Origin: Sphingomonas kaistensis
GTDB taxonomy: Bacteria; Pseudomonadota; Alphaproteobacteria; Sphingomonadales; Sphingomonadaceae
Direction of reading: 5' to 3'
Assembly (NCBI RefSeq): GCF_036884275.1
Contig: NZ_CP145607.1
Location: 1,909,001-1,973,000 of the forward strand
DNA length: 64,000 bases
Numbering within the stretch: the stretch's first letter is position 1; each line of letters begins with the position of its first letter. A model generated the notes under the pieces. It did not search any database. It was not told the origin of the DNA and worked only from the letters and a program-made list of their open reading frames with translations. The position numbers and the translations under genes were made by a program. Below, piece by piece: positions 1-64,000 of the stretch.

Positions 1-618
1 ATGTGGATCGCGCCGGCTTTTTCGATACGAGACCTGTCCGTGACGATCGGCACGCGAGTGTTGGACCAGGCACTTGATTTCCTCGGCAAACTTTGTCGCT
101 CGAACCGGACCGATGCTCATGTCGCGATTAACGTCACGGCGACGGAATTGTCTGATCAGCATTGGGTTGCCAGCGTGCTCCGTAGCCTTGAGCGAAGCGG
201 CATCTGCCCATCGGCGCTCGAGATCGAAGTTACTGAAACCGTTCTCCTTCATGGATCGTCCACCACTGTGATTCGCAGCCTGCAGAAACTTCGCAGCGCC
301 GGCACCAAGGTCAGCCTCGACGACTTTGGCACCGGCTATGCGTCGCTTACTCACCTGCGTTCATGCCCTGTCGATACTCTGAAGGTCGACCGCAGCTTCG
401 TCCGCTGCCTTCACGAGTCAGACTCGGCTGCGATTGTCCGCAGTATGGTCGACCTTGCAAGCGACCTACAGTTGAACGTCGTCGCCGAGGGCGTGGAGAA
501 TGCCTCCCAGCATCGCCAATTGACCGATTGGGGCTGTCGTCAAGGCCAAGGCTTCTACTACGCTCGCCCTGCCGGCGCCGAGTATTGGCTGAAATCCAGC
601 AAGATCACGAGCCGGTGA
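1..618 (+). CDS. EAL-domain c-di-GMP phosphodiesterase, 5' end outside window
   Basis: This is the C-terminal two thirds of an EAL domain, which hydrolyses cyclic di-GMP to pGpG. Visible family signatures are INVTA near residue 43, EVTET near 76, the DDFGTGY loop near 107, LKVDRSF near 127, VVAEGVE near 160 and GQGFYYA near 182. The defining EAL motif and first helices are missing, so the in-frame ATG at base 1 is almost certainly internal and the gene continues upstream. All later catalytic and metal-binding positions look intact, so the full protein is probably active. The stop codon is immediately followed by the ATG of a BLUF gene, implying co-translation and a shared light-responsive role. 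The family is certain; upstream domains cannot be seen. Confidence 0.93.
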   Translation: MWIAPAFSIRDLSVTIGTRVLDQALDFLGKLCRSNRTDAHVAINVTATELSDQHWVASVLRSLERSGICPSALEIEVTETVLLHGSSTTVIRSLQKLRSAGTKVSLDDFGTGYASLTHLRSCPVDTLKVDRSFVRCLHESDSAAIVRSMVDLASDLQLNVVAEGVENASQHRQLTDWGCRQGQGFYYARPAGAEYWLKSSKITSR

Positions 619-1113
619 ATGCTCCGCTTCTGCCTCTACGTCAGTACATGTCGCTTGGCGCGGGGAAGTGCGATGGAGGAGGTGTATCACCTGGTCGCCG
701 GCGCCCGTGCATCCAACCGGCGCCTTTCGGTCAGCGGTACGCTGATTTTCTCGGGGACGTACTTTGCACAGTATCTTGAGGGACCCGAGGAAAACTTGTC
801 GTTGCTTTTCCAGCGCATTTGCCGCGATCCAAGGCACGGCCAGATCAGAGTTCTGCTGGACAGCCGGCGTGAGAGACGGGAGTTCCCCCGCCGGTCACTC
901 CAGTTCTCGGGTCCCTCGATGTTTGTTGACCGGCACATCGGCCAGTTCTTCGACGAGGACTTGCAAGGACAACAACGCAAGCTTGCCGTTGGACAGCTCC
1001 TCCAAATGATGCGGGGCACTACTCAAGCAATTGCCGATGGTCGGCGCTTGCCGCCGCGAAGCAATTGTTCCGGGTCGGAGGTCGATCAATTTCTGCTGGA
1101 GTCGCCCGCGTGA
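619..1113 (+). CDS. BLUF-domain blue-light sensor protein
   Basis: BLUF domains bind FAD and sense blue light. The first 100 of 164 residues match the fold: LYVST with the flavin-contacting Tyr7, ASNRR with Asn33, and FAQYLEGPEE with Gln51. These are the equivalents of AppA Tyr21, Asn45 and Gln63. In the fifth strand the usual Trp-x-Met is replaced (FPRRSLQF: Arg92 and Leu94), an unusual change at signalling positions. The remaining 60 residues show no output domain, so this is a short BLUF protein that must act through a partner. It starts directly after the EAL gene stop and its own stop overlaps the GTG of the next response regulator. The EAL protein is the obvious candidate partner, by analogy with BLUF-EAL fusions such as BlrP1. 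Confidence 0.88.
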   Translation: MLRFCLYVSTCRLARGSAMEEVYHLVAGARASNRRLSVSGTLIFSGTYFAQYLEGPEENLSLLFQRICRDPRHGQIRVLLDSRRERREFPRRSLQFSGPSMFVDRHIGQFFDEDLQGQQRKLAVGQLLQMMRGTTQAIADGRRLPPRSNCSGSEVDQFLLESPA

Positions 1114-1811
1114 GCAGCATGGGAGATGCAAAATCAGTCGATCCGAAGGTCCCAGGTCCAAAGATCGCCTACGTCGTCGATGATGATCCGACGTTCAGGC
1201 GGTCGCTGCTGCTGTTGCTTGAAGCGGCGGGATGGGCCGTCCAGGATTTTAGCTGCGGCGAAGATTTCCTTGCCGAGGTCGATCAGCTGAGGCCAGGCGT
1301 GCTCCTGTTGGATCTTAGGATGCCTGGCATGAGCGGTCTCGATCTGCTGGAGAAAGGCGGTGCTCGCCTGCTCAATTTTGCGATTATCATCCTAACTGGA
1401 CATGGCGACGTCGACGCGGCGGTCCGTGCGCTCAAGGGTGGTGCGGTGGACTTCTTGGAAAAGCCCTTCGACGGCCTTCAGCTGCTCGCCATGCTCGACA
1501 GCAATCTCGCCCAACTACTCAACAGCTTGGAATTTGCCCGGCGCGAACGGGAAGCCGTGGCGCGCGTCGGGCAGCTCAGCAATCGAGAGCGCGACGTCCT
1601 CAGCGGTCTGTTGGCAGGCGCACCCCACAAGGTAATTGCGAGGCATCTCGGGATCAGCGATCGAACCGTCGAAATGTATCGCAACAACATGGTCCGGAAG
1701 CTAGGCGCTAAAAGCACCAACGAAGCGCTTCATCTTGGCATGCTCGCCAAGGTTCAGCCTGCCGAGGTCAGCGGGGGGTCTGTTCAAGTCACTACCGGGA
1801 AATCCCCTTAG
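1110..1811 (+). CDS. FixJ/NarL-type response regulator
   Basis: Two-domain DNA-binding response regulator. The N-terminal receiver has the acidic pocket VVDDDP, the phosphorylation site LLLDLRMPG, the Thr of ILTGHGD and the Lys of FLEKPFD. The C-terminal LuxR/FixJ-type HTH runs from LSNRERDVLSGLLAG through KVIARHLGISDRTVE to the end. The chosen start is the GTG at 1110, which overlaps the BLUF stop as GTGA and has GGAG eight bases upstream; an ATG at 1119 is the alternative. Sequence style is closest to FixJ/TodT-type regulators that pair with PAS kinases. The PAS kinase encoded 700 bases downstream is a plausible cognate, with the winged-helix gene between them. The target genes are unknown. 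Confidence 0.9.
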   Translation: MSSMGDAKSVDPKVPGPKIAYVVDDDPTFRRSLLLLLEAAGWAVQDFSCGEDFLAEVDQLRPGVLLLDLRMPGMSGLDLLEKGGARLLNFAIIILTGHGDVDAAVRALKGGAVDFLEKPFDGLQLLAMLDSNLAQLLNSLEFARREREAVARVGQLSNRERDVLSGLLAGAPHKVIARHLGISDRTVEMYRNNMVRKLGAKSTNEALHLGMLAKVQPAEVSGGSVQVTTGKSP

Positions 1812-1885
1812 CGACAAACCGGTCTACCTCCAGAATGGTTGTTTCTGCACAATTGTCGAACGATCCAATTCCAAGGAGCAGTTCG

Positions 1886-2326
1886 ATGTTCGAGAGTATG
1901 GTCGGTGGGGCCGCGGAGCCGGTGAATTGTCCGCCCCTTCCTATCCGCATTCGTGACACCGCGCCCGTGATTCCAGAAAAGATCGAACGAATACGGCGGA
2001 GCAGGAGAAACCGGCACCAGCACTTTCCGCCCGGACTGTTCGCCGACCCGGCCTGGGACCTGCTTTTGTATCTCTACTCCTCGGACCTGTGCAGCAAGCG
2101 CACGACGGTCAGCAAGGCTGTGGCTGCCGCCGACGTTCCGGAAACGACCGGCCATCGGTGGCTGAGCCACTTGCTTCAGCTCGGATTATGCGAGCGTCGC
2201 CCTGACCCGGTCGATGCTCGTCGGCAGTATGTGTCGCTGACCACTCGCGGGCGGGAATGCATGGACGGCTACTTTCGAGCGCAAGTCGGATTCGAGCGAA
2301 AGGAGGAGGGTGGTAGGAATACGTGA
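1886..2326 (+). CDS. winged-helix (MarR-like) regulator, paralogue 1
   Basis: A small protein with a C-terminal winged-helix fold. The core begins at LFADPAWDLLL, then a helix-turn-helix (SKAVAAADVPETTGHRWLSH) and a basic wing (ERRPDPVDARRQYVSLT). The ATG at 1886 is preferred because AAGGAG lies seven bases upstream; an earlier ATG at 1835 lacks a good site. Its core is clearly related to two other proteins in this window (4918-5367 and 6006-6401), so it belongs to a local paralogous family. MarR-like dimeric DNA binding is inferred from the fold. Lying between a FixJ-type regulator and a PAS kinase, it may tune the same regulon. No ligand or target can be assigned. Confidence 0.78.
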   Translation: MFESMVGGAAEPVNCPPLPIRIRDTAPVIPEKIERIRRSRRNRHQHFPPGLFADPAWDLLLYLYSSDLCSKRTTVSKAVAAADVPETTGHRWLSHLLQLGLCERRPDPVDARRQYVSLTTRGRECMDGYFRAQVGFERKEEGGRNT

Positions 2327-2516
2327 CGAAGCATCAAGGGTGCAGGGCGACGCCGCCGCTGATGCTTCGGTAACGACCAATTCGAAGGACTGCGGCCAGG
2401 AAGAACACCGATCACTCCCGGCTGCGTCCTGACCTAGGAGATGTTGCAGGCTATTCCGGGAGCAGGCAAACAGTGTCACGTCTGCCCCACAGGGCAGGGT
2501 GCATGAGAGAGGTCTC

Positions 2517-3659
2517 GTGACGGATTCAGACATGCCGCACGCAGCTAGGCCGGAAGCCGAGGCTGTTGAGGTCAGCCTCGAGTTTCTATCTCGGCTGGGC
2601 CAAGCCGCTCTTGATCCAATCATCGTCTCGGACGCGCGTGGCTGCATCGCCTACTGGAACGACCGATGCACCGAATGCTTCGGATGGGCACGCGAGGACG
2701 TATTGGGCAAGAGGATTCATGACCTCCTCATTCCCAAACGGTTGGTCCCGCACCACCTTTCATCCTTCGCGAAGTCCATCGTTATCGAGGGTCCACCGCC
2801 CAAACGCTATGTCACGCATGCATTGAGACGGGATGGAACCGAGTTCATGGTGGAGCTCTCCATCATCCACATGACGATCGGCTCCGCTCGCTTTCCCTTC
2901 TGCTTCGTGCGGGACATCGACGCGGAGAAGAGACACGAAGCGAAGCTCCGCGAAGCTGACGACAAGCTGGCTTATCTTGCAAGACTGAACGCGATGGCGA
3001 CCATGGCCGCGGCCTTGGCGCATGAGATGGCCCAGCCGCTTGGTGCCGCCCAAAACTTTCTGTCAATCGCGTTGATGGAGAGGGATCATCCGGCGCATGA
3101 AGCGCTGCTGGACTGCCGTTCGGCGCTGGGGGAAGCGGCACAGTCGCTGGCCAGCATTCGCGGACTGGTCCGCAAGGGCGGAGCGGTGCCGGACGTCGTC
3201 GCGTTGGACGAAGTTCTCAACGACGTACTAAGGGTTCTTTCCGCGCAGAGCCAAAGCCATGTCCGTTTCGAGATGGGGTCGTGCGCTCACCTTGTCTGGG
3301 CCGATCGCATCCATGTCGAGCAAGTCCTGACGAACCTTCTTCGTAATGCCACCGAAGCGTTGCAGTCGCGGACGGATGGCCAGGTGGCGGTTACCGCGGA
3401 GACTCAAGGCGAGCAGCTAGTCGTTGCGGTCGACGATAATGGTCCGGGTATCCCTGAAGAGCGTTGGCCCACTCTGTTCGAGGCCTTCCGCTCCACGAAG
3501 TCGGAAAACATGGGCATGGGCTTGGCCTTGTCGCGGGTGCTGGTGGAACGCTGTGGCGGTCGCTTGTGGATCGAGCACAAGAATGGCAGCGGGGCGCGGT
3601 TCTGCTTCACCCTGCCTCGCAAGACGATCATGACCGCTCCCGCAGGCGGGACGTCTTGA
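2517..3659 (+). CDS. PAS-domain sensor histidine kinase, FixL-like
   Basis: Cytoplasmic histidine kinase of about 380 residues with no transmembrane segment. A PAS domain spans roughly residues 25-145 (DPIIVSDARGCIAYWN near its start, CFVRDIDAEK at its end). The dimerisation helix carries the phospho-acceptor His in ALAHEMAQPL (about residue 169), like the HELNQPL box of FixL-type kinases. The ATPase domain shows the N box (NLLRNATEAL), G1 (DDNGPGIP) and G2 (GMGLALS). The GTG at 2517 has AGAGAGG just upstream; GTG 2499 and ATG 2532 are alternatives. A heme ligand is not evident, so the signal is unknown. It probably phosphorylates the FixJ-type regulator at 1110-1811. Confidence 0.88.
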   Translation: MTDSDMPHAARPEAEAVEVSLEFLSRLGQAALDPIIVSDARGCIAYWNDRCTECFGWAREDVLGKRIHDLLIPKRLVPHHLSSFAKSIVIEGPPPKRYVTHALRRDGTEFMVELSIIHMTIGSARFPFCFVRDIDAEKRHEAKLREADDKLAYLARLNAMATMAAALAHEMAQPLGAAQNFLSIALMERDHPAHEALLDCRSALGEAAQSLASIRGLVRKGGAVPDVVALDEVLNDVLRVLSAQSQSHVRFEMGSCAHLVWADRIHVEQVLTNLLRNATEALQSRTDGQVAVTAETQGEQLVVAVDDNGPGIPEERWPTLFEAFRSTKSENMGMGLALSRVLVERCGGRLWIEHKNGSGARFCFTLPRKTIMTAPAGGTS

Positions 3660-4124
3660 TCTAAGTTGAGCGCTCTAGAGAGTGTTGGTATCCAGGCTGG
3701 ATCCAGCGGACCAAGCAGGCCGTAGAAGCTGTTCTTTACATCGCAGAGTTTGGCTCCTCCGCAATTTGAATGGATTAGATGCTACACTAGGTGTCGAGTC
3801 TGGCAACGCGTACAAGGGATTGCAAGCCTTCAATGATGTTTGGGCCAGGCAGGCGTCAGCGTAGAATGCACCTGATCTCAAAGATTTCTGCCACTGCGAC
3901 ATAGCCGGGTAACTCGCGTATTCAGCCTTCCCCACTTGGGATCATGAGGCGAAAGTTCGAGGCTAAATAGCCCCGGTACCTTCGGCGCTGCACAACTTTG
4001 GCCGAGTTGTGCAGCGCCGCGCGGCGTCTGATTGGGATTCGCCCCGAGCCTAGTGACGGAAGCTGCCGGAAGCCTACAGTCAAGGGCTGTTGCGGCAGCC
4101 CGAGCAGATGTGGGCGCACAGAGG
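3660..4124. other. intergenic stretch with a strong hairpin, no gene seen
   Basis: No reading frame here has convincing protein character. The outstanding element is a perfect inverted repeat at 3983-4019: two 15-base arms around a 7-base loop. No T-run follows on either strand, so it is not a standard terminator for the kinase gene upstream. Confidence 0.6.
3983..4019. repeat. perfect 15-bp inverted repeat (hairpin)
   Basis: Arms 3983-3997 and 4005-4019 are exact reverse complements (left arm begins CGGCGCTGCACA) separated by TTGGCCG. It could be a protein-binding palindrome, a hairpin in an RNA, or a relic of a mobile element end. Confidence 0.8.
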
Positions 4125-4592
4125 CTACGGTAAGCGCTTGGCGATGAGGGCTGGGAAGGGAACGATGAGGGTGTCCGTTGCCCGGCGTCCAGCTTCCTCC
4201 TCAAGCCGCTTCAAGCCGGCTATCAGCGCAGCTTCGATCGCATCTAGGCCCGAATGGGAGGCCGCAATCGGAACGATCCTGGGGTTGAGCTTGGCCGCAG
4301 CCATAATGCTCTCTCGCGTAGGGTCGTTTGGCCCGTATCCGACGAGCACGGTGAACTCCTCCCGCTTTCCATCGAGCAGCGTCGGCAGCAGCTCAAGCAC
4401 GTCCTCCCCTTCGCCTAGGGTCGGGACGAGGAGCAAATACCAAGCGGGCGACAGATTGCTCATGCGCCCGAGCGGGTGCTCACTCCATGTAGGAAGCGGC
4501 AGAAAGTCGCTGACCCGCGGAGCCGCGCGCGCGGGCCTCACACGCTGCCACACCCTCGACCACCAGGTAGTCGGCGCACCGCAATGATCCAT
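4125..4592 (-). CDS. hypothetical protein
   Basis: Not recognised. The conceptual product is about 155 residues and its second half has natural protein character: WYLLLVPTLGEGEDVLELLP, FTVLVGYGPNDPTRESI, NPRIVPIAASHSGLDAIEAAL and a Lys/Glu-rich helix. The start at 4592 (MDHCGAP) is preferred over 4640, which only adds low-quality sequence; an internal Met (MSNLSPAW) is also possible. There is no signal peptide or clear membrane segment. The opposite-strand frame over the same bases is Ser/Arg-rich and looks like its shadow. It stands alone between two winged-helix gene regions. Coding status is probable, function unknown. Confidence 0.5.
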   Translation of the reverse strand: MDHCGAPTTWWSRVWQRVRPARAAPRVSDFLPLPTWSEHPLGRMSNLSPAWYLLLVPTLGEGEDVLELLPTLLDGKREEFTVLVGYGPNDPTRESIMAAAKLNPRIVPIAASHSGLDAIEAALIAGLKRLEEEAGRRATDTLIVPFPALIAKRLP

Positions 4593-4917
4593 TCGCGTTT
4601 CCGCCCGTCTGACGATCGAACCCACTCCTGAAGTCCACAACCAAGGCTGCTATTCCCCGCTGTTAGCTTATCGCCGTCCGGGTTCAAGGCGCGATGCTCC
4701 TGCAATCCCTAGTTGACGAAGATGGGGGGCCATGCATCGCCTGTTGATGCAGAGCCGGATTCACTCCGGGAGTTCGGAATGAAGGGCGCCGCCGCTGGAA
4801 GTGCGATGGAGCAAAGTCCAATATGGATGTATTTGTAATCACTTGGATAAGAGGTCGGTAGCAAGACGGTCCGAACGTAGTTAAGGTTCATAATACCATC
4901 CCGCGGGAGCCCCGACG

Positions 4918-5367
4918 ATGACCAGTGCAAATGCTACGGCTGTCTCCGATCTGCAGAACGGTTTGACCCTGAACGGCAGTCTGCACCCCGAGATGTTCCC
5001 GCCGAGTCCGGCCAGCAATCAAAAGATGGTGGGACTATCGCAGATCCGTTCGATTCAAAAGGCTCGCCGCATGCGCGAGCAGATCTTCGGCCGCGACCTG
5101 TTCGCCGATCCGGCCTGGGACATCCTTCTTGAAGGTTTCGCCTGTCACCTCGAGCAAAGACGCTTGTCGATCGGCAGGTTAAGCACGGCGGCTGCAGTTC
5201 CTGCGACAACCGCGCTGCGCTGGATCGTCAATCTCGAGAAGAACGGCTGGCTCGCCCGCGAAGATGATCCGTATGACGGCCGCCGCTCATGGGTCCGCTT
5301 GTCGGAAAAGGCATTGGCAGCCATGCGCGACTATGCTGCGTACATCGCACCGGTCCATGTCGTCTGA
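4918..5367 (+). CDS. winged-helix (MarR-like) regulator, paralogue 2
   Basis: A 149-residue protein with a disordered N-terminus of about 60 residues, then RRMREQIFGRDLFADPAWDI leading into a winged helix: the HTH is around IGRLSTAAAVPATTALRWI and the wing around AREDDPYDGRRSWVRLSEKA. The DPAWD signature and overall layout match the proteins at 1886-2326 and 6006-6401. GGGAG lies upstream of the ATG. DNA binding is inferred from the fold. It is monocistronic, with about 280 bases of non-coding DNA before it. The ligand and targets are unknown. Confidence 0.78.
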   Translation: MTSANATAVSDLQNGLTLNGSLHPEMFPPSPASNQKMVGLSQIRSIQKARRMREQIFGRDLFADPAWDILLEGFACHLEQRRLSIGRLSTAAAVPATTALRWIVNLEKNGWLAREDDPYDGRRSWVRLSEKALAAMRDYAAYIAPVHVV

Positions 5368-5549
5368 GGCGCCTTGAGTGAGAACCTGTCGCGCCGGCTC
5401 GGGGCAGGCGTAAGTTGTCGGCGGGGGGAGCTCCTGACCGCCGTCCTAGAATGATTGTCACACTTTGGCACAGGCTTGCGCTGAGCACTTCTGCGGCTGT
5501 TCGTGCGACCGTTATTCTGGCATGAGCGCCCACTCGGGAGTGGGATGGC

Positions 5550-5762
5550 ATGAGCATCGCAGATCGGCAGCCGGTGAATGAAGCAGCGAACCAGCAGGCG
5601 CCCGCCGAAGAAGCGCTTGCGCTGACCCAGCAAGCGATCGGAATCTGCGATGGGGCCGACCTCCCTGGCGATATAGCGGCACATCTTGACTTGGCAGCGC
5701 ATCGCCTGCGCGAGTTCATCGGGCTCAAGCAGGGCGGCCCGGCAAGCATGACGGCGCACTAA
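5550..5762 (+). CDS. small hypothetical protein
   Basis: A 70-residue acidic protein. An N-terminal Gln/Ala/Glu-rich part leads into two predicted helices (EEALALTQQAIGICDGADLP and GDIAAHLDLAAHRLREFIG). GGGAG sits upstream of the ATG. The amphipathic helix pair and normal composition argue that it is expressed, and similar short helical proteins are common in sphingomonads (recalled, not checked). No motif reveals a function. It follows a winged-helix gene by about 180 bases, so it is probably transcribed separately. Confidence 0.5.
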   Translation: MSIADRQPVNEAANQQAPAEEALALTQQAIGICDGADLPGDIAAHLDLAAHRLREFIGLKQGGPASMTAH

Positions 5763-6005
5763 GTTACGACGTTCCTTTGTGACGGTGTCAGTCGATTGAA
5801 GTTCGATCGACCGCGCTACCAAAATGGATGATTTGGTCGAGGTTTTTAAAGATCCCGACAGTAGAAGGGTGAAGCGGGCGGCGGCGGAGACCCCACACTC
5901 CTCCGACGCTCGCAAATCTCGACGGCACAGTCGGTGCTAGATGCTTGGTCGCCGGCAGTACCAAGCCGCCCAAGTGCGACTAAGCAACGGATCACACGCT
6001 GTGCA

Positions 6006-6401
6006 TCAGTCGCGAAACATGGCGCCGAGCACCTGTTCGAGCGCCGCTCGTCCATGGCTCGTCAATCGATACAGCGCTCGCACACCACCTTGTTCGTTGG
6101 TCGAACAGCGTTCCAGCAAGCCGTCCTTCTCCAGCACGCCGACCCACCTCGCTCCCGTGGACGGCGGACTTGCCGCTGCGTCCGCCAACGCGGGCGCGGC
6201 CATCGGTTCCGGAAACGCCAGATAGGCCGCAAGGAGCATGTCCCAGGCCGGTTCGCCGACGAGGCTTGCCGACAGGTACTTGTCGCGGCGTCGCCGCATG
6301 GCGTAAATTTCCGCGGCCGCTGCCCGCAAGAACTTGCCGTCGATCATGGCATGCTCGGGCTGGTCCGGCGCGGGGCTCCGATCGGAGATGTGTGGGTTCA
6401 T
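6006..6401 (-). CDS. winged-helix (MarR-like) regulator, paralogue 3
   Basis: About 131 residues from the ATG at 6401 (MNPHISDRS). Basic helix AEIYAMRRRRDKYLSASL is followed by the family signature GEPAWDMLL, an HTH around APALADAAASPPSTGARWV and a wing around RCSTNEQGGVRALYRLTSHG. The frame extends upstream to 6599, but that part overlaps the RadC-like gene and has poor composition. It lies downstream of the four-gene minus-strand cassette (8310 to 6487) and may be its last member; the gap is 86 bases. It is a divergent paralogue of the two winged-helix proteins upstream. DNA binding is likely, specificity unknown. Confidence 0.75.
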   Translation of the reverse strand: MNPHISDRSPAPDQPEHAMIDGKFLRAAAAEIYAMRRRRDKYLSASLVGEPAWDMLLAAYLAFPEPMAAPALADAAASPPSTGARWVGVLEKDGLLERCSTNEQGGVRALYRLTSHGRAALEQVLGAMFRD

Positions 6402-6486
6402 GGCCAGCCACAGGCGCCGAACGCGGCCAAGCAGCGGACGCAAGAGTGACGATCGAGGGCCATCGTCGGAGTCGTGTGGCGGACGA

Positions 6487-6942
6487 TCATCGACCTCGGC
6501 CACGCTGGTTCTGCCCGCGGAGCGACTGGTCGTCGCGCGAAGCCGAGGTGCCTGGAAGCAAAATATAGTCCAGCAAGTGGATCGCGCATGTTTCGCCAAG
6601 CTCCTTCATGTGGAAAACCTTGCCGATTTCGGTGCTGCCTACCGCGCGCGACCCCAGCTTGCCGGGGCTCCTCACGAGGATGATGCCGGCTGCCGTCGCC
6701 GCAAATGCGCTTTCCAGCACGGAATGTGGTGATAAGGCCGCGATCTCTCCCTCGCCTTCAGCGATCTTGATGGTCGCGAGGTGACGGCTCTCGCGATCGA
6801 CGAAGACGGCACGGATTACTGGGAATATGTCATCTTGGGCGAGCAAGCGCACATAGGCGATCGCCTGCGATCGCCCAGGCAGCCGCAGCCTGTGCGGCAC
6901 GACCTTGTGATCGGAGCGCGAACCGGCGATGTCCTGGGTCAC
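6487..6942 (-). CDS. RadC/JAB-like protein lacking metal ligands
   Basis: The reading frame has no ATG. A GTG at 6942 overlaps the stop of the upstream membrane-protein gene as GTGA and gives a 151-residue product. Residues from about 40 align with the JAB domain of RadC: IRAVFVDRESRHLATIKIAE, then ALSPHSVLESAFAATAAGII, then LLDYILLP. The RadC metal site VHNHPSGDP, intact in the true RadC at 42657-43337, is replaced here by VRSPGKLGS. It therefore cannot use the zinc-peptidase chemistry of JAB proteins and is more likely a binding or regulatory relative. It is the fourth gene of a compact minus-strand cassette. Assignment rests on alignment by eye to the window's own RadC. Confidence 0.72.
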   Translation of the reverse strand: MTQDIAGSRSDHKVVPHRLRLPGRSQAIAYVRLLAQDDIFPVIRAVFVDRESRHLATIKIAEGEGEIAALSPHSVLESAFAATAAGIILVRSPGKLGSRAVGSTEIGKVFHMKELGETCAIHLLDYILLPGTSASRDDQSLRGQNQRGRGR

Positions 6943-7409
6943 TCGGCAGCTGCATTTGTTCTCGTTCGAATGACCCAGTCCGGATCGGTCCCCTGTTGCC
7001 GGAGGCGCCGCTGATGATTGCGGATGCCGACCCCGGTGGCGAGAAGCATTGGCCAGGCCCACATTTGAAGGAACAAGGCGTAGCCGAACGCGGGCAGGGC
7101 CGGGTAAAGGATCTTTGCCAGATGCACGAAGACCGCCGCCAGTTGCAGTCCCGCCAGGACGATGGTCCACAGCCGATTGGCCCTGAGGGCCAGGACGACA
7201 AGCAGGATCAGCAGCAGGACGTCGGCAAGCAACCAACCGAGCAACAGGCTCAAAAAGTCGCCGGAAACGCGCAAGAAGCCGGTCGAGACAGTAATCAGCA
7301 AGGCCAGGCCTTGCGCCAGCATGGCGCCGCGCTCGGGCTTGCCGCCGGCTTTGAACGCGTACCATACGCACAGCAGGAAGGCCGTCAGGAACAGGGCGAT
7401 GCGGATCAC
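6939..7409 (-). CDS. small integral membrane protein, unknown function
   Basis: A 156-residue inner-membrane protein with about four hydrophobic helices: residues 3-20 (IALFLTAFLLCVWYAF), 30-50, 55-75 (LLLGWLLADVLLLILLVVLA) and a region around 80-130 (VLAGLQLAAVFVHLAK, LFLQMWAWPMLLATGV). The C-terminus is polar and basic (RNHQRRLRQQGTDPDW). No known transporter or enzyme motif is visible. It is the third gene of the cassette running 8310 to 6487, with 42 bases to the upstream gene and a 4-base overlap with the RadC-like gene, so the products are probably functionally linked. Confidence 0.8.
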   Translation of the reverse strand: MIRIALFLTAFLLCVWYAFKAGGKPERGAMLAQGLALLITVSTGFLRVSGDFLSLLLGWLLADVLLLILLVVLALRANRLWTIVLAGLQLAAVFVHLAKILYPALPAFGYALFLQMWAWPMLLATGVGIRNHQRRLRQQGTDPDWVIRTRTNAAAE

Positions 7410-7451
7410 GATCCATGCTCCGCATTGCCCCAGACCTTGACAATCGGTCGC

Positions 7452-7796
7452 TCAGGCGACGCGCTGGTCGGGAACGAGGCGCAGCGCGCGGGGCTCGGGA
7501 CATTCGGCAACATCGCCATAGCTGAACGCATCCAGGCCGATTTCACGTTGCGTCTTGCGGAACTCCGCATGGGCCTGGGCGAGGAAGCCTCGTGCCTGGA
7601 CCAAGTTGGCGGTAGCCTGTGCCACCAGCTCGAGCCCGGCTTGACCAGTGGTGAGCGGAAGGCGCGCGGCGGTGCGGCCTTCGACCACGGCAATCGTGAG
7701 CTGTGCGTTGTTGACGATCGCGGCGTCGAGGTTCCGTTCGGCCGGCAGCAGGGCATTGGCAACGGTTTGGGCAATCTCATGACGCTTGTTCAACAT
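7452..7796 (-). CDS. conserved-looking hypothetical protein of the HTH/membrane cassette
   Basis: A 114-residue, mostly helical, soluble protein starting MLNKRHEIAQTVANALLPAE. The middle is Ala-rich and amphipathic (GLELVAQATANLVQARGFLA) and the tail reads TQREIGLDAFSYGDVAECP. A GAGA-rich stretch precedes the ATG; the frame extends to 7901 but that part overlaps the upstream gene. No enzymatic motif is seen. It sits between a membrane-anchored HTH protein and a membrane protein in one transcription direction, suggesting an adaptor role in that cassette. Function unknown. Confidence 0.72.
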   Translation of the reverse strand: MLNKRHEIAQTVANALLPAERNLDAAIVNNAQLTIAVVEGRTAARLPLTTGQAGLELVAQATANLVQARGFLAQAHAEFRKTQREIGLDAFSYGDVAECPEPRALRLVPDQRVA

Positions 7797-7833
7797 TGAA
7801 GTCTCCGTTCGAGCGCTGCGGCTCTGGAGGAGA

Positions 7834-8310
7834 CTAGGAAAGAAGCGTGCGGCCGAGCTGATTGGCTCCTTCCGCAGCTGCGATGATCGCCGCCACGGCA
7901 AGGATGGATCCGACCGCGACGGCCAGGATCAACAGCAAGGTCGACATTGCTCCGAAGCGGTTGATCGGCGCAACTTCCGTCGTCGTCCCTCCGAGGCCGC
8001 GATGCGGTTGGGGGGCGGGATCGGACTGACAGGAAAGTTCGGCTTCCTGAACCTCCGCAATGTCGTAGTACGGTCTGGCCGTAGGAGCAGTTGAGCCGCC
8101 GAAGACAAGCCTGGCCGCGTCAACGGAGGTCTGCACGCCGAGCCGCTCTCGACAGGCGAGAAGATGCTTTTCTACTGCGTGGTGGGAGATACCGAGCTCA
8201 AGCCCGATCTCCTTGGCGCTGCGGCGGTCGGCGAACAGCTGAAGGCAATCATACTGGCGCTGGGTGAGGGGCCATGCTGATCGCGCGCTGCCTTGATCGA
8301 CCATGCTCAC
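7834..8310 (-). CDS. LuxR-type HTH regulator with C-terminal membrane anchor
   Basis: Residues 10-70 form a LuxR/GerE-type helix-turn-helix: PLTQRQYDCLQLFADRRSAK, then EIGLELGISHHAVEKHLLAC and RLGVQTSVDAARLV. About 50 polar residues follow, then a single hydrophobic helix near residues 122-147 (STLLLILAVAVGSILAVAAI) and a short tail. There is no receiver or ligand domain at the N-terminus. The layout is a DNA-binding head tethered to the inner membrane. It is the first gene of a minus-strand cassette with a helical protein, a membrane protein and a RadC-like protein. It could report on an envelope signal relayed by the other products; this is inference. Confidence 0.8.
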   Translation of the reverse strand: MSMVDQGSARSAWPLTQRQYDCLQLFADRRSAKEIGLELGISHHAVEKHLLACRERLGVQTSVDAARLVFGGSTAPTARPYYDIAEVQEAELSCQSDPAPQPHRGLGGTTTEVAPINRFGAMSTLLLILAVAVGSILAVAAIIAAAEGANQLGRTLLS

Positions 8311-8507
8311 TCTCCATGAAGTGACTTACCTATGCACTGAAACTCTACAGCAAGCCAAGCGGTCGGTCTCGTACGCAGCCGAGGCTTGCGAGCTAGGCAA
8401 GCTCGTTGATCGATCAAATGCGCCTGGGCTGTTTGCACGGTCAGCAGGAAGGATTGGATGCGCATCGATAAGCCAATCTAGGACCAGCGTGATCAGAAGG
8501 CCGGCTG

Positions 8508-9245
8508 CTAAGGGTGACGCTCAAACAGCTGGTGGGTGGGTGCACCTGCTGTCTTTACAATGAAGGAAAGGCGGTCGGCTTGCCCGGCGTCGACCGTCCA
8601 ACTGGCGCCGGCGTAGAGCCGCTTGCCAACAAGTGGGCGGCAGGCGCGGGTCGCCGCGATGCAGCCACGCCCGTCAGACAGCTCGGCGCTGGCACTGCCT
8701 TCGTTGGTGATCGTCAGCCGGTCTCCTTGCCACCTCCCGGTCAATCGGGCGAGGGCAGCGGGAGATCGGACAAGAACCAAGACGTCATAGCCGACGGTGA
8801 CCTGCAAGCCTTGCTGATCGGGCAACAGCTCGCCTGGGACCGGCCGCACGGTCAGCCGGTAGACCCGCTCCCTCGTGGGCGACGGATCGATTGCAGACAA
8901 GCGGATCAGCTTGCGTTGCCTAGCTTCAACGATCATCCGGGCCGGCGAGACCAGCAGCCCAGCTTGTTCCGGATCTGTTGCGGGAATCCGCTGCTCGCTG
9001 GCGGTGCCCGGTGCGATGATCTCGAATGGCTCGGTGAGCACATAAGCGCGGTTATCGCCTTCGTTCAGAAGCTCGATGTCGCGGCGGTTGGATTGTCCCG
9101 GGGCAAGCTCGATCACCAGATCGCTTAAGGTGATCTGCGCGGGTGAAGGTGAACCAACAAGCAGGAGAAGAAGCATAGCAACGACCTTGAGCGGGAAGGG
9201 GCCGAAGATTCGGGCCCTCCGCGCCGACGTCTTCCTTATCGGCAT
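8508..9245 (-). CDS. periplasmic fimbrial chaperone (PapD-like)
   Basis: A 245-residue secreted protein with a signal peptide ending near SPAQ. Two Ig-like domains follow. The first contains LVIELAPGQSNRRDIELLNE and VSPARMIVEARQRKLIRL, the latter matching the G1-strand region that completes pilin folds. The second contains LTGRWQGDRLTITNEGSASA. Such chaperones stabilise pilin subunits in the periplasm and deliver them to the usher. The gene overlaps the upstream usher gene end by 10 bases and closes the operon pilin-pilin-usher-chaperone. The type is the alternative (Csu-like) chaperone-usher class because the pilins are spore-coat-U proteins. Confidence 0.88.
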   Translation of the reverse strand: MPIRKTSARRARIFGPFPLKVVAMLLLLLVGSPSPAQITLSDLVIELAPGQSNRRDIELLNEGDNRAYVLTEPFEIIAPGTASEQRIPATDPEQAGLLVSPARMIVEARQRKLIRLSAIDPSPTRERVYRLTVRPVPGELLPDQQGLQVTVGYDVLVLVRSPAALARLTGRWQGDRLTITNEGSASAELSDGRGCIAATRACRPLVGKRLYAGASWTVDAGQADRLSFIVKTAGAPTHQLFERHP

Positions 9246-11722
9246 TCGACATCTCCCAATCTAATAAAGCCTGCACCTGCGATTGGTTGGGTGCCGACGG
9301 CCACCGAGCAGGTCGACCCGCTGGCCGTCCGGACCATGATTTGGCTGCCTTGCGTCGCTTCGATCTGGAACAGGCCACGGGCATCTGATTGCCCGAGCCC
9401 ATCTTCCGCAGTGAGCACCGCGTTGGACATCACCGATCCGTCGGCGCCGACGAGCCGGCCGAACAGGATAAGCTGGCGCTTGCTGGTCCAGCGTTCCTGA
9501 GCGATGTTTCCCGGGAACACGGTTACCGTCCGCTCGTGGCTGTCGTAGGCCAAGGCCTCGCCGCCGAGCGCCCGTAACCGAACCTTATACTGGCGGTAGG
9601 GTTGCAGCAGGACCACTGCGGGTCGTCCGGGTCTCACCGCAGCGCGCACGGCGCCATCGACGAGAATCTCATATGAAGCTGATTGTCGGTCCGCGGCGTC
9701 GACGTGGACCATCAGCGCACTTTCCTCGCTGCCACGGCTGAGCGCAACACCCGTGGGACCTCCAACAAGGGTCGTCAGGATGTTGAGCCCGTACTGAGTG
9801 TTATTTCCGCCGGCCAGAGAATGAACCAGGTCGGCCCGCGCCGCTCCTGCCGAAGCCTCGATGCCGCCCTGGGCTCGGACAACGGTCGCATCGACACTGC
9901 GGTCGAGGCCAAGCGAGGCCTGGTAGGCAGGCGTGTCGGCCGTGGCGGCGGAACTCCAGTCACCTTGCAGGGAGCCCAGGAAGCGCCGGCCAGAACCGGT
10001 GACAGCGCGATCGTTGACCGCGACGTTCACCAATGTGCCGGTAATCGCCGCGCGCCCCAGCGGGATCAGCACTCGGCCACCGAAGTATCCGACCATCGTG
10101 CTACGGCGCCGTTCCGCGTCCGCGTTGAGGCTCAGCCGCAGTCCGGGTGTTTGCACAGCCACCCATTCGCTACTGGTGGCCAAGCTGTAATCCGCCCGGT
10201 TGCTGCCTTCCCTCAGGTAATTGAGCGAAGCACGTACCTGTGCGCTCCCGATCCGGTAGCTGAGGCTGCCGGAATATTGGAGAAGATCGAAGAGCCCCGG
10301 GGTGTTCCGCGGCGGCGAGGTGAAGCCGGCTGGTTCATCGGAGCGTGACCACGGCGCCAGCCGCTTGCTCCACACCCGCCGCAGGTCAAAGAATGCGGCG
10401 ACCGGCCCCCGCGCAGTCGAACTGAGCTGAAGGGCGACCCCGCGATCGCCATTCGCTGCAAGCAGGCCGCTGCCGCGAAGGCGAAAGGGACCGGCAGCGA
10501 GGAAGGCACCCGCATTGATCGTCCCACGTCCATCACGCCACTCCACCCCAGCATCTACCGCCAGGCGGGGTGACAATCGCCGTCTGGTGCCCAGCGCGGC
10601 GTACAGGTCGCGATCGCGAGCGCCCGGTTGACTTGTTGAACTTGCAACAAGGCCGACGGCTCCATAGTAGGCTTGCTCGCCCAATGCCGCGAGCTGCGGT
10701 TCGCGGATGAAGAAACGTTTCTCCTCGCGAGGCTGAAGCCCTTGCTCGTAGATGCGCATGGTCACCTGATAAGCGCCAAGCGGGAGCCCACGCGTATCAA
10801 GGGCGGTAGTGCCCGCTTCGTGGAAACCGGAGCTGACCAGGCGCGAGTCGAGGTACAGCTCGATCCGGCCGGGACGGGCCAAGCTCACTTCAAGCGGCGT
10901 TCCTTGCAGGCTGTCACGATCGACGCGGGTGTCGAGCTGCGTCGTGAACGCCAGGCCGGCGAGCCGCTCGCTTGGCAACAGGATCGAGCCCTGCGTCCAT
11001 AAGATCCCGCCAGCGTAGCGGACGGTATTCGTGTCCGCTTCCGCGACCAGCGTATCCGCGACAAGGCCCAGGCTGGACGCAAACGCCACGTCGGCACGGA
11101 GCCGGGCAGGGCCACTGCTGGCAAGCAGCCTCGACTGAAGATTATATTGGAGGTCGGCCTTGTCCGTCTTGGACAGGGCAAGGCCGAGCAGGCTGGTCAA
11201 TCCGAGCCCGTTGGAGCTCGGTTCAAGGTACGCGGGCTCTTCAACGTGTCGCGAACGGGAAAAGAGGCCGGGATTGAGGAACACGTCGAGCCTGAACCGA
11301 TCCTCGTCCAAGATGGCGCCAAGGGTCGCTGGCTCGAGTCGGCCGCACCCCACCGCAGCAAGCGCCGAGCAGACCCTATCGGCATTGGTGGACATGGGGC
11401 CCGCGAGCGTGTCGCTGACCCGCGCAGGCGCGAGAAGGGGTGGCAGCTGGCGCTGAAGGCCGAGTGGATCGATCAGCCGAAAGAAACTTCCCTGCACCTT
11501 GATGCGCGCGTTGCCGAGCGGGCGACCTGCGAGGAACACGTCGACCATAAGCTCGCGTTCGGTGTCGAGGTGGGCGAAGTCCGCCGGGACAGCGCTTGCG
11601 ACTTTCAAGCCCTTGGCGTCGGCACACGCGCTGGCGAACCCAAGCATGGCGAGGCCAAGGCCAAGCAAGTGTATCGCGAGGCGAGGGCGCCAGCTCTCCT
11701 TTCTACCGCGAAGGCTGGTCAC
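9236..11722 (-). CDS. fimbrial outer-membrane usher
   Basis: An 828-residue outer-membrane usher with a signal peptide (cleavage near SACADA). The N-terminal domain (ERELMVDVFLAGRPLGNARI) recruits chaperone-subunit complexes. A long beta-barrel region follows, with a plug-like segment around LARPGRIELYLDSRLVSSGF. C-terminal domains lie around SASYEILVDGAVRAAVRPGR and LFGRLVGADGSVMSNAVLTA. It threads spore-coat-U pilin subunits across the outer membrane. It overlaps the preceding pilin gene by four bases (ATGA) and the following chaperone gene by ten. Length is normal for the family and the frame is intact. Confidence 0.9.
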   Translation of the reverse strand: MTSLRGRKESWRPRLAIHLLGLGLAMLGFASACADAKGLKVASAVPADFAHLDTERELMVDVFLAGRPLGNARIKVQGSFFRLIDPLGLQRQLPPLLAPARVSDTLAGPMSTNADRVCSALAAVGCGRLEPATLGAILDEDRFRLDVFLNPGLFSRSRHVEEPAYLEPSSNGLGLTSLLGLALSKTDKADLQYNLQSRLLASSGPARLRADVAFASSLGLVADTLVAEADTNTVRYAGGILWTQGSILLPSERLAGLAFTTQLDTRVDRDSLQGTPLEVSLARPGRIELYLDSRLVSSGFHEAGTTALDTRGLPLGAYQVTMRIYEQGLQPREEKRFFIREPQLAALGEQAYYGAVGLVASSTSQPGARDRDLYAALGTRRRLSPRLAVDAGVEWRDGRGTINAGAFLAAGPFRLRGSGLLAANGDRGVALQLSSTARGPVAAFFDLRRVWSKRLAPWSRSDEPAGFTSPPRNTPGLFDLLQYSGSLSYRIGSAQVRASLNYLREGSNRADYSLATSSEWVAVQTPGLRLSLNADAERRRSTMVGYFGGRVLIPLGRAAITGTLVNVAVNDRAVTGSGRRFLGSLQGDWSSAATADTPAYQASLGLDRSVDATVVRAQGGIEASAGAARADLVHSLAGGNNTQYGLNILTTLVGGPTGVALSRGSEESALMVHVDAADRQSASYEILVDGAVRAAVRPGRPAVVLLQPYRQYKVRLRALGGEALAYDSHERTVTVFPGNIAQERWTSKRQLILFGRLVGADGSVMSNAVLTAEDGLGQSDARGLFQIEATQGSQIMVRTASGSTCSVAVGTQPIAGAGFIRLGDVECR

Positions 11723-12282
11723 TCGGGAACCACGAGCAAGGTCAGGCTTCCGCTATAGCTGCCTGCCGTCGCCTGGGAGAGCGCGGTACCCCGTACGATG
11801 ACGATGAGGCTCGCCGCTGCCGGCGGACCAGAATTGCAATTCTGGTGAGTGGCGCTGCTGGTAAAGCCTTGCGAGACGAGGTTCGGCACCAACGAAGTGC
11901 CGATGGAGCGCCCCGGGCTCTCGGCCCATTGCACCTCGAAGGGAAGGGTCGACGAACCGCTTGCGAGCTCAAAGGAGCCTGCGAGCCCGGAACCACTAGC
12001 AACAATGGAGTAGCCGTTGGTCCGGGTGTTGGAGAAAACGCAGACATTCTGCTGGCGGCTAGCGTCAAACTGAAGGCTGGTCAGTTCTCCGAAAGTCACA
12101 TCGTTGAGGCCGGTGATCCTGACCCGCTGGGCACTGGCGGTTCCATGGTGGGCAGCAAGGCAAAGAATGCTGGCCGTCAGCAGTGCCGGGCGGATCTTCC
12201 CCAAAATTCTGTTAACCACGTTCCGGGTGTGCTTGCACCTCGGGCGGGATGCTGATCTGGCGAAGAACATCCCGCCCCCCAA
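11719..12282 (-). CDS. spore-coat-U domain pilin-like protein, second in operon
   Basis: A 187-residue secreted protein. After an N-terminal extension with a hydrophobic signal segment (PALLTASILCLAAHHGTASA) comes a spore-coat-U-type beta domain: VRITGLNDVTFGELTS, the cysteine motif NVCVFSNTRTNGYSI, TSSATHQNCNSGPPAAASLI and the C-terminal strand YSGSLTLLVVPE. Two cysteines likely form a disulfide. Its start is one base past the stop of the preceding pilin gene and it overlaps the usher start. Likely a minor pilin or tip subunit. An alternative start Met lies four codons downstream. Confidence 0.85.
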   Translation of the reverse strand: MGGGMFFARSASRPRCKHTRNVVNRILGKIRPALLTASILCLAAHHGTASAQRVRITGLNDVTFGELTSLQFDASRQQNVCVFSNTRTNGYSIVASGSGLAGSFELASGSSTLPFEVQWAESPGRSIGTSLVPNLVSQGFTSSATHQNCNSGPPAAASLIVIVRGTALSQATAGSYSGSLTLLVVPE

Positions 12283-12283
12283 G

Positions 12284-12832
12284 TCACTCGGGCGCGACCA
12301 GAAGGGTCAAGGTGCCGGTGTAATTGGTCGCTGCCGACATTTGCTGGAGATCCGCCGCTGCGAGACGCACGATCAGGCTTGCCGAGCTTGCCGGACCGGC
12401 GGAACAATCCGCACGGGTAGCTGTCGAGACTTGCCCCGGCAGGGGAGCGCCGGCGCTTAGCGCGGTCCCGGAGGACAGGCCGGTGCTGCCGCCCCATTCC
12501 ACGGCATAAGGTACAGCGGAGAGTGCTCCATTGGCGAGCGTGAAGGCGTTACCCGTTCCGCTGCCAGTCGCGGTGATACGGTAGCCTCGGGTGCTGGAGT
12601 TGCTCCAAACGCAGACATTTTGGGCGGCAACCGCGTTTGCGGTCGGATCGAGGTTGGCGAGTGTGACATCAGTCAAGCCGCTGATACGAACTCGGGTCGG
12701 AACGGAAGCGTTGATTTGGATGCTGCCGGTCGATGTCGCGCCCAACGTCCCCTGCGTGGGGGCTGCCCCTGCCGTTGTGCTAAGCAAGGCAGAGCCCAAC
12801 AGCGCCGCCGTCATTTGCGTCATCAATCTCAT
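12284..12832 (-). CDS. spore-coat-U domain pilin, first in operon
   Basis: A 182-residue secreted subunit with signal peptide MRLMTQMTAALLGSALLSTT ending near AGA. The mature domain has VRISGLTDVTLANLDP, the cysteine motif NVCVWSNSSTRGYRITATG, ATRADCSAGPASSASLIVRL and the terminal strand YTGTLTLLVAPE. The ATG at 12832 is chosen because a signal peptide starts there and GGAGG lies upstream; the open frame extends to 12886. As first gene of the operon it is the probable major pilin. Its promoter should lie in the roughly 200-base divergent region shared with the gene at 13043. Confidence 0.87.
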   Translation of the reverse strand: MRLMTQMTAALLGSALLSTTAGAAPTQGTLGATSTGSIQINASVPTRVRISGLTDVTLANLDPTANAVAAQNVCVWSNSSTRGYRITATGSGTGNAFTLANGALSAVPYAVEWGGSTGLSSGTALSAGAPLPGQVSTATRADCSAGPASSASLIVRLAAADLQQMSAATNYTGTLTLLVAPE

Positions 12833-13042
12833 CGTGCATCCTCCCGGCAATATCTCCAAAATGGAGTAATTACCGCTGAATGCCACGGAGCGGTTAAAGA
12901 GAAGTCAACAAGGGTCCTCCGATTGCAAGGATGGAAACAGAGGCTGAGCCCGCTTCATCCATATCGGTGTAAGCCTTAGCAATTCGCATAATCGCGCCGC
13001 CGTAAGGAGCCGCATGCGGTTCCCGTCATCAAGGGCAGAGCC

Positions 13043-13504
13043 ATGCAGGGTATGCGATTGGTCCTGATCAAGCTCGCTGGAGCGCTTTCACTGCTTTGGG
13101 TATCCTCACCAGCGCTTGCCACTCCGGAACGCGCCACGGTGAAGATCACGGTGTCAGTAGCGGATCGCGTGTCAGTGAGAAGTGGAGTGGAGTCCCTGTC
13201 CGGCATCTTCGAGAGAGCGCGCCTGCCCGGGCAGGCGATCTGCTTGTGGACACCGCAACCGACCAGAGCCCTCACCTTGACGATCAGCCGACCGGATCGG
13301 GGGACGCCGTTCGCTCAACCATTGCGACTGCTGCCGGCAGAGGGGCTAACTTCGGCAGATAGAGATGAGAGCGCGGCAATGACGCGGAACGGGCTGCACC
13401 AGCTCTGCCTCGACAATCCTCAATCAGTTCACGAGAGTCTAGCTGCGGATGCTGGTCGAAGCCTTTCGAAGGGGCAGGTCCTGATGATCGTCGCCGCTGA
13501 CTGA
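13043..13504 (+). CDS. secreted spore-coat-U-like protein, divergent
   Basis: A 153-residue protein with a signal peptide (LVLIKLAGALSLLWVSSPAL, cleaved near ALA). The mature part follows the plan of the two pilins on the opposite strand: an early strand ATVKITVSVADRVSVRSGV, a cysteine motif QAICLWTPQPTRALTLTIS that parallels QNVCVWSNSSTRGYRITAT, a second cysteine in NGLHQLCLDNP and a terminal strand KGQVLMIVAAD. It is much diverged and may not have been annotated as a pilin. Divergent placement suggests a minor or regulatory subunit of the same fimbria. Start at 13043, with an in-frame ATG three codons later. Confidence 0.68.
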   Translation: MQGMRLVLIKLAGALSLLWVSSPALATPERATVKITVSVADRVSVRSGVESLSGIFERARLPGQAICLWTPQPTRALTLTISRPDRGTPFAQPLRLLPAEGLTSADRDESAAMTRNGLHQLCLDNPQSVHESLAADAGRSLSKGQVLMIVAAD

Positions 13505-13794
13505 TCGGTTGAACGTTATGCGGCCGACTTGGCGCCGCCATCTTGGCGGGGGGCCCGCAGAAGCTGCGAAGCAAGCCAAGATCGCGGCTCATTGGACTCT
13601 GGCCGATCTCGCGGGCGCGCGCTGGCTAGGATGCTTTCCGATCCACGCCCGTAAGCGGCGGCGGCCAGTCGAACTACGACAAAGCGTAGTCCTCGCTAAT
13701 CTGCTGGATGGCGCAAGCGATGAGTTCGCGTAAAAGCGGCGCCATAGCTCCGCATTAACCAAGTTTTTCAGAATTCTTGATAGCACGGTTGGCC

Positions 13795-14172
13795 ATGAGC
13801 AATGCCCGTATCCTCGTGTGTGATGACGATGAACTTCTCGTCGAATTGCTGCAGTTCCGCTTGTCGGCCAAGGGCTTCGAGGTGCTTGCCGCCGAGCACG
13901 GTCAGGCGGCCATGACAATTGCGACCGACGCCAAGATCGATGCGGTTGTGCTGGATGCCATGATGCCGCAACTCGACGGCTATGAAGTGCTGCGGCGATT
14001 GCGGGAGATGCCGGCCACCAGCACAGTGCCGGTCATCATGCTGACGGCGCGCAAAGGCGAGCGCGACATCGTCGAAGCGCTTCGTCTCGGCGCGTCCGAT
14101 TATCTGGCCAAACCCTTCATGCCCGAGGAATTGATCGCGCGTCTGCTCAGACTCTTGCCGAAGACGAACTGA
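13795..14172 (+). CDS. single-domain response regulator of polysaccharide cluster
   Basis: A receiver-only response regulator of about 125 residues: acidic pair ILVCDDDELL, phospho-acceptor in VVLDAMMPQLDGYE, Thr in IMLTARKGE and the Lys of YLAKPFMPEEL. No output domain is present, so it acts by protein contact. Start MSNARIL at 13795; an upstream in-frame ATG at 13777 is less likely. Its stop overlaps the start of the TPR/barrel gene (TGATG), placing it first in the operon with outer-membrane, HEAT and glycosyltransferase genes. It is a plausible terminal acceptor for the Hpt protein encoded at the other end of the locus. Confidence 0.9.
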   Translation: MSNARILVCDDDELLVELLQFRLSAKGFEVLAAEHGQAAMTIATDAKIDAVVLDAMMPQLDGYEVLRRLREMPATSTVPVIMLTARKGERDIVEALRLGASDYLAKPFMPEELIARLLRLLPKTN

Positions 14173-15257
14173 TGCCATCCCACGCTGTGATCTTGGCTGC
14201 CGCTCTCGTGGGCCAAGCAATCCCAGTCACGGGTCCGACCGATTATCTGCAGGCGGTCGAAGCCAGGCAGGCCGGCCGGCCGGCGACGGCGACGATCCTG
14301 CTGGAGCGGTGGCTGGAGGCCCGGCCCGCCGACCTCGACGCTCGCCTGCAATATGGCCTGGCCCTGCTCGATCTCGGCCGCCTGGACGCGGCTGAGCGGG
14401 CATTCAAGCAGGTTCTGGCGGCGGCGCCCGGCTACCGTGATGCACGGCTCGGGCTGGCGCGGATCGAAGAGCGCCGAGGCCGCCGCGACCAGGCCCGCGC
14501 GCATCTCGCTAGCTTGCCGCCGGGTGACAGGGACGTGGCTGACCTTCTGGCGCGCCTGGCGGCACCGCCGTCGCTAGGTTGGCAAGGGTACGTGGAGGGT
14601 GGCATTAGTGCGGTTGACGGGCCGCAACCCGACTGGCGACTGCTGGCGGCGCAGATCCGCCGCAAGGAAGACACCACCTCCTATGGCTTGCGGCTGGAGG
14701 CGACGCGTCGCTTCGGCCTGTCCGACACCTACGGCCAAGTCGACGTCGAGCATCGTTTTTCGCCGGACTTCAGCGCCGCGGTCCTGGCAGGCGGCACGCC
14801 CGCGGCGAACTATCGCCCGCGTTGGCTGATCGGCGCTGGCGCCAGGGTCAGGGTTCGACGCGGCCAGTTCCCGACGATGCTGACCTTTGACCTCCGACGC
14901 GCCGCCTTCGGCATGGGCAAGGTCACGACGCTGACGTCTGGCCTCGAGCAATATGCGCCAGGGGGCAAGCTGTGGGCGACAGGACAGCTGATCCTCTTGT
15001 TTGAAGGTGGACGAAGCGAAGCCGGCGGCTTGGTCCGGCTTGACGCGGAAGTCGCGCCGGGCTTGCGCCTGTTCGGGGGCGCGGCCGACGCGCCCGACAC
15101 CGCCCAGGGCCAGGTGTCACGCGTTCGCAGCTTGTCCGGCGGAGCAGCCCTCCCGCTCGGCAAGACCCGTGTCCTGCGCGTGACGGTCGCCCGGCACCGG
15201 CAGGACCGCGGCGCCGACTGGACCGACGTCACCGTCGGGGCGGGGGCATCCTTTTGA
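14172..15257 (+). CDS. TPR plus outer-membrane beta-barrel protein (YaiO-like)
   Basis: A 361-residue exported protein. After a short hydrophobic N-terminus come TPR-like helices up to about residue 130 (RPADLDARLQYGLALLDLGR, DAAERAFKQVLAAAPGYRDA). From about 135 to the end the sequence alternates as in a beta-barrel (YVEGGISAVDGPQPDWRLLA, YGQVDVEHRFSPDFSAAVLA) and ends with Phe, typical of outer-membrane proteins. The arrangement matches YaiO-family proteins and mirrors the TPR-plus-barrel exporters PgaA and BcsC in miniature. It overlaps the receiver gene upstream and the HEAT gene downstream. Likely role: export port for the polymer made by the glycosyltransferase at 16291. Confidence 0.8.
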   Translation: MPSHAVILAAALVGQAIPVTGPTDYLQAVEARQAGRPATATILLERWLEARPADLDARLQYGLALLDLGRLDAAERAFKQVLAAAPGYRDARLGLARIEERRGRRDQARAHLASLPPGDRDVADLLARLAAPPSLGWQGYVEGGISAVDGPQPDWRLLAAQIRRKEDTTSYGLRLEATRRFGLSDTYGQVDVEHRFSPDFSAAVLAGGTPAANYRPRWLIGAGARVRVRRGQFPTMLTFDLRRAAFGMGKVTTLTSGLEQYAPGGKLWATGQLILLFEGGRSEAGGLVRLDAEVAPGLRLFGGAADAPDTAQGQVSRVRSLSGGAALPLGKTRVLRVTVARHRQDRGADWTDVTVGAGASF

Positions 15258-16294
15258 TCAGTCTTGAGGATCTCTGGCTCCTGTCGCTCGGCCTCTCGCT
15301 GCTGGCGCTGGTCATCATGGGCGGCCTGATCGCGGGGCGGCTCGTGGCGGTCCGCCGGGCCAGGACCATGAAACATTTCCGTGCGCAGTGGCTGCCGCAG
15401 CTATTGGGAAACTCGCCGGACCTGGAGACCGGGTCGCTGCCTGATCATCCGGCGCTGCTCAGTGAGTTGACGGCCGAACTGATCGCCATGGTGCGGGGCG
15501 ACGAGCGTGCCGCCTTTGTCGCGATGGCGACCAGGCTGGGGGTCGCCCGAACCCTGCACCGCAGCCTTCGCCGCGGCAGCGTCCGGCAGCGCATCCTTGC
15601 GGCCGAGACATTGGCCTATTTTGCCGACGGCCACAGCACGGACGCCCTCGACCTGGCGCTTGACGACACCAATGCCGATGTTCGGCTGACCGCCGCGCTT
15701 GCCCTCGCATGCTCGGACCGCGCACCCGCGATCGCCGAGCTGGTTGACCGCCTGCGCCTCGGGACGGCGGAGCAATCGATGCTGGTCGTCTCGCTGGTCG
15801 CCGAAGTCGCCCGGGACCGCCCGGAGGAAGTGCGCCAGCTCCTGTTCGATCCAACCACCATTTCGCCCATCAAGGCGGCTGCCATCGACGCTTTGTCGGG
15901 GAGCGGCGATTACACCCTTGTTCCCGTGATCACCGACTTAGCGCTGTCCACGGCCGACGAGGCTCCCGAGCTGCCGCGTTACCTTCGCGCGCTCGGCCAG
16001 CTTGGACATCCCGCGGCGCGGCCGGCGGTGCTTCGCAATCTTGCAAGCAAAGTGTGGTTTGTCCGTGCGGCCGCGGCCGAGGCCGCCGGACGGGTCGGCT
16101 TGGTCGATGCCGTCGAGACGTTGCTCGGCTTGCTCGACGATCCCGACTGGTGGGTGCGCTATCGTGCCGGCGAGGCGCTGGCCCGGCTCGGCGCCACCGG
16201 TCAGGGGATGCTAAAGGAGATGAGCTGCCTCGGATCGCTTCGCGCCCGGAAAGCGGCAAGGCTGGCGCTAGTCGAACAGGCGGTGCCGCGATGA
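15254..16294 (+). CDS. membrane-anchored HEAT-repeat protein
   Basis: A 346-residue protein with one N-terminal transmembrane helix (LWLLSLGLSLLALVIMGGLI) followed by a cytoplasmic basic stretch and an array of HEAT-like repeats (ILAAETLAYFADGHSTDALD, NADVRLTAALALACSDRAPA, KVWFVRAAAAEAAGRVGLVD, DPDWWVRYRAGEALARLGAT). HEAT arrays serve as protein-binding scaffolds. It overlaps the barrel gene by four bases and the glycosyltransferase by four (ATGA), so the three products are probably made in fixed proportion and form a complex. No catalytic motif is seen; a role as scaffold or co-polymerase for the glycosyltransferase is inferred. Confidence 0.82.
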   Translation: MISLEDLWLLSLGLSLLALVIMGGLIAGRLVAVRRARTMKHFRAQWLPQLLGNSPDLETGSLPDHPALLSELTAELIAMVRGDERAAFVAMATRLGVARTLHRSLRRGSVRQRILAAETLAYFADGHSTDALDLALDDTNADVRLTAALALACSDRAPAIAELVDRLRLGTAEQSMLVVSLVAEVARDRPEEVRQLLFDPTTISPIKAAAIDALSGSGDYTLVPVITDLALSTADEAPELPRYLRALGQLGHPAARPAVLRNLASKVWFVRAAAAEAAGRVGLVDAVETLLGLLDDPDWWVRYRAGEALARLGATGQGMLKEMSCLGSLRARKAARLALVEQAVPR

Positions 16295-17721
16295 TTGGCT
16301 TTGAAGCTTTGCTCCCGGCGGCCACCGCAGTGGCGGTGGTCGTCGCCTGGATCGTCATCGGCACCGGGCTGCTGCAAATCCTGCTCTACATCGTTCAGCT
16401 GATCTTTGCCGGCGTGTCCTTGTCCCGGCGGCCGCCGGTGGTCCGCTCATCACTGCTGTGGCAGCGCTACGCGGACCGGGCGCCGCCGATCGCGGTGCTC
16501 GCACCGGCCTATAACGAAGAGGTGACCATCATCGAGAGCGTCACCTCCTTGCTTTCGCTTCACTATCCCGAGTTCGAGGTAGTGGTCATCAACGACGGGT
16601 CGCGCGATGGCACCTTGCAGCGCCTGATCGATCACTTCGGCGTGAAGCCGACCGATCGCTACTACGACCCGACTGTTATCCACCAACCGATCCGCGGTTT
16701 GTACGCCAATGCGCGGCTGCCGCGCCTCCTAGTCGTCGACAAGGAGAATGGCGGCAAGTCGGATGCGCTGAACGCGGGCATCAACGTCGCTCGGGCTCCC
16801 TTGTTCTGTTCGATCGACGCCGACTCGCTGCTCGAGAGCGATGCTCTGCTCCGGGCAGTCCGGCCATTCATCGAGGAGCCCGACCGGATGGTGGCGGTTG
16901 GCGGCACGATCCGCCTCGCCAACGGCAGCAGGATCGAAGGCGGGCGGGTGTGCGAGGTCCGGCTGCCCCGTAACTTCCTCGCGCTGGTCCAAGTCGTCGA
17001 ATATCTCCGTGCCTTCCTGATGGCGAGGCTGGCGCTAAGCCGGCTTCAGGTACTGACCGTCATTTCCGGTGCCTTTGGCCTGTTCCGGCGCCGTCTAGTG
17101 CTGGAGGTCGGTGGCTATAGCCACGGCACTGTGGGCGAAGACATGGAGCTGGTAGTCAAGCTCCACCGCCACATGCGCGACCTCCGGCGGCCCTACCGCA
17201 TCGACTTTATCCCAGAGCCGGTCTGCTGGACCGAAGCGCCGGAGAACATGACCATCCTCGGTCGGCAGCGCGCCCGGTGGCAACGGGGGTCGCTTGAGAC
17301 CTTCGTCAAGCATCGCGACATGTTGTTCAATCCCCGCTATGGCCGCATCGGCTTCCTTGGGATGGGCCAGGTGCTGGTGGTCGACGTGCTTGGCCCGCTG
17401 ATCGAGGTGATCGGCTACGGGCTGATCCCGTTGCTCTGGGCGGTCGGCCTGCTGTCGTTCGACTATCTCCTAGCGTTCCTGGCGGTGACCTTCACCTTCG
17501 GCATCTTCATAAGCGTGGCGACCCTCATCCTCGAAGAGGTGGAACTCCGCCGCTTCGCGCGTGCCAGCGATCTGGCGATCCTCACCCTTGTCGCGATTAT
17601 CGAAAATTTCGGTTATCGCCAGCTCAGCAATGTGTGGCGGGTGCGGGGGATGTGGCAGTTTCTCCGCAAGCAGCAGGGTTGGGGCCAAATGACCCGCAAG
17701 GGATTTCAGCCGACGGTGTAA
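16291..17721 (+). CDS. processive family 2 glycosyltransferase, membrane-bound
   Basis: A 476-residue inner-membrane synthase. One helix precedes the GT-A catalytic domain and several follow it (MGQVLVVDVLGPLIEVIGYG, FLAVTFTFGIFISVATLILE). Catalytic motifs are complete: VINDGSRDG, CSIDADS, the GED base in TVGEDMEL and the acceptor motif GRQRARWQRG. These resemble PgaC/BcsA/hyaluronan-type synthases, which polymerise a sugar and extrude it. The sugar cannot be told from sequence. The start ATG at 16291 overlaps the HEAT gene stop; the open frame upstream is a shadow. No PilZ domain is fused, but a double PilZ protein is encoded at 20948. Confidence 0.9.
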   Translation: MIGFEALLPAATAVAVVVAWIVIGTGLLQILLYIVQLIFAGVSLSRRPPVVRSSLLWQRYADRAPPIAVLAPAYNEEVTIIESVTSLLSLHYPEFEVVVINDGSRDGTLQRLIDHFGVKPTDRYYDPTVIHQPIRGLYANARLPRLLVVDKENGGKSDALNAGINVARAPLFCSIDADSLLESDALLRAVRPFIEEPDRMVAVGGTIRLANGSRIEGGRVCEVRLPRNFLALVQVVEYLRAFLMARLALSRLQVLTVISGAFGLFRRRLVLEVGGYSHGTVGEDMELVVKLHRHMRDLRRPYRIDFIPEPVCWTEAPENMTILGRQRARWQRGSLETFVKHRDMLFNPRYGRIGFLGMGQVLVVDVLGPLIEVIGYGLIPLLWAVGLLSFDYLLAFLAVTFTFGIFISVATLILEEVELRRFARASDLAILTLVAIIENFGYRQLSNVWRVRGMWQFLRKQQGWGQMTRKGFQPTV

Positions 17722-17984
17722 GCAAGCGACCGCAAGCGCGCCGCCAACTCCGCAGCGTGCGTGCGCGCGGACGCGCGGTCGGCCGTCCCGATCAGGCGTT
17801 CGACCTCTGCAGCAAGCTCGCCAAGGTCTCTGAAGCCGAATAGCGCGGCACTACCCGCAAGCTTGTGGGCGTGCTCGGCGAGGACATTGTCGTTCCCGTC
17901 TTCGAGCGCCTGTTCGAGAGCTGCCGCCTGATCCGCGGCCCGCGATCGGAAGCGCCCCGCGAGCTCCGCAAGCTTGTCGATCAT
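17706..17984 (-). CDS. Hpt histidine phosphotransfer protein
   Basis: A 92-residue helical-bundle Hpt protein; the phosphorylated His is in AEHAHKLAGSAALFGF. It relays phosphate between receiver domains. It overlaps the upstream receiver gene by four bases and is the last gene of the kinase-receiver-Hpt operon (20490 to 17706). Its end overlaps the glycosyltransferase gene end by 16 bases in convergent orientation. It probably takes phosphate from the hybrid kinase receiver and passes it to the receiver at 17981 or that at 13795. Confidence 0.9.
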   Translation of the reverse strand: MIDKLAELAGRFRSRAADQAAALEQALEDGNDNVLAEHAHKLAGSAALFGFRDLGELAAEVERLIGTADRASARTHAAELAARLRSLAYTVG

Positions 17985-18352
17985 CGTTGGAGGAAGTCGC
18001 GCACCGACTGCGCAAGGGTCATGGGATCGAACGGCTTGGCGATGATCCCCAAGGCACCCAGGGCCAGCAGCGGCTCGGCGTCCCGCGCCTGAGTACGCGC
18101 GGTGATGAACACCACCGGCACGTGGGCCAGGTGCGGCAAATTGCGGAGCGCCGCCAGGGTGGCTGGCCCGTCCATCCGCGGCATCATGACATCGAGCAGG
18201 ATGAGGTGAGGGTCGAGACCGGCAGCCGCCCTGACCGCTTCCTCCCCCGACGCACAGCCGGTCACCACCAGATCCAGGTCGAGGCCAAGCGCCATCAAGG
18301 CGACCTCGCGCAGGTCGTCGTCATCGTCGACATACAGGATTTGCACCGTCAT
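17981..18352 (-). CDS. single-domain response regulator
   Basis: A 123-residue receiver with VDDDDDL, phospho-acceptor LILLDVMMPRMDG, Thr in FITARTQAR and Lys in IAKPFDP. No output domain. It overlaps the hybrid kinase gene (ATGA) and the Hpt gene by four bases each, so all three are translationally coupled. It is either the end point or an intermediate of the phosphorelay controlling the neighbouring polysaccharide genes. Confidence 0.9.
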   Translation of the reverse strand: MTVQILYVDDDDDLREVALMALGLDLDLVVTGCASGEEAVRAAAGLDPHLILLDVMMPRMDGPATLAALRNLPHLAHVPVVFITARTQARDAEPLLALGALGIIAKPFDPMTLAQSVRDFLQR

Positions 18353-20490
18353 GCCGCTACCGCTCCGGAGGGTCGAGCAAGCAGCTCCTCTACCCGGCTG
18401 GCGAGCTCCTCAAGCGGGGTGCGCGACTTGACGCCGACGGCGTCCACCATCGCATGTATTCCCAGGCCCACGTCGGCGGCGGTGAAGAGGATGACCGGAG
18501 CGCCGGGATTGGCCTTGCGGATCAGCGGAAGGAGATCGAGGCCGCTTCCATCGGCCAGGGCAATGTCAAGCAGGATGGCATCGAACCAGTAGCGGCGAAG
18601 CGCGGCCTTCGCCTCGGCGATGCTCGGCGAGACATGGACTTCGGCCAGATGGGCGAAGGCTTCGCCGACCACCCGCAGGGCGTCGGCGTCGTCTTCGATA
18701 TGCAGGAAGTGGCGCCGACCGTCGGCGGCGATGGGCTGCCGTTGCACGGGGGCCTCGTCCTGCGGCGCTAGGACCGGAGCGGCAGGCAGGTCGACGTGGA
18801 AGACGGTGCCCGCGCCGATCACCGTATCGAAGCCGATCGTCCCCTCGAGACGGGTGACGATCTCCCGGGCGATACTGAGCCCAAGCCCGGAACCGCCATG
18901 GACACGGCTATCGGCGGCATCAGCCTGCGAGAACTTGCCAAAGATGCGGTCGCGGAACTTCTCGGCGATACCGGGCCCGCGATCTCGCACGCTGACCCGC
19001 CAACCGCCGTCGTGCTCGGTCGCCGTGAGATCGACCACTGCACCGGGCGGGGAGAACTTCACCGCATTGGACAGGAGATTGGTGAAGACCTGCTGCAGGC
19101 GATCGCCATCGCCCATAATCGCCGCGTCGTCGGGGACGGGATCCAGTCTCAACTCGATCCCACGTTCGACGGCAAAGCCAGTGTTGGAGTCGATTGCCTG
19201 TGCCAGCAGCGGCGCCAAGGACAAACGCTGGACGTCGAACTCCATCTTGCCCGCTTCGATCTTCTCGAGATCGAGCATGTCGTTGATCAGCCGGATCAGC
19301 CGATGGCTGTTGTTGAGGGCGATCTCCACAAGGCGTCGCGCGCCGTCGGTGAGTTGGTTGGCGGCGTTGCCAGCCAGCAGCCCGAGCGCTCCGGAAATGG
19401 ACGCGAGCGGGGTGCGCAGTTCATGGCTTACCGTGGCCACGAATTCGGTCTTCATGCGCTCGACCTGGGTGCGTTCTGTGATGTCGCGGCCGACAGCCAG
19501 ATACTGCAGCCCGCCATGGAGGGGCACCGGAGTCGTGACCACTTCCGTTTGGAATTCGGTGCCGTCGCGGCGCCGGCCGGTGAAGCTCTGGCTGGGCTTG
19601 GCCGCGGCAACCCCGAGCGCCAGTCCCTTGAGGTAGGCGCGACTTTCCTCCGGGGTAGGCGGATCGGCGAAGAGGAGGAGATTGGAGCGGCCGACCATCT
19701 CCGCCGCGCTGTGGCCAAAAAGCCGTTCGGCGGCAGCGTTGACTGAGACGACTATTCCCTCGCGGTCGAGCATCAGCATGGCATCGCTTGCGTGAGCGAA
19801 GATGGCTTCCTGACGAGCCGCGCTATCATGCAGTGACTGGCTCGCCCGGTCGAGACTCCGGAGCGTGAGCAGGAGCAAGGTGAGCAAGGCGGCGGCGGCC
19901 AGCAGGAGGGCGACCTCGGCGGCGACGATCAAGCGGTAGCGGGTGGCGCGGGCCTCCGCATTACCGACTAGGATGCCCTGAGCGTTGAGGCGCTCACCTT
20001 GCAACAAGGGAGCCGACAACGCCCTGGCCCTGTCCATCATCGCCTTGCCGTGGCGATTTCGGACAAGGGCGGCCGCATTGTCGGCACGTCCGGCGCGCCG
20101 CGTCGCTACGACTTGGCGCGAGTAGCGGGCTTTTTCGGTGCCCGCCGCGAGCAGTCCCGTGACCAACTGCTGTTCACGGCTTCCGTCTCGATACTGCCCG
20201 CGCAGTTCGCGGCTGAGCTGCGGCAAGCGGGCGAGGGCCGCCTCGGCCGGCTCCAGGAACTCGGGATTGCCGGTCACGACATAGCCTCGCTGGCCGGTCT
20301 CAAGATCGAGCAGATGGGCGAGATAGTCGCCGATCCGGCGCGTCCGCTCGTTGCTTTCCGCCATCAAGGCAGCCGAGGTTTGATCGGCCACGATGTCACG
20401 CGCCTGAAGGGCCGCGATGGCGAGCACCAGTATGGCGCACAATCCGCCGAGAAGCGCCGCCGCGACCCGGTGCCTGGACTTCGTTTTCAA
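18349..20490 (-). CDS. hybrid sensor histidine kinase (CHASE3-PAS-HisKA-HATPase-REC)
   Basis: A membrane-bound hybrid kinase of about 710 residues. An N-terminal helix (AALLGGLCAILVLAIAAL) and a second near residue 195 (VALLLAAAALLTLLLLTL) bracket a periplasmic CHASE3 domain with the hallmark LDLETGQRGYVVTG. A PAS domain follows (AIFAHASDAMLMLDREGIVV to RDITERTQ). The His is in VATVSHELRTPLA; the ATPase has NLLSNAVKFS, DRGPGIAE and GSGLGLSIA. The C-terminal receiver has HIEDDAD and ILLDIALADG. No ATG is available; TTG at 20490 and TTG at 20535 are both possible, neither with a strong ribosome site. It heads the operon with a receiver and an Hpt protein. Confidence 0.9.
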   Translation of the reverse strand: MKTKSRHRVAAALLGGLCAILVLAIAALQARDIVADQTSAALMAESNERTRRIGDYLAHLLDLETGQRGYVVTGNPEFLEPAEAALARLPQLSRELRGQYRDGSREQQLVTGLLAAGTEKARYSRQVVATRRAGRADNAAALVRNRHGKAMMDRARALSAPLLQGERLNAQGILVGNAEARATRYRLIVAAEVALLLAAAALLTLLLLTLRSLDRASQSLHDSAARQEAIFAHASDAMLMLDREGIVVSVNAAAERLFGHSAAEMVGRSNLLLFADPPTPEESRAYLKGLALGVAAAKPSQSFTGRRRDGTEFQTEVVTTPVPLHGGLQYLAVGRDITERTQVERMKTEFVATVSHELRTPLASISGALGLLAGNAANQLTDGARRLVEIALNNSHRLIRLINDMLDLEKIEAGKMEFDVQRLSLAPLLAQAIDSNTGFAVERGIELRLDPVPDDAAIMGDGDRLQQVFTNLLSNAVKFSPPGAVVDLTATEHDGGWRVSVRDRGPGIAEKFRDRIFGKFSQADAADSRVHGGSGLGLSIAREIVTRLEGTIGFDTVIGAGTVFHVDLPAAPVLAPQDEAPVQRQPIAADGRRHFLHIEDDADALRVVGEAFAHLAEVHVSPSIAEAKAALRRYWFDAILLDIALADGSGLDLLPLIRKANPGAPVILFTAADVGLGIHAMVDAVGVKSRTPLEELASRVEELLARPSGAVAA

Positions 20491-20535
20491 TGCGTTGATC
20501 CCAGCGCTGTCAGCATAGACTGTCAGTAGCAGCAA

Positions 20536-20947
20536 AGGGCTGTCTTATGGTTACCAGCAACGTGCTTCAAGCAACACCAAGATCGCTCAAAAACCAAGCC
20601 GACGAACCAGTCTCGTACGCTACGCATAAGCCTTGTCGGGGCATCTCCTCACTCGTGATCGACTGTTCGAAGCAGGATCCGACGACCATCACTTTCCGTG
20701 TAGGACCGTTCCGCTCTGCGACCGCTTGCCTTCCATTCGGAGGCGCTGATCGTCGTCGCTCGTACGATCCTTGATCCAACAAGTAAGGTCGCTTTACTTC
20801 GGGGACCATCGATCAGACCAGTTGCAAGCAAAGCAAGAAGTACCATGCTGCAAACATATGAGCTCGCAATGACTACTTACTTGATCGATCATCCAAAGTG
20901 GAGTGTTCCTTTGATCTAAAGCTAGGAGGCCTTCTTGCAAGGCTTGG
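20536..20947. other. intergenic, no gene recognised
   Basis: About 410 bases of visibly lower GC content between the hybrid kinase and the PilZ gene. Short open frames exist on both strands but none shows a recognisable fold, ribosome site or coding bias. Promoter elements for the minus-strand kinase operon are expected at the low-coordinate end; I could not define them. Confidence 0.5.
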
Positions 20948-21571
20948 TTAGCTGATCCTGACTGCTCTCCTCTCCGCAAGCCAGTCTGTTATGATCTGGA
21001 TGGGCAGCGGAGTCGCAAAGGAGAGGCCGATCTTGTGCTCGTCTGACCAGCGGACGAATGTATCGATAGGAGGCAGATCGGGCAACTGCAGAACAGCTGC
21101 TCCAGCCGCCGAAAGGGGCGTCTTGGTTTCCAGCTTCGCTCCGGACGCAGAGATGTCGCGCAACGTGACGTCATAGGACCGGCCAAGTGCCTTCAATTTA
21201 CCGGCAGCCTCCGTGTTCAGGCGTGGCAGGGCTCGCCGCTGCACATTGCAGGTCTTCTGTTCGACCCGGAGCAGCGCGACAGGCGAAAGCGGTTTCAGGA
21301 ACTTGATCCCCGCGAGAAGGTCACGATACCACACGACTTGCCCGGCCACGGGCTTCTCTTCCCCGACGAATAAGGTCACCGTGGCGCCTACCTCCAGCGG
21401 CGCGTAGGATCGTACCTGCACGCCGTCGGCGGATATGTTCTTCAACAGGCAAAAGCTCGCCCGCTCGCCATTGTCCAAGGCCGCTACTCGAAAGACCAAT
21501 GTCTGCCGCTTGCCTTCGCGGCGGTCGGCGTTTGCGTCATCGATGACGTTCATCTTCGCGTTGCTCTGCAT
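20948..21571 (-). CDS. double PilZ-domain c-di-GMP-binding protein
   Basis: A 207-residue protein with two tandem PilZ-like domains. The first has RREGKRQTLVFRV and KNISADGVQV (RxxxR and [DN]xSxxG type motifs). The second has QRRALPRLN and RDISASGAKLE. A conserved turn FVRWSDEHKIGLSFATP closes the second. PilZ domains bind c-di-GMP and control polysaccharide synthases or motility. The ATG at 21571 follows GGAGAAGGGG; the open frame extends to 21631. It stands alone, downstream of the polysaccharide kinase operon, and is a candidate effector for the unfused synthase at 16291. Confidence 0.85.
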   Translation of the reverse strand: MQSNAKMNVIDDANADRREGKRQTLVFRVAALDNGERASFCLLKNISADGVQVRSYAPLEVGATVTLFVGEEKPVAGQVVWYRDLLAGIKFLKPLSPVALLRVEQKTCNVQRRALPRLNTEAAGKLKALGRSYDVTLRDISASGAKLETKTPLSAAGAAVLQLPDLPPIDTFVRWSDEHKIGLSFATPLPIQIITDWLAERRAVRIS

Positions 21572-21703
21572 CGGTTCCCCTTCTCCGAGAGAAGTCTTGC
21601 TCCCGCCTCTTTCCAAACGCGTTAAGAACAACGCCGATTTGGACCAATGGGGTGTGGATGTCGGAAGCGCGGAACCTGCCTGAGGTCATGCAACTTCGTG
21701 AGG

Positions 21704-23822
21704 TTACTGGTTTCGCATTGCAAACGTCGCTGTGACCGGGGTGCGAGAGGGATGTGCCCGCGCCATGTGGACGGCGGCGACGAACACCCGGTCGCCGACG
21801 ACGGTCCGCGCCGAAAGCGTGTCTCCGGCACCCTTGCCGCCGCCAGACCGCCACCGGCGCACGGTTGCAGCCATGGAGGTCGAGGGTCGCGGGGGCCTGG
21901 TTAAGGATCGTCAGGAGAATGTCGAAGCTGTAGCGGAGGTCATCTGTGTAAACCTCCTTGGCGATCAGTGCCCACATGGGCGGCAGCGTGATCCCGGGCG
22001 TCGCGTATTCGCGTCGGCCGGAGCGCGGAGATGCACGGCCTCGAACCGCCGCGTCCGCCTGAGGGGAAGGTGACTTGACGGCCGTCGAGTGCACGGGCGT
22101 CGATGACGAAGCCGTCCATCAGGCACATCGAGAGCAAGTCCTGCTCGTCGGCGACGAAGTCGAGGACGTCGTCGGCCGCCGCCCGACGGGTCATGCAGTG
22201 GAGAAACGACACCTCCGTATCCAGGCGCTCCGAGATTATCCTGAGCTCTGCCAGCGTCAGGATCGGTGCTCACTCTTGGTGATCAGTCAACAGGCCGATC
22301 TTCTTGAAGGGCCGGCGGCTGCTGGTGACGGAGGCGAATTGCTTGATGCAGAATCCGAACTTGTGCACGACGCTAGGACCCGCCCCATCGAACTGGACGA
22401 TGTTCCCCTTGTCGTCGACGAGCTCCACATCTTTCCAACGCGTCGCGAGCAGGGCCTGAAGTCGGGCTGTTTGTCGACCGGGCTCGACGAAGAGCTCGTT
22501 GAAGTTGGTGAGAAGGCTCTTGAGGCCCCAGCGGCGCGCGGCTGCGGCGAGCTTGCCGGACTTCGCCTCGAAGATTAGGACCTGCATGCCAACGCTGGCG
22601 ACGACATCGTGCTCGTAGAGCACCTTCGTGTCGGGATCATTCCATTTCACCCCGGCATGCACCGTCGCCGACGGGAGAGAGAGAGAGCCGAACGTACGCT
22701 CGACATCGTCTTCCTAATAGGTCGCGCGCTCATCGGAGTAGGCCTTGTTCAACTTCGTGTCCGAACCGAGCAGTCCCTCGATGATCCTAAAGGGAAAGCT
22801 CACGATCAGGACGGGTAGAGGGACAAACAGTGTGTCGGCATCGTAGCGAAAAGAGGCGTTCCCAGATTGGATTGCTAAGGTTGATCTCGGGCAGACTTTC
22901 CTAGTCAATCGTGCGGGAGGCGAGCGGGCGAAGAGCGCGTCGGTTATAGGCACCCCGAAGCGGGCGACGAGATCGTTGCGACTGAAGGTAGAGCGGGTGC
23001 CGCAAAGCATCTCGGCAAGCTGGAACCCGGCTCAGCCTAGCCATGCGGGGGTCAGTTGGCGCGCTTCCGCATAGCGCCACATCCGCTTTGCACAACTCGA
23101 GCCCCGCAGCATCCTCTCGACGACCCGACGGGGATCTGTCCCCTCGCGCAGGACCCCCTCGGCATCGATGCCATCGTGGAACCTGCGGCCGACCTCGTTG
23201 AAGACCGCGAAGAGCGCCTTGGCAAATTCCGATGTCCGCAGGCCTAGGCCCTGCTCGGCGGCTGCATCCAAGCGTGAGAACAGGGCAGGAAGCACCTCCG
23301 CGGCATCGTCGCTGCTGAAGACGTTGCGGTAGAAGATTGTGCTGAGTTGAACCCGCCACGCCAGAAACGCCGTCTCGTCCGCGTCGGCATCCGGCTCAAT
23401 AAGCGAGAGGTAAGCGTTGAGGTTCTGCCGCGCGCGGTTCCAGAGGCGGACAATCGACTTCGGCGATGCGGGGACAGGCCTCCCCCTCCCGGACGCTAGG
23501 GAGATCGCCTGTAGGATCTCGACATGGACCTGCTCGAGCGCGGACGGACCGGGTCCGATCTCGCCGGGCCGCATCTCTCTGAGCAGCTGCTCGGCGGTCT
23601 TCGCCAGGAGAGCGATCGCATCCCGCGATCTGAGGAGGATAGAAGCTGCGACGCGGTTTGAGCTAGCGGCCATCCGGGATCGCCTTCGCTGCGCTCGCGC
23701 CGGAGCGCTTCCGGATCGATCTCTCGGTAGCCGGGGATCGCATCAGGGAGCCTGGCGGCAACCATCGGCATCCCGTTCCCCGGTTTGCCGTCGGTTTGAC
23801 TGGGACGCTTCGGCTTCGGCAT
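21704..23822 (-). pseudogene. broken PD-(D/E)XK (NERD-like) nuclease-family gene
   Basis: One ancestral gene of roughly 700 codons is recognisable in pieces. The likely N-terminus (MPKPKRPSQ, 23822) shifts frame near 23670. From there one frame runs through in-frame stops at 23032-23034 (TGA), 22714-22716 (TAG) and 22270-22272 (TGA), with natural protein sequence continuing past each. Further frame changes near 22060 and 21850 are needed to reach the C-terminus (VFVAAVHMARAHPSRTP, stop at 21704). The segment LYEHDVVASVGMQVLIFEAK with GKL after it resembles a nuclease core (D then E-x-K), as in NERD-type proteins. Family naming is from memory. Multiple independent lesions argue for real decay rather than a sequencing slip. 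Confidence 0.75.
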
Positions 23823-24355
23823 CCATCACTCATACGGCGGCTAGGCGCAGCTTTCGAGCCGCTGCCGGAGGCCGGCAGCCGGCCGGCAGGCGGCGCCAGG
23901 TCCGCCTTATGGAAATAGGCGCAACCTCAGCGCCTGAGGACAGATGATTGGCGCCCGGCAGGATTCGAGCCTTGCGCGTCATCGTCTGAACGGGCGTCCG
24001 ATCTTGGGAGGCAAGTAACGTCGTGCGAGCGGCGACTTGTGGGTCTTTCCAGACGCGACATGTCCTAACTTGCCAACTCTGGTGAGCTTCAAGACGAGGA
24101 GCTGAAACACGTCGTCGTCCGTTTGCTGAAGGAGGGGCGAAATGGTGGGCTTGGCCCCATCAAGCGCAACGTCGTGCAACGCGACCTGACACAACGGTTA
24201 GTCGATGAGGCGGCGTTGGAGATTGCGCGGCTGACCGTCAAACCAACCTCAGTCAGCGGCTGCGGCTTGAGGACTCGCCCCACCTCGAGCGCGACAAGAA
24301 AGATGATGTAGTCCGATTACATGAGTGACGGGACGCTGCCTCGGAGAACCGAAAC
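23823..24355. other. intergenic remnant region, no gene recognised
   Basis: About 530 bases between the nuclease-like pseudogene and the HD hydrolase. A GGCCGGC-rich palindromic patch lies near 23860-23890. Frames on both strands near 23980-24310 (for example a plus frame reading VVQRDLTQRLVDEAALEIAR) look like worn gene fragments but match no family I know. Confidence 0.4.
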
Positions 24356-24835
24356 ATGGAGATAAGTCGCTCTAATCCGCAAACTTCACCCGAGCTAAGC
24401 GCCACTCCGCTTGAAGCACTGGATCTCGTCCTCGCCGCAGCTTCCTTTGCCGCGCACCAGCATCGTGACCAGCGACGCAAGGATGCCGCCGCCTCGCCGT
24501 ACATCAACCATCCGCTGGCGGTGAGCCGGGTTCTTACCTGCATCGGCCAAGTCCAGGATGCGGAGGTGCTGGCCGCGGCGCTGCTCCACGATACGGTGGA
24601 AGACATCCAGACCAGCTTGGCGGAGATCGAGGCGCAGTTTGGCGCGCGGGTGGCCGGGATCGTCGCCGAAGTGACCGACGATAAGACGCTCGACAAGGCC
24701 GAGCGCAAGCGCCTGCAGGTCAGCAAAGCCGCGACCAAGCCTGAGGGAGCAAAGCTGATCAAATTGGCCGACAAGATCAGCAATCTGGCGGACATCCTGG
24801 AGCACCCTCCGGCCACCTGGCCGCAGACGCGCTAG
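24356..24835 (+). CDS. HD-domain ppGpp hydrolase-like protein, cut by an amber codon
   Basis: A MESH1/RelA-type HD phosphohydrolase. The HD residues are present: AAHQHRDQRRK, YINHPLAVSRVL, AAALLHDTVEDI and KLADKISNLADIL. Such enzymes hydrolyse (p)ppGpp or related nucleotides. The frame ends after WPQTR at a TAG (24833-24835), but the same frame continues with family-like sequence, including QVAVGLRGTNAALEAEFDRL, to a second stop at 24959-24961. The normal C-terminal helix has thus been separated by a single nonsense change. The catalytic core is complete, so the shortened protein may or may not fold. Start ATG 24356 is preceded by GGAG-like sequence. Confidence 0.82.
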   Translation: MEISRSNPQTSPELSATPLEALDLVLAAASFAAHQHRDQRRKDAAASPYINHPLAVSRVLTCIGQVQDAEVLAAALLHDTVEDIQTSLAEIEAQFGARVAGIVAEVTDDKTLDKAERKRLQVSKAATKPEGAKLIKLADKISNLADILEHPPATWPQTR

Positions 24836-24961
24836 CTCGCCTATTCTAGATCGGCGGGGCAGGTCGCGGTTGGGCTACGGGGAACGAATGCCGCGCTGGA
24901 GGCCGAGTTTGATCGGCTGCATGCGCGCGGAATAGCGGGGTTCCAAGCTAGCGCCACCTAG
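24836..24961 (+). pseudogene. severed C-terminal segment of the HD hydrolase
   Basis: In frame with the HD gene directly after its TAG. It encodes LAYSRSAGQVAVGLRGTNAA and EAEFDRLHARG, matching the usual C-terminal helix of small HD hydrolases. It has no start of its own, so it would be made only by stop-codon readthrough. Confidence 0.7.
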
Positions 24962-25033
24962 AAGCGGTGCTTACCGGGTGCTTACGCCAGCCAACTTTCT
25001 AGGGGTGCTCCGCTGCCTAAGTGTCGGAAAGAT

Positions 25034-25109
<76 letters not shown>

Positions 25110-25306
25110 ATGCCGTAAGGCAGATGCGGCCGCGTGGAAGCGGTGCGCGGGGGTGCCTCTAGCTAGGCTGCGCTGGCTTGGCAAGGGCGTTCGGGCACTT
25201 GATCTTGCAATATAGGATTTCGCCTGACAGCCTCGGTCCGCCACGCTCTTTGACACTGCCGATACCAGCGGCGTGTGACCTTGTTCAGGTTCGGGCGCCA
25301 AATAAA

Positions 25307-25344
25307 ACCCCGCCACCGGTGACCTTTGTGACCTTGTTCAGAAA
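25307..25344 (+). repeat. 38-base dispersed intergenic repeat, copy A
   Basis: This 38-mer, containing CCACCGGTGACCTTTGTGAC, recurs exactly in reverse orientation at 37308-37345 and in diverged form at 39369-39400. It lies 10 bases beyond the rodA stop. Confidence 0.85.
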
Positions 25345-25354
25345 GGTTGAAGGC

Positions 25355-26467
25355 TCAGCTCAACCGCGACGTCGTCCGCTGCTGCCGCTCGAAGCTCATC
25401 AGAAGCCCGAGGCAGATCATCACCGTCATCACCGCCGACCCGCCATAGCTGATCAGGGGCAGGGGGATGCCGACCACGGGGGCGAGGCCCATCACCATCA
25501 GCAGGTTGATCGCAAAGTAGCTGAACAGCACCGCGGTAAGCCCGGCGCAGCTCAGCCGGGCGAAGCGGGTAGGGGCCCGGGCCGCGACGCCGAGACACCA
25601 GCGCAGAACCATGAGATAGGCGAGGATCACGACCGTGCCGCCGAACATCCCCCATTCCTCGGCCAGGGTGGCGAAGGCGAAGTCGGTATGGCCTTCGGGA
25701 AGATATTGAAGGTGGCTCTGGCTGCCCTGCAGGAATCCCTTACCGAACAACCCACCCGACCCGATCGCGATCTTGCTCTGCGTGATATGATAACCGCTGC
25801 CCAGGGGATCGTTTTCCGGATTAAGGAAGGTGTCGATCCGCTTGCGCTGATAGCCGTGCAGGAAATGATAGATCACCGGGATCGACGCCGCGACGATGGT
25901 GCCCGGGACAAGAAACCAGCGCAGCTGAACACCGGCGAGGAACATCACGGTCACGCCCGCGAAACAGACCATCAGCCCGGTGCCGAGATCGGGCTGGAGG
26001 ATGACCAGCCCCGCCGGCACCCCGATCAGCGCGGCTGCCGGCCACACCGCCCGGAAGGTCCGCGTGTCGCCCGCCGGCAGCAGGTCGTAGAAACGGGCCA
26101 GCGTCAGCGCGATGGCGGGCTTCATGAACTCGGACGGCTGCAAGCGGATGAAGCCGAGGTCGAGCCAGCGCTGCGCGCCCTTGCCGACGAAGCCCAACAT
26201 GTCGACCAGGATCAGCATCACAACGATGGTGAGATAGACCGGAAGGGTGACCTGCTTGATCGTCGCCTCGCGCACGTTCGACAGCACCACCGCGAGGCTC
26301 AGGAACATTCCGAATGCCATACCCTGCCGCAGCGCCCACGGCTCGATCGAGCCGCCGGCGGCGGAATAAAGGTTGATCAGCCCGAACAGACCGATGCCAG
26401 AAATCAAAAAGATCAGCCGCCAGGGAAGGCGGGCGAGGGGCTGGGGGATGATGGCGCTGGAGATCAT
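25355..26467 (-). CDS. rodA: peptidoglycan glycosyltransferase RodA
   Basis: A SEDS-family polymerase of about 370 residues with roughly ten membrane helices. It polymerises lipid II into glycan strands for lateral wall growth, working with PBP2. Family stretches are visible: GAQRWLDLGFIRLQPSEFMK, LVILQPDLGTGLMV, RIDTFLNPENDPLGSGYHIT, KGFLQGSQSHLQYLPEGHTD, FAFATLAEEWG and ISYGGSA near the end. The start ATG at 26467 (MISSAIIPQP) lies one base beyond the mrdA stop; the longer frame is an artefact of overlap with mrdA. It is the last gene of mreB-mreC-mreD-mrdA-rodA. Confidence 0.95.
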   Translation of the reverse strand: MISSAIIPQPLARLPWRLIFLISGIGLFGLINLYSAAGGSIEPWALRQGMAFGMFLSLAVVLSNVREATIKQVTLPVYLTIVVMLILVDMLGFVGKGAQRWLDLGFIRLQPSEFMKPAIALTLARFYDLLPAGDTRTFRAVWPAAALIGVPAGLVILQPDLGTGLMVCFAGVTVMFLAGVQLRWFLVPGTIVAASIPVIYHFLHGYQRKRIDTFLNPENDPLGSGYHITQSKIAIGSGGLFGKGFLQGSQSHLQYLPEGHTDFAFATLAEEWGMFGGTVVILAYLMVLRWCLGVAARAPTRFARLSCAGLTAVLFSYFAINLLMVMGLAPVVGIPLPLISYGGSAVMTVMICLGLLMSFERQQRTTSRLS

Positions 26468-26468
26468 G

Positions 26469-28457
26469 TCAACGGTCGTCCGGTGCCGGTGGCGGTGCGT
26501 TGACGCTGGACGGCACGGGCGCCGGCGCCGCGATCGGCGGCGAGCCGAGCGAGGCCGCCTGCGCGGCGGCCGCTTCGATCGCGGCGCTGCGGCGGGCCAT
26601 GCGCTCGGCCAGCGTTCCACCCCATTCGGCTTCCAGGCCTTCGAGCCGCTTTAGCGCCTGCGGCCGATCGAAAAGATAGGTCAGCACGTCCTTGGCCACC
26701 GGTGCCGCCGCCCGCGCGCCGCCCATGCCGTGCTCGATCACCACCGACCCGGCGTAGCGCGGATTGTCGTAAGGCGCGAAGAAGACAAACAGGCCGTGGT
26801 CGCGATAACGCCAGTCGCCGCCCTGACCGCGCGTCGCGCTGGCCGACAGGCGGCGGACCTGCGCGGTGCCGGTCTTGCCGCACATCTCGAAGCCCGGCAC
26901 CTGAAGCCGTGAGGCGCCCGCGGTTCCGTCGCCGTTGACGACCTCCCACATCCCTCCGCGCACCGCGTCGAGATGCTCCTTCGGGATGTCGAGCGCTTCG
27001 GCCTGCCGGTCATGCTTGCCGAGCAGGAGCGGACGGATCTTGCGACCGCTTGCGATGCACGCCGACTGCACGGCAAGCTGGAGCGGGTTCACGATGACGA
27101 AGCCCTGACCGATCACCGCGTTGAGGCTGTCCGAGCGGGTCCAGTCGGGCCGCTCCACCAGCTTTCGGTTCCGCTCGAACCGGCGCTGCTTCCATTCGGA
27201 ATCGGGGATGGTGCCGTAATTCTGGCTGACCAGGGGCAGGTCGAACTTCTCGCCGAGGCCGAGCAGGCGGGCCATCGGCGCGATGGCGTCGTAGCCGATG
27301 CGGTTGGCCATGGTGTAGAAATAGGTGTTGCAGCTCTTGGCGATGGCGCGGCGCATGTCGACGGGGCCGTGGCGCCCGAGGCAGCGGAAGAAGCGATTGC
27401 CGAGCTGATAGCCGCCGTTGCAGTACACCCGCTCGCTGGGGTCGATCCCGGCCTTCTGGATCGCCAGCGCCGCCATCGGCTTCAGGGTCGAACCGGGCGG
27501 ATAAAGCGCGTTCACCGTCTTGTTGAGCAGCGGCTTGCGCGGATCCGCCGACAGCGTCTTCCATTCGGTGCGACCGATCCCGTCCGAAAAGCTGTTGGGA
27601 TCGTAGCTCGGCATCGAGGCCATGCAGAGAAGATCGCCCGTCTGGCAGTCGAGGATAGTGCAACTGCCGCTCTCCTCGCCAAGCCGGCGCGCGGCATATT
27701 CCTGCAGGCCGGCGTCGATCGACAGCTGGACCGTGTTGCCCGATCGGTCGGGCTTGGGCGTCAGCTCGCGGATCAGCTTGCCGCGCGCCGACACCTCGAC
27801 CCGCTGCCCGCCCGGAATGCCCCGGAGGCGTTGTTCGAGCACTGCCTCGAGGCCTTCCTTGCCGATCTTGAAGCCGGGTGTGATCAGCAGGGGGTTCTTT
27901 TCGGCTTCATATTCCTTGGCGTTGGCAGCGCCGACATAGCCGACCAGCTGGCCCACCGCGGCGCCGGCGGGATAAAAGCGGGTAAAGCCGCGGGCGGGCT
28001 CGATCCCCGGCAATTCGGGCATGCGCACGGTGACGGCGGCATAGCGATTGTAAGGGACGTTCTCGGCCACCTGGACGGGCTGGAACCCGCGCGATTCGCG
28101 AACTTCGCGGCGGATGCGGTCGACCTGATCGGGACCAAGGGCCAGCAATTGGGCCAGAAGCGTGATCTCGCCTTCCGGATCGACCATCCGCTCGGGAATC
28201 AGATCGACGCGAAAATCGGAGCGGTTGATGGCGATCGGCTTGCCGGCACGGTCGACAATCCAGCCGCGGCGCGGCGGCACGATGATAAGCTGGACGCGAT
28301 TATCTTCGCTGAGGAGGTTATACTTTTCGTTCTCCTTGATCGCCAGCCAGCCCATGCGGCCGATCAGCGTTCCGGCGATCGCGAATTGTGCGCCGCCGAC
28401 GACGAGCATCCGGCGCGAGAAGACCATGTCGGCCTTGACGTTGTTGAAGCGGCTCAT
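26469..28457 (-). CDS. mrdA: penicillin-binding protein 2 (PBP2)
   Basis: A class B transpeptidase of about 660 residues for cell elongation, partner of RodA. There is an N-terminal membrane anchor (MLVVGGAQFAIAGTLIG), a dimerisation/pedestal region with RGWIVDRAGKPIAINRS, and the transpeptidase motifs PPGSTLKPMAALA (SxxK serine), AKSCNTYFYT (SxN) and MCGKTGTAQV (KTG). The C-terminus is Pro/Ala-rich. Start ATG 28457 (MSRFNNVKADM) overlaps the mreD stop by four bases; the open frame extends upstream over mreD. Confidence 0.96.
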   Translation of the reverse strand: MSRFNNVKADMVFSRRMLVVGGAQFAIAGTLIGRMGWLAIKENEKYNLLSEDNRVQLIIVPPRRGWIVDRAGKPIAINRSDFRVDLIPERMVDPEGEITLLAQLLALGPDQVDRIRREVRESRGFQPVQVAENVPYNRYAAVTVRMPELPGIEPARGFTRFYPAGAAVGQLVGYVGAANAKEYEAEKNPLLITPGFKIGKEGLEAVLEQRLRGIPGGQRVEVSARGKLIRELTPKPDRSGNTVQLSIDAGLQEYAARRLGEESGSCTILDCQTGDLLCMASMPSYDPNSFSDGIGRTEWKTLSADPRKPLLNKTVNALYPPGSTLKPMAALAIQKAGIDPSERVYCNGGYQLGNRFFRCLGRHGPVDMRRAIAKSCNTYFYTMANRIGYDAIAPMARLLGLGEKFDLPLVSQNYGTIPDSEWKQRRFERNRKLVERPDWTRSDSLNAVIGQGFVIVNPLQLAVQSACIASGRKIRPLLLGKHDRQAEALDIPKEHLDAVRGGMWEVVNGDGTAGASRLQVPGFEMCGKTGTAQVRRLSASATRGQGGDWRYRDHGLFVFFAPYDNPRYAGSVVIEHGMGGARAAAPVAKDVLTYLFDRPQALKRLEGLEAEWGGTLAERMARRSAAIEAAAAQAASLGSPPIAAPAPVPSSVNAPPPAPDDR

Positions 28458-28975
28458 GGGTTGAGCCTCCAACGGTCGAGCGCGCTGGCGACGAAGGCGG
28501 CGATGGGAAACGTCAGGATGGCGATCAGCAGTGGCGGGACGATGGTGACGAGGTCGTAAGGGGCGCCCATCGCCGCATCGACCTGCCGGCGGGCAAGGTC
28601 CGCCAGCGTCAGGAGAAGGGCAGCGATCAGCCATTCGATCCAGTAATCGCGCCACATGGTCCGCCGATCGAGCAGGTCGATCAGGATCATCGCCGCGGTC
28701 CAGGTCGCGACCGAAAGACCGATGGGCAGGCCGAGCACCAGATCGTTCCACAGGCCTAGCGGCGCGGCCCACCAGGCCGGGATCACGTCGCTCCGCAGCA
28801 GCCGCCATGCGAGAAGCAGCAGAAAACCTGTTTCCGGAAACCAGCCCACGTCGGCGACCACGGGGGCGAGCGGAAGCAGCGACGCAAGGGCGACCGAGAG
28901 GGCCGGGATCGCGCGGGCCAGCTTGCGTGGTCCGCGATCAAGGCGGGAAGAACGGCCAAGGGCGGAGCGAACCAC
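28454..28975 (-). CDS. mreD: rod shape-determining protein MreD
   Basis: A 173-residue inner-membrane protein with about five hydrophobic helices (LSVALASLLPLAPVVADVGW, WTAAMILIDLLDRRTMWRDY, VPPLLIAILTFPIAAFVASA). MreD links MreC to the RodA/PBP2 elongation complex. The position between mreC and mrdA and the length are normal. It overlaps mrdA by four bases and is three bases from mreC. Confidence 0.92.
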   Translation of the reverse strand: MVRSALGRSSRLDRGPRKLARAIPALSVALASLLPLAPVVADVGWFPETGFLLLLAWRLLRSDVIPAWWAAPLGLWNDLVLGLPIGLSVATWTAAMILIDLLDRRTMWRDYWIEWLIAALLLTLADLARRQVDAAMGAPYDLVTIVPPLLIAILTFPIAAFVASALDRWRLNP

Positions 28976-28978
28976 GCC

Positions 28979-29860
28979 TTATTCTTCCGTTTCGGCCGGC
29001 TCGGCCTGAGGAAGCGCGGCTTCCTCGTAGGGACGTCCGACAACCGCGAAACTGGCGCTGGCGGGGTCGGCGAGCGGAAGGGCGATCGCGCCGTCGTCGT
29101 CGAGCCTGATGACCCGCGCCACGGGCACGTTGGGCGGATACAGCCCGCCGGTTCCCGAGGTGACGATGAAGTCGCCGGGGCGGAAAGGGTTGCGGCCGAC
29201 CTCGAGCGGGCGGACGTCGATGGTCCCGTCGCCGCGCCCGGTGGCGATCACCGGCTGGCCGCCGCGCAGCAGCCGCGCGGGCACGATATTGGCGCGATCC
29301 GAGATCAGCAGCACGCGCGAAGCCGTCGAACCTGCGTCCACTACTCGCCCGATCAGTCCAGCGGCGCTGCGCACCGGCATTCCGACCGCAACCCCGTCGC
29401 CGCTACCCGCGGTCAGTACGGCAAAGCGGCGAGCGCTCTCGAGGCTCGACCCGACGATCCGCCCGGTCGCAACGGTGGCAACCTCGTTCTCACGCAGGGC
29501 AAGCACCGATTTGAGCTGCACGTTTTCCTGAAAGATGGCTCGCGCCTGGATCGCCTGCCGCTGCAACTTGCGGTTCTCTTCGCGCAGGCCGGCGTTCTGC
29601 CGGGCCGCATCCCAGTAATTACCGGCGCCACTCATGAGCCCGGCGGCGGTGTCGGTCACACTGCGCAGCGCGCCCGTGACCGGGGCGGTGACGTCGAGCG
29701 CCGCGCCGCGCACGCCCGCATAAGCGTTCGGTGCGACCAGACTGAGGGCGAGCAAGCCAAGCCCAATGAGCAGGCCGGCAATCGCTGCCAGAAAGCTGAA
29801 GAACAAACCGTATTGCGCCCGCCTCGACCAGCCGGCACGCGCCCCGGGGCCTGGCGCCAC
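28979..29860 (-). CDS. mreC: rod shape-determining protein MreC
   Basis: A 293-residue bitopic protein: one N-terminal membrane helix (FLAAIAGLLIGLGLLALSLV), a periplasmic coiled coil (NAGLREENRKLQRQAIQA) and beta domains (VRSAAGLIGRVVDAGSTASR, PGDFIVTSGTGGLYPPNVPV). MreC activates PBP2 and couples it to MreB filaments. Downstream of mreB by 16 bases. A Pro/Glu-rich tail follows the beta domain. Confidence 0.95.
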   Translation of the reverse strand: MAPGPGARAGWSRRAQYGLFFSFLAAIAGLLIGLGLLALSLVAPNAYAGVRGAALDVTAPVTGALRSVTDTAAGLMSGAGNYWDAARQNAGLREENRKLQRQAIQARAIFQENVQLKSVLALRENEVATVATGRIVGSSLESARRFAVLTAGSGDGVAVGMPVRSAAGLIGRVVDAGSTASRVLLISDRANIVPARLLRGGQPVIATGRGDGTIDVRPLEVGRNPFRPGDFIVTSGTGGLYPPNVPVARVIRLDDDGAIALPLADPASASFAVVGRPYEEAALPQAEPAETEE

Positions 29861-29876
29861 CGTCTATCTCCCAGGT

Positions 29877-30950
<1,074 letters not shown>

Positions 30951-31035
30951 TTAAGTCCAGCGACGTAACAACCGATTAATCGATGGATCAAGCAGCGTCT
31001 CGCCCGCCCCAAGCGATTGGGCTAGAGGCTCTGTC

Positions 31036-32802
31036 ATGTCAATAAGAAGGCTGCCTTCCCACCTCGTTGATCGCATCGCCGCGGGCGAGGTGGTGGAGCG
31101 GCCGGCCAGCGCGCTGAAGGAACTGATCGAGAACAGTCTCGACGCCGGGGCGACGACGGTCAGCATCCGGTTGTCGGCCGGCGGGACGGCGCTGGTCGAA
31201 GTGACCGACGATGGGTCGGGAATGAGCGCGGCGGACATGGCGCTCGCGATCGAGCGGCATGCTACCTCCAAGCTCCCCGACGAGCGGATCGAGGCCGTCG
31301 ATAGCTTCGGCTTTCGCGGCGAAGCGCTGCCCTCCATCGCAAGTGTCGCGCATTTCACCCTGGAAAGCCGCGAGCGAGGCGGCGACGGGTGGCGGCTGGA
31401 AATCGATCACGGCGTGCGGGCGGGCGAGGCGCCTGCGGCGCTTCCGCCCGGGACCCGGGTGCGGGTCGATGGGCTGTTCGAGCGGGTACCGGCCCGTCGC
31501 AAGTTCCTGCGCTCGCCGCGGGCGGAGTATGCCGCCTGCCTCGATGTCGTGCGTCGGCTGGCGATGGCGCGACCGGATGTCGCCTTTACGCTCGAGCATG
31601 ACGGGCGGCGGGTGCTTTCGGTGCAGTCGGCGCCGCTGCCGACCCGCGTGGCCGGGCTACTCGATCCGGGGCTGGCGGATCATGGGCTGCCGATCGACCT
31701 GCGGCGAGGCGAGCTCAAACTGGGCGGCGTGGTGAGTCTGCCAACCTTCACCCGCGGTGCGGCCGACCAGCAATATCTCTTCGTCAACGGCCGCCCGGTG
31801 AAGGACCGGCTGCTGGTGGGAGCGCTGCGCGCGGCCTATCAGGATCTTATCGCCCGCGACCGCGCGCCAATCGTGGCGCTGTTCCTCGAGCTGCCGGGAA
31901 GCGAGGTCGATATCAACGTCCACCCGGCCAAGACCGAGGTCCGCTTCGCCGATCCGCAGGGGGTGCGCGGGTTGATCGTCGGCGGCCTGCGCTCGGCGCT
32001 CGACCAAGCCGGGCATCGCAGCGCGGCGCGAATTCAGGCCGCGGCACCGGTGCGGTGGACGAGCGAACTCGATACGCCGCCCTATGCCGCGCCCGCCGTC
32101 GGGGAAGCGGTCAGCCCGTATGCATCCACCATCCCGGCGCCCGCGAGCGTAGCCGAAGCCCACGCCTTGTTCGCGCCGGCGCCATCCGGGCGGGCCGAGC
32201 CGGCGGCGGCGCCGGTGTCGGATCACCCGCTTGGGGTCGCGCGCGGGCAGGTGGCGGGGACGTACATCGTCGCCGAAGCCGAGGACGGCCTAGTGCTGGT
32301 CGACCAGCATGCGGCGCACGAGCGGCTGGTGCTGGAGCGACTGAAGCGAGGTGCCGGCAACGGCGGGGTGGCAGTGCAGGCGTTGCTCCTGCCGCAAGTG
32401 GTCGAGCTCGACGAGCCCGAGGCCGATCGGATCGAGGAAGCAGCGGCGGAATTGCGCCATTACGGTCTCGAACTCGAACGTTTCGGCCCGGACGCGATCC
32501 TAGTGCGCGGCACGCCGGCCCCGCTCGGCCAACTCGATGCCGCCGGCCTCGTTCGCGACCTCGCCGCCGAAATCGCCGAATTAGGCGGTCCGCAAGCGCT
32601 GAAAAGCCGCCTCGATCTCCTCGCCGCGACCTTTGCCTGCCACCACAGTGTGCGCGCCGGGCGCGTGCTGTCGGTCGCCGAAATGAACGCCCTGCTGCGC
32701 GAAATGGAAGTCACCCCGCACAGCGGCCACTGCAATCACGGTCGCCCGACTTGGGTCAAGCTGGCCCACGGCGACATCGAACGGCTGTTCGGGAGGAAAT
32801 AA
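31036..32802 (+). CDS. mutL: DNA mismatch repair protein MutL
   Basis: A 588-residue GHKL ATPase coordinating mismatch repair. N-terminal motifs are complete: KELIENSLDAGAT, VTDDGSGM, FGFRGEALPSI. The C-terminal domain carries the endonuclease signature DQHAAHERLVLE, plus ACHHSVRAG and CNHGRPTWV, so this is the nicking type of MutL found in bacteria without MutH. The linker between them is Pro/Ala-rich (residues about 335-395). Followed two bases later by the GTG of a YdeI-like gene. Confidence 0.96.
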   Translation: MSIRRLPSHLVDRIAAGEVVERPASALKELIENSLDAGATTVSIRLSAGGTALVEVTDDGSGMSAADMALAIERHATSKLPDERIEAVDSFGFRGEALPSIASVAHFTLESRERGGDGWRLEIDHGVRAGEAPAALPPGTRVRVDGLFERVPARRKFLRSPRAEYAACLDVVRRLAMARPDVAFTLEHDGRRVLSVQSAPLPTRVAGLLDPGLADHGLPIDLRRGELKLGGVVSLPTFTRGAADQQYLFVNGRPVKDRLLVGALRAAYQDLIARDRAPIVALFLELPGSEVDINVHPAKTEVRFADPQGVRGLIVGGLRSALDQAGHRSAARIQAAAPVRWTSELDTPPYAAPAVGEAVSPYASTIPAPASVAEAHALFAPAPSGRAEPAAAPVSDHPLGVARGQVAGTYIVAEAEDGLVLVDQHAAHERLVLERLKRGAGNGGVAVQALLLPQVVELDEPEADRIEEAAAELRHYGLELERFGPDAILVRGTPAPLGQLDAAGLVRDLAAEIAELGGPQALKSRLDLLAATFACHHSVRAGRVLSVAEMNALLREMEVTPHSGHCNHGRPTWVKLAHGDIERLFGRK

Positions 32803-32804
32803 GG

Positions 32805-33077
32805 GTGGGTGGCGGTCTTCCGGGCGGCGTCGTTCACGACCTTCCAGGCGATCTCGAAGCGGCGCTGCTGAGTGACGACAAGGCGCGCGCGACGTGGCAC
32901 AACATCACCCCGCTCGCCCGCAACGAATGGATCTGCTGGGTCACCTCGCCGAAGACGCAGGAGACGCGCACCAAGCGGGTGCGCTTGGGAATCGAAAACC
33001 TTGCCGAGGGCAAGCGCCGGCCCTGCTGCTGCCCGGGCCTGCAAGCATCGCTGAGGGAAGTGCTGCTAAGCTCTTGA
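32805..33077 (+). CDS. YdeI/OmpD-associated-like small protein
   Basis: A 90-residue protein beginning at GTG 32805, two bases after the mutL stop, with GGGAGG in the mutL tail as ribosome site. The sequence DLPGDLEAALLSDDKARATW, then PLARNEWICWVTSPKTQETR and AEGKRRPCCCPG match the C-terminal helical domain typical of YdeI-type proteins. Some relatives affect stress or antimicrobial-peptide tolerance, but the biochemical role is unknown. The track-length frame that includes it runs back through mutL and is not the gene. Probably translated with mutL. Confidence 0.78.
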   Translation: MGGGLPGGVVHDLPGDLEAALLSDDKARATWHNITPLARNEWICWVTSPKTQETRTKRVRLGIENLAEGKRRPCCCPGLQASLREVLLSS

Positions 33078-33100
33078 AACAACAAGGCTCATGGCCATCT
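33073..33100 (+). promoter_or_regulatory. RpoH (sigma-32)-like promoter
   Basis: CTTGAA at 33073-33078, a 15-base spacer, and GCCATCT at 33094-33100 fit the heat-shock consensus CTTGAA-N13-15-CCCATNT with one mismatch. The -35 lies over the end of the YdeI-like gene. A start near 33107 would produce a transcript of about 150 bases ending at the terminator 33222-33261. Confidence 0.5.
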
Positions 33101-33137
33101 TCGCGCTATCGTCAACAGAGCGAAAGGAGGTGGTCAG

Positions 33138-33194
33138 ATGTCTCATTGTCCCAAGTCGGTGAGCCCTGCCTCCATGAACGAGGTAGTTGCCTGA
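33138..33194 (+). CDS. 18-codon micro-ORF with very strong ribosome site
   Basis: Encodes MSHCPKSVSPASMNEVVA. AAAGGAGGTGG lies seven bases before the ATG, nearly the full anti-16S complement and stronger than any other site noticed in the window. The peptide has one Cys and no hydrophobic segment. It may be a functional microprotein or serve only to load ribosomes on the small RNA. Confidence 0.45.
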   Translation: MSHCPKSVSPASMNEVVA

Positions 33195-33221
33195 AGGCTC
33201 GGTTCACCGAGCAAGACAATG

Positions 33222-33261
33222 GAAAGGCCGTCGGAGTTCAGGCTTCGGCGGCCTTTCTCTT
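33222..33261 (+). terminator. intrinsic terminator of the small RNA
   Basis: A 16-bp stem (33222-33237 with 33242-33257, three G-U pairs) closed by the loop TCAG, followed by TCTT; the 3' arm itself ends CCTTTC. The same DNA includes the 3' end of the minus-strand MFS gene and may also slow its transcription. Confidence 0.7.
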
Positions 33262-34638
33262 GGGCGCGGCGGCGCCATCGACCGTCAGCCAGGCCGCGGC
33301 GCCGGCGGCGATGCTGACGAACGCGCCGACTACCAAGGCGGTATGAAACGGCGCGATCAGCGCTTCGCCGTTCGATACCAGAACCGCGCCGAGCAGGGCG
33401 GTCGCGATCAGCCCGCCGGTGCGCGCCACCGCGCTGTTGAGGCCGCTCGCGGTGCCCGCATGGCGCTGATCGACCGAGGACAGAACCGTGCTGGTGAGCG
33501 GCGCCACCGCCAGCGCCATGCCCATTGCCAGGACGAGAACAGCGGGAAGCACGGTCGTCACATAGCTTGCCTCGGCGTCGATGCGAGTGGCGAGCAGCAT
33601 CCCTGCGGCCACCACCATCGGTCCGGCGGTCAGCGGTAGCCGTCCGCCGATCCGCGCCGCGATCTTGCCCATCAGCGGCGAGGCGAGGGCAATGACGATG
33701 GCTAGCGGGGTCAGCGCAAGACCAGCCTGCAAGGGCGAATAGCCGCCGGCTTCGATCAGCACGTAGGGCAGCAGCAGCATCACCACCCCGAAGGCGCCGT
33801 AGAGCAGAAAGGTCAGCAGGTTGGTCCCGACGAAGCAGCGATTGCCGAACATGCCGAGCGGCATCATCGCCTGATCGCCGCGATGCTTTTCGACCCATAG
33901 AAACAGGCCGAGCAACACGACGCCGCCGAGCCCAAGGGCGGCATTCAATGGCGCAATCCGCATCTCCACCGACCACAGGGTCAGGCCATAGGTGATGCCG
34001 AACAGGCCCAGCGTCGCCAGCAGCGCGCCGGGATAATCGGTGCGGGCGGCGTCCTCGTTGCGGCTTTCGGCGGCGAAGCGGGCGGCGATCAGGATCGCGC
34101 CCCCGGCCAGCGGCAGGTTGATATAGAAGATGGCAGGCCAGCCGACATTATCGACCAGCCAGCCGCCGATCAGCGGCGCAACCGCCGCGGCGGCCGCCCC
34201 CGCCGCCGCCCAGATGCCGATCGCGCGGCCGCGCTCTTCGCCTTCGAAGGTCGCGTTAAGCAGCGCCAGACTGTTGGGCAGCAGCAAAGCCGCGCCGATC
34301 CCCTGCAGCACCCGGCCGACCAGCAGCCAGGTGAGGTCTGGCGCCAGCGCGCACAGCAATGACGAGGCAGCAAACAGGCCGGTGCCGATGATCCGCAGGT
34401 GCTTGCGGCCATGCTGGTCGCCCAGTGCCCCGCCAAGGAGGAGCAGTGCCGACAGCGGGAGCAGATAGGCGTTCACCACCCACTGCACCTCGCTGGCGCC
34501 TGCGCCGAAGCTGGCGCGGATCGCCGGCAGGGCAACGTTCAGAACCGAGCCTTCGACGAAGCTCAGGCTGGAGGCGAGAATGCAGGCGACGAGCGTCCAG
34601 CGCGGATGCGCCGCGGCGCTCTTCGCCGCAGCGCTCAC
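33238..34638 (-). CDS. MFS multidrug efflux transporter (DHA2-like, 14 TM)
   Basis: A 466-residue proton-driven exporter. Helix-rich throughout, with the MFS motif region GGALGDQHGRKHLRIIG after helix 2 and LLVGRVLQGIGAALLLPNSL in helix 4, which fit the DHA2 group of 14-helix drug exporters. Substrate cannot be read from sequence. It overlaps the preceding small gene by four bases. The end of the gene lies inside the hairpin at 33222-33257. Confidence 0.9.
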   Translation of the reverse strand: MSAAAKSAAAHPRWTLVACILASSLSFVEGSVLNVALPAIRASFGAGASEVQWVVNAYLLPLSALLLLGGALGDQHGRKHLRIIGTGLFAASSLLCALAPDLTWLLVGRVLQGIGAALLLPNSLALLNATFEGEERGRAIGIWAAAGAAAAAVAPLIGGWLVDNVGWPAIFYINLPLAGGAILIAARFAAESRNEDAARTDYPGALLATLGLFGITYGLTLWSVEMRIAPLNAALGLGGVVLLGLFLWVEKHRGDQAMMPLGMFGNRCFVGTNLLTFLLYGAFGVVMLLLPYVLIEAGGYSPLQAGLALTPLAIVIALASPLMGKIAARIGGRLPLTAGPMVVAAGMLLATRIDAEASYVTTVLPAVLVLAMGMALAVAPLTSTVLSSVDQRHAGTASGLNSAVARTGGLIATALLGAVLVSNGEALIAPFHTALVVGAFVSIAAGAAAWLTVDGAAAPKRKAAEA

Positions 34639-34898
34639 CCGCGGTCGTCTTCGGCGTCGGCGATGCTGGCTTCGACCATCCGGGTCCAGATCGCGGGATC
34701 ACCGACGCTGGCGCCGCTGGGATCGGTCTCGCGGATGGCCTTGAGGACGGCGAGCGCCTGGTTGCGGTGGGTCGGCCAATGCTGATCGACATGCGCCGAG
34801 GCCGAGGATTCCGACCCGTCCGCATTGGCGCTGTGCTGAGCGCCGCAGAGGACGCGGGCAATTCTTTCAACGAGACTGGTGTGGCCGCCCTCGGGCAT
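34635..34898 (-). CDS. small hypothetical protein upstream of MFS gene
   Basis: An 87-residue soluble protein with SLVERIARVLCGAQHSANAD near the N-terminus and HRNQALAVLKAIRETDPSGA, then IWTRMVEASIADAED at the end. The helical pattern resembles short sphingomonad proteins of unknown role (recalled). Its stop overlaps the MFS start (ATGA), so the two are co-translated. No function can be assigned. Confidence 0.6.
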   Translation of the reverse strand: MPEGGHTSLVERIARVLCGAQHSANADGSESSASAHVDQHWPTHRNQALAVLKAIRETDPSGASVGDPAIWTRMVEASIADAEDDRG

Positions 34899-34935
34899 GG
34901 TTGTTCTCCCTTGTTTGGCAGGTCAATGCGTGACG

Positions 34936-35520
34936 CTAGCTTCGGTTCAGAACCCGCCTGAACACGCGGCGCGCGGCGACGATCAGCCACAGGCTGGCGA
35001 TCACCAGGATCAGCGCGATCAGCGCCGCCGCGACCGGGTTGGCGATGGCCAGCGCGAGGAGGCCTACAGTAGCGATGTCCTCGCTGGTCGAAACCACCAT
35101 GTTGCTGACCGGCTCGGGCGAGGTGTTGACCATCGCCCGGGTCGCCGCCTTGCCGGAGTGGGAGAGAAAGGCTGCACCGCCACCGAGAATGAAGGCGGCC
35201 ACCTGCCAGACGGGATCGCCCGGATCGACTATCGCCAGCGCCAGTAGTGCGCCGCCAAGCGGACGGATCGCGGTGTTAATGCCGTCCCACAGCGTGTCGA
35301 TAAAGGCGATCTTGTCGGCGAACAATTCGAAGATAGCGGCAGCGCCCGACAGCACCAGCACCCACGGGTTGGCGAGCACGTCCAAGGCCGCGAGCTTGTC
35401 CGGCAGGTCGATCCACCCGAGCCGCATCGCAAAGCCGGTGACGAAGGTGACGAGGTAGAGCCGCCAGCCGGCGAGCAGGCTGGTCGAGGCCGCTAGGGCG
35501 AGCAGCTCTACCCCGGTCAC
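34936..35520 (-). CDS. DUF4126 membrane protein
   Basis: A 194-residue inner-membrane protein from a GTG at 35520, four bases after the thiolase stop. It shows ELLALAASTSLLAGWRLYLV, IDLPDKLAALDVLANPWVLV, ELFADKIAFIDTLWDGINTA and IRPLGGALLALAIV, the DUF4126 pattern, then a C-terminal hydrophobic helix. The longer frame to 35598 lies inside the thiolase gene. The family has no known activity. Likely co-transcribed with the thiolase, which may be only positional. Confidence 0.8.
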   Translation of the reverse strand: MTGVELLALAASTSLLAGWRLYLVTFVTGFAMRLGWIDLPDKLAALDVLANPWVLVLSGAAAIFELFADKIAFIDTLWDGINTAIRPLGGALLALAIVDPGDPVWQVAAFILGGGAAFLSHSGKAATRAMVNTSPEPVSNMVVSTSEDIATVGLLALAIANPVAAALIALILVIASLWLIVAARRVFRRVLNRS

Positions 35521-35524
35521 CGGG

Positions 35525-36709
35525 TCAGAAGACCTCGAACAGGCCGGCCGCGCCCATGCCGCCGCCGACGCACATGGTGACGACGACGTACTTGGCACCG
35601 CGGCGCTTGCCTTCGAGCAGGGCGTGGCCGGTGAGGCGCGCGCCGCTCATGCCATAGGGGTGGCCGATCGAGATCGCGCCGCCGTTGACGTTGAGAAGTT
35701 CGTCAGGGATGCCGAGCTTGTCCTGGCAGTAGAGCACCTGCACCGCGAACGCCTCGTTCAGCTCCCACAGGCCGATGTCCTCGACCTTGAGACCGAAGCG
35801 GCCGAGCAGCTTGGGTACCGCATAGACCGGGCCGATACCCATTTCGTCGGGCTCGGTGCCGGCGACCGCCATGCCGACATAGCGGCCGAGCGGGGTCAGG
35901 CCCTTCTTCTCGGCGAGCGCGCTGTCCATGACCACGCAGGCCGAAGCGCCGTCCGACAGCTGGCTGGCATTACCGGCAGTGATGATCTGCTCCGGGCCCA
36001 TCACCGGCTGAAGCTTTGCGAGATCCTCGAGCGTGGTCTGCGGACGATTGCCTTCATCCTTGGCGAGCGTGACCTCCTGCATGGTGGTCTCGCCGGTTTC
36101 CTTGTTCTTGACCGCCATCCGGGCCGTCACTTCGACGATCTCGTCGGCGAAGGTGCCGTTGGCCTGCGCGGCGGCGGTGCGCTGCTGCGAGCGGAGAGCA
36201 TATTCGTCGCAGCGCTCGCGGCTGATGCCGTAGCGGCTGCCGACCACCTCGGCGGTCTGGATCATCGGCATGTAGACCGCATTGTGCATGGAGAGCAGCT
36301 CGGGGTCGGAGCCGAGGCGCATCTCGGGGGTCTGGACGAGGCTGATGCTCTCGACCCCGCCGGCGACGCAGACGTCCATGCGGTCGACGATCACCTGCTT
36401 GGCGGCGGTAGCGATGGCCATCAGGCCAGACGCGCACTGGCGGTCGATCGACATGCCGGCGACCCCGACACCGAGCCCGGCGCGCAGCGCGGCGGTGCGG
36501 CCGATGGTGGTTTGCACACCCTGCTGCAGCGCGGCGCCGATCACCACGTCCTCGATCTCGTCATTGGCGATGCCGGCCCGCTCCACCGCGGCGCGGATGG
36601 CGTGGGCGGTGAGGGTGGGGGAGGGCGTCGCGTTGAAGGCGCCGCGATAAGCGCGGCCGATCGGGGTGCGGGCGGTGGAGACGATAACGGCGTCGCGAAC
36701 GGTGGACAT
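35525..36709 (-). CDS. acetyl-CoA C-acyltransferase (thiolase)
   Basis: A 394-residue thiolase that cleaves 3-ketoacyl-CoA with CoA or condenses two acyl-CoAs. The nucleophilic Cys is in [18 protein letters not shown]. The catalytic His lies in [14 protein letters not shown] and the second Cys in [17 protein letters not shown] at the C-terminus. The asparagine/histidine region NEAFAVQVL is present. Length and motifs are complete. It is followed by a DUF4126 gene and preceded by a MaoC hydratase on the same strand, suggesting fatty-acid breakdown. Degradative or biosynthetic direction cannot be decided from sequence. Confidence 0.93.
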
Positions 36710-36763
36710 GGTGGCTCCCGGGATAAGAAGTGAGTCGGCGAACGGCTTAGCGGGCCGTGAGCC

Positions 36764-37219
36764 TTACGCGAAGACCTGCCCGATCCAGGTCGCGATCAGG
36801 GCCGGCTTGTCCTCGCCCTCGATCTCGACCGTGACGTCATGGGCAAACTGATACTGGCCCGGGCGCTTTTCCTCGAACGCGGCGAGGGTGAAGTGACCGC
36901 GCACCCGCTTGCCGGCGCGGACGGGGGCGAGAAAGCGGACTTTCTCGAACCCGTAATTGACGCCCATTTTGGTCGTCTCGGGCATCAGCATGACGTCGGC
37001 GGCCATGCGCGAGAGGAGGGAGAGGGTGAGAAAGCCGTGGGCGATGGTCCCGCCGAAGGGCGTCTGCGCGGCGAGCGCTTCGTCGACGTGGATGAACTGC
37101 TGATCCTCGGTCGCGTCGGCGAACGCCTGGATCCGGTCCTGGGTGACCTCGATCCAGTCGGAAGCGCCAAGCTCCGTACCGACCTTGGCTCGGATGGTGT
37201 CGATGCTGGCAACGGGCAT
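36764..37219 (-). CDS. MaoC-family hot-dog hydratase
   Basis: A 151-residue single hot-dog protein. The hydratase signature appears as AFADATEDQQFIHVDEALAA with FGGTIAHGFLTLSLLSRM, where the Asp and His are the catalytic pair of R-specific enoyl-CoA hydratases. Close relatives are NodN-like. It probably hydrates enoyl-CoA, in keeping with the thiolase gene 54 bases downstream. Soluble and cytoplasmic. Confidence 0.88.
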   Translation of the reverse strand: MPVASIDTIRAKVGTELGASDWIEVTQDRIQAFADATEDQQFIHVDEALAAQTPFGGTIAHGFLTLSLLSRMAADVMLMPETTKMGVNYGFEKVRFLAPVRAGKRVRGHFTLAAFEEKRPGQYQFAHDVTVEIEGEDKPALIATWIGQVFA

Positions 37220-38031
37220 GGGCTTCCTTTTCGGCTGGCGGCTGGCCGTCGAAGGAAGAAGAAGCAGGCCCGCGGGTCAAGCCCGTGAAAGCGGATTGCC
37301 GTTAAGGTTTCTGAACAAGGTCACAAAGGTCACCGGTGGCGGGGTGTCTGCGCGCACGGTGTGACCTTTGCTTACGCGGGGAGCATGGCGGCAGTGAGAA
37401 AGAGCGTGACGGCGAACCGTCGCGGCTAGTCGAGCAGGCAAATTCCTACTTTGCAAGTCGCGCCGAGCCGGCCCGCTGGAAGCTCGCGCGCGGGGTGCGG
37501 TGAGGCGGCCAATCAAGGCGAGACAGGCACCCCTTATACATTCTAAAGACAATTAAATACATTAACTGGGGTTATGTTCGAGTCGGGTCGGTTGCCTGGG
37601 GTCTGAGCGGCGTTTGGGGCAAGCGAAGCTCTTTTGGATCGACCCGATCGCGGCATAACCAAGCGCGGGATGCCCGGCCGTCTTTCGAGCGATGTTAACG
37701 CTGGAGGTGGGCTTGCAGCTTCTGAAAATAGGGGCTTTGTTCGGCTCAGCAATCATTATCTCATCCCCGTCCGCAGTGGCGGAACGACCTATTTCGCGGG
37801 CGGTCGCCCGGACAATCAGCGGCGTGGAAACCTCGGGTCTTTGCGGCCTGATGTTCGGTGACCAATCCGTACGGCGTTACGGCGTCGAACCCATGCCACC
37901 CATTGGAACCCGCGCTCGAGTAGCGGCATTCCGAGGCAAGTTCGGGCAATCCGCAAGGCGATCCAATCCGGATTGATTGCGATGGGTTGAAAGAAACCAT
38001 CACGGCTCGGCTGGAGGAGGGCGCTCGAACC
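37220..38031. other. gene-poor stretch with dispersed repeat
   Basis: About 810 bases without a convincing gene. It contains the 38-base repeat at 37308-37345 and an AT-rich patch near 37540-37570, unlike the flanks. Short frames (for example 37692-37976 plus) look like debris. Confidence 0.55.
37308..37345 (-). repeat. 38-base dispersed intergenic repeat, copy B
   Basis: Exact reverse complement of 25307-25344. Located upstream of the MaoC gene in the gene-poor stretch. Confidence 0.85.
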
Positions 38032-38613
38032 CTATCTGTTCTTCAGCTTCAAACTCTCTTCGACAACATTCGTCAGCATCTCGCCCGCGACGAAGGCAGA
38101 CGTGTCCTTGGAGCAATGCGCGCCGCGCGACATTCTCAAGCGCTCGTCGGGAACACTCAGATCGAACTGCGCACTGTCTGCGTGCGAGCAAACAACAAAA
38201 CTTCCACGGAGAGTTCGATCACCGAGCGTCGCGGTGACGGCAGCAACCTGGCCGAGAAGCCGGTTGAACTCACTTGCAGCGATCGGAGCTTCCTGACGCT
38301 CGATGACTTTCCAGGCTCCATCCGCTTTCGACAATTCAACGATCAGCCCTGTCGGCTGCGGCGATCCGTAGAGCCAAGCCGCCTGCACAATCCGCGCGGT
38401 CGGTTTCCGGCCGTATCCGAAGCCCCTCCGTAAAACATAACGAATGACATCACCGTTGCTGGCAATAGGCGTTAGGGCCGGTACGGCCAGCAGCAGGGAG
38501 TCTTCGCTCTCGGGAATTGCCACGTCTTGATGTGAAGGGTTCGTGGTCGGAGCGGCAGAAGACGCTTGCCCAAGCGCAAGTGCAACGAGGAGGTTGGCAA
38601 GAACGGTAGGCAT
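38032..38613 (-). CDS. hypothetical secreted protein
   Basis: A 193-residue protein with a signal peptide-like start (VLANLLVALALGQASSAAPT). The mature part has ordinary composition (DVIRYVLRRGFGYGRKPTAR, IVQAAWLYGSPQPTGLIVEL, ADGAWKVIERQEAPI). Two cysteines (VVCSH and GAHCSKD) could pair in the periplasm. No family recognised. It lies alone in an accessory interval between the MaoC and purB genes. Coding status is probable. Confidence 0.6.
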   Translation of the reverse strand: MPTVLANLLVALALGQASSAAPTTNPSHQDVAIPESEDSLLLAVPALTPIASNGDVIRYVLRRGFGYGRKPTARIVQAAWLYGSPQPTGLIVELSKADGAWKVIERQEAPIAASEFNRLLGQVAAVTATLGDRTLRGSFVVCSHADSAQFDLSVPDERLRMSRGAHCSKDTSAFVAGEMLTNVVEESLKLKNR

Positions 38614-38729
38614 CCAAGGTCAGCTTACCGAGCCTGCCGATGTCGGCAATGGGTCATGCGTAGGTCGCGTAACGAAAGACCGCTTACGACCCATTGCGGA
38701 CATTCGCTGCGGCTGCGACACATCGAAGG

Positions 38730-39146
38730 ATGGCGAAGCAGATTGATTTGGAGGGGATTGAAGCAGCCAGAGTGATGGGGGCACTTTCTCCTGAAACACA
38801 GCGGCGCTTCGACAAGGCAACATGGCGACTAACGGGCCACCCCAATGATGTTGCGCATACCGCCTTCACCGCCATCGGTGTGGCTGTTGGTTCAAGCCGA
38901 CAACCTGTCTCAACCTCTGACAAAAAGAAGCTTTTCGCTTTCGCGGAGCAACTCATTCGCGATGGCTCGCATGATTTGGCGTTCAGCGTTGCCAGCGCTT
39001 TCTTGGGCACAGTCTGGCAGGCTGCTCAGAACGGCGGATTGGACTTTAGTGACGTGGATGCCTTCTTAGGTCCGGAATCGCGCCGATATCTTACATGGTT
39101 GGACGACGTCGAAGGTACACGAACATCGGGCTTTCGGCGGGCCTAG
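38730..39146 (+). CDS. hypothetical cytoplasmic protein
   Basis: A 138-residue soluble protein starting MAKQIDLEGIEAARVMGALS. Helical segments include PETQRRFDKATWRLTGHPND, KKKLFAFAEQLIRDGSHDLA and SRRYLTWLDDVEGTR. No motif or family is recognised. GAAGG lies directly before the ATG, closer than usual; the frame extends back to 38694. Divergent from the secreted hypothetical gene at 38032-38613, and base composition is a little lower in GC than neighbouring core genes, consistent with acquired DNA. Confidence 0.55.
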   Translation: MAKQIDLEGIEAARVMGALSPETQRRFDKATWRLTGHPNDVAHTAFTAIGVAVGSSRQPVSTSDKKKLFAFAEQLIRDGSHDLAFSVASAFLGTVWQAAQNGGLDFSDVDAFLGPESRRYLTWLDDVEGTRTSGFRRA

Positions 39147-39368
39147 GCGAGTGTCAGCTTTCCACCTCTTGTGGACATTCGATAGTCACACTTACAGGGC
39201 AGGAAATTGCCCGCTCGACTAAACGAAACGGTTCATCGTCGGTTCTTTTATCCTGTCGATCTTCACTTCGCGCCGTGGCAAGCAGGGTCACAGCGTGTGA
39301 TGTGCTGCGGCTTGCCTGGGCTGGCGGAATTACGCGAATGGCCGACGGTAACGGAAAGGGGATTGCAC

Positions 39369-39400
39369 CCCCGTTACCGGTGATCTTTTTGGCCTTGAGC
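39369..39400 (+). repeat. diverged copy C of the dispersed repeat
   Basis: 25 of 32 positions match copy A (core ACCGGTGA followed by CTTT and CCTTG). Like copy A it lies just past the stop of a minus-strand gene, here purB, with the same orientation. Confidence 0.55.
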
Positions 39401-39402
39401 GC

Positions 39403-40722
39403 CTACGCCGAATGGCCGAACACCCGCTCGAAGATCGTGTCGATCTGGCGGAAGTGGTAGCCGAGGTCGAAGCTCTCCTCGAGCCTCTCGGGCGGTAACA
39501 CGGCGGTGACCTCGGGATCGGCCTTGAGCAGGTCGAGCAGCGCCAGCGCGCCGTCCGATTCCCACACTTTCATCGCGTTGCGCTGGACCTTGGCATAGGC
39601 GTCCTCACGGCTCAGCCCGCCTTGCGTCAGCGCCAGCAGCACGCGCTGCGAGTGGACGAGCCCGCCCATGCGGTCGAGGTTCTTCTGCATCCGCTCGGGA
39701 TAGACCAGCAGCTTGTCGATGACACCGGTCAGCCGCGCCAGCGCGAAGTCGAGCGTGATGGTCGCGTCCGGCCCGATGAATCGCTCGACGCTCGAATGGC
39801 TGATGTCCCGCTCATGCCACAGCGCGACATTCTCCATGGCCGGGGTCACCGCGCTGCGGACCAGCCGGGCGAGGCCGGTCAGATTCTCGGTCAGCACCGG
39901 GTTGCGCTTGTGCGGCATCGCGCTCGACCCCTTCTGGCCGGGCGAGAAATATTCCTCGGCTTCCAGCACTTCGGTCCGCTGCAGGTGGCGTACCTCGGTC
40001 GCCAGCCGCTCGATGCTCGACGCGATCACGCCCAGCGTCGCGAAGAACATCGCATGCCGGTCGCGCGGGATGACCTGTGTCGAGGTCGGCTCCGGGGTGA
40101 GGCCGAGGCGCTTGGCGACATGCTCTTCGACCCGCGGATCGATGTTGGCGAAGGTGCCGACCGCGCCCGAAATGGCGCAGGTCGCGATCTCCTCGCGCGC
40201 GGCTTCGAGGCGCTTCAGGTTGCGGGCGAATTCGGCATGAGCCTGGGCGAGCTTGAGGCCAAAGGTCACCGGCTCGGCATGGATGCCGTGACTGCGGCCG
40301 ATGGTCGGGGTCAGCTTGTGCTCGAAGGCCCGCCGCTCGAGCACCGCAAGCAATTGCTTCAGGTCGTCGATCAGGATGTCCGAGGCCTGCGCCAATTGCA
40401 CAGCCAGTGCGGTGTCGAGCACGTCGCTGCTGGTCATGCCCTGATGCAGCCAGCGCCGCTCGTCGCCCAGCTTATCGCCGGCCCAGGTCAGGAAGGCGAT
40501 GACGTCATGTTTGGTCACCGCCTCGATCGCGTCGATGGCGGGCACGTCGATCGGCTCGATCGTCTCGCGCGCGGCGAGGATCTTGGCCGCATCCTCCTGC
40601 GGGATCATCCCGATATCGCCCATCGCCTCGGCCGCGAAGACCTCGATATCCCACCAGATGCGGAAGCGGTTTTCGGCCGCCCAGATGGCGGTCATGGCGG
40701 GGCGGGAATAGCGAGGAACCAT
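39403..40722 (-). CDS. purB: adenylosuccinate lyase
   Basis: A 439-residue enzyme of purine synthesis that splits SAICAR and adenylosuccinate, releasing fumarate. The superfamily signature GQKGSSAMPHKRNPVLTENL carries the catalytic serine loop; TIGRSHGIHAEPVTFG holds active-site histidines and MTSSDVLDTALAVQ the substrate-binding threonine/serines. Length is typical of the short bacterial form. Monocistronic by position, ending next to a copy of the dispersed repeat. Confidence 0.96.
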   Translation of the reverse strand: MVPRYSRPAMTAIWAAENRFRIWWDIEVFAAEAMGDIGMIPQEDAAKILAARETIEPIDVPAIDAIEAVTKHDVIAFLTWAGDKLGDERRWLHQGMTSSDVLDTALAVQLAQASDILIDDLKQLLAVLERRAFEHKLTPTIGRSHGIHAEPVTFGLKLAQAHAEFARNLKRLEAAREEIATCAISGAVGTFANIDPRVEEHVAKRLGLTPEPTSTQVIPRDRHAMFFATLGVIASSIERLATEVRHLQRTEVLEAEEYFSPGQKGSSAMPHKRNPVLTENLTGLARLVRSAVTPAMENVALWHERDISHSSVERFIGPDATITLDFALARLTGVIDKLLVYPERMQKNLDRMGGLVHSQRVLLALTQGGLSREDAYAKVQRNAMKVWESDGALALLDLLKADPEVTAVLPPERLEESFDLGYHFRQIDTIFERVFGHSA

Positions 40723-40759
40723 GGCCGCGCCCGCTAGCAGGGCAGGGCCATCGCTTCAA

Positions 40760-42610
40760 TCACGCCGCTTCGCGTTCCAGCTTTTCGGCCAGCGCCATCC
40801 AGCGCGCTTCGGCTTCCTCCAGCGCGGCCGCGACCTTGGCCCGGCGCTGCGACAGCTCGCTCATCGACAGGCGGGCATATTGCGGGTCGGCACCCGACGG
40901 ATCGAACATGGCGCGGTCGAGTTCGGAACGCTGCTCAGCGAGGCGCAGGCTTTCCTTTTCGGCCTCGTCGGTCGCTTTCTTCAGCGCCTTGGCGTCCTCG
41001 CGTGCCTTGGAGCCCTTCGGCGCCTTTGGCTTGGTCTCGGCCTTGGGCTGATTCCGGCCGAGCACGAAGTCGATGTAATCCTCGATGCTGCCGGCATAAT
41101 CGACCGCCTTGCCGTCATCGACCAGCACCAGCCGGTCGGCGGTGAGCTCGACCATGTGGCGGTCGTGGCTGATCAGGATGACAGCGCCGTCATATTCGTT
41201 AAGCGCCTGAACCAGCGCCTCGCGGGCATCGACGTCAAGGTGATTGGTCGGCTCGTCGAGGATCAGGAGGTGCGGCGCTTCCCGCGTGATCAGCGCCAGC
41301 GCCAGCCGCGCGCGCTCGCCGCCCGACAGCTTGGAGGTCACCGTCGTCGCCTTGTCGCCCGAGAAACCGAAGCGGCCCAGTTGCGCCCGGACCGCCGCGG
41401 GGGAGTGGCCTTCCATCGCCCGGCTCATGTGCTGCAGCGGGGTGTCATCGCCGTGCAGTTCCTCGACCTGATACTGGGTGAAATAACCGACCCGCATCTT
41501 GCCGGTGGCGACCATCGCGCCTTCCATTGCCGGAAGCTGCGCGGCGATCAGGCGGGCGAGGGTGGTCTTGCCGTTGCCGTTGCGGCCGAGCAGCGCGATC
41601 CGGTCGTCGGGATCGATGCGAAGGTTCACCTTTCGCAAAATCGGCGTGTCGTTGTAGCCGACTGCCGCCATGTCCAGCGTGATAAGCGGAGGTTTCAGCT
41701 CCGACGGCGAGGGGAAAGCGAAGCTGAGCGAGGGATCGTCGGCCATCGCGGCGATCGGCTGCATCTTGGCCAGCATCTTGGCCCGGCTCTGCGCTTGCTT
41801 GGCGGTCGAGGCGCGGGCGGAATTGCGGGCGATATAGTCCTGCAGGCGGGCCCGCTGGGCGTCCTGGCTCGCCTTGGCCGCGGCCAACTGCGCCGCGCGT
41901 TCGGCCCGCTGCCGCTCGAAATCGTCATAGCCGCCGGCATATTGCGCCAGCCGCCCGCCTTCGGCGTGGAGAATGGTGTCGACCACGTTGTTGAGGAGGT
42001 CGCGCTCGTGGCTGATGACGACCAGGGTGCCCGAATAGTCCTTGAGGAAATTTTCGAGCCATAGGGTCGCTTCGAGGTCGAGGTGGTTCGACGGTTCGTC
42101 GAGTAGCAGCACGTCGGGTTCGGAAAAGAGCAGGGCGGCAAGCGCCACGCGCATCTTCCAGCCGCCCGAGAAGCTGTCGAGCGGGCGGGCCTGCATGTCC
42201 TCGTCGAAGCCGAGACCGAGCAGGATCTTCGACGCCCGCGACGGCGCGCCATAGGCGTCGATCGCCAGCAGTCGCTCATGGACCTCGCCGAGGCGATCCA
42301 TGTCGCTGTAGTCTTCGGCGGCGATCATCAGTTCGGCCCGCTCGGTGTCGGCGGCGAGCACCGTGTCGAACGGCGTCGCGTCGCCGCTTGGCGCTTCCTG
42401 CGCGATATAGCCGAGGCGGGTGCGCTTGGGCATCTCGATCTCGCCGTCGTCGGCTTCAAGCTGCCCGATCATCACTTTCATCAGGGTCGACTTGCCAGCG
42501 CCATTGCGGCCGATCAGCCCGACGCGGCTCTTCGGGCGGATCGTGGCGGTGGCGCGGTCGAGGATGGTCCGCCCGCCAAGGCGAACCGTGATTCCGTTGA
42601 TGGTCAGCAT
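40760..42610 (-). CDS. ABC-F family ATPase (Uup/YheS-like)
   Basis: A 616-residue soluble protein with two ABC domains and no membrane segment. Domain one has Walker A GRNGAGKST, signature SGGWKMR and Walker B VLLLDEPSNHLD. Domain two has GRNGNGKTT, SGGERAR and LLILDEPTNHLD. The linker is Arg/Gln-rich and the C-terminus carries a Lys/Glu coiled coil (EDAKALKKATDEAEKESLRL). ABC-F proteins act on the ribosome to relieve stalled translation. Assignment to the Uup or YheS subgroup is uncertain. Encoded next to purB on the same strand. Confidence 0.92.
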   Translation of the reverse strand: MLTINGITVRLGGRTILDRATATIRPKSRVGLIGRNGAGKSTLMKVMIGQLEADDGEIEMPKRTRLGYIAQEAPSGDATPFDTVLAADTERAELMIAAEDYSDMDRLGEVHERLLAIDAYGAPSRASKILLGLGFDEDMQARPLDSFSGGWKMRVALAALLFSEPDVLLLDEPSNHLDLEATLWLENFLKDYSGTLVVISHERDLLNNVVDTILHAEGGRLAQYAGGYDDFERQRAERAAQLAAAKASQDAQRARLQDYIARNSARASTAKQAQSRAKMLAKMQPIAAMADDPSLSFAFPSPSELKPPLITLDMAAVGYNDTPILRKVNLRIDPDDRIALLGRNGNGKTTLARLIAAQLPAMEGAMVATGKMRVGYFTQYQVEELHGDDTPLQHMSRAMEGHSPAAVRAQLGRFGFSGDKATTVTSKLSGGERARLALALITREAPHLLILDEPTNHLDVDAREALVQALNEYDGAVILISHDRHMVELTADRLVLVDDGKAVDYAGSIEDYIDFVLGRNQPKAETKPKAPKGSKAREDAKALKKATDEAEKESLRLAEQRSELDRAMFDPSGADPQYARLSMSELSQRRAKVAAALEEAEARWMALAEKLEREAA

Positions 42611-42656
42611 GGGGCGCGCGCCTACACGTTTTTCATGGCGAACTGAAGGCGAGCAC

Positions 42657-43337
42657 TCACATCAGGCCCATGGCCCTAAAGCTACTGCGGCCCTGCGCCC
42701 CGACGATGACATGGTCGTGGACCGTGATCTTCATGTGCCGACCGGCGTCGACGATATCGCGGGTCAGGCGAATGTCCTGCTGGCTCGGCGTCGGATCGCC
42801 GCTCGGGTGGTTGTGAACCAGGATCAGCGCCGTGGCGCCGAGCGCGATGGCGCGGGCGATGACTTCGCGGACATGGACCGCCGCTTCGTCCACCGACCCG
42901 CGCCACATCGATTCGTTGGCGATGAGCACATTCTTGGCATTGAGGAACAGCACGCGGACTTCTTCGACCCGGGCGTGGCTCATCGTTGCCTGCAGATAGT
43001 CGCCCAGCGCATCCCAGCTGGACAGCAGCGGCCGCCCTTCGGTGCGGGTTTCAAGCAGGCGCAATGCGGTCGCACGGGCGATCGCCAAAGCGCCGATCAC
43101 CCCGTCGGTCAGGCCCTCGCGGCGAAGGACTTCGGGCGGCGCTTCGAGCAGGGGGCCAAGTCCGCCAAAGGAAGAAATCAGCTGCTTTGCCAAGGGCTTG
43201 GTATCGGGGCGGGGGATGGCGAGAGTCAGGAGATATTCAACCAGTTCGTGGTCGAGCAATGCGTCGCCGCCGCCGTCCAGCAGCCGATGCCGAAGGCGCG
43301 CGCGATGCCCATCGGCGCCATTCGGCTTGTCGCCCAT
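42657..43337 (-). CDS. radC: RadC family JAB-domain protein
   Basis: A 226-residue protein from ATG 43337. The N-terminal helix-hairpin-helix region (LLDHELVEYLLTLAIPRPDT, FGGLGPLLEAPPEVL) is followed by a JAB metallo-domain with the complete ligand motif ILVHNHPSGDPTPSQQD and the closing HDHVIVG. The biochemical role of RadC is still unsettled despite its name. The open frame extends to 43589 but that part overlaps the divergent YdbH-like gene. It provides the reference for the degenerate relative at 6487-6942. Confidence 0.93.
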   Translation of the reverse strand: MGDKPNGADGHRARLRHRLLDGGGDALLDHELVEYLLTLAIPRPDTKPLAKQLISSFGGLGPLLEAPPEVLRREGLTDGVIGALAIARATALRLLETRTEGRPLLSSWDALGDYLQATMSHARVEEVRVLFLNAKNVLIANESMWRGSVDEAAVHVREVIARAIALGATALILVHNHPSGDPTPSQQDIRLTRDIVDAGRHMKITVHDHVIVGAQGRSSFRAMGLM

Positions 43338-43416
43338 GGGCAATAAGCTATGCCGTCCGCGCTCGTCATGCAACATGTCGGTGGCGGAACGGTCTTCGAT
43401 GACGAAGGTTTGACGG

Positions 43417-46400
43417 TTGGTGGCGGACGAGACGACGGTCAGCAGCGACGAAGAAGGAGCGGTGACCGTCGCAAGGCGTCGTCGCCCCTTGCCGCGACTG
43501 CTCGGTTTCGCGCTGATCGGCCTGCTTGTGCTGCTAGTCGTGGTCGCGCTGGTGCTCTGGAGCCAGCGTCGCCCGATTGCCACCAACATCCTTCAGCGCG
43601 AGCTCGAAAAGCGCGGCGTGCAGGCCAGTTTCACGCTGGATCGCATCGGCCTGCGGACCCAGCAAGTCTCGAACCTCGTGATCGGCGACCCGCGCCGTCC
43701 GGACCTTACCGCACGGCTGGCGCAGATTCAGATGCGGATCCGGTGGAATGGGCAGGTCGAATTCTATCGCGTCGTCGCCCGCGGCGTTCGCCTGCACGGC
43801 CGCGTGGTCGGTCGGCGCGTCACCTGGGGGCAAGTCGATCGCCTGCTTCCCCCGCCGTCGGGCAAACCTTTCTCGCTGCCCGACATCAGCGTCGATCTTG
43901 CCGACACGTCGATCGCGATGGCGACACCCTATGGGCCGATCGGGATCGCGATCGAAGGCGAAGGCAAGTTGACGGGCGGCTTCAAGGGCCGTCTCGCTGC
44001 CGCGTCGCCGAGCCTCGATGCCGGCCGCTGTACCCTGATGGGTATGCGGGCCGCCTTTGCGGTGTCGGTTTCGGCGCGCCGTCCGCAGGTCAGCGGACCG
44101 CTGAGCGCCGCCAACTTCGCCTGCCCGGCGAGCAACATCGCCATCGCGCAGCCCCGCTTCGACATCGACAGCCGCTTCTCCGAAGGCTTCGACCGCTTCA
44201 ACGGCAGCGGGCGGATGAGTGCGATGGCGCTGGCCGCGGGGGTCAACCGCCTCGATCGTTTCAACGCCAACCTCACTTTCGGCGGGCAGCCGACGCAAAT
44301 CCTCGGCACCGTCGAGCTGAGCGCGGCCGGGGCACGCATGGCGCAGCTGACCGCGGCGCGGACGCGGCTCGATGGCGATTATCTCCTTAACGCCGAACGG
44401 GGGCAGATCACGCTGGTCGCGGATTATGGCGCCAACGGCGTCGATCTCGACCCCAGCCTGACCCGGCCCCTGACCGCCGCGCTTGACGGGGCCGGCGGAA
44501 CGCCGCTTGCGCCGATCGCCGAGGCTCTTCGCACGGGGTTCGAACGCGCCACCCGGGCGATGAGCGCGTCGGGCAAGCTGCGCCTCGTCAACGTCGCGGG
44601 AGGCGGCGCGGTGCGGGTCGAAACCGCCAACGTGCAAAGTGCATCGGGCGCCCGGATTGCGGTTGGCGGCGGCGGGGACGGGATCACTTACTACTGGCCT
44701 ACCAACCGCCTGCGTGTCGACGGCCGGGTCCGCACGACCGGGGGCGGACTGCCGACCGCCGATCTTGCGCTGTCGATGCCGCGCGGCGGCGGTGCGATGA
44801 GCGGACGGCTGGTGATGCAGCCCTATGCGGCGAACGGCGCACGGCTCGCGCTCGATCCGGTCCGCTTCGCCGCGCAGGCCAATGGCGGGACGAGGATCGA
44901 GACCGTCGCTCTGCTCGACGGACCGCTGTCGGACGGTCGTATCGCGGGTCTTCGCGTTCCGGTCAGCGGAACGATTGGGCCGGGCCAGCGGCTGGCGTTC
45001 GGTCAGGGCTGTGTTCCGGTGTCATTCGCGGCGTTGCGGCTCGGCGCTCTGCAGCTCGGGCGCACTCAGCTTCCCGTTTGCGCGGTTGGACGGGCGATCG
45101 TGTTCCGCCAGCCCGACGGCGACGTGGCGGTGCGCGCCTTCACGCGCGACCTGGCGCTGAACGGCCGCCTCGGCTCGTCTCCGTTCGCGGCGCGGGCCGC
45201 CCGCGGTGCGCTGGTCGGTTCGCGAGGATTCGAGTTCAGCACCGTCGCCGCCCGACTGGGCAAACCCGAAGCACCGATCCTGCTCAACGCCGGCGACCTG
45301 AGAGGCACATTCCAGGGCAGCGGAATAAGCGGCACCTTTGCCAGCGCCGATGCGACCATCGGGCGGGTGCCGATCAAGCTGACCGAGGCCGACGGCCGGT
45401 GGCTGTTTTATCGCAACCGTCTGACGGTCAATGGCGCGGCGACCGCCAGCGACATCGGCTCGCCCGAACCACGCTTTTATCCGCTGCGTTCGAACGATCT
45501 GTCCTTCTCGCTGCAAGGCAGGGACATCCGTGCCGGTGGCTCGCTGCGGCATCCGGGCACCGGCGCGCTCATCACCAACGTCGCCATCCGCCACGATCTC
45601 GGCAACGGGACCGGTAATGCGACGCTCGACGTGCCGGGGCTGCGGTTCGCGCAGAACGGGTTGCAGCCCGAGATGATCACTCGCCTGACCGAAGGCGTGA
45701 TCGCCCTGGTCAACGGAACGGTGACGGGGCAGGGGCGGATCGCCTGGAACGGGACCGGCGAGGTGACGTCGACGGGCGAATTCTCGACCACCGGCACCAA
45801 TCTCGCCGCCGCCTTCGGTCCGGTGACCGGGCTCAGCGGAACGATCCGCTTCTCCAATTTGCTTGGCCTCGAAACCGAACCTGAGCAGACCATCAATGTC
45901 GCCACCATCAATCCCGGTATCCTGGTCGAGAATGGCGTCATCACCTATCAGCTCTTGCCCGGCCAGCTGGTTCGCATTCAGGCCGGGCGCTGGCCTTTCA
46001 TGGGCGGCGAGCTGATCCTTCGCGAAACCGTGCTCAACTTGGGCCGGCCCAGCCCCAAGCGGCTGACCTTCGAGGTGCGCGGGCTCGACGCCAACATGTT
46101 CGTCAGCAGCTTCGGCTTCAACGACATCAAGGCGGAGGGCCGCTTCGACGGCGTGCTGCCGATGATCTTCGACGACAATGGCGGCAGGATCGTCGGCGGG
46201 CGGCTCGACAGCCGGGCACCGGGCGGACGGCTGTCCTATAACGGCGCGGTCAACAAGGCGAACCTCGGCACCGCCGGCAATCTTGCCTTCAACGCGCTGC
46301 GCGACCTGCGCTTCCAGTCGATGATCATCCGGCTGGACGGCGATCTGGCGGGCGAATTCGGAACTACGCTGACCATCGATGGCGTGGGGCTTGCCGGAAC

Positions 46401-46662
46401 CAACGGCACACAGCGCCTGATCAGCCGCTTCGTCGGCAGTCTCCCGCTGAAGTTCAATGTCTCGATCCGCGGGCCTTTCCGCGCGCTGATCGGCACCGCC
46501 AAGTCGCTGCGTGATCCGCGCACGCTGATCGACACTACCCTCGACCGCCCGCTCGGCAACATTCCCGGCATCGTCACCGAAGTGCGCCGCCGCGAGGAAG
46601 ACACCACGCAAACCCAGACCCCCGTCCAAGAAGAGGTCACCCCCGTGAGGAACCGCCCATGA
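43417..46662 (+). CDS. YdbH-like AsmA-family envelope lipid-transport protein
   Basis: A 1081-residue protein with one N-terminal membrane helix (LLGFALIGLLVLLVVVALVL) and a very long periplasmic region of repeating beta strands, as in AsmA-like bridge proteins that carry phospholipid between membranes. The C-terminal part (RFDGVLPMIFDDNGGRIVGG, RLDSRAPGGRLSYNG) is typical of YdbH. It overlaps a YnbE-like lipoprotein gene, its known outer-membrane partner in Escherichia coli, by four bases. Start is TTG 43417 or GTG 43420; neither has an ideal site. Divergent from radC. Confidence 0.88.
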   Translation: MVADETTVSSDEEGAVTVARRRRPLPRLLGFALIGLLVLLVVVALVLWSQRRPIATNILQRELEKRGVQASFTLDRIGLRTQQVSNLVIGDPRRPDLTARLAQIQMRIRWNGQVEFYRVVARGVRLHGRVVGRRVTWGQVDRLLPPPSGKPFSLPDISVDLADTSIAMATPYGPIGIAIEGEGKLTGGFKGRLAAASPSLDAGRCTLMGMRAAFAVSVSARRPQVSGPLSAANFACPASNIAIAQPRFDIDSRFSEGFDRFNGSGRMSAMALAAGVNRLDRFNANLTFGGQPTQILGTVELSAAGARMAQLTAARTRLDGDYLLNAERGQITLVADYGANGVDLDPSLTRPLTAALDGAGGTPLAPIAEALRTGFERATRAMSASGKLRLVNVAGGGAVRVETANVQSASGARIAVGGGGDGITYYWPTNRLRVDGRVRTTGGGLPTADLALSMPRGGGAMSGRLVMQPYAANGARLALDPVRFAAQANGGTRIETVALLDGPLSDGRIAGLRVPVSGTIGPGQRLAFGQGCVPVSFAALRLGALQLGRTQLPVCAVGRAIVFRQPDGDVAVRAFTRDLALNGRLGSSPFAARAARGALVGSRGFEFSTVAARLGKPEAPILLNAGDLRGTFQGSGISGTFASADATIGRVPIKLTEADGRWLFYRNRLTVNGAATASDIGSPEPRFYPLRSNDLSFSLQGRDIRAGGSLRHPGTGALITNVAIRHDLGNGTGNATLDVPGLRFAQNGLQPEMITRLTEGVIALVNGTVTGQGRIAWNGTGEVTSTGEFSTTGTNLAAAFGPVTGLSGTIRFSNLLGLETEPEQTINVATINPGILVENGVITYQLLPGQLVRIQAGRWPFMGGELILRETVLNLGRPSPKRLTFEVRGLDANMFVSSFGFNDIKAEGRFDGVLPMIFDDNGGRIVGGRLDSRAPGGRLSYNGAVNKANLGTAGNLAFNALRDLRFQSMIIRLDGDLAGEFGTTLTIDGVGLAGTNGTQRLISRFVGSLPLKFNVSIRGPFRALIGTAKSLRDPRTLIDTTLDRPLGNIPGIVTEVRRREEDTTQTQTPVQEEVTPVRNRP

Positions 46663-46880
46663 GAAGACCGTTCCTGCTTGCCCTGCCGCTCGGACTCGCG
46701 CTGACCGGCTGCGTCAATCTGAAGACGCCGGAAAAGCCGATCGAGATCAATTTGAACGTCGCGATCCGGCAGGAAGTGCTGGTCCGGATGCAGCGCGACG
46801 TCGATACGCTGATCGACCAGAACCCGGAGGCCTTTCCGCAGCGGCCCGCGACGACGCCGGGCACGACGGGGCAGCGATGA
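46659..46880 (+). CDS. YnbE-like outer-membrane lipoprotein
   Basis: A 73-residue lipoprotein with signal and lipobox LGLALTGC (Cys at about 19), then LKTPEKPIEINLNVAIRQEV, a YnbE hallmark, and a Gln/Pro-rich tail. In Escherichia coli YnbE multimerises with the YdbH C-terminus at the outer membrane to complete a lipid bridge. Overlaps both neighbours by four bases. Confidence 0.88.
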   Translation: MRRPFLLALPLGLALTGCVNLKTPEKPIEINLNVAIRQEVLVRMQRDVDTLIDQNPEAFPQRPATTPGTTGQR

Positions 46881-47245
46881 TCCGCTGGGCGGGGCTGGCC
46901 TTGATTGCCGTCGCGGGGGCGGCGGCGGCGCAAAGCGCCTATTTCGATGCGCGAACGGCTGGACAGGTGGGCGAGCGCTTCGACGGTTACCTCGGCTATC
47001 CGACAGGCGCTCCGGCCGCGCAGGCGCGCAGTCAGACCGAAGCGCTGAATATCCGCCGCAGGGCGCTCTATTCGGATCTCGCGCAGCGGCGCGGGGTGAG
47101 CCCGCAGGAAGTCGGCATCACCGCGGGTTGTACCTTGCTGGCGCGGGTAGCGATCGGTGAGCGCTACATGCTGTCGGACGGGCAGTGGCGAACACGGGCG
47201 GCCGGGCAGCCGGCACCGGTGCCCGATTATTGCACGGGCGGCTGA
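46877..47245 (+). CDS. YdbL-like periplasmic protein (DUF1318)
   Basis: A 122-residue exported protein with signal peptide ending AAAQS. The mature part has AYFDARTAGQVGERFDGYLG and NIRRRALYSDLAQRRGVSPQ, followed by GERYMLSDGQWRTR, as in YdbL. In Escherichia coli YdbL modulates the YdbH-YnbE interaction. Third gene of the module; its 3' end overlaps the convergent gene at 47227 by 19 bases. Confidence 0.85.
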   Translation: MIRWAGLALIAVAGAAAAQSAYFDARTAGQVGERFDGYLGYPTGAPAAQARSQTEALNIRRRALYSDLAQRRGVSPQEVGITAGCTLLARVAIGERYMLSDGQWRTRAAGQPAPVPDYCTGG

Positions 47246-47937
47246 GGCTCGAAGCTCGGGCGGTAGTCCGGCTTCAGCCGCGCCAGCATGGTCGCGGTGA
47301 GCGGCAGGCTGATCACATAAGCGCCCTCGGCATAAGGCCCAGCAACATAGGCGTCGGCGGTGATCGCCAGGTGATCGAAGCGACCGTTCCGATCCTCGTC
47401 GGCAAGCGCGATGGTCAATTCTTTAAGCGCCGGACACTGGCTCGGCCACTCACCGTTCCGCACCGGCTCCTGGCGTCTTTTTGCGCGCTCGCGATTCAGC
47501 AGCACGCAGAACGGCTGGCGAATCGCTCCGTCCCAGCTTTGCCCGGTGCGCAGCAGCGAGGCGATGGTGATCTCCTTGGCCGACCGCCGATCCCACAATA
47601 AGGCGGTGGTGTTGCTGTTGGGATGCGCGCCGCCGGTGTAGGCGCTGGTGAAGCTCACCAAGGACAGCAGGCGCGGGCTTTGCCCCGAGGTTTCCCAGCT
47701 CCGGCTGAATTGCAGCCCGTTCCAGTCCATTTTCTCCTTCACGCGAAACGCTTTCTCGGCATTGGCGGAGCGGAGCATCTCGACCTTACGGGTCGCCGCG
47801 TCTTTGCGAAAGCGGCGGGCGAGGGCGGAAATCGCATTCGCCTCGGCGGACCATTTGTAGCTAAAGTCGAGATCGGGGGTTTCGCTGGCAATCGTCACGG
47901 GGGCCGCGACCACCAGCAGGGCAAGAAGGACGGGCAT
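47227..47937 (-). CDS. secreted DUF3298/DUF4163-type protein
   Basis: A 236-residue exported protein with signal MPVLLALLVVAAPVTIA. The mature protein contains DFSYKWSAEANAISALARRF and SFTSAYTGGAHPNSNTTALL, where the YTGGAHPN motif is characteristic of the DUF3298/RsiV-like fold, then a C-terminal half ending YVISLPLTATMLARLKPDY. Relatives bind peptidoglycan or lysozyme in some bacteria, but the role here is unknown. Monocistronic and convergent with ydbL. Confidence 0.82.
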   Translation of the reverse strand: MPVLLALLVVAAPVTIASETPDLDFSYKWSAEANAISALARRFRKDAATRKVEMLRSANAEKAFRVKEKMDWNGLQFSRSWETSGQSPRLLSLVSFTSAYTGGAHPNSNTTALLWDRRSAKEITIASLLRTGQSWDGAIRQPFCVLLNRERAKRRQEPVRNGEWPSQCPALKELTIALADEDRNGRFDHLAITADAYVAGPYAEGAYVISLPLTATMLARLKPDYRPSFEPQPPVQ

Positions 47938-48126
47938 ACCTACGAGCTAGGTCTTGGCCCCTCGTGGCGCAAGCTTCAGCGGCCGTGGCGGTTGACCTCC
48001 GGGCCTGCCCTGCTAAAGGGGCCGCGCCTTGGCGAGCTTTCCGCTGCCATGCCCCTTTGCCTACCCCGCGTGACCCGCGCGCCTCCTTTTCGGAAGCGCC
48101 GCCACGCACAGGAGAAGAAGACGGTT

Positions 48127-48453
48127 ATGGCGGAAGACAGCGAGCGGCAGGACGACAGGCTTCCGGCCGATGCCCGTCTCGATCACCTCGAACAGAGGCT
48201 GGCCGAGGCGCAGCGGCGGGAAGCGGTCAGGACCGGCAAGGGACCGGCCCCCGATGCGAATGAGCAGATGGGGCAAAAGGTTCTCGCTACCCTGATCGGC
48301 GGCCTGGTAGGCGGCACGCTCATCGGCTGGCTTCTCGACAAGCTGTTGGGAACGTGGCCGACGCTCTTTATCACGCTGATGGTGCTTGGTACCGCCAGCG
48401 GGTTTTGGAGCATCATCAAGATGTCGAATTCGAACGGGAAGAGGGACCTTTAG
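48127..48453 (+). CDS. atpI: ATP synthase accessory protein AtpI
   Basis: A 108-residue protein with a charged N-terminal half (ADARLDHLEQRLAEAQRREA) and two membrane helices (VLATLIGGLVGGTLIGWLLD and TLFITLMVLGTASGFWSII). AtpI assists c-ring assembly. ATG 48127 follows AGGAGAAG; the longer frame is not real. Its TAG overlaps the GTG of atpB by one base. First gene of the F0 operon. Confidence 0.9.
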   Translation: MAEDSERQDDRLPADARLDHLEQRLAEAQRREAVRTGKGPAPDANEQMGQKVLATLIGGLVGGTLIGWLLDKLLGTWPTLFITLMVLGTASGFWSIIKMSNSNGKRDL

Positions 48454-49244
48454 TGGCCGCCGAATCGGGCAAGATCGATCCGATGCATCAGTTCCAGGTC
48501 GAACCGTTGTTCGGCCAGGATTGGAGCATTGCGGGCCACTCGATCGCTTTCACCAACAGCTCGCTGTGGATGCTGTTCACGCTCGCCGCCGTGTGGCTGT
48601 TCATGCTTGGCGGCATGAAGCGTGAACTGGTGCCCGGCCGCTGGCAGGCCGCGGTCGAGGGCGTCACCGGCTTCATCACCAACATGATGGAAACGAATAT
48701 CGGCCCCGCCGGCCGCAAGTTCGTGCCCTACGTCTTCTCGCTGTTCATGTTCATCCTGTTCGCGAACATGCTCGGCCTGCTTCCGGTCGGCATCATTCCC
48801 GGCGTCCACCCCTTCACCGTCACCAGCCACCTGACGATTACCGCGGTGCTGGCGATCGTGTCCTTCGGAATCGTGCTGGCGGTCGGCTTCGCCAAGCACG
48901 GCTTCCACTTCTTCAGCCTGTTCGTGCCGCACGGCGCGCCGTGGTGGATGCTTCCCATCCTGATCCCGGTCGAATTCGTGTCGTTCATGGTTCGCCCCTT
49001 CAGCCTGGCGCTGCGACTCTTCGTCGCGATGACCGCCGGCCACATTCTGCTCAAGGTTCTGGCGGGCTTCGTGATCAACGGCCTCAATGCCGAGGCCCTC
49101 TGGGTCGCCCCGGTGGTGAGCCTGCCGAGCCTGATCCTGATGATCGGCATCAGCGCGCTCGAACTGCTGGTGGCTGCGATCCAGGCCTATGTCTTTGCGC
49201 TGCTGACGAGCCTGTATCTCAACGACGCAATCAACCTTCACTAA
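48453..49244 (+). CDS. atpB: ATP synthase F0 subunit a
   Basis: A 263-residue membrane subunit forming the proton half-channels. Starts at GTG 48453 (read as MAAESGKIDPMHQF); an ATG at 48483 is the fallback. The conserved arginine helix is in FMVRPFSLALRLFVAMTAGH, and the C-terminal helix ends ELLVAAIQAYVFALLTSLYL, both diagnostic. Membrane helices are intact throughout. Confidence 0.96.
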   Translation: MAAESGKIDPMHQFQVEPLFGQDWSIAGHSIAFTNSSLWMLFTLAAVWLFMLGGMKRELVPGRWQAAVEGVTGFITNMMETNIGPAGRKFVPYVFSLFMFILFANMLGLLPVGIIPGVHPFTVTSHLTITAVLAIVSFGIVLAVGFAKHGFHFFSLFVPHGAPWWMLPILIPVEFVSFMVRPFSLALRLFVAMTAGHILLKVLAGFVINGLNAEALWVAPVVSLPSLILMIGISALELLVAAIQAYVFALLTSLYLNDAINLH

Positions 49245-49277
49245 CCTTCACAACAAGATACAAAAGGGAGTTTGAAC

Positions 49278-49505
49278 ATGGACGCAGAAGCCGCAAAGCT
49301 GCTCGGTGCTGGTCTCGCCGCCATCGGCGTTGGCATGGCCGCCCTCGGCGTGGGTAACGTCTTCGGCTCGTTCCTCGCGAGCGCGCTGCGCAACCCGGCT
49401 GCCGCCGACAGCCAGCAGGGCCGTCTCTTCATCGGCTTCGCCGCCGCCGAACTTCTCGGCCTGCTGGCGTTCGTCGTTGCGATGATCCTGCTGTTCGTCG
49501 CCTAA
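49278..49505 (+). CDS. atpE: ATP synthase F0 subunit c
   Basis: A 75-residue hairpin of two helices. The polar loop is LRNPAAADS and the proton-carrying Glu is in FAAAELLGLLAFV. ATG 49278 follows AAAAGGGAG. A ring of this subunit turns with proton flow. The TTG six bases upstream is a less likely start. Confidence 0.96.
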   Translation: MDAEAAKLLGAGLAAIGVGMAALGVGNVFGSFLASALRNPAAADSQQGRLFIGFAAAELLGLLAFVVAMILLFVA

Positions 49506-49530
49506 CCACCTGAAAGACTGAGGTCGGCCT

Positions 49531-50025
49531 GTGCCGCAAATCGCACAAATCCCGGAGATTTTCGCTTCCCAGCTGTTTTGGCTGGTAATCAGCTTCGGGT
49601 TGATCTTCGTGATCGTGGGTCTGGGCATGGTGCCCAAGATCCAGGGCACGGTGGATGCGCGCGATGCGCGGATTGCAGCCGACCTCGCCACCGCTGCAAG
49701 CGCCCGCGAAACCGCGGACCGACTTGAAGCGGAACATCGTGCCGCGCTCGACAAGAGCCGGGCGGAAGCGGCGGCTGTCGCGGCGGAGGCCAAGGCCGCT
49801 GCCGCGCAGGCGACCGAGGTCAAGGTCAAGGCAGCCGATGCCGCTGCCGGAACCCGGATCGAGGAAGCGATGCGGCGGATCGCCGAAGCGCGTGTCTCGG
49901 CCGAGGCCGAAGTCGAAGCGGTCGCTGCCGAGGCCGCTGCGGCCATGGTCGCGCGGGTCGCCGGGCTGACGATTGATCAAGAAGCGGCCCGCATGGCCGT
50001 GAAGCAGGAGCTGGTCCGTGGCTGA
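49531..50025 (+). CDS. ATP synthase F0 subunit b'
   Basis: A 164-residue stator subunit. One N-terminal helix (LFWLVISFGLIFVIVGLGM) is followed by a long Ala/Glu/Lys coiled coil. It pairs with the b subunit encoded next, as in alphaproteobacteria that have two different b-type subunits. Start is GTG 49531 (read as MPQIAQIPEIF); its stop lies inside the following gene with an 8-base overlap. Confidence 0.93.
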   Translation: MPQIAQIPEIFASQLFWLVISFGLIFVIVGLGMVPKIQGTVDARDARIAADLATAASARETADRLEAEHRAALDKSRAEAAAVAAEAKAAAAQATEVKVKAADAAAGTRIEEAMRRIAEARVSAEAEVEAVAAEAAAAMVARVAGLTIDQEAARMAVKQELVRG

Positions 50026-50566
50026 CAACGTGCAGCAGGAGCTGAATACCGAAGTCGAAGCGGGCTCCGAAGTGCACACCGATCCGGTGGCGCTGGGCTT
50101 CGACGCCACCATGCTGGTCGGTCTGGCGATGGCGATCGTCGTCGCCGTGCTGCTGTGGAAAAAGGTGCCGGCCGCGATCGGCAAGGCGCTCGACGGCAAG
50201 ATCGCCGGTATCCGCGCCCAACTCGACGAGGCCGCCGCCCTCCGCGCCGAGGCCGAGAAGATCAAGACCGAGTATGAGGCCAAGGCTGCCGCTTCGGAGA
50301 GCGACGCCAAGGCGATGCTCGAGCGCGCTCAGCATGAAGCCGACGCGATCCGGGCCAAAGCCGAAGCCGACGCCGCCGCGCTGGTCGAGCGTCGCACTCG
50401 CATCGCCGAAGACAAGATCGCCGCTGAAGAGCGCACCGCTCTTCAGCAGCTCCGCGCTTCTGCCGCCGACGCGGCGAGCAAGGCGGCCGCCAAGATCATC
50501 GCCGAGCGTCACGACGGCGCCAGCGACAAGGCGCTGATCGACCAGGCGATCGCGGGCATCCGCTAA
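50018..50566 (+). CDS. atpF: ATP synthase F0 subunit b
   Basis: A 182-residue stator subunit with an N-terminal helix (MLVGLAMAIVVAVLLWKKVP) and a long coiled coil (LDEAAALRAEAEKIKTEYEA). Start GTG 50018 overlaps the b' gene by eight bases. Last gene of the F0 operon; the F1 genes are not in this window, the usual split in alphaproteobacteria. Confidence 0.93.
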   Translation: MADNVQQELNTEVEAGSEVHTDPVALGFDATMLVGLAMAIVVAVLLWKKVPAAIGKALDGKIAGIRAQLDEAAALRAEAEKIKTEYEAKAAASESDAKAMLERAQHEADAIRAKAEADAAALVERRTRIAEDKIAAEERTALQQLRASAADAASKAAAKIIAERHDGASDKALIDQAIAGIR

Positions 50567-50590
50567 CTCGCAATTCGAGCGCACGAAATC

Positions 50591-50620
50591 AGGCCGCCGG
50601 AGCTATCTGGCGGCCTTTCT
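50591..50620 (+). terminator. intrinsic terminator of the atp F0 operon
   Basis: AGGCCGCC (50591-50598) pairs with GGCGGCCT (50609-50616), followed by TTCT. It lies 25 bases after the atpF stop and before the convergent diguanylate cyclase gene. Confidence 0.75.
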
Positions 50621-50638
50621 CGTAACATGGCCCCCGCA

Positions 50639-51808
50639 TTACGAGACGAGCTGCAGCGCAACCTTGATCTCTTTATCGCCGTGGTAACGGACCGCGCAGT
50701 TCCGACCTTTGGCCTTGGCCTCGTACAAGGCCCCGTCGGCGCATTCGATGACCGCGTCGATCGGCTCGTCGGCGCGACGTTCGCAAAATCCGACGCTGGC
50801 AGTGGCTGCAATTGCGAGGTCCCTGTGCTCGCAGGACGTGGCCGCCACCGCGCAGCGGATGAGTTCCGCGATGTCGCCGAGACGCACATTTGTCGGCCCT
50901 TCGATCAGGATGACGAATTCCTCTCCGCCGGTCCGGAAGAAGCGGCCCTTGCCCTCGATCGCGTGACGGATCGAGCGCGCTGTGGCGGACAGGACGGCGT
51001 CACCTCCGCCATGCCCGAATAGGTCGTTGATGCGTTTGAAATGGTCGAGATCGACCGCCACCACCCCGCAGCACGCCCACTCCCCCCTTTCCTCGGAACG
51101 GATGGCGTCGGCCAGCGCGTGACGATTGCCGGCACCGGTCAACGGATCGATCCGAATGCGCGCTGCCTGCCCCTCGACATGATCCCAGCCGAGCACGAGC
51201 AGCAACAGCAGGCCGGCCGCCGAACCGTTGACGGCCATGATGACGTGAAAGACGAGATTCTGCCCGATTTCAAAGAAATCACCGCGGCTCGACAGCGTGT
51301 CGGGCAGCGGATCGATCATCAGCAGGGCGAGCTTGGCGGCGTAGCTGAGCGCAAGGGCCCCGACGGTGATGACTACCAGGCGATCGACCAGGCGCCGATT
51401 CCCCCACCGCCAGCAATGCCACCCGAGGTCGAGCATGGCGAGGCACAGGCCGGCGTTGAAGGACCCTTGACGTAAGCTCAGGGGTGCTTCGGCGTTGCCG
51501 AGGGCCGCGACCGTGACCGCGGTGAGTGCCAAGATGATCATGAAGCGGGGAGGCAGGGCTTGGCGGTGCCGCTCGGCTAGCGCTTTGCCGAAGGCCGCGA
51601 TCACCAGGACGTGCAAGTTGAGCAGGCCCCATTTCTGACCGGGCGGCCGCACGGCATCGAGCGTCACCCCGATCGCCGCCAGCGCGAAGGCGGCGGCTCC
51701 CCACCACGCGGCCTTGTTCCTGCGATCCAGAATGCCGATCGTCGCCAGCGCCACGGCGAAGAGGACGAAGGACGCCGGGATGAGAGCAAAGAGGATCCGC
51801 CCATCCAT
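50639..51808 (-). CDS. membrane-bound GGDEF diguanylate cyclase
   Basis: A 389-residue enzyme making c-di-GMP. The N-terminal half has about seven hydrophobic helices (ILFALIPASFVLFAVALATI and others) forming a membrane sensor. The GGDEF domain starts at IRIDPLTGAGNRHALADAI and its active site is RTGGEEFVIL, an active variant. The RxxD inhibitory site five residues upstream is absent (EGKGRFF instead), so product inhibition is unlikely. The input signal is unknown. Stands alone, convergent with the atp operon. Confidence 0.92.
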   Translation of the reverse strand: MDGRILFALIPASFVLFAVALATIGILDRRNKAAWWGAAAFALAAIGVTLDAVRPPGQKWGLLNLHVLVIAAFGKALAERHRQALPPRFMIILALTAVTVAALGNAEAPLSLRQGSFNAGLCLAMLDLGWHCWRWGNRRLVDRLVVITVGALALSYAAKLALLMIDPLPDTLSSRGDFFEIGQNLVFHVIMAVNGSAAGLLLLLVLGWDHVEGQAARIRIDPLTGAGNRHALADAIRSEERGEWACCGVVAVDLDHFKRINDLFGHGGGDAVLSATARSIRHAIEGKGRFFRTGGEEFVILIEGPTNVRLGDIAELIRCAVAATSCEHRDLAIAATASVGFCERRADEPIDAVIECADGALYEAKAKGRNCAVRYHGDKEIKVALQLVS

Positions 51809-51904
51809 ACGGAGGGTTCACCACATCCCGCTTTCGTTCGCCTTACCGGTCAATCCGTATCGGCGATTAATGATATAGATTATAGGTGATCGACACGGTT
51901 GGCC

Positions 51905-53929
51905 TCAGGGCACGTTCTCGGTCAGCAGATCGTAGGTCGCGACCAGCTCGTCTTTCTGATTGAAGATCTCGACCGCCCAGCGGACGACGCCGGTTTCCTC
52001 GCTCTTGAGTGACTTGGAGCGGACCGTCAGCTCCACCCGCATCGAATCGCCTGGGTAGAGCGGGGTGAGGAAGCGGAGGTTCTCAAGCCCGGTGTTGGCC
52101 AGCACGGGGCCGGGGGCGGGGTCGACGAAGAGCCCGGCGGCGAAGCTGAGGATCAGGTAGCCGTGGGCGACCCGGCCTTCGAAGATCGGCGAGGCCTTAG
52201 CGGCTTCCTCGTCCATATGGGCGTAGAAGGTATCGCCGGTGAAATGGGCGAAATGCTCGATATCCTCGACGGTGACGGTGCGGCTGGCGGTCTTCAGCGT
52301 GTCGCCGATGTGAAGCTCGCTCATCCGCTTGCGAAAGGGGTGTGCGTCGATGACCTGCTTGGGGCCACCCGGGATATATTGCGAGGTGATCGCCGCGAAC
52401 ATGGCGGGAGAGCCCTGCAGCGCGGTGCGCTGCATGTAATGGGTGACGCCGCGCACCCCGCCCATCTCCTCGCCGCCGCCGGCCCGACCCGGCCCGCCGT
52501 GTACAAGGACGGGGAGGGGACTGCCGTGGCCGGTCGAATCCTTGGCATTATCGCGGTCGATGATCAGCATCCGGCCATGAAACGCCCCGGCACCGAGCAC
52601 GAAGTCGCGGGCGACCTCCCCCGAGTGGGTGAACAGCGACAGCGCGAGGCTGCCCTTGCCGCGATTGGCGAGCTTCACCGCATCGGCAAGGTCGCGGTAC
52701 GGCATGAGGGTCGCGACGGGCCCGAACGGTTCGACGTCATGCGCTGCCTCGCACGCCCAGGGATCGTCGGCGCACAGCAGCACGGGCGACATGAAGGCCC
52801 CGCCGTCCGGACCGATATTGCTGTCAGGATCGCCGGCCGCAATTCGCGCACCGCCGGCGGTGATCGCCGCTACCGCCTCGCGCACGCTGTCGCGCTGAGC
52901 GCGGCTGACGAGGGCGCCCATGCCGTTCACCTTGTCGCGCGGATCGCCGACTGAAAGCGCGGCGAGTTTGGCCGCAATCGCCTGCTCGGCGTCCTCAAGA
53001 ACGGCAGCAGGCACCATCGCGCGGCGGATCGCGGTGCATTTCTGGCCGGCCTTGACCGTCATCTCGTTGACGACCTCGGCGACGAACAGGTCGAACTCGG
53101 GCGTGCCGGGTGCGGCGTCGGGGCCGAGGATTGAGGCGTTGAGGCTGTCCTGCTCGGCGATGAACTTGACACTCTCGCGCTGAATCACCGGATGGGTGCG
53201 CAGCTTTAACGCGGTCTGGGCGGAGCCGGTGAAGCTGACGACGTCCTGTCCGGTGAGATGATCGAACAGATCGCCGACCCCGCCGACGATGAGCTGCACC
53301 GCGCCCGGTGGCAGGATGTCGGCTTCGATCATCACGCGGAAAGCGGCTTCGGCCAGCCAGGCGGTGGCGCTGGCCGGCTTCACGATCGCGGGAACGCCGG
53401 CGAGGATGGTCGGGGCCAGTTTCTCCAGCATGCCCCAGACCGGGAAGTTGAAGGCGTTGATGTGGACCGCCACGCCCTGCAGCGAGGTGTAGATGTGTTG
53501 GCCCTGGAACAGCCCCGACTTGCTGAGCGGTTCGAGCTGCCCATCGAGCAGGACATGTGCATCGGGCAGCTCGCGGCGGCCCTTGCTCGAGAAGGAGAGG
53601 AGAGTGCCGGCGCCGCCCTCGATGTCGATCCAGCCATCCTTGCGCGTCGCGCCGGTGGCGTAGTTGAGCTCGTACAGTTCTTCCTTGCGGGCAAGAATGG
53701 CGAGGCCGAGTGCCTTCAGCATCCGGGCGCGCTGGTGAAAGGTGAGGGCGCGCAGCGCCGGTCCGCCGACCTCGCGGGCAAAGCGCGCCATGCCGCCGAA
53801 GTCGATCCCGCCCGACCCGGTCAGCGCGACCGGCGAGCCGTCGAGGGCGCTGGGCAACTCGGTCAGGCTGGCGGTATCGCCCGGGGTCCACTCCCCGCGG
53901 GCGTAGTTGAGAAGCTGCTGGGTTTTCAT
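51905..53929 (-). CDS. paaZ: phenylacetate ring-opening protein PaaZ
   Basis: A 674-residue bifunctional enzyme: an aldehyde dehydrogenase domain (residues about 1-510) and a MaoC hydratase domain (about 530-674). It hydrolyses oxepin-CoA and oxidises the resulting semialdehyde. Landmarks are AFNFPVWGMLEKLAPTILAG, SFTGSAQTALKL, a Cys in KAGQKCTAIRRAMVP and the second domain GDTFYAHMDEEAAKASPIFE with GRVAHGYLILSF. ATG 53929 is preferred over the GTG at 53941. The rest of the paa pathway is not within view; paaG lies upstream on the same strand. Confidence 0.93.
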   Translation of the reverse strand: MKTQQLLNYARGEWTPGDTASLTELPSALDGSPVALTGSGGIDFGGMARFAREVGGPALRALTFHQRARMLKALGLAILARKEELYELNYATGATRKDGWIDIEGGAGTLLSFSSKGRRELPDAHVLLDGQLEPLSKSGLFQGQHIYTSLQGVAVHINAFNFPVWGMLEKLAPTILAGVPAIVKPASATAWLAEAAFRVMIEADILPPGAVQLIVGGVGDLFDHLTGQDVVSFTGSAQTALKLRTHPVIQRESVKFIAEQDSLNASILGPDAAPGTPEFDLFVAEVVNEMTVKAGQKCTAIRRAMVPAAVLEDAEQAIAAKLAALSVGDPRDKVNGMGALVSRAQRDSVREAVAAITAGGARIAAGDPDSNIGPDGGAFMSPVLLCADDPWACEAAHDVEPFGPVATLMPYRDLADAVKLANRGKGSLALSLFTHSGEVARDFVLGAGAFHGRMLIIDRDNAKDSTGHGSPLPVLVHGGPGRAGGGEEMGGVRGVTHYMQRTALQGSPAMFAAITSQYIPGGPKQVIDAHPFRKRMSELHIGDTLKTASRTVTVEDIEHFAHFTGDTFYAHMDEEAAKASPIFEGRVAHGYLILSFAAGLFVDPAPGPVLANTGLENLRFLTPLYPGDSMRVELTVRSKSLKSEETGVVRWAVEIFNQKDELVATYDLLTENVP

Positions 53930-54084
53930 CGGGATATCCACGCGGGAAAGGGAAAAAGGCCAGATCGTCCACTTCGTCCACTTCGCGTCATTTCGGGACG
54001 AAAAGCGAAGAGAAGGGGAGTGGAGCGGGGGCCGGTCATCGCATCGGCGATGACGGGTGAACTCCTATAGTTCAAGCCCGGGCC

Positions 54085-54867
54085 TCAACGGCCGCGATAG
54101 GTGGCCGGGCGCTTTTCGAGAAACGCCGCGACGCCTTCGCGATAGTCTTCGGTGAACCCGAGCCGCCGCATTTCGTCGCGCTGGAGGTCGAGTTCCTGGT
54201 CCAGCGTGCGCTCGCCGCTGCTGCGGATCAGCCGCTTGATCGCGGCTAGGCCGAGCGGCGGGAGGGAGGCGAGCTTGGCCGCGAGGGCATCGACCTCGGC
54301 ATCGAGCGCGTCGTCCTCGACACATCTCCAGATCAGGCCCCAGTTCGCGGCCTTCTCCGCCGGGAGCGGCTCGGCAGTCAGGGCCAGGCCGAGCGCGCGG
54401 GCCTGGCCGACGAGGCGCGGCAGGTGCCAGCTTCCACCACTGTCGGGAATAAGGCCGAGGTTGGCGAAGCTTTGGATGAACTTGGCCGAGCGGCCTGCGA
54501 CGACGAGGTCGCAGGCGAGCGCGATATTGGCGCCGGCGCCGGCCGCCACCCCGTTGACCCGGGCGATGACCGGCTGATCGAGGCTGGCGAGGCGGCGGAC
54601 GAGCGGATTCCAGCTTTGCTCCACCGTCTCGCCGAGATCGACCGCCTGCCCCGGCGCCACGGCGCGGTCGTTGAGATCCTGTCCCGCGCAGAAGCCGCGT
54701 CCGGCCCCGGTCAACACGATCACCCGCGCGTTTTTCGCCGCCGTGTCGAGCGCGTCGCGCAGCTCGGCATGCATCGCGGCGGTGAAGCTGTTTAGCCGGT
54801 CCGGGCGGTTCAGCGTGATGCGGGCAACCCCCGCCTCTTCGGACAATAAGATCGTCGGCTCGCTCAC
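54085..54867 (-). CDS. paaG: ring-1,2-epoxyphenylacetyl-CoA isomerase PaaG
   Basis: A 260-residue crotonase-family protein. ITLNRPDRLNSFTAAMHAEL, LTGAGRGFCAGQDLNDR, NPLVRRLASL, VNGVAAGAGANIALACDLV and the C-terminal EDYREGVAAFLEKR match PaaG closely, more so than general enoyl-CoA hydratases. It converts the phenylacetyl-CoA epoxide to oxepin-CoA, the substrate of PaaZ. Start GTG 54867 overlaps the upstream PqqD-like gene by four bases. Confidence 0.88.
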   Translation of the reverse strand: MSEPTILLSEEAGVARITLNRPDRLNSFTAAMHAELRDALDTAAKNARVIVLTGAGRGFCAGQDLNDRAVAPGQAVDLGETVEQSWNPLVRRLASLDQPVIARVNGVAAGAGANIALACDLVVAGRSAKFIQSFANLGLIPDSGGSWHLPRLVGQARALGLALTAEPLPAEKAANWGLIWRCVEDDALDAEVDALAAKLASLPPLGLAAIKRLIRSSGERTLDQELDLQRDEMRRLGFTEDYREGVAAFLEKRPATYRGR

Positions 54868-55133
54868 TGGACCTGCTCCACCAGGCCTTCCGCCTCCATC
54901 CGGTCGAGCAACGCGCCGACATCCTCGCGGCACTGACTTTCCTCGACGTCATATTCGGTGGTCAGCGCGCCGACGAGTGAGTCGAGGTTTCGGGGCTGCT
55001 CGAGCAGTCTCCACACCGATGCCGTGACCTCTTCCATGCCGAAGGCGAAGCCGCGCTCGGCCTGGAGCGCGACCACGTCGTCGCCGACATCGGTCGACAT
55101 GGTCGCGGCGGTGCGCCGGTAGGTGGCGGTCAT
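54864..55133 (-). CDS. PqqD-family (RRE-like) protein
   Basis: An 89-residue protein with the PqqD winged-helix pattern: DVGDDVVALQAERGFAFGME, TASVWRLLEQPRNLDSLVGA and CREDVGALLDRMEAEGLVEQ. PqqD-like domains (RiPP recognition elements) hold precursor peptides for modifying enzymes. ATG 55133 overlaps the YkgJ-like stop (ATGA). No radical-SAM enzyme or precursor peptide is apparent nearby. Confidence 0.83.
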   Translation of the reverse strand: MTATYRRTAATMSTDVGDDVVALQAERGFAFGMEEVTASVWRLLEQPRNLDSLVGALTTEYDVEESQCREDVGALLDRMEAEGLVEQVQ

Positions 55134-55627
55134 TGGGCGGGCTCCGAGCTGAGAAGGGGACCTTCGTTCCGATTGCGGAAATGGCGGTCGAGATAATGCG
55201 ACAAGGCAAGCGACGAGAGTTGGGCCGCGGCGGGGCGGTCTTGATCGAAAAGGTGAGCCCGGCTGTCGGCGAATGTCTCGCCGGGGGGCATGGTCTGCCG
55301 CAGCGTTTCGGCAAGCCGGCGCGCTTCGCCTACAATCTCGAGCGCGGAGGCGAGGGGGCACCCTGCGCGCACCTCTTCCAGCAGACGGCAACTATAGGCC
55401 GCACACGCGCGCGGCCGAATTTCATAGATAGTGCAGATCGCGCCATCGAATTTGGGGCAGGGCAGCGCAAAGCGCGGCGGTGTTGCGGACGGCAGCACGG
55501 GCAGCCCGATCGCAACCGCTGCTTCGACCTCGTCTTCACTGAGCAACGCGGCGTCGTGCAGTGCCCCGGTGCAGCATAGGCCGCAGGCGGTGCAGAGCAG
55601 GCTTTCGTCGCTCACGCCTCCTGTCAT
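55130..55627 (-). CDS. YkgJ-type cysteine-cluster protein
   Basis: A 165-residue soluble protein. Cysteine clusters at the N-terminus (LLCTACGLCCTG) and centre (PCPKFDGAICTIYEIRPRAC, then YSCRLLEEVRAGC) match the zinc/iron-chelating YkgJ/UPF0153 family, whose role is unknown. Overlaps the ABC exporter stop upstream and the PqqD-like start downstream by four bases each, forming a tight trio. Confidence 0.85.
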   Translation of the reverse strand: MTGGVSDESLLCTACGLCCTGALHDAALLSEDEVEAAVAIGLPVLPSATPPRFALPCPKFDGAICTIYEIRPRACAAYSCRLLEEVRAGCPLASALEIVGEARRLAETLRQTMPPGETFADSRAHLFDQDRPAAAQLSSLALSHYLDRHFRNRNEGPLLSSEPAQ

Positions 55628-57423
55628 GCAGCGACGTCAAACTGGAGCCGGGCAAGGCGGGCGTAGAGGCCACCGCGCGCGAACAGGGTGGCGTGGGTGC
55701 CTTCCTCGACGATCCGGCCTTCTTCCATGACGATGATGCGGTCGGCGGCGCGGACGGTGGCGAGGCGGTGGGCGATCACCACCGTGGTGTGGCTCGTCAT
55801 CAGCCGCTCGAGCGCCTGCTGGACCGACGCCTCGCTTTCGGCATCGAGCGCGCTGGTGGCTTCATCGAGCAGCAACAGCGGTGCGTCGCGCAGCAATGCG
55901 CGGGCGATGGCGATCCGCTGACGCTGCCCACCCGACAGCCGGGCACCGCTTTCGCCGAGGAAAGTGTCATAGCCATCGGGCAGCGCGAGAAGGAATTCGT
56001 GCGCATTGGCGGCCCGCGCCGCCGCTTCGATGTCGGCCTCGCTGGCGTCCCATCGCCCGTAGCGCAGGTTGTCGCGCGCGCTTGCGGCGAAGATCACCGT
56101 TTCCTGCGGCACCAGCGCGATGTGGCGGCGGAGATCGGCGGGGTTGAGGTCGCGCACGTCGACGCCGTCGAACGACACGCTCCCCTCCTGCGGGTCGTAA
56201 AAGCGCAGCGCGAGCTGGAATAGGGTCGACTTGCCCGCACCCGACGGGCCGACCACCGCCACGGTCTCACCCGGTGCGACCCGCATGGTAAGGCCATGCA
56301 GCGCCTTGCTGTCGGGGCGGGTGGGGTAGCGGAAGTCGACGTTGTCGAAGGCGATCGCGCCGCGCGTCGGTTGCGGCAAGGCCACGGGGGTGGCGGGCGC
56401 GCTGATCTCGGCCCGGGCCGCAATGAGTTCGGAGATACGGCCAGCGGCGCCCGAGGCGCGGAGCAGATCGCCGTAGATCTCGGACAGCGCACCGAACGCA
56501 CCGCCGACGAGGAGGCCGGTGAAGACAAAAGCCGCGATATCGCCGCCGGTCATGCGGCCTGCCGCAACGTCGATCGCGCCTTCCCAGATCACCAGCACGA
56601 TGGCGCTGGTGAACATTCCGATCAGCAGCACGGTCATCACCGCCCGCAGCCGCATCCGGGTCTTGGCGGTGGCGAAGGCGCGTTCCACCGTATCGGCAAA
56701 GCGCTGCTCCTCGCGCCCTTCCTGCCCGAAGGCTTGCACGATCTTCATCGCGCCGAGCACTTCGCTGACGTTGGAGCCGACATCGGCGATCCGATCCTGG
56801 CTGGCGCGCGACAGGGTACGCACCTTGCGGCCGAACAAGATGATCGGGCCGAACAGCAGGGGGATGGCGATCAGCAGCAGCCCGGCCAGCTTGGGGCTGA
56901 GTACCAGCAGATAGATGATCCCGCCGACCCCGGTGACGAAGTTGCGGAGCGCCATCGACACCGAGCTTCCGACCACCTGCTCGAGGACCGCGGTGTCGGC
57001 GGTGAGGCGCGAGGCGATTTCGCTCGGGCGGTTTTCCTCGAAAAAGCGGGGCGGCAGGGTGAGGAGGTTGCGCTGCACCTGCCGGCGAAGGTCGGCCACG
57101 GTGCGCTCGCCGATCCACGATACGAAATAAAAGCGCAGCCCCGTCGCGAACGCCAGTACGATCACGATCATCAGCAGGTAGTGGAACGCTTGCGTCACCG
57201 CCGCGCCGTCGATCGCGCCGCGCGCGAACCCGCGGTCGATGATTTCCTTGAACCCGCGCGGGATGGCGAGGGTGGCGGCCGAGCTGACGCCGAGGAAGAA
57301 CAAGGCCGCGGCGATCCGCGCGGGATAACGGGCCGCCGCCTGGAAGACGAGCTTGAGATTGCCGATGCTCCGCCCGGCCTTGTCGCCGTCCTTGCCGCCC
57401 TTGTCGTCCGCCGCGCTCGCCAT
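55624..57423 (-). CDS. ABC exporter, fused permease-ATPase
   Basis: A 599-residue half-transporter (MsbA/LmrA-like) that works as a homodimer. Six membrane helices span residues about 30-320. The nucleotide-binding domain has Walker A VGPSGAGKST, Q-loop LVPQETVIF, signature LSGGQRQRIAIARAL and Walker B LLLLDEATSALD with VIAHRLATV. ATG 57423 (MASAADDKGG) is preferred; the open frame runs to 57471. Substrate unknown; the downstream PqqD-like and YkgJ-like genes hint at a peptide, a weak inference. Confidence 0.9.
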   Translation of the reverse strand: MASAADDKGGKDGDKAGRSIGNLKLVFQAAARYPARIAAALFFLGVSSAATLAIPRGFKEIIDRGFARGAIDGAAVTQAFHYLLMIVIVLAFATGLRFYFVSWIGERTVADLRRQVQRNLLTLPPRFFEENRPSEIASRLTADTAVLEQVVGSSVSMALRNFVTGVGGIIYLLVLSPKLAGLLLIAIPLLFGPIILFGRKVRTLSRASQDRIADVGSNVSEVLGAMKIVQAFGQEGREEQRFADTVERAFATAKTRMRLRAVMTVLLIGMFTSAIVLVIWEGAIDVAAGRMTGGDIAAFVFTGLLVGGAFGALSEIYGDLLRASGAAGRISELIAARAEISAPATPVALPQPTRGAIAFDNVDFRYPTRPDSKALHGLTMRVAPGETVAVVGPSGAGKSTLFQLALRFYDPQEGSVSFDGVDVRDLNPADLRRHIALVPQETVIFAASARDNLRYGRWDASEADIEAAARAANAHEFLLALPDGYDTFLGESGARLSGGQRQRIAIARALLRDAPLLLLDEATSALDAESEASVQQALERLMTSHTTVVIAHRLATVRAADRIIVMEEGRIVEEGTHATLFARGGLYARLARLQFDVAA

Positions 57424-57551
57424 GGGGGCGGGGGTTAGCAGGCGCCGGAGCCGACCAAAAGCCCTCCGCACGCTCTGTGCGCCTCAACCTTGCCAGCGGA
57501 CCCTTTCGGTCCCACACCGGTTGGTCGGAAAAGGCCTAGAAGTGAGAGTTG

Positions 57552-58772
57552 ATGCTATACGACGCGTATGAAGTGCAGCGCAGCTGGCTTGCCGGTGCGA
57601 GCAAATGGGCTGGTTACTCTTCCGATTGGCTGAGCAGCACCGCCAACCCCTTGAGCTACAACGGAATGAGCGGGATCGTGGCGGCCAGCCTCGATGTCTT
57701 CGCCCATGCCGCCGCGCCCCGGGGCAAGCCGGCGTTCGGGCTCGACCAGGTCGAGATTGGCGGCAAGCTGCTTCCCGTCCGCGAGGAGATCGTGGACCGG
57801 ATGCCGTTCGGCCAGCTCAAGCATTTCAAGCGCGAGGGCGCGCCCGAAGGCCAGCCGCGACTGCTGATCGTGGCGCCGATGTCGGGCCATTTCGCGACCC
57901 TGCTGCGCGGCACGGTCGAGCGGCTGCTGCCGGGCCACGAGGTCTATATCACCGACTGGCGCGATGCGCGGATGGTGCCGCTCAAGGACGGCAGCTTCGA
58001 TCTCGACGATTATGTCGACACGCTGATCACCTGGCTGACCAAGATCGGCCCCGGCGCGCACATGCTGGCGGTGTGTCAGCCAAGCGTACCGGCGCTTGCC
58101 GCGACCGCCTTGATGAACGCCGACAGGCATCCCGCGACCCCGCGCAGCCTGACCATGATGGGCGGCCCGATCGACACGCGCGAAGCGCCGACGGCGGTGA
58201 ATACGCTGGCGACCGAGCGGCCGCATGCCTGGTTCCAGCAGAACGTGATCTGCACCGTGCCCGGCATGTATCCGGGCGGCGGACGGCGGGTCTATCCGGG
58301 CTTCCTGCAGCTTGCCGGGTTCATGACCATGAATCTCGGCAGCCATCTCCTCAGCCACTGGGAGATGTTCAAGCATCTGGTCGACGGCGACGAGGAAGGC
58401 GCCGACGCGACCCGCGCCTTCTATGACGAATATCGTTCGGTGTGCGACATGACGGCGGAATTCTATCTTCAGACGATCGACGTCGTGTTTCAGCGGCATC
58501 TCCTGCCCAAGGGCGAGATGATGCACCGTGGGCGGCGGGTCGCTCCAACCGCCATCACCCGCACGGCGCTGCTCGCGATCGAGGGCGAGCGGGACGATAT
58601 CTCGGGTGTCGGGCAGACCCGCGCGGCCCTCAATCTTGCCACCAAGCTACCCGCGGAAGACAAGAAATATCACCTTGCCAAAGGGGCGGGCCATTACGGC
58701 ATCTTCAACGGGCGCAAGTGGCGCGAAAAGATCGCGCCGGTCGTGGAGCGGTTCATCGCCGATCACCACTGA
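57552..58772 (+). CDS. phaZ: intracellular polyhydroxyalkanoate depolymerase
   Basis: A 406-residue cytoplasmic enzyme that breaks down PHA granules. The family stretch LLIVAPMSGHFATLLRGTVE and the cysteine nucleophile box AVCQPSVPAL (Cys in place of the usual Ser) are present. The DWRDARMVPL motif and the C-terminal His in KGAGHYGIFNGRKWREK complete the triad. ATG 57552 follows GAGAG; divergent from the ABC exporter. No PHA synthase is seen in the window. Confidence 0.92.
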   Translation: MLYDAYEVQRSWLAGASKWAGYSSDWLSSTANPLSYNGMSGIVAASLDVFAHAAAPRGKPAFGLDQVEIGGKLLPVREEIVDRMPFGQLKHFKREGAPEGQPRLLIVAPMSGHFATLLRGTVERLLPGHEVYITDWRDARMVPLKDGSFDLDDYVDTLITWLTKIGPGAHMLAVCQPSVPALAATALMNADRHPATPRSLTMMGGPIDTREAPTAVNTLATERPHAWFQQNVICTVPGMYPGGGRRVYPGFLQLAGFMTMNLGSHLLSHWEMFKHLVDGDEEGADATRAFYDEYRSVCDMTAEFYLQTIDVVFQRHLLPKGEMMHRGRRVAPTAITRTALLAIEGERDDISGVGQTRAALNLATKLPAEDKKYHLAKGAGHYGIFNGRKWREKIAPVVERFIADHH

Positions 58773-58795
58773 GGCTTTAGTCCTTTGAAGAAAAG

Positions 58796-58830
58796 AAAGG
58801 CCGACACGTCGAGGGACGGGTCGGCCTTTT
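58796..58830. terminator. bidirectional intrinsic terminator
   Basis: AAAGGCCGAC (58796-58805) and GTCGGCCTTTT (58820-58830) form a stem that is T-rich on both strands (AAAAG precedes the left arm). It closes phaZ on plus and the gene at 58854 on minus. Confidence 0.85.
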
Positions 58831-58853
58831 AGGTGCTGGGGGAGGCGTCAGCC

Positions 58854-59270
58854 TTACGGACTGATCGAAATCTGGGTTCCGCCGTCGCCGTTCGACAACA
58901 GCAACGCGGCCAGCCCACCAAGAGCGGTGAGACCGAGAAGAAGGGGAAGCAGGCCGACACCCGCCCCGGCACCGACGGCGGCAGGGGTGCCGATCGGCGC
59001 GGTCTCGGCGACCGGCGCTACGGCCGGAGCATCGACCGTCGGGAAGACGCAGCCGCCGGGAGCGCCCTGAACTGCTGCATTGGCCGCGGCCGCCGCAGCA
59101 GCCGCGCCGCATAGCGCTTGGCTCGACGCCGGCCCCGCCGTCGCACTCATCGCGATCCACGGCGACACGTCATACACCGGCGCGGCGCGAGCCGCGGCCG
59201 AAGCGGGCGCGGCCACCAGCACACCGGCGCTGCACAGGGCTTTCACCCACTTCGAATGGCTTGAGGTCAT
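58854..59270 (-). CDS. secreted Ala-rich hypothetical protein with C-terminal membrane helix
   Basis: A 138-residue protein with a signal peptide (WVKALCSAGVLVAAPASAAA), an Ala/Pro-rich mature region with two Cys (ALCGAA and GGCVFP), a hydrophobic helix near the end (LLPLLLGLTALGGLAALLLS) and a polar tail NGDGGTQISISP. Unrecognised. The ATG at 59270 is used; the frame extends to 59348. Its divergent position beside the EPS locus suggests a surface role. Confidence 0.6.
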   Translation of the reverse strand: MTSSHSKWVKALCSAGVLVAAPASAAARAAPVYDVSPWIAMSATAGPASSQALCGAAAAAAAANAAVQGAPGGCVFPTVDAPAVAPVAETAPIGTPAAVGAGAGVGLLPLLLGLTALGGLAALLLSNGDGGTQISISP

Positions 59271-59434
59271 TAACTTTCCCCTGAACGCGCGCGCTACATT
59301 GACAACAACTCCTGCCATAACGCGGTGAATTGTCTCCAGTTTCGACAAAAGGCAGGTCTTTTCCTTTCCCCACCGGCGTTGCAGCCCTGCGTGTTTTGAA
59401 TGTCACGGCGGGTCGCGTAAGCCCCGGTCCCAAC

Positions 59435-60559
59435 GTGCCCGATCCCAATCCCATCCTTTTTGTCGCCAACAGCAGCTGGAACCTGTCGCATATGCGCGGC
59501 GGGCTGATCCGCGCTTTCAAGCACGAGGGGCGCTGGCCGCTTGCTGCGGTGGTGCCATTGGGCGACGCGTCGGTAGGATCGCTGACGACCTACCAGGTCC
59601 CGCTGATCGCCGACGGCACCGCGCCGTTGACCGAGCTCAAGAGCCTGGTCGCATTGATCGGCCTGTTCCGGCAGATCCAGCCGAGGATCGTGCTCGGCTT
59701 CACGCCCAAGGGAAACATCTACGCCGGGCTGGCCGCGCGGGCGACGGGGCGGCCGTTTCTCCCGAACGTCTCGGGTCTCGGCACCGGCTTCATCCGCGGC
59801 GGTTTGCTGCTCAAGGTCCAAGCCGCCCTTTATCGCGAAGCGTTCCGTGGGCTGCCGATCGTGTTCTTTCAGAACCGCGATGATGCGGCGCTGTTCGAAA
59901 AGATGAACCTCGTCCGCCGCGAGCAGGTTCAACTCATTCCAGGGTCCGGGGTAGATTGCCTCGCTTTCGCCTCGGCAATTCCCAAGGACCGGCCGAATGG
60001 AATGCTGCGCCTCTTGTTCGTCGGGCGTCTCCTTGGTGACAAAGGCGTTCGTGAACTCGCCGAGGCGATGCGGCTGCTTCGTCCGCGCTATCCCAAGCTC
60101 GAACTGACCCTTGTCGGCGAACTGGGCGCGGCGAACCGGACAGCCATCCCTGCCGACGAGCTGAGCGGCTGGGTCGGGGAAGGGCTACTGAGCCACGCCG
60201 GTCACGCGCAGGACGTGCGCCCCTTCATCGCGGCCGCCGACGCCGTGATCCTGCCGTCCTATCGCGAAGGCATGCCGCGCGCGCTGCTCGAAGCGGCGGC
60301 GATGGCCCGTCCGCTGCTCGCCGCCGACGTTCCGGGATGCCGCGAGATCGTCAGGGACGGGGTCAACGGCCTGCTGTTCGAGGTGCGCTCGCCCCAGGCC
60401 ATCGCAGACGCCATCGAGCGCCTGATCGCCGCCGGCCCCGAACAGCGCCGCACCTGGGCAAAAAATTCACGCGGCATCGCCGAACGCGACTATGACGAAC
60501 GGCTGGTGATCGACGCGTATCGCAGCGCGGTCATCGCCTTGTCAGGAAAAGAGCGGTAG
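59435..60559 (+). CDS. family 4 glycosyltransferase, first gene of EPS locus
   Basis: About 374 residues with a GT-B fold. The N-terminal domain opens ILFVANSSWNLSHMRGGLIR; the C-terminal donor domain has LRLLFVGRLLGDKGVRELAE, the E-x7-E motif region PSYREGMPRALLEAAAMARP and GVNGLLFEV. It transfers a sugar in building a lipid-linked surface-polysaccharide unit. The start is uncertain: GTG 59435 begins right before the fold, ATG 59492 and TTG 59330 are options. Confidence 0.85.
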   Translation: MPDPNPILFVANSSWNLSHMRGGLIRAFKHEGRWPLAAVVPLGDASVGSLTTYQVPLIADGTAPLTELKSLVALIGLFRQIQPRIVLGFTPKGNIYAGLAARATGRPFLPNVSGLGTGFIRGGLLLKVQAALYREAFRGLPIVFFQNRDDAALFEKMNLVRREQVQLIPGSGVDCLAFASAIPKDRPNGMLRLLFVGRLLGDKGVRELAEAMRLLRPRYPKLELTLVGELGAANRTAIPADELSGWVGEGLLSHAGHAQDVRPFIAAADAVILPSYREGMPRALLEAAAMARPLLAADVPGCREIVRDGVNGLLFEVRSPQAIADAIERLIAAGPEQRRTWAKNSRGIAERDYDERLVIDAYRSAVIALSGKER

Positions 60560-60570
60560 GGGCCGCGCCC

Positions 60571-61353
60571 ATGTTTCGGCGTTTCTTCTCGTCTTCCCGT
60601 GCGATCGCGCGCGGTCAGCCCGGCTGGCGCGCTTATGTCATCGGCGATGTTCACGGCTGCCTCGACCTTCTCGACCGCCTGTTGAGTGAGATCGCCGACG
60701 ACCATACGGTGCGCGGGCCCGAGCGCGGGCTGATTGTCCTGCTCGGCGACCTCATCGACCGCGGACCGGACTCGGCCGGCGTCCTGAAGCGTCTGCGCGA
60801 GCTCGATCTGGCGGGCTTTCGGGTCGTCGGCCTTGCTGGCAACCATGAAGAGGTCCTGCTCAAGATCCTGGCGGGCGATCCGACCGAGGTTGGCGGGTGG
60901 CTCCGCTTCGGCGGGGCGGAAACACTGCAAAGCTATGGGGCCGACCCCGCGGCGCTGGATGCGCTGAGCCCGGCGGCCGCGCAGCGGCGCATCGCGGCGA
61001 TCGTGCCTGCGGAAGATCGCCACTTCCTCGAGCAATTCGCCGATTCGATGCGGTTCGGGGACTATTTCCTGGTGCACGCCGGCATCCGCCCCGGCGTCCC
61101 GACCGATCAGCAGACCCTTCGCGACCTGCGCTGGATTCGCGAGCCATTCCTGACCGACACCCGCGATCATGGCGTGGTCGTGGTGCACGGCCACACCATC
61201 AGCGAGACGGTCGAGGTGGTGGGATCGCGGATCGGAATCGATACCGGCGCCTATGCGACCGGCCGCCTCACCGCGCTCGGCATCGAAGGCGACAAACGCT
61301 GGCTGATCGACACCATCGATGGGCTTCATCAAGGAGATGACCGACTTGTTTGA
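60571..61353 (+). CDS. ApaH/PrpA-like metallophosphatase
   Basis: A 260-residue phosphoesterase with all metal motifs: [54 protein letters not shown] and [10 protein letters not shown]. The family includes Ser/Thr protein phosphatases and Ap4A hydrolases. Its location inside an EPS locus, 12 bases after a glycosyltransferase, suggests a role in polysaccharide control. The end overlaps the epimerase gene. Confidence 0.9.
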
Positions 61354-62401
61354 AGCCCTGCTCGAAGCGCCCGGCCTTGCTGCGCACCTGCCGGCCCTGC
61401 GCGAAAACCCGCGCCGCTGGCTGGTGACGGGCGCCGCAGGGTTCATCGGCTCCAATCTCGTCGAAGCCTTGCTCCGGCTCGACCAGCAGGTGGTCGGCCT
61501 CGACAATTTCGCGACCGGCCACCAGCGCAATCTCGACGAATTGCTTGCCGCAGTCGGACCCGAGCGCGCCGCGCGCTTTGGGCTGATCACCGGTGACATT
61601 CGCGACGCCCGCACATGCGCCGAAGCCTGCGCCGGCGTGGATGTCGTGCTGCATCAGGCGGCGCTGGGCTCGGTCCCGCGCTCGATCGCCGATCCGCTGA
61701 TCAGCCACGAGGTGAACGTCACCGGCTTCGTTCAGATGCTCGACGCCGCGCGGCAGGCGGGCGTGACGCGCTTTGTCTACGCCGCCTCGTCAAGCACTTA
61801 TGGCGACGAGCCCAACCTCCCCAAGCGCGAGGAGCGGATCGGCAATCCCTTGTCGCCGTATGCGGTGACCAAGCTCGTCAACGAACTCTACGCTGCCGTC
61901 TATGCCCGCAGCTATGGCTTCAAGGCGATCGGCCTGCGCTATTTCAACGTCTTCGGCCCGCGCCAGGACCCGCACGGGCCTTATGCCGCGGTGATTCCGC
62001 GCTGGGTGGACGCGATGCTGGACGGGGAAAACATCACCATCAATGGCGACGGCGAGACCAGCCGCGACTTCTGCTTCGCCGCCAATGCCGTTCAGGCCAA
62101 TCTCCTCGCCGCGCTGGCTCCGGACGAAGTGCAGGGCGAAGTGTTCAACGTCGCGGTGGGTGAACGGACGACCCTCAATCAGCTGTTCGAGCTGCTTCAG
62201 GACGGGCTTCAGCGCCATGGTCGCAACGCGCTTGGTGAAGCCGTCTATGGTCCGTTTCGCGCCGGCGATGTCCGCCATAGCGAAGCCGATATCGGCAAGG
62301 CGGCGACATTTCTCGGCTACGCCCCGACCCACGATATCAAGGCCGGGATCGAGGAGGCCCTGCCATGGTATCTAGAGCAGGCCGCGAGCAAACGGGATTG
62401 A
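61337..62401 (+). CDS. NAD-dependent UDP-sugar 4-epimerase (WbpP-like)
   Basis: An extended-type SDR enzyme of about 354 residues. NAD-binding glycine motif is [19 protein letters not shown]; catalytic residues are in [17 protein letters not shown] and [33 protein letters not shown] and [16 protein letters not shown] are typical of UDP-N-acetylglucosamine 4-epimerases. It supplies an activated sugar to the EPS pathway. Starts ATG 61337, ATG 61319 or TTG 61346 (nine bases after AAGGAG) are all possible; it overlaps the phosphatase gene. Confidence 0.9.
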
Positions 62402-62467
62402 GCCACTAGATTGCGTAATGGATGCTTTATGGTCCATTGCGGCGTCGAGTGGTAAAGGGTCTCGGTT

Positions 62468-63163
62468 ATGCGTTTGACGTCAAGACTTCCCCTGGCTGCG
62501 GCCCTTGCCTCGGCAATCACGCTCACGGGCTGCGTCGACAAGCCCGGTGGTCCCATCCCCTACAACGTGGCGCTGGCCCCGCCGGACCAGCCGCGTGCGC
62601 TCAGCCTCGAGGAAAATTACCGCATCGCGCCGCTCGATACGGTAACCGTGAACGTGTTTCGCCAGAAGGATCTGTCGGGCGATTATGAGGTCGATCTGAC
62701 CGGCCGCATCAGCATGCCGTTGATCGGCACGGTGGAAGCTGTGGACCTGACCGCAGCGCAGCTCGATCAGAAGATCACCGCCGCCTACAGCCAGAAGTAT
62801 CTCGTCAATCCGGACGTGGCGGTGGGGGTCAAGTCGTCGACCCGCCGTTCGGTGACCGTCGACGGCGCGGTGAAGTCGAGCGGTTCGTTCCCGGTCAACG
62901 GCCCGCTCAGCCTGCTGCAGGCGATCGCGCTCTCCGGCGGCGCTACCGATGACGCCAACCTGCGCCGCGTGGCGGTTTTCCGCACGGTGTCGGGCCAGCG
63001 GCAGGCCGCCGCCTTCGATCTCCAGCAGATCCGCCGCGGGCAGGCACCCGATCCCGCCATCTACGCCGGCGACATCGTGGTGGTGGACGGATCCCGGGTG
63101 AAGGAAACGCAGAAGCGGATCCTCAGCAACATCCCGATCCTCTCCATTTTCCGGCCCTTCTGA
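62468..63163 (+). CDS. Wza/GumB-like polysaccharide export lipoprotein
   Basis: A 231-residue outer-membrane lipoprotein with lipobox LTGC (Cys near 22). The polysaccharide-export domain (NYRIAPLDTVTVNVFRQKDL, GRISMPLIGTVEAVDLTAAQ) is followed by a SLBB-like repeat (SVTVDGAVKSSGSFPVNGPL, SLLQAIALSGGATDDANL). It forms the outer-membrane part of the export channel. ATG 62468 follows AAAGGG. It precedes the co-polymerase gene by 36 bases. Confidence 0.92.
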   Translation: MRLTSRLPLAAALASAITLTGCVDKPGGPIPYNVALAPPDQPRALSLEENYRIAPLDTVTVNVFRQKDLSGDYEVDLTGRISMPLIGTVEAVDLTAAQLDQKITAAYSQKYLVNPDVAVGVKSSTRRSVTVDGAVKSSGSFPVNGPLSLLQAIALSGGATDDANLRRVAVFRTVSGQRQAAAFDLQQIRRGQAPDPAIYAGDIVVVDGSRVKETQKRILSNIPILSIFRPF

Positions 63164-63199
63164 CCCCTTCGGGCGCCGCTGCCGTAAAGGAACGCAGTC

Positions 63200-64000
63200 T
63201 TGAACCGTGACCTCGCCTTTCACTCGAACGGGCGCCTGCCGGCAGCACCGGGAGACGTGCCGCCGGGTGCGCTTCCGCAGGTCAGTCGCGGCCGCCTTGC
63301 GATGCAGGGCAATCAGCTCGATTTTCACGGGCTGCTGCGGATCGTTCGGGAATGGCGCTGGCTGATCCTCGCCGCGGCTGTCCTGGGCCTCGCCGGCGCG
63401 ATCATCGTCACCATGCTGACGACCCCGCTGTACCGCTCCTTCGTGACGCTGGAGGTCAATCCGCCGCAGGTGCAAGTGCTCGCCAAGGATGATCAGCAAA
63501 GCCAGTCCTACCAGAATTGGGATTTCATCGCGACGCAGGTCGGGCTCCTGCAAAGCCGGGCCGTGGCGGAGCGCACCGCGCAGGACCTCAATCTCGTCGC
63601 CAATCCGGCGGTCGTCGGCACCGAAGGCGCGGTGCCCGAACGTCTCGCCCGCGCGACGAGTTTGGTCGCCGGCGGCCTCAGCGTCACCATGCCCGAAGAA
63701 GGCACGCTGATCCGCTACAGCTATACCTCGGCTGATCCGCAGCTGGCCGCGACAATCGCCAACGGCGTTGCCGACAGCTTCATCAACGCCGGGCTCCAGC
63801 GCCGGTTCGAAAGCTCGGCCTATGCCCGCCAGTTTCTCGAGCGGCAGATCAACAAGACCCGCGGCGACCTGGAAAAGAGCGAGCAGTCGCTGGCCCGCTA
63901 CGCGCAGGCCGAAGGGATCATCAATCTTGGCGGCGGCAGCGGGCAGGGCGGGTCGGGCTCGCCCGAAGCCGGTAATTCGCTTCAGGGCGACAGCCTTGCC
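63200..64000 (+). CDS. Wzc-like polysaccharide co-polymerase, runs off window
   Basis: An open frame with no stop before base 64000. The start TTG 63200 has AAAGG about ten bases upstream (ATG 63302 is an alternative). After a Pro-rich N-terminus comes a membrane helix (WLILAAAVLGLAGAIIVTML), then the Wzz-type periplasmic domain (YRSFVTLEVNPPQVQVLAKD, DFIATQVGLLQSRAVAERTA) and a coiled coil (RQFLERQINKTRGDLEKSEQ). It controls chain length and export with the Wza-like protein. A tyrosine-kinase domain, if present, is beyond the window. Confidence 0.88.
   Translation, partial: MNRDLAFHSNGRLPAAPGDVPPGALPQVSRGRLAMQGNQLDFHGLLRIVREWRWLILAAAVLGLAGAIIVTMLTTPLYRSFVTLEVNPPQVQVLAKDDQQSQSYQNWDFIATQVGLLQSRAVAERTAQDLNLVANPAVVGTEGAVPERLARATSLVAGGLSVTMPEEGTLIRYSYTSADPQLAATIANGVADSFINAGLQRRFESSAYARQFLERQINKTRGDLEKSEQSLARYAQAEGIINLGGGSGQGGSGSPEAGNSLQGDSLA

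Follow-up and report, generated by a model that had tools for sequence, protein, structure and literature searches.

A divergent CC2171-type RNA element in Sphingomonas kaistensis with a conserved complement of the 16S rRNA tail and a short reading frame of constrained length

Next to an MFS transporter gene in Sphingomonas kaistensis lies a conserved element that is short, ends in a terminator and contains a small open reading frame (ORF) under constraint. Comparison with covariance models and with related genomes supports its identification as a divergent homologue of the Rfam family RF01867 (CC2171, a Caulobacter sRNA) that does not reach the formal cut-off. The most conserved feature of this family is a complement of the mRNA-binding tail of the ribosome, the 3′ end of 16S rRNA. 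Besides homology and conservation, the comparison of related copies reveals complementarity to 16S rRNA, a constraint on the length of the ORF, no detectable selection on the encoded peptide and covariation in a helix, P1, that closes around most of the ORF. The function of the RNA may therefore lie in the engagement of ribosomes and not in a peptide product.

The element, its family and its surroundings

Positions refer to the window, that is the whole stretch of 64,000 nucleotides (64 kb) that was analyzed. The parts of the element, all on the forward (+) strand, are:

33073-33100 (+): promoter-like element CTTGAA-N15-GCCATCT, with CTTGAA at 33073-33078 and GCCATCT at 33094-33100
33122-33135 (+): extended Shine-Dalgarno block GAAAGGAGGTGGTC, 14 nt complementary to the 16S 3′ tail (one G-U)
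33123-33133 (+): purine run AAAGGAGGTGG within the Shine-Dalgarno block
33138-33194 (+): 18-codon ORF MSHCPKSVSPASMNEVVA, stop codon TGA
33144-33150 (+): 5′ strand of helix P1, CATTGTC, at codons 3-5, covarying with 33215-33221
33166-33173 (+): anti-Shine-Dalgarno-like CTGCCTCC inside the ORF, with 33126-33133 or 33180-33186 as alternative partners
33180-33186 (+): GAGGTAG, partner of CTGCCTC in an internal hairpin of the predicted fold
33197-33212 (+): possible hairpin GCTCGG-TTCA-CCGAGC
33215-33221 (+): 3′ strand of helix P1, GACAATG, covarying, directly before the terminator
33222-33261 (+): terminator, a 16-pair stem with a 4-nt loop (33222-33257) followed by the short pyrimidine tail TCTT

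The promoter-like element, the 18-codon ORF and a 16-bp terminator stem, all within 190 bases, had been proposed in the initial annotation of this DNA and were recovered when the sequence was re-read and folded (span 33073-33261). The distance of seven bases between ribosome site and ATG that was given there holds if counted from the end of GGAGG (33130); counted from the end of the complete purine run it is four bases. Similarly, the proposed 6-bp hairpin GCTCGG-TTCA-CCGAGC could form, but the minimum-energy fold contains a different, longer pairing at this place. This fold, calculated for 33105-33262, has an energy of -70.9 kcal/mol, which none of 200 shuffled sequences equaled (z -4.93); in it P1 encloses most of the ORF and the terminator stem has its 16 pairs. 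The covarying helix P1, the complement of the 16S tail in its full 14 nt and a second copy in the genome are additions to what the initial annotation described. Upstream of the element are found mutL (31036-32802) and a 90-residue ORF of the YdeI/OmdA type (32805-33077), the stop codon of which is overlapped by CTTGAA, and downstream the MFS transporter gene on the opposite strand (33238-34638).

How is the element related to known RNAs? An Rfam scan of the 64-kb window at gathering thresholds returned tRNA only and no RF01867. At a threshold looser than gathering, the element aligns with the entire RF01867 model (positions 1-159); it scores 50 bits, where the gathering cut-off is 75, and has an E-value of 2.2e-9 in its own genome. 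Homology is supported despite the 50 bits because three copies from the same genus score 78, 76.6 and 75 bits, at or above the cut-off. The window copy shares with RF01867 the 5′ block CAACA..GAAAGGAGGTG.TC-N2-RTG-TCTCAT and the closing helix ending in GACAATG with the terminator stem behind it, but most pairs of the inner helices are deleted or non-standard, one five-pair inner hairpin being alignable. The initial annotation's statement that the element fits no family known to it thus has to be given up. The Rfam line consulted for this family reads "Gene; sRNA", with no ORF named in that line, and the literature found on RF01867, as far as its text was accessible, comprised an Rfam 15 table and a Mesorhizobium prediction; a search of the accessible literature for papers combining CC2171 with Caulobacter found none.

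The own genome contains two RF01867 matches, with E-values of 2.2e-9 and 3.2e-6; the copy outside the window is of the MSHGSA type and is found at a distance of 93 kb (G000:C1:1849025-1849191). At E ≤ 0.001 per genome and with strict filters, settings under which weak matches may be due to chance and others may have been missed, RF01867 matches were found in 42 of 80 relatives (the cut-off being passed in 3), in 268 of 298 sampled genomes and 89 of 96 genera of the host's family (5 above the cut-off), in 61 of 289 sampled genomes and 47 of 224 genera of the host's class (9 above the cut-off) and, among 14 control genomes, in Caulobacter vibrioides only. In addition, a pattern scan of named genomes yielded at least 120 stretches, with Sphingomonas, Bosea, Brevundimonas, Methylobacterium, Microvirga, Azospirillum and Roseomonas among the matches listed. 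One of the listed records with the motif is titled Candidatus Kuenenia and is probably a mis-binned alphaproteobacterial contig. Four genomes of the same genus (G012, G022, G032 and G062) carry two family copies 4-6 kb apart. A phage origin was considered and is rated low: phage records gave no match to a 37-nt core, and the two contigs of a viral collection that carry a family copy likely represent host flanks, because their peptides match those of a Methylobacterium locus (L164, one residue apart) and a Brevundimonas locus (L142, identical).

ORFs next to the copies were found mechanically, 93 upstream and 90 downstream; the neighbor scans covered 60 on either side, together with ten neighbors in the genus. 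Class-wide, no recurrent neighbor was found in these scans, a Pfam family being seen at most 4 times in 60 upstream and 2 times in 60 downstream. The nearest downstream ORF is on the RNA's own strand in 76 of 193 cases. A gene leader or attenuator was rejected or rated low, as no conserved downstream gene on the same strand was seen in these scans. For four MSHC-type copies of the genus (L007, L009, L012 and L043) the upstream gene encodes a PHB depolymerase, in place of which the window has mutL and ydeI; an MFS gene lies downstream of L012 as it does in the window. The gene for release factor RF3 was seen upstream in 4 of 60 scanned loci (among L120-L193), which from the ORF sizes are probably Microvirga loci.

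As to the promoter, the expression CTTGA-N16..19-C[CA]ATNT has one match on both strands of the 64 kb, the element itself, and in many copies CTTG precedes the block by 48-52 bases. The family copies fall into an ATG type (MSHC), a GTG type (VSHC) and the MSHGSA paralog type. In the ATG type the consensus is CTTGAA-N16-CCA, 64 of 69 copies being anchored on CTTG-like words and 52 on CTTG itself; the GTG type, with 77 of 112 copies anchored in this way on CTTG-like words, has a looser consensus. The expression for the -10 region was missed in 25 of the 64 and 65 of the 77 anchored copies, respectively. A strictly spaced CTTG/CATNT-like pair is present in 32 of 181 MSHC/VSHC copies (1.4 in shuffled sequences) and in 3 of 26 MSHGSA copies (0.25). 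With a CTTGAA plus C-rich CCCATNT promoter as the reference for RpoH (sigma-32) membership, the element resembles RpoH promoters, and control by RpoH is plausible from its sequence; sigma-70 may be an alternative reading. The own groES is preceded by CTTGAC-N16-CACATAT, and the pattern used for groES gave no match upstream of the own dnaK. In several MSHGSA copies (e.g. L019, L025 and L031) the -35 position of the promoter is occupied by a palindrome-like ACAAG[T/A]CTTG, perhaps a regulator site.

The 16S-tail complement and the short reading frame

Of 239 loci, 120 came from a pattern search in which TCTCATTG and an R as first base of the start codon were prescribed, and the core used to filter the loci to 207 sequences likewise prescribes TG, TC and the greater part of the block. 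Counts of start codon and block are therefore based on 88 model-derived copies, the best-scoring matches of the covariance model, which are not a neutral sample either, because both block and start region contribute to the model score by which they were chosen. In this sample GAAAGGAGGTG[A/G]TC is exact in 85 of 88 copies; in the three inexact blocks the second base is G instead of A, and in one of these the sixth base is in addition A instead of G. At base 12 of the block, 47 of the 88 have A and 41 have G, both of which pair (A-U or G-U). The block of one locus (L080) is degenerate, possibly marking a decaying copy.

The sequence of the 16S tail was taken from the records of named relatives and not from the own genome. 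A 34-nt query ending in CTGGATCACCTCCTTTCT matches to 100% in, for example, Azospirillum, Bosea, Methylobacterium and Sphingobium, and a single replicon of Azospirillum ramasamyi contains both the 16S tail and a family copy. E. coli, among the matches listed, matches in query bases 1-31 of 34 only, so that the first two bases of the block, GA, would remain unpaired there; the longer tail is shared by some other bacteria. The predicted duplex of the window block with the 16S tail has an energy of -25.5 kcal/mol as compared to -8.7 kcal/mol for GGAGG alone. In Caulobacter a Shine-Dalgarno site is present at the start of 24.6% of coding sequences (PMC4117421). A search of 21 related genomes for GAAAGGAGGTGNTC gave 19 matches, two of which are in the own genome; they are spread over 11 genomes and coincide without exception with family copies, the other 10 genomes having none.

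The start codon begins with A in 64 and with G in 24 of the 88 model-derived copies and never with C or T. Codon 2 begins with TC (serine) in 87 of the 88, a feature which in the larger set of 207 is nearly fixed by the selection of rows. This larger set consists of distinct sequences that remained after duplicates, loci with too little flank and loci with more than one mismatch to the core were dropped. In 205 of the 207 the first in-frame stop falls at codons 14-28, and in none before codon 14; the other two frames have a stop in this range in 45 and 46 sequences, and 200 shuffles in 54 ± 6 (maximum 69). Thinning by similarity to 89 representatives gave the same picture with 88 in range, against 16 and 17 in the other frames and 22.9 ± 4.1 (maximum 39) in 1000 shuffles. 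Moreover, the stop codon precedes the 3′ strand of P1 in 204 of 207. In one locus (L028) the usual stop is missing and the frame reads on to 66 codons, possibly a decaying copy.

Does the peptide matter? In 58 disjoint close pairs with ORFs of equal length and at most 30% difference, codons 1-5 excluded, no purifying selection on the peptide was seen, with a pN/pS of 0.96, a test that RNA structure within the ORF could blur; differences are distributed over codon positions 1, 2 and 3 as 138, 124 and 125. Thus length and frame of the ORF are preserved while the peptide appears free to change. Among the unusual starts in the family are MSNEII, MSSDSE and VKDCHQ.

Helix P1, the terminator and competing folds

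Conservation in relatives together with covariation, which the initial annotation had named as a check on its proposal, was found: the element is kept in genomes of the same genus, and P1 and the terminator covary. P1 was first named from the sequences and then counted; a script search, run without shuffle control, gave P1 as the best helix. In an alignment of 78 of the 88 copies, from which loci of unusual length, duplicates and L080 were left out, P1 is paired in 91.8% of cells, while controls with slid strands reach at most 53.4%, and five of its seven pairs show changes on both sides. The terminator stem covaries across the family, and for P1 and terminator together changes on both sides were found in 11 of 14 pairs as compared to a mean of 5.9 in shuffled alignments, none of 500 shuffles being as high. 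P1 is also replaced as a whole: the paralog has CATGGTT/GACCATG in its place, and distant taxa have ATGAGATT/AATCTCAT and GTGATT/AATCAC.

When applied to the alignment of 78 copies, RNAalifold returned five pairs near the start only, P1 and the terminator being absent, and on 17 sequences of the genus it chose a pairing of the Shine-Dalgarno sequence with CCTCC over P1. Folded singly, 12 of these 17 sequences form P1 and 5 do not, two of the latter (L004 and L005) being truncated at the 5′ end by the coordinates used; 4 of the 5 have a ribosome site that pairs either within the ORF or beyond the stop. In three same-genus loci (L033, L034 and L038) the predicted partner of the ribosome site begins right behind the stop codon, which would be a different means of hiding it. 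A fold with two states is possible from the predictions. Temperature-controlled exposure of the ribosome site, as suggested in the initial annotation, found no support in the predicted folds, since the predicted opening of GGAGGTG is gradual with no sharp step (0.36 at 20 °C, 0.41 at 37 °C, 0.45 at 42 °C and 0.56 at 50 °C) and the predicted family mean increases by 0.03-0.05 from 25 to 45 °C. An RNA thermometer is rated low on these predictions.

Ribosome engagement and its alternatives

What could such an RNA do? As its strictest features are the tail complement, the start codon and a frame of limited length, and the product is unconserved, we place its function in ribosome engagement, that is in occupying or holding ribosomes, and not in the peptide, and we consider this reading evenly poised between right and wrong. 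Transcription at this locus, control by RpoH, translation and a titration effect are parts of it that we infer. In the mechanism we favor, an RNA of about 150 nt, ended by the terminator, would be made from the stress-type (RpoH-like) promoter, and its 14-nt 16S-tail complement would capture a 30S subunit. Initiation at the adjacent ATG or GTG would then have to melt P1, beginning at codon 3, and the ribosome would read the length-limited ORF with its unconstrained peptide and halt before the 3′ strand of P1. In this way the RNA might occupy or hold ribosomes under stress, by 30S titration and as a sensor of the translation state. Against ribosome engagement it has to be said that codons 2-4 and, in two of the three types, CCTC are more conserved than a pure trap needs, that P1 right behind the start codon should slow initiation, that the Shine-Dalgarno core is predicted to be only partly free, and that P1 is absent from 5 of 17 single-sequence folds in the genus. 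A bolder version, in which an RNA trap found in much of the class and made under stress seizes 30S subunits by pairing with the full 16S tail and uses them up on an expendable ORF, with no protein needed, we regard as rather unlikely.

The main rival is a base-pairing sRNA gated by translation, which would regulate mRNAs via a conserved segment (e.g. CCTC, CAACA at the 5′ end or the strands of P1), translation of the ORF only opening or closing the fold; we hold it to be possible, if on the doubtful side. The initial annotation had pointed out that ribosome site and ORF can pair over eight positions, and this pairing is present in the sequence, between GGAGGTGG (33126-33133) and CTGCCTCC (33166-33173). 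CCTC is enriched over shuffles, being found in 51 of 69 ATG-type ORFs (17 in shuffles) and 60 of 112 GTG-type ORFs (36 in shuffles), in one frame in 85 of the 111, and in 83 sequences the distance from GCCTC to the stop (22.5 nt, sd 4.2) is tighter than that from the start to GCCTC (46 nt, sd 9.1). In 140 of 181 ATG/GTG-type copies and in 4 of 25 MSHGSA copies the ribosome site has its strongest partner upstream of the stop. Duplexes of the Shine-Dalgarno sequence with the rest of the RNA are somewhat stronger than shuffled on average, with p<0.05 in 38 of 181 ATG/GTG-type copies (40 single-base shuffles per copy), and the alternative folds in the genus would likewise suit a base-pairing sRNA. 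However, CCTC occurs in only 1 of 25 ORFs of the MSHGSA paralog, 4 of 25 of its duplexes are at p<0.05, and the bases flanking the pairing show no class-wide covariation (210 of 1000 shuffles were as good), covariation beside the pairing being suggestive in the genus. The comparison thus lends the ribosome-site/ORF pairing modest support across the family.

Of the three readings offered by the initial annotation (sRNA, microprotein mRNA or ribosome-site decoy), the decoy is retained among the best, while the microprotein loses ground for lack of purifying selection past codon 5. An mRNA with the M/VSHC peptide as its product would explain the strong ribosome site, the constraint on start and stop and the serine codon in 87 of 88 copies, but with the pN/pS of 0.96 in the 58 pairs, HC codons that fall on a strand of P1 and the occurrence of the MSNEII, MSSDSE and VKDCHQ starts it appears improbable. 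An ordinary sRNA whose ORF is translated only for protection of the RNA from decay would account for a sequence-neutral ORF of limited length and yet leave unexplained the full 14-nt 16S complement, which extends far beyond a normal ribosome site; we consider it similarly remote.

Among known systems, SgrS/SgrT is a dual-function sRNA with a small ORF and SgrT a functional peptide. The RNA proposed here resembles it as a short stress-type RNA with an ORF and differs in that no selection was detected on its peptide. Pos19 of Rhodobacter sphaeroides is likewise described as a short stress-type RNA with an ORF. GsrN, a stress sRNA of Caulobacter (PMC5869019), can be set beside the window RNA by description only, both being alphaproteobacterial stress sRNAs, the latter as proposed; CC2171 and rpoH do not appear in the GsrN text that was searched.

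RF01867 is filed as an sRNA, and its conserved tail complement together with an ORF that is limited in length and free in peptide sequence points to ribosome engagement. 6S RNA binds RNA polymerase and serves here as an analogy for the trap reading, since a central machinery of gene expression is occupied by an RNA, with no homology claimed. A ribosome trap, if true, would lower or sense free ribosome capacity as 6S RNA does for RNA polymerase, and an RNA that titrated or sensed ribosomes would be the counterpart in translation of what 6S RNA is for transcription.
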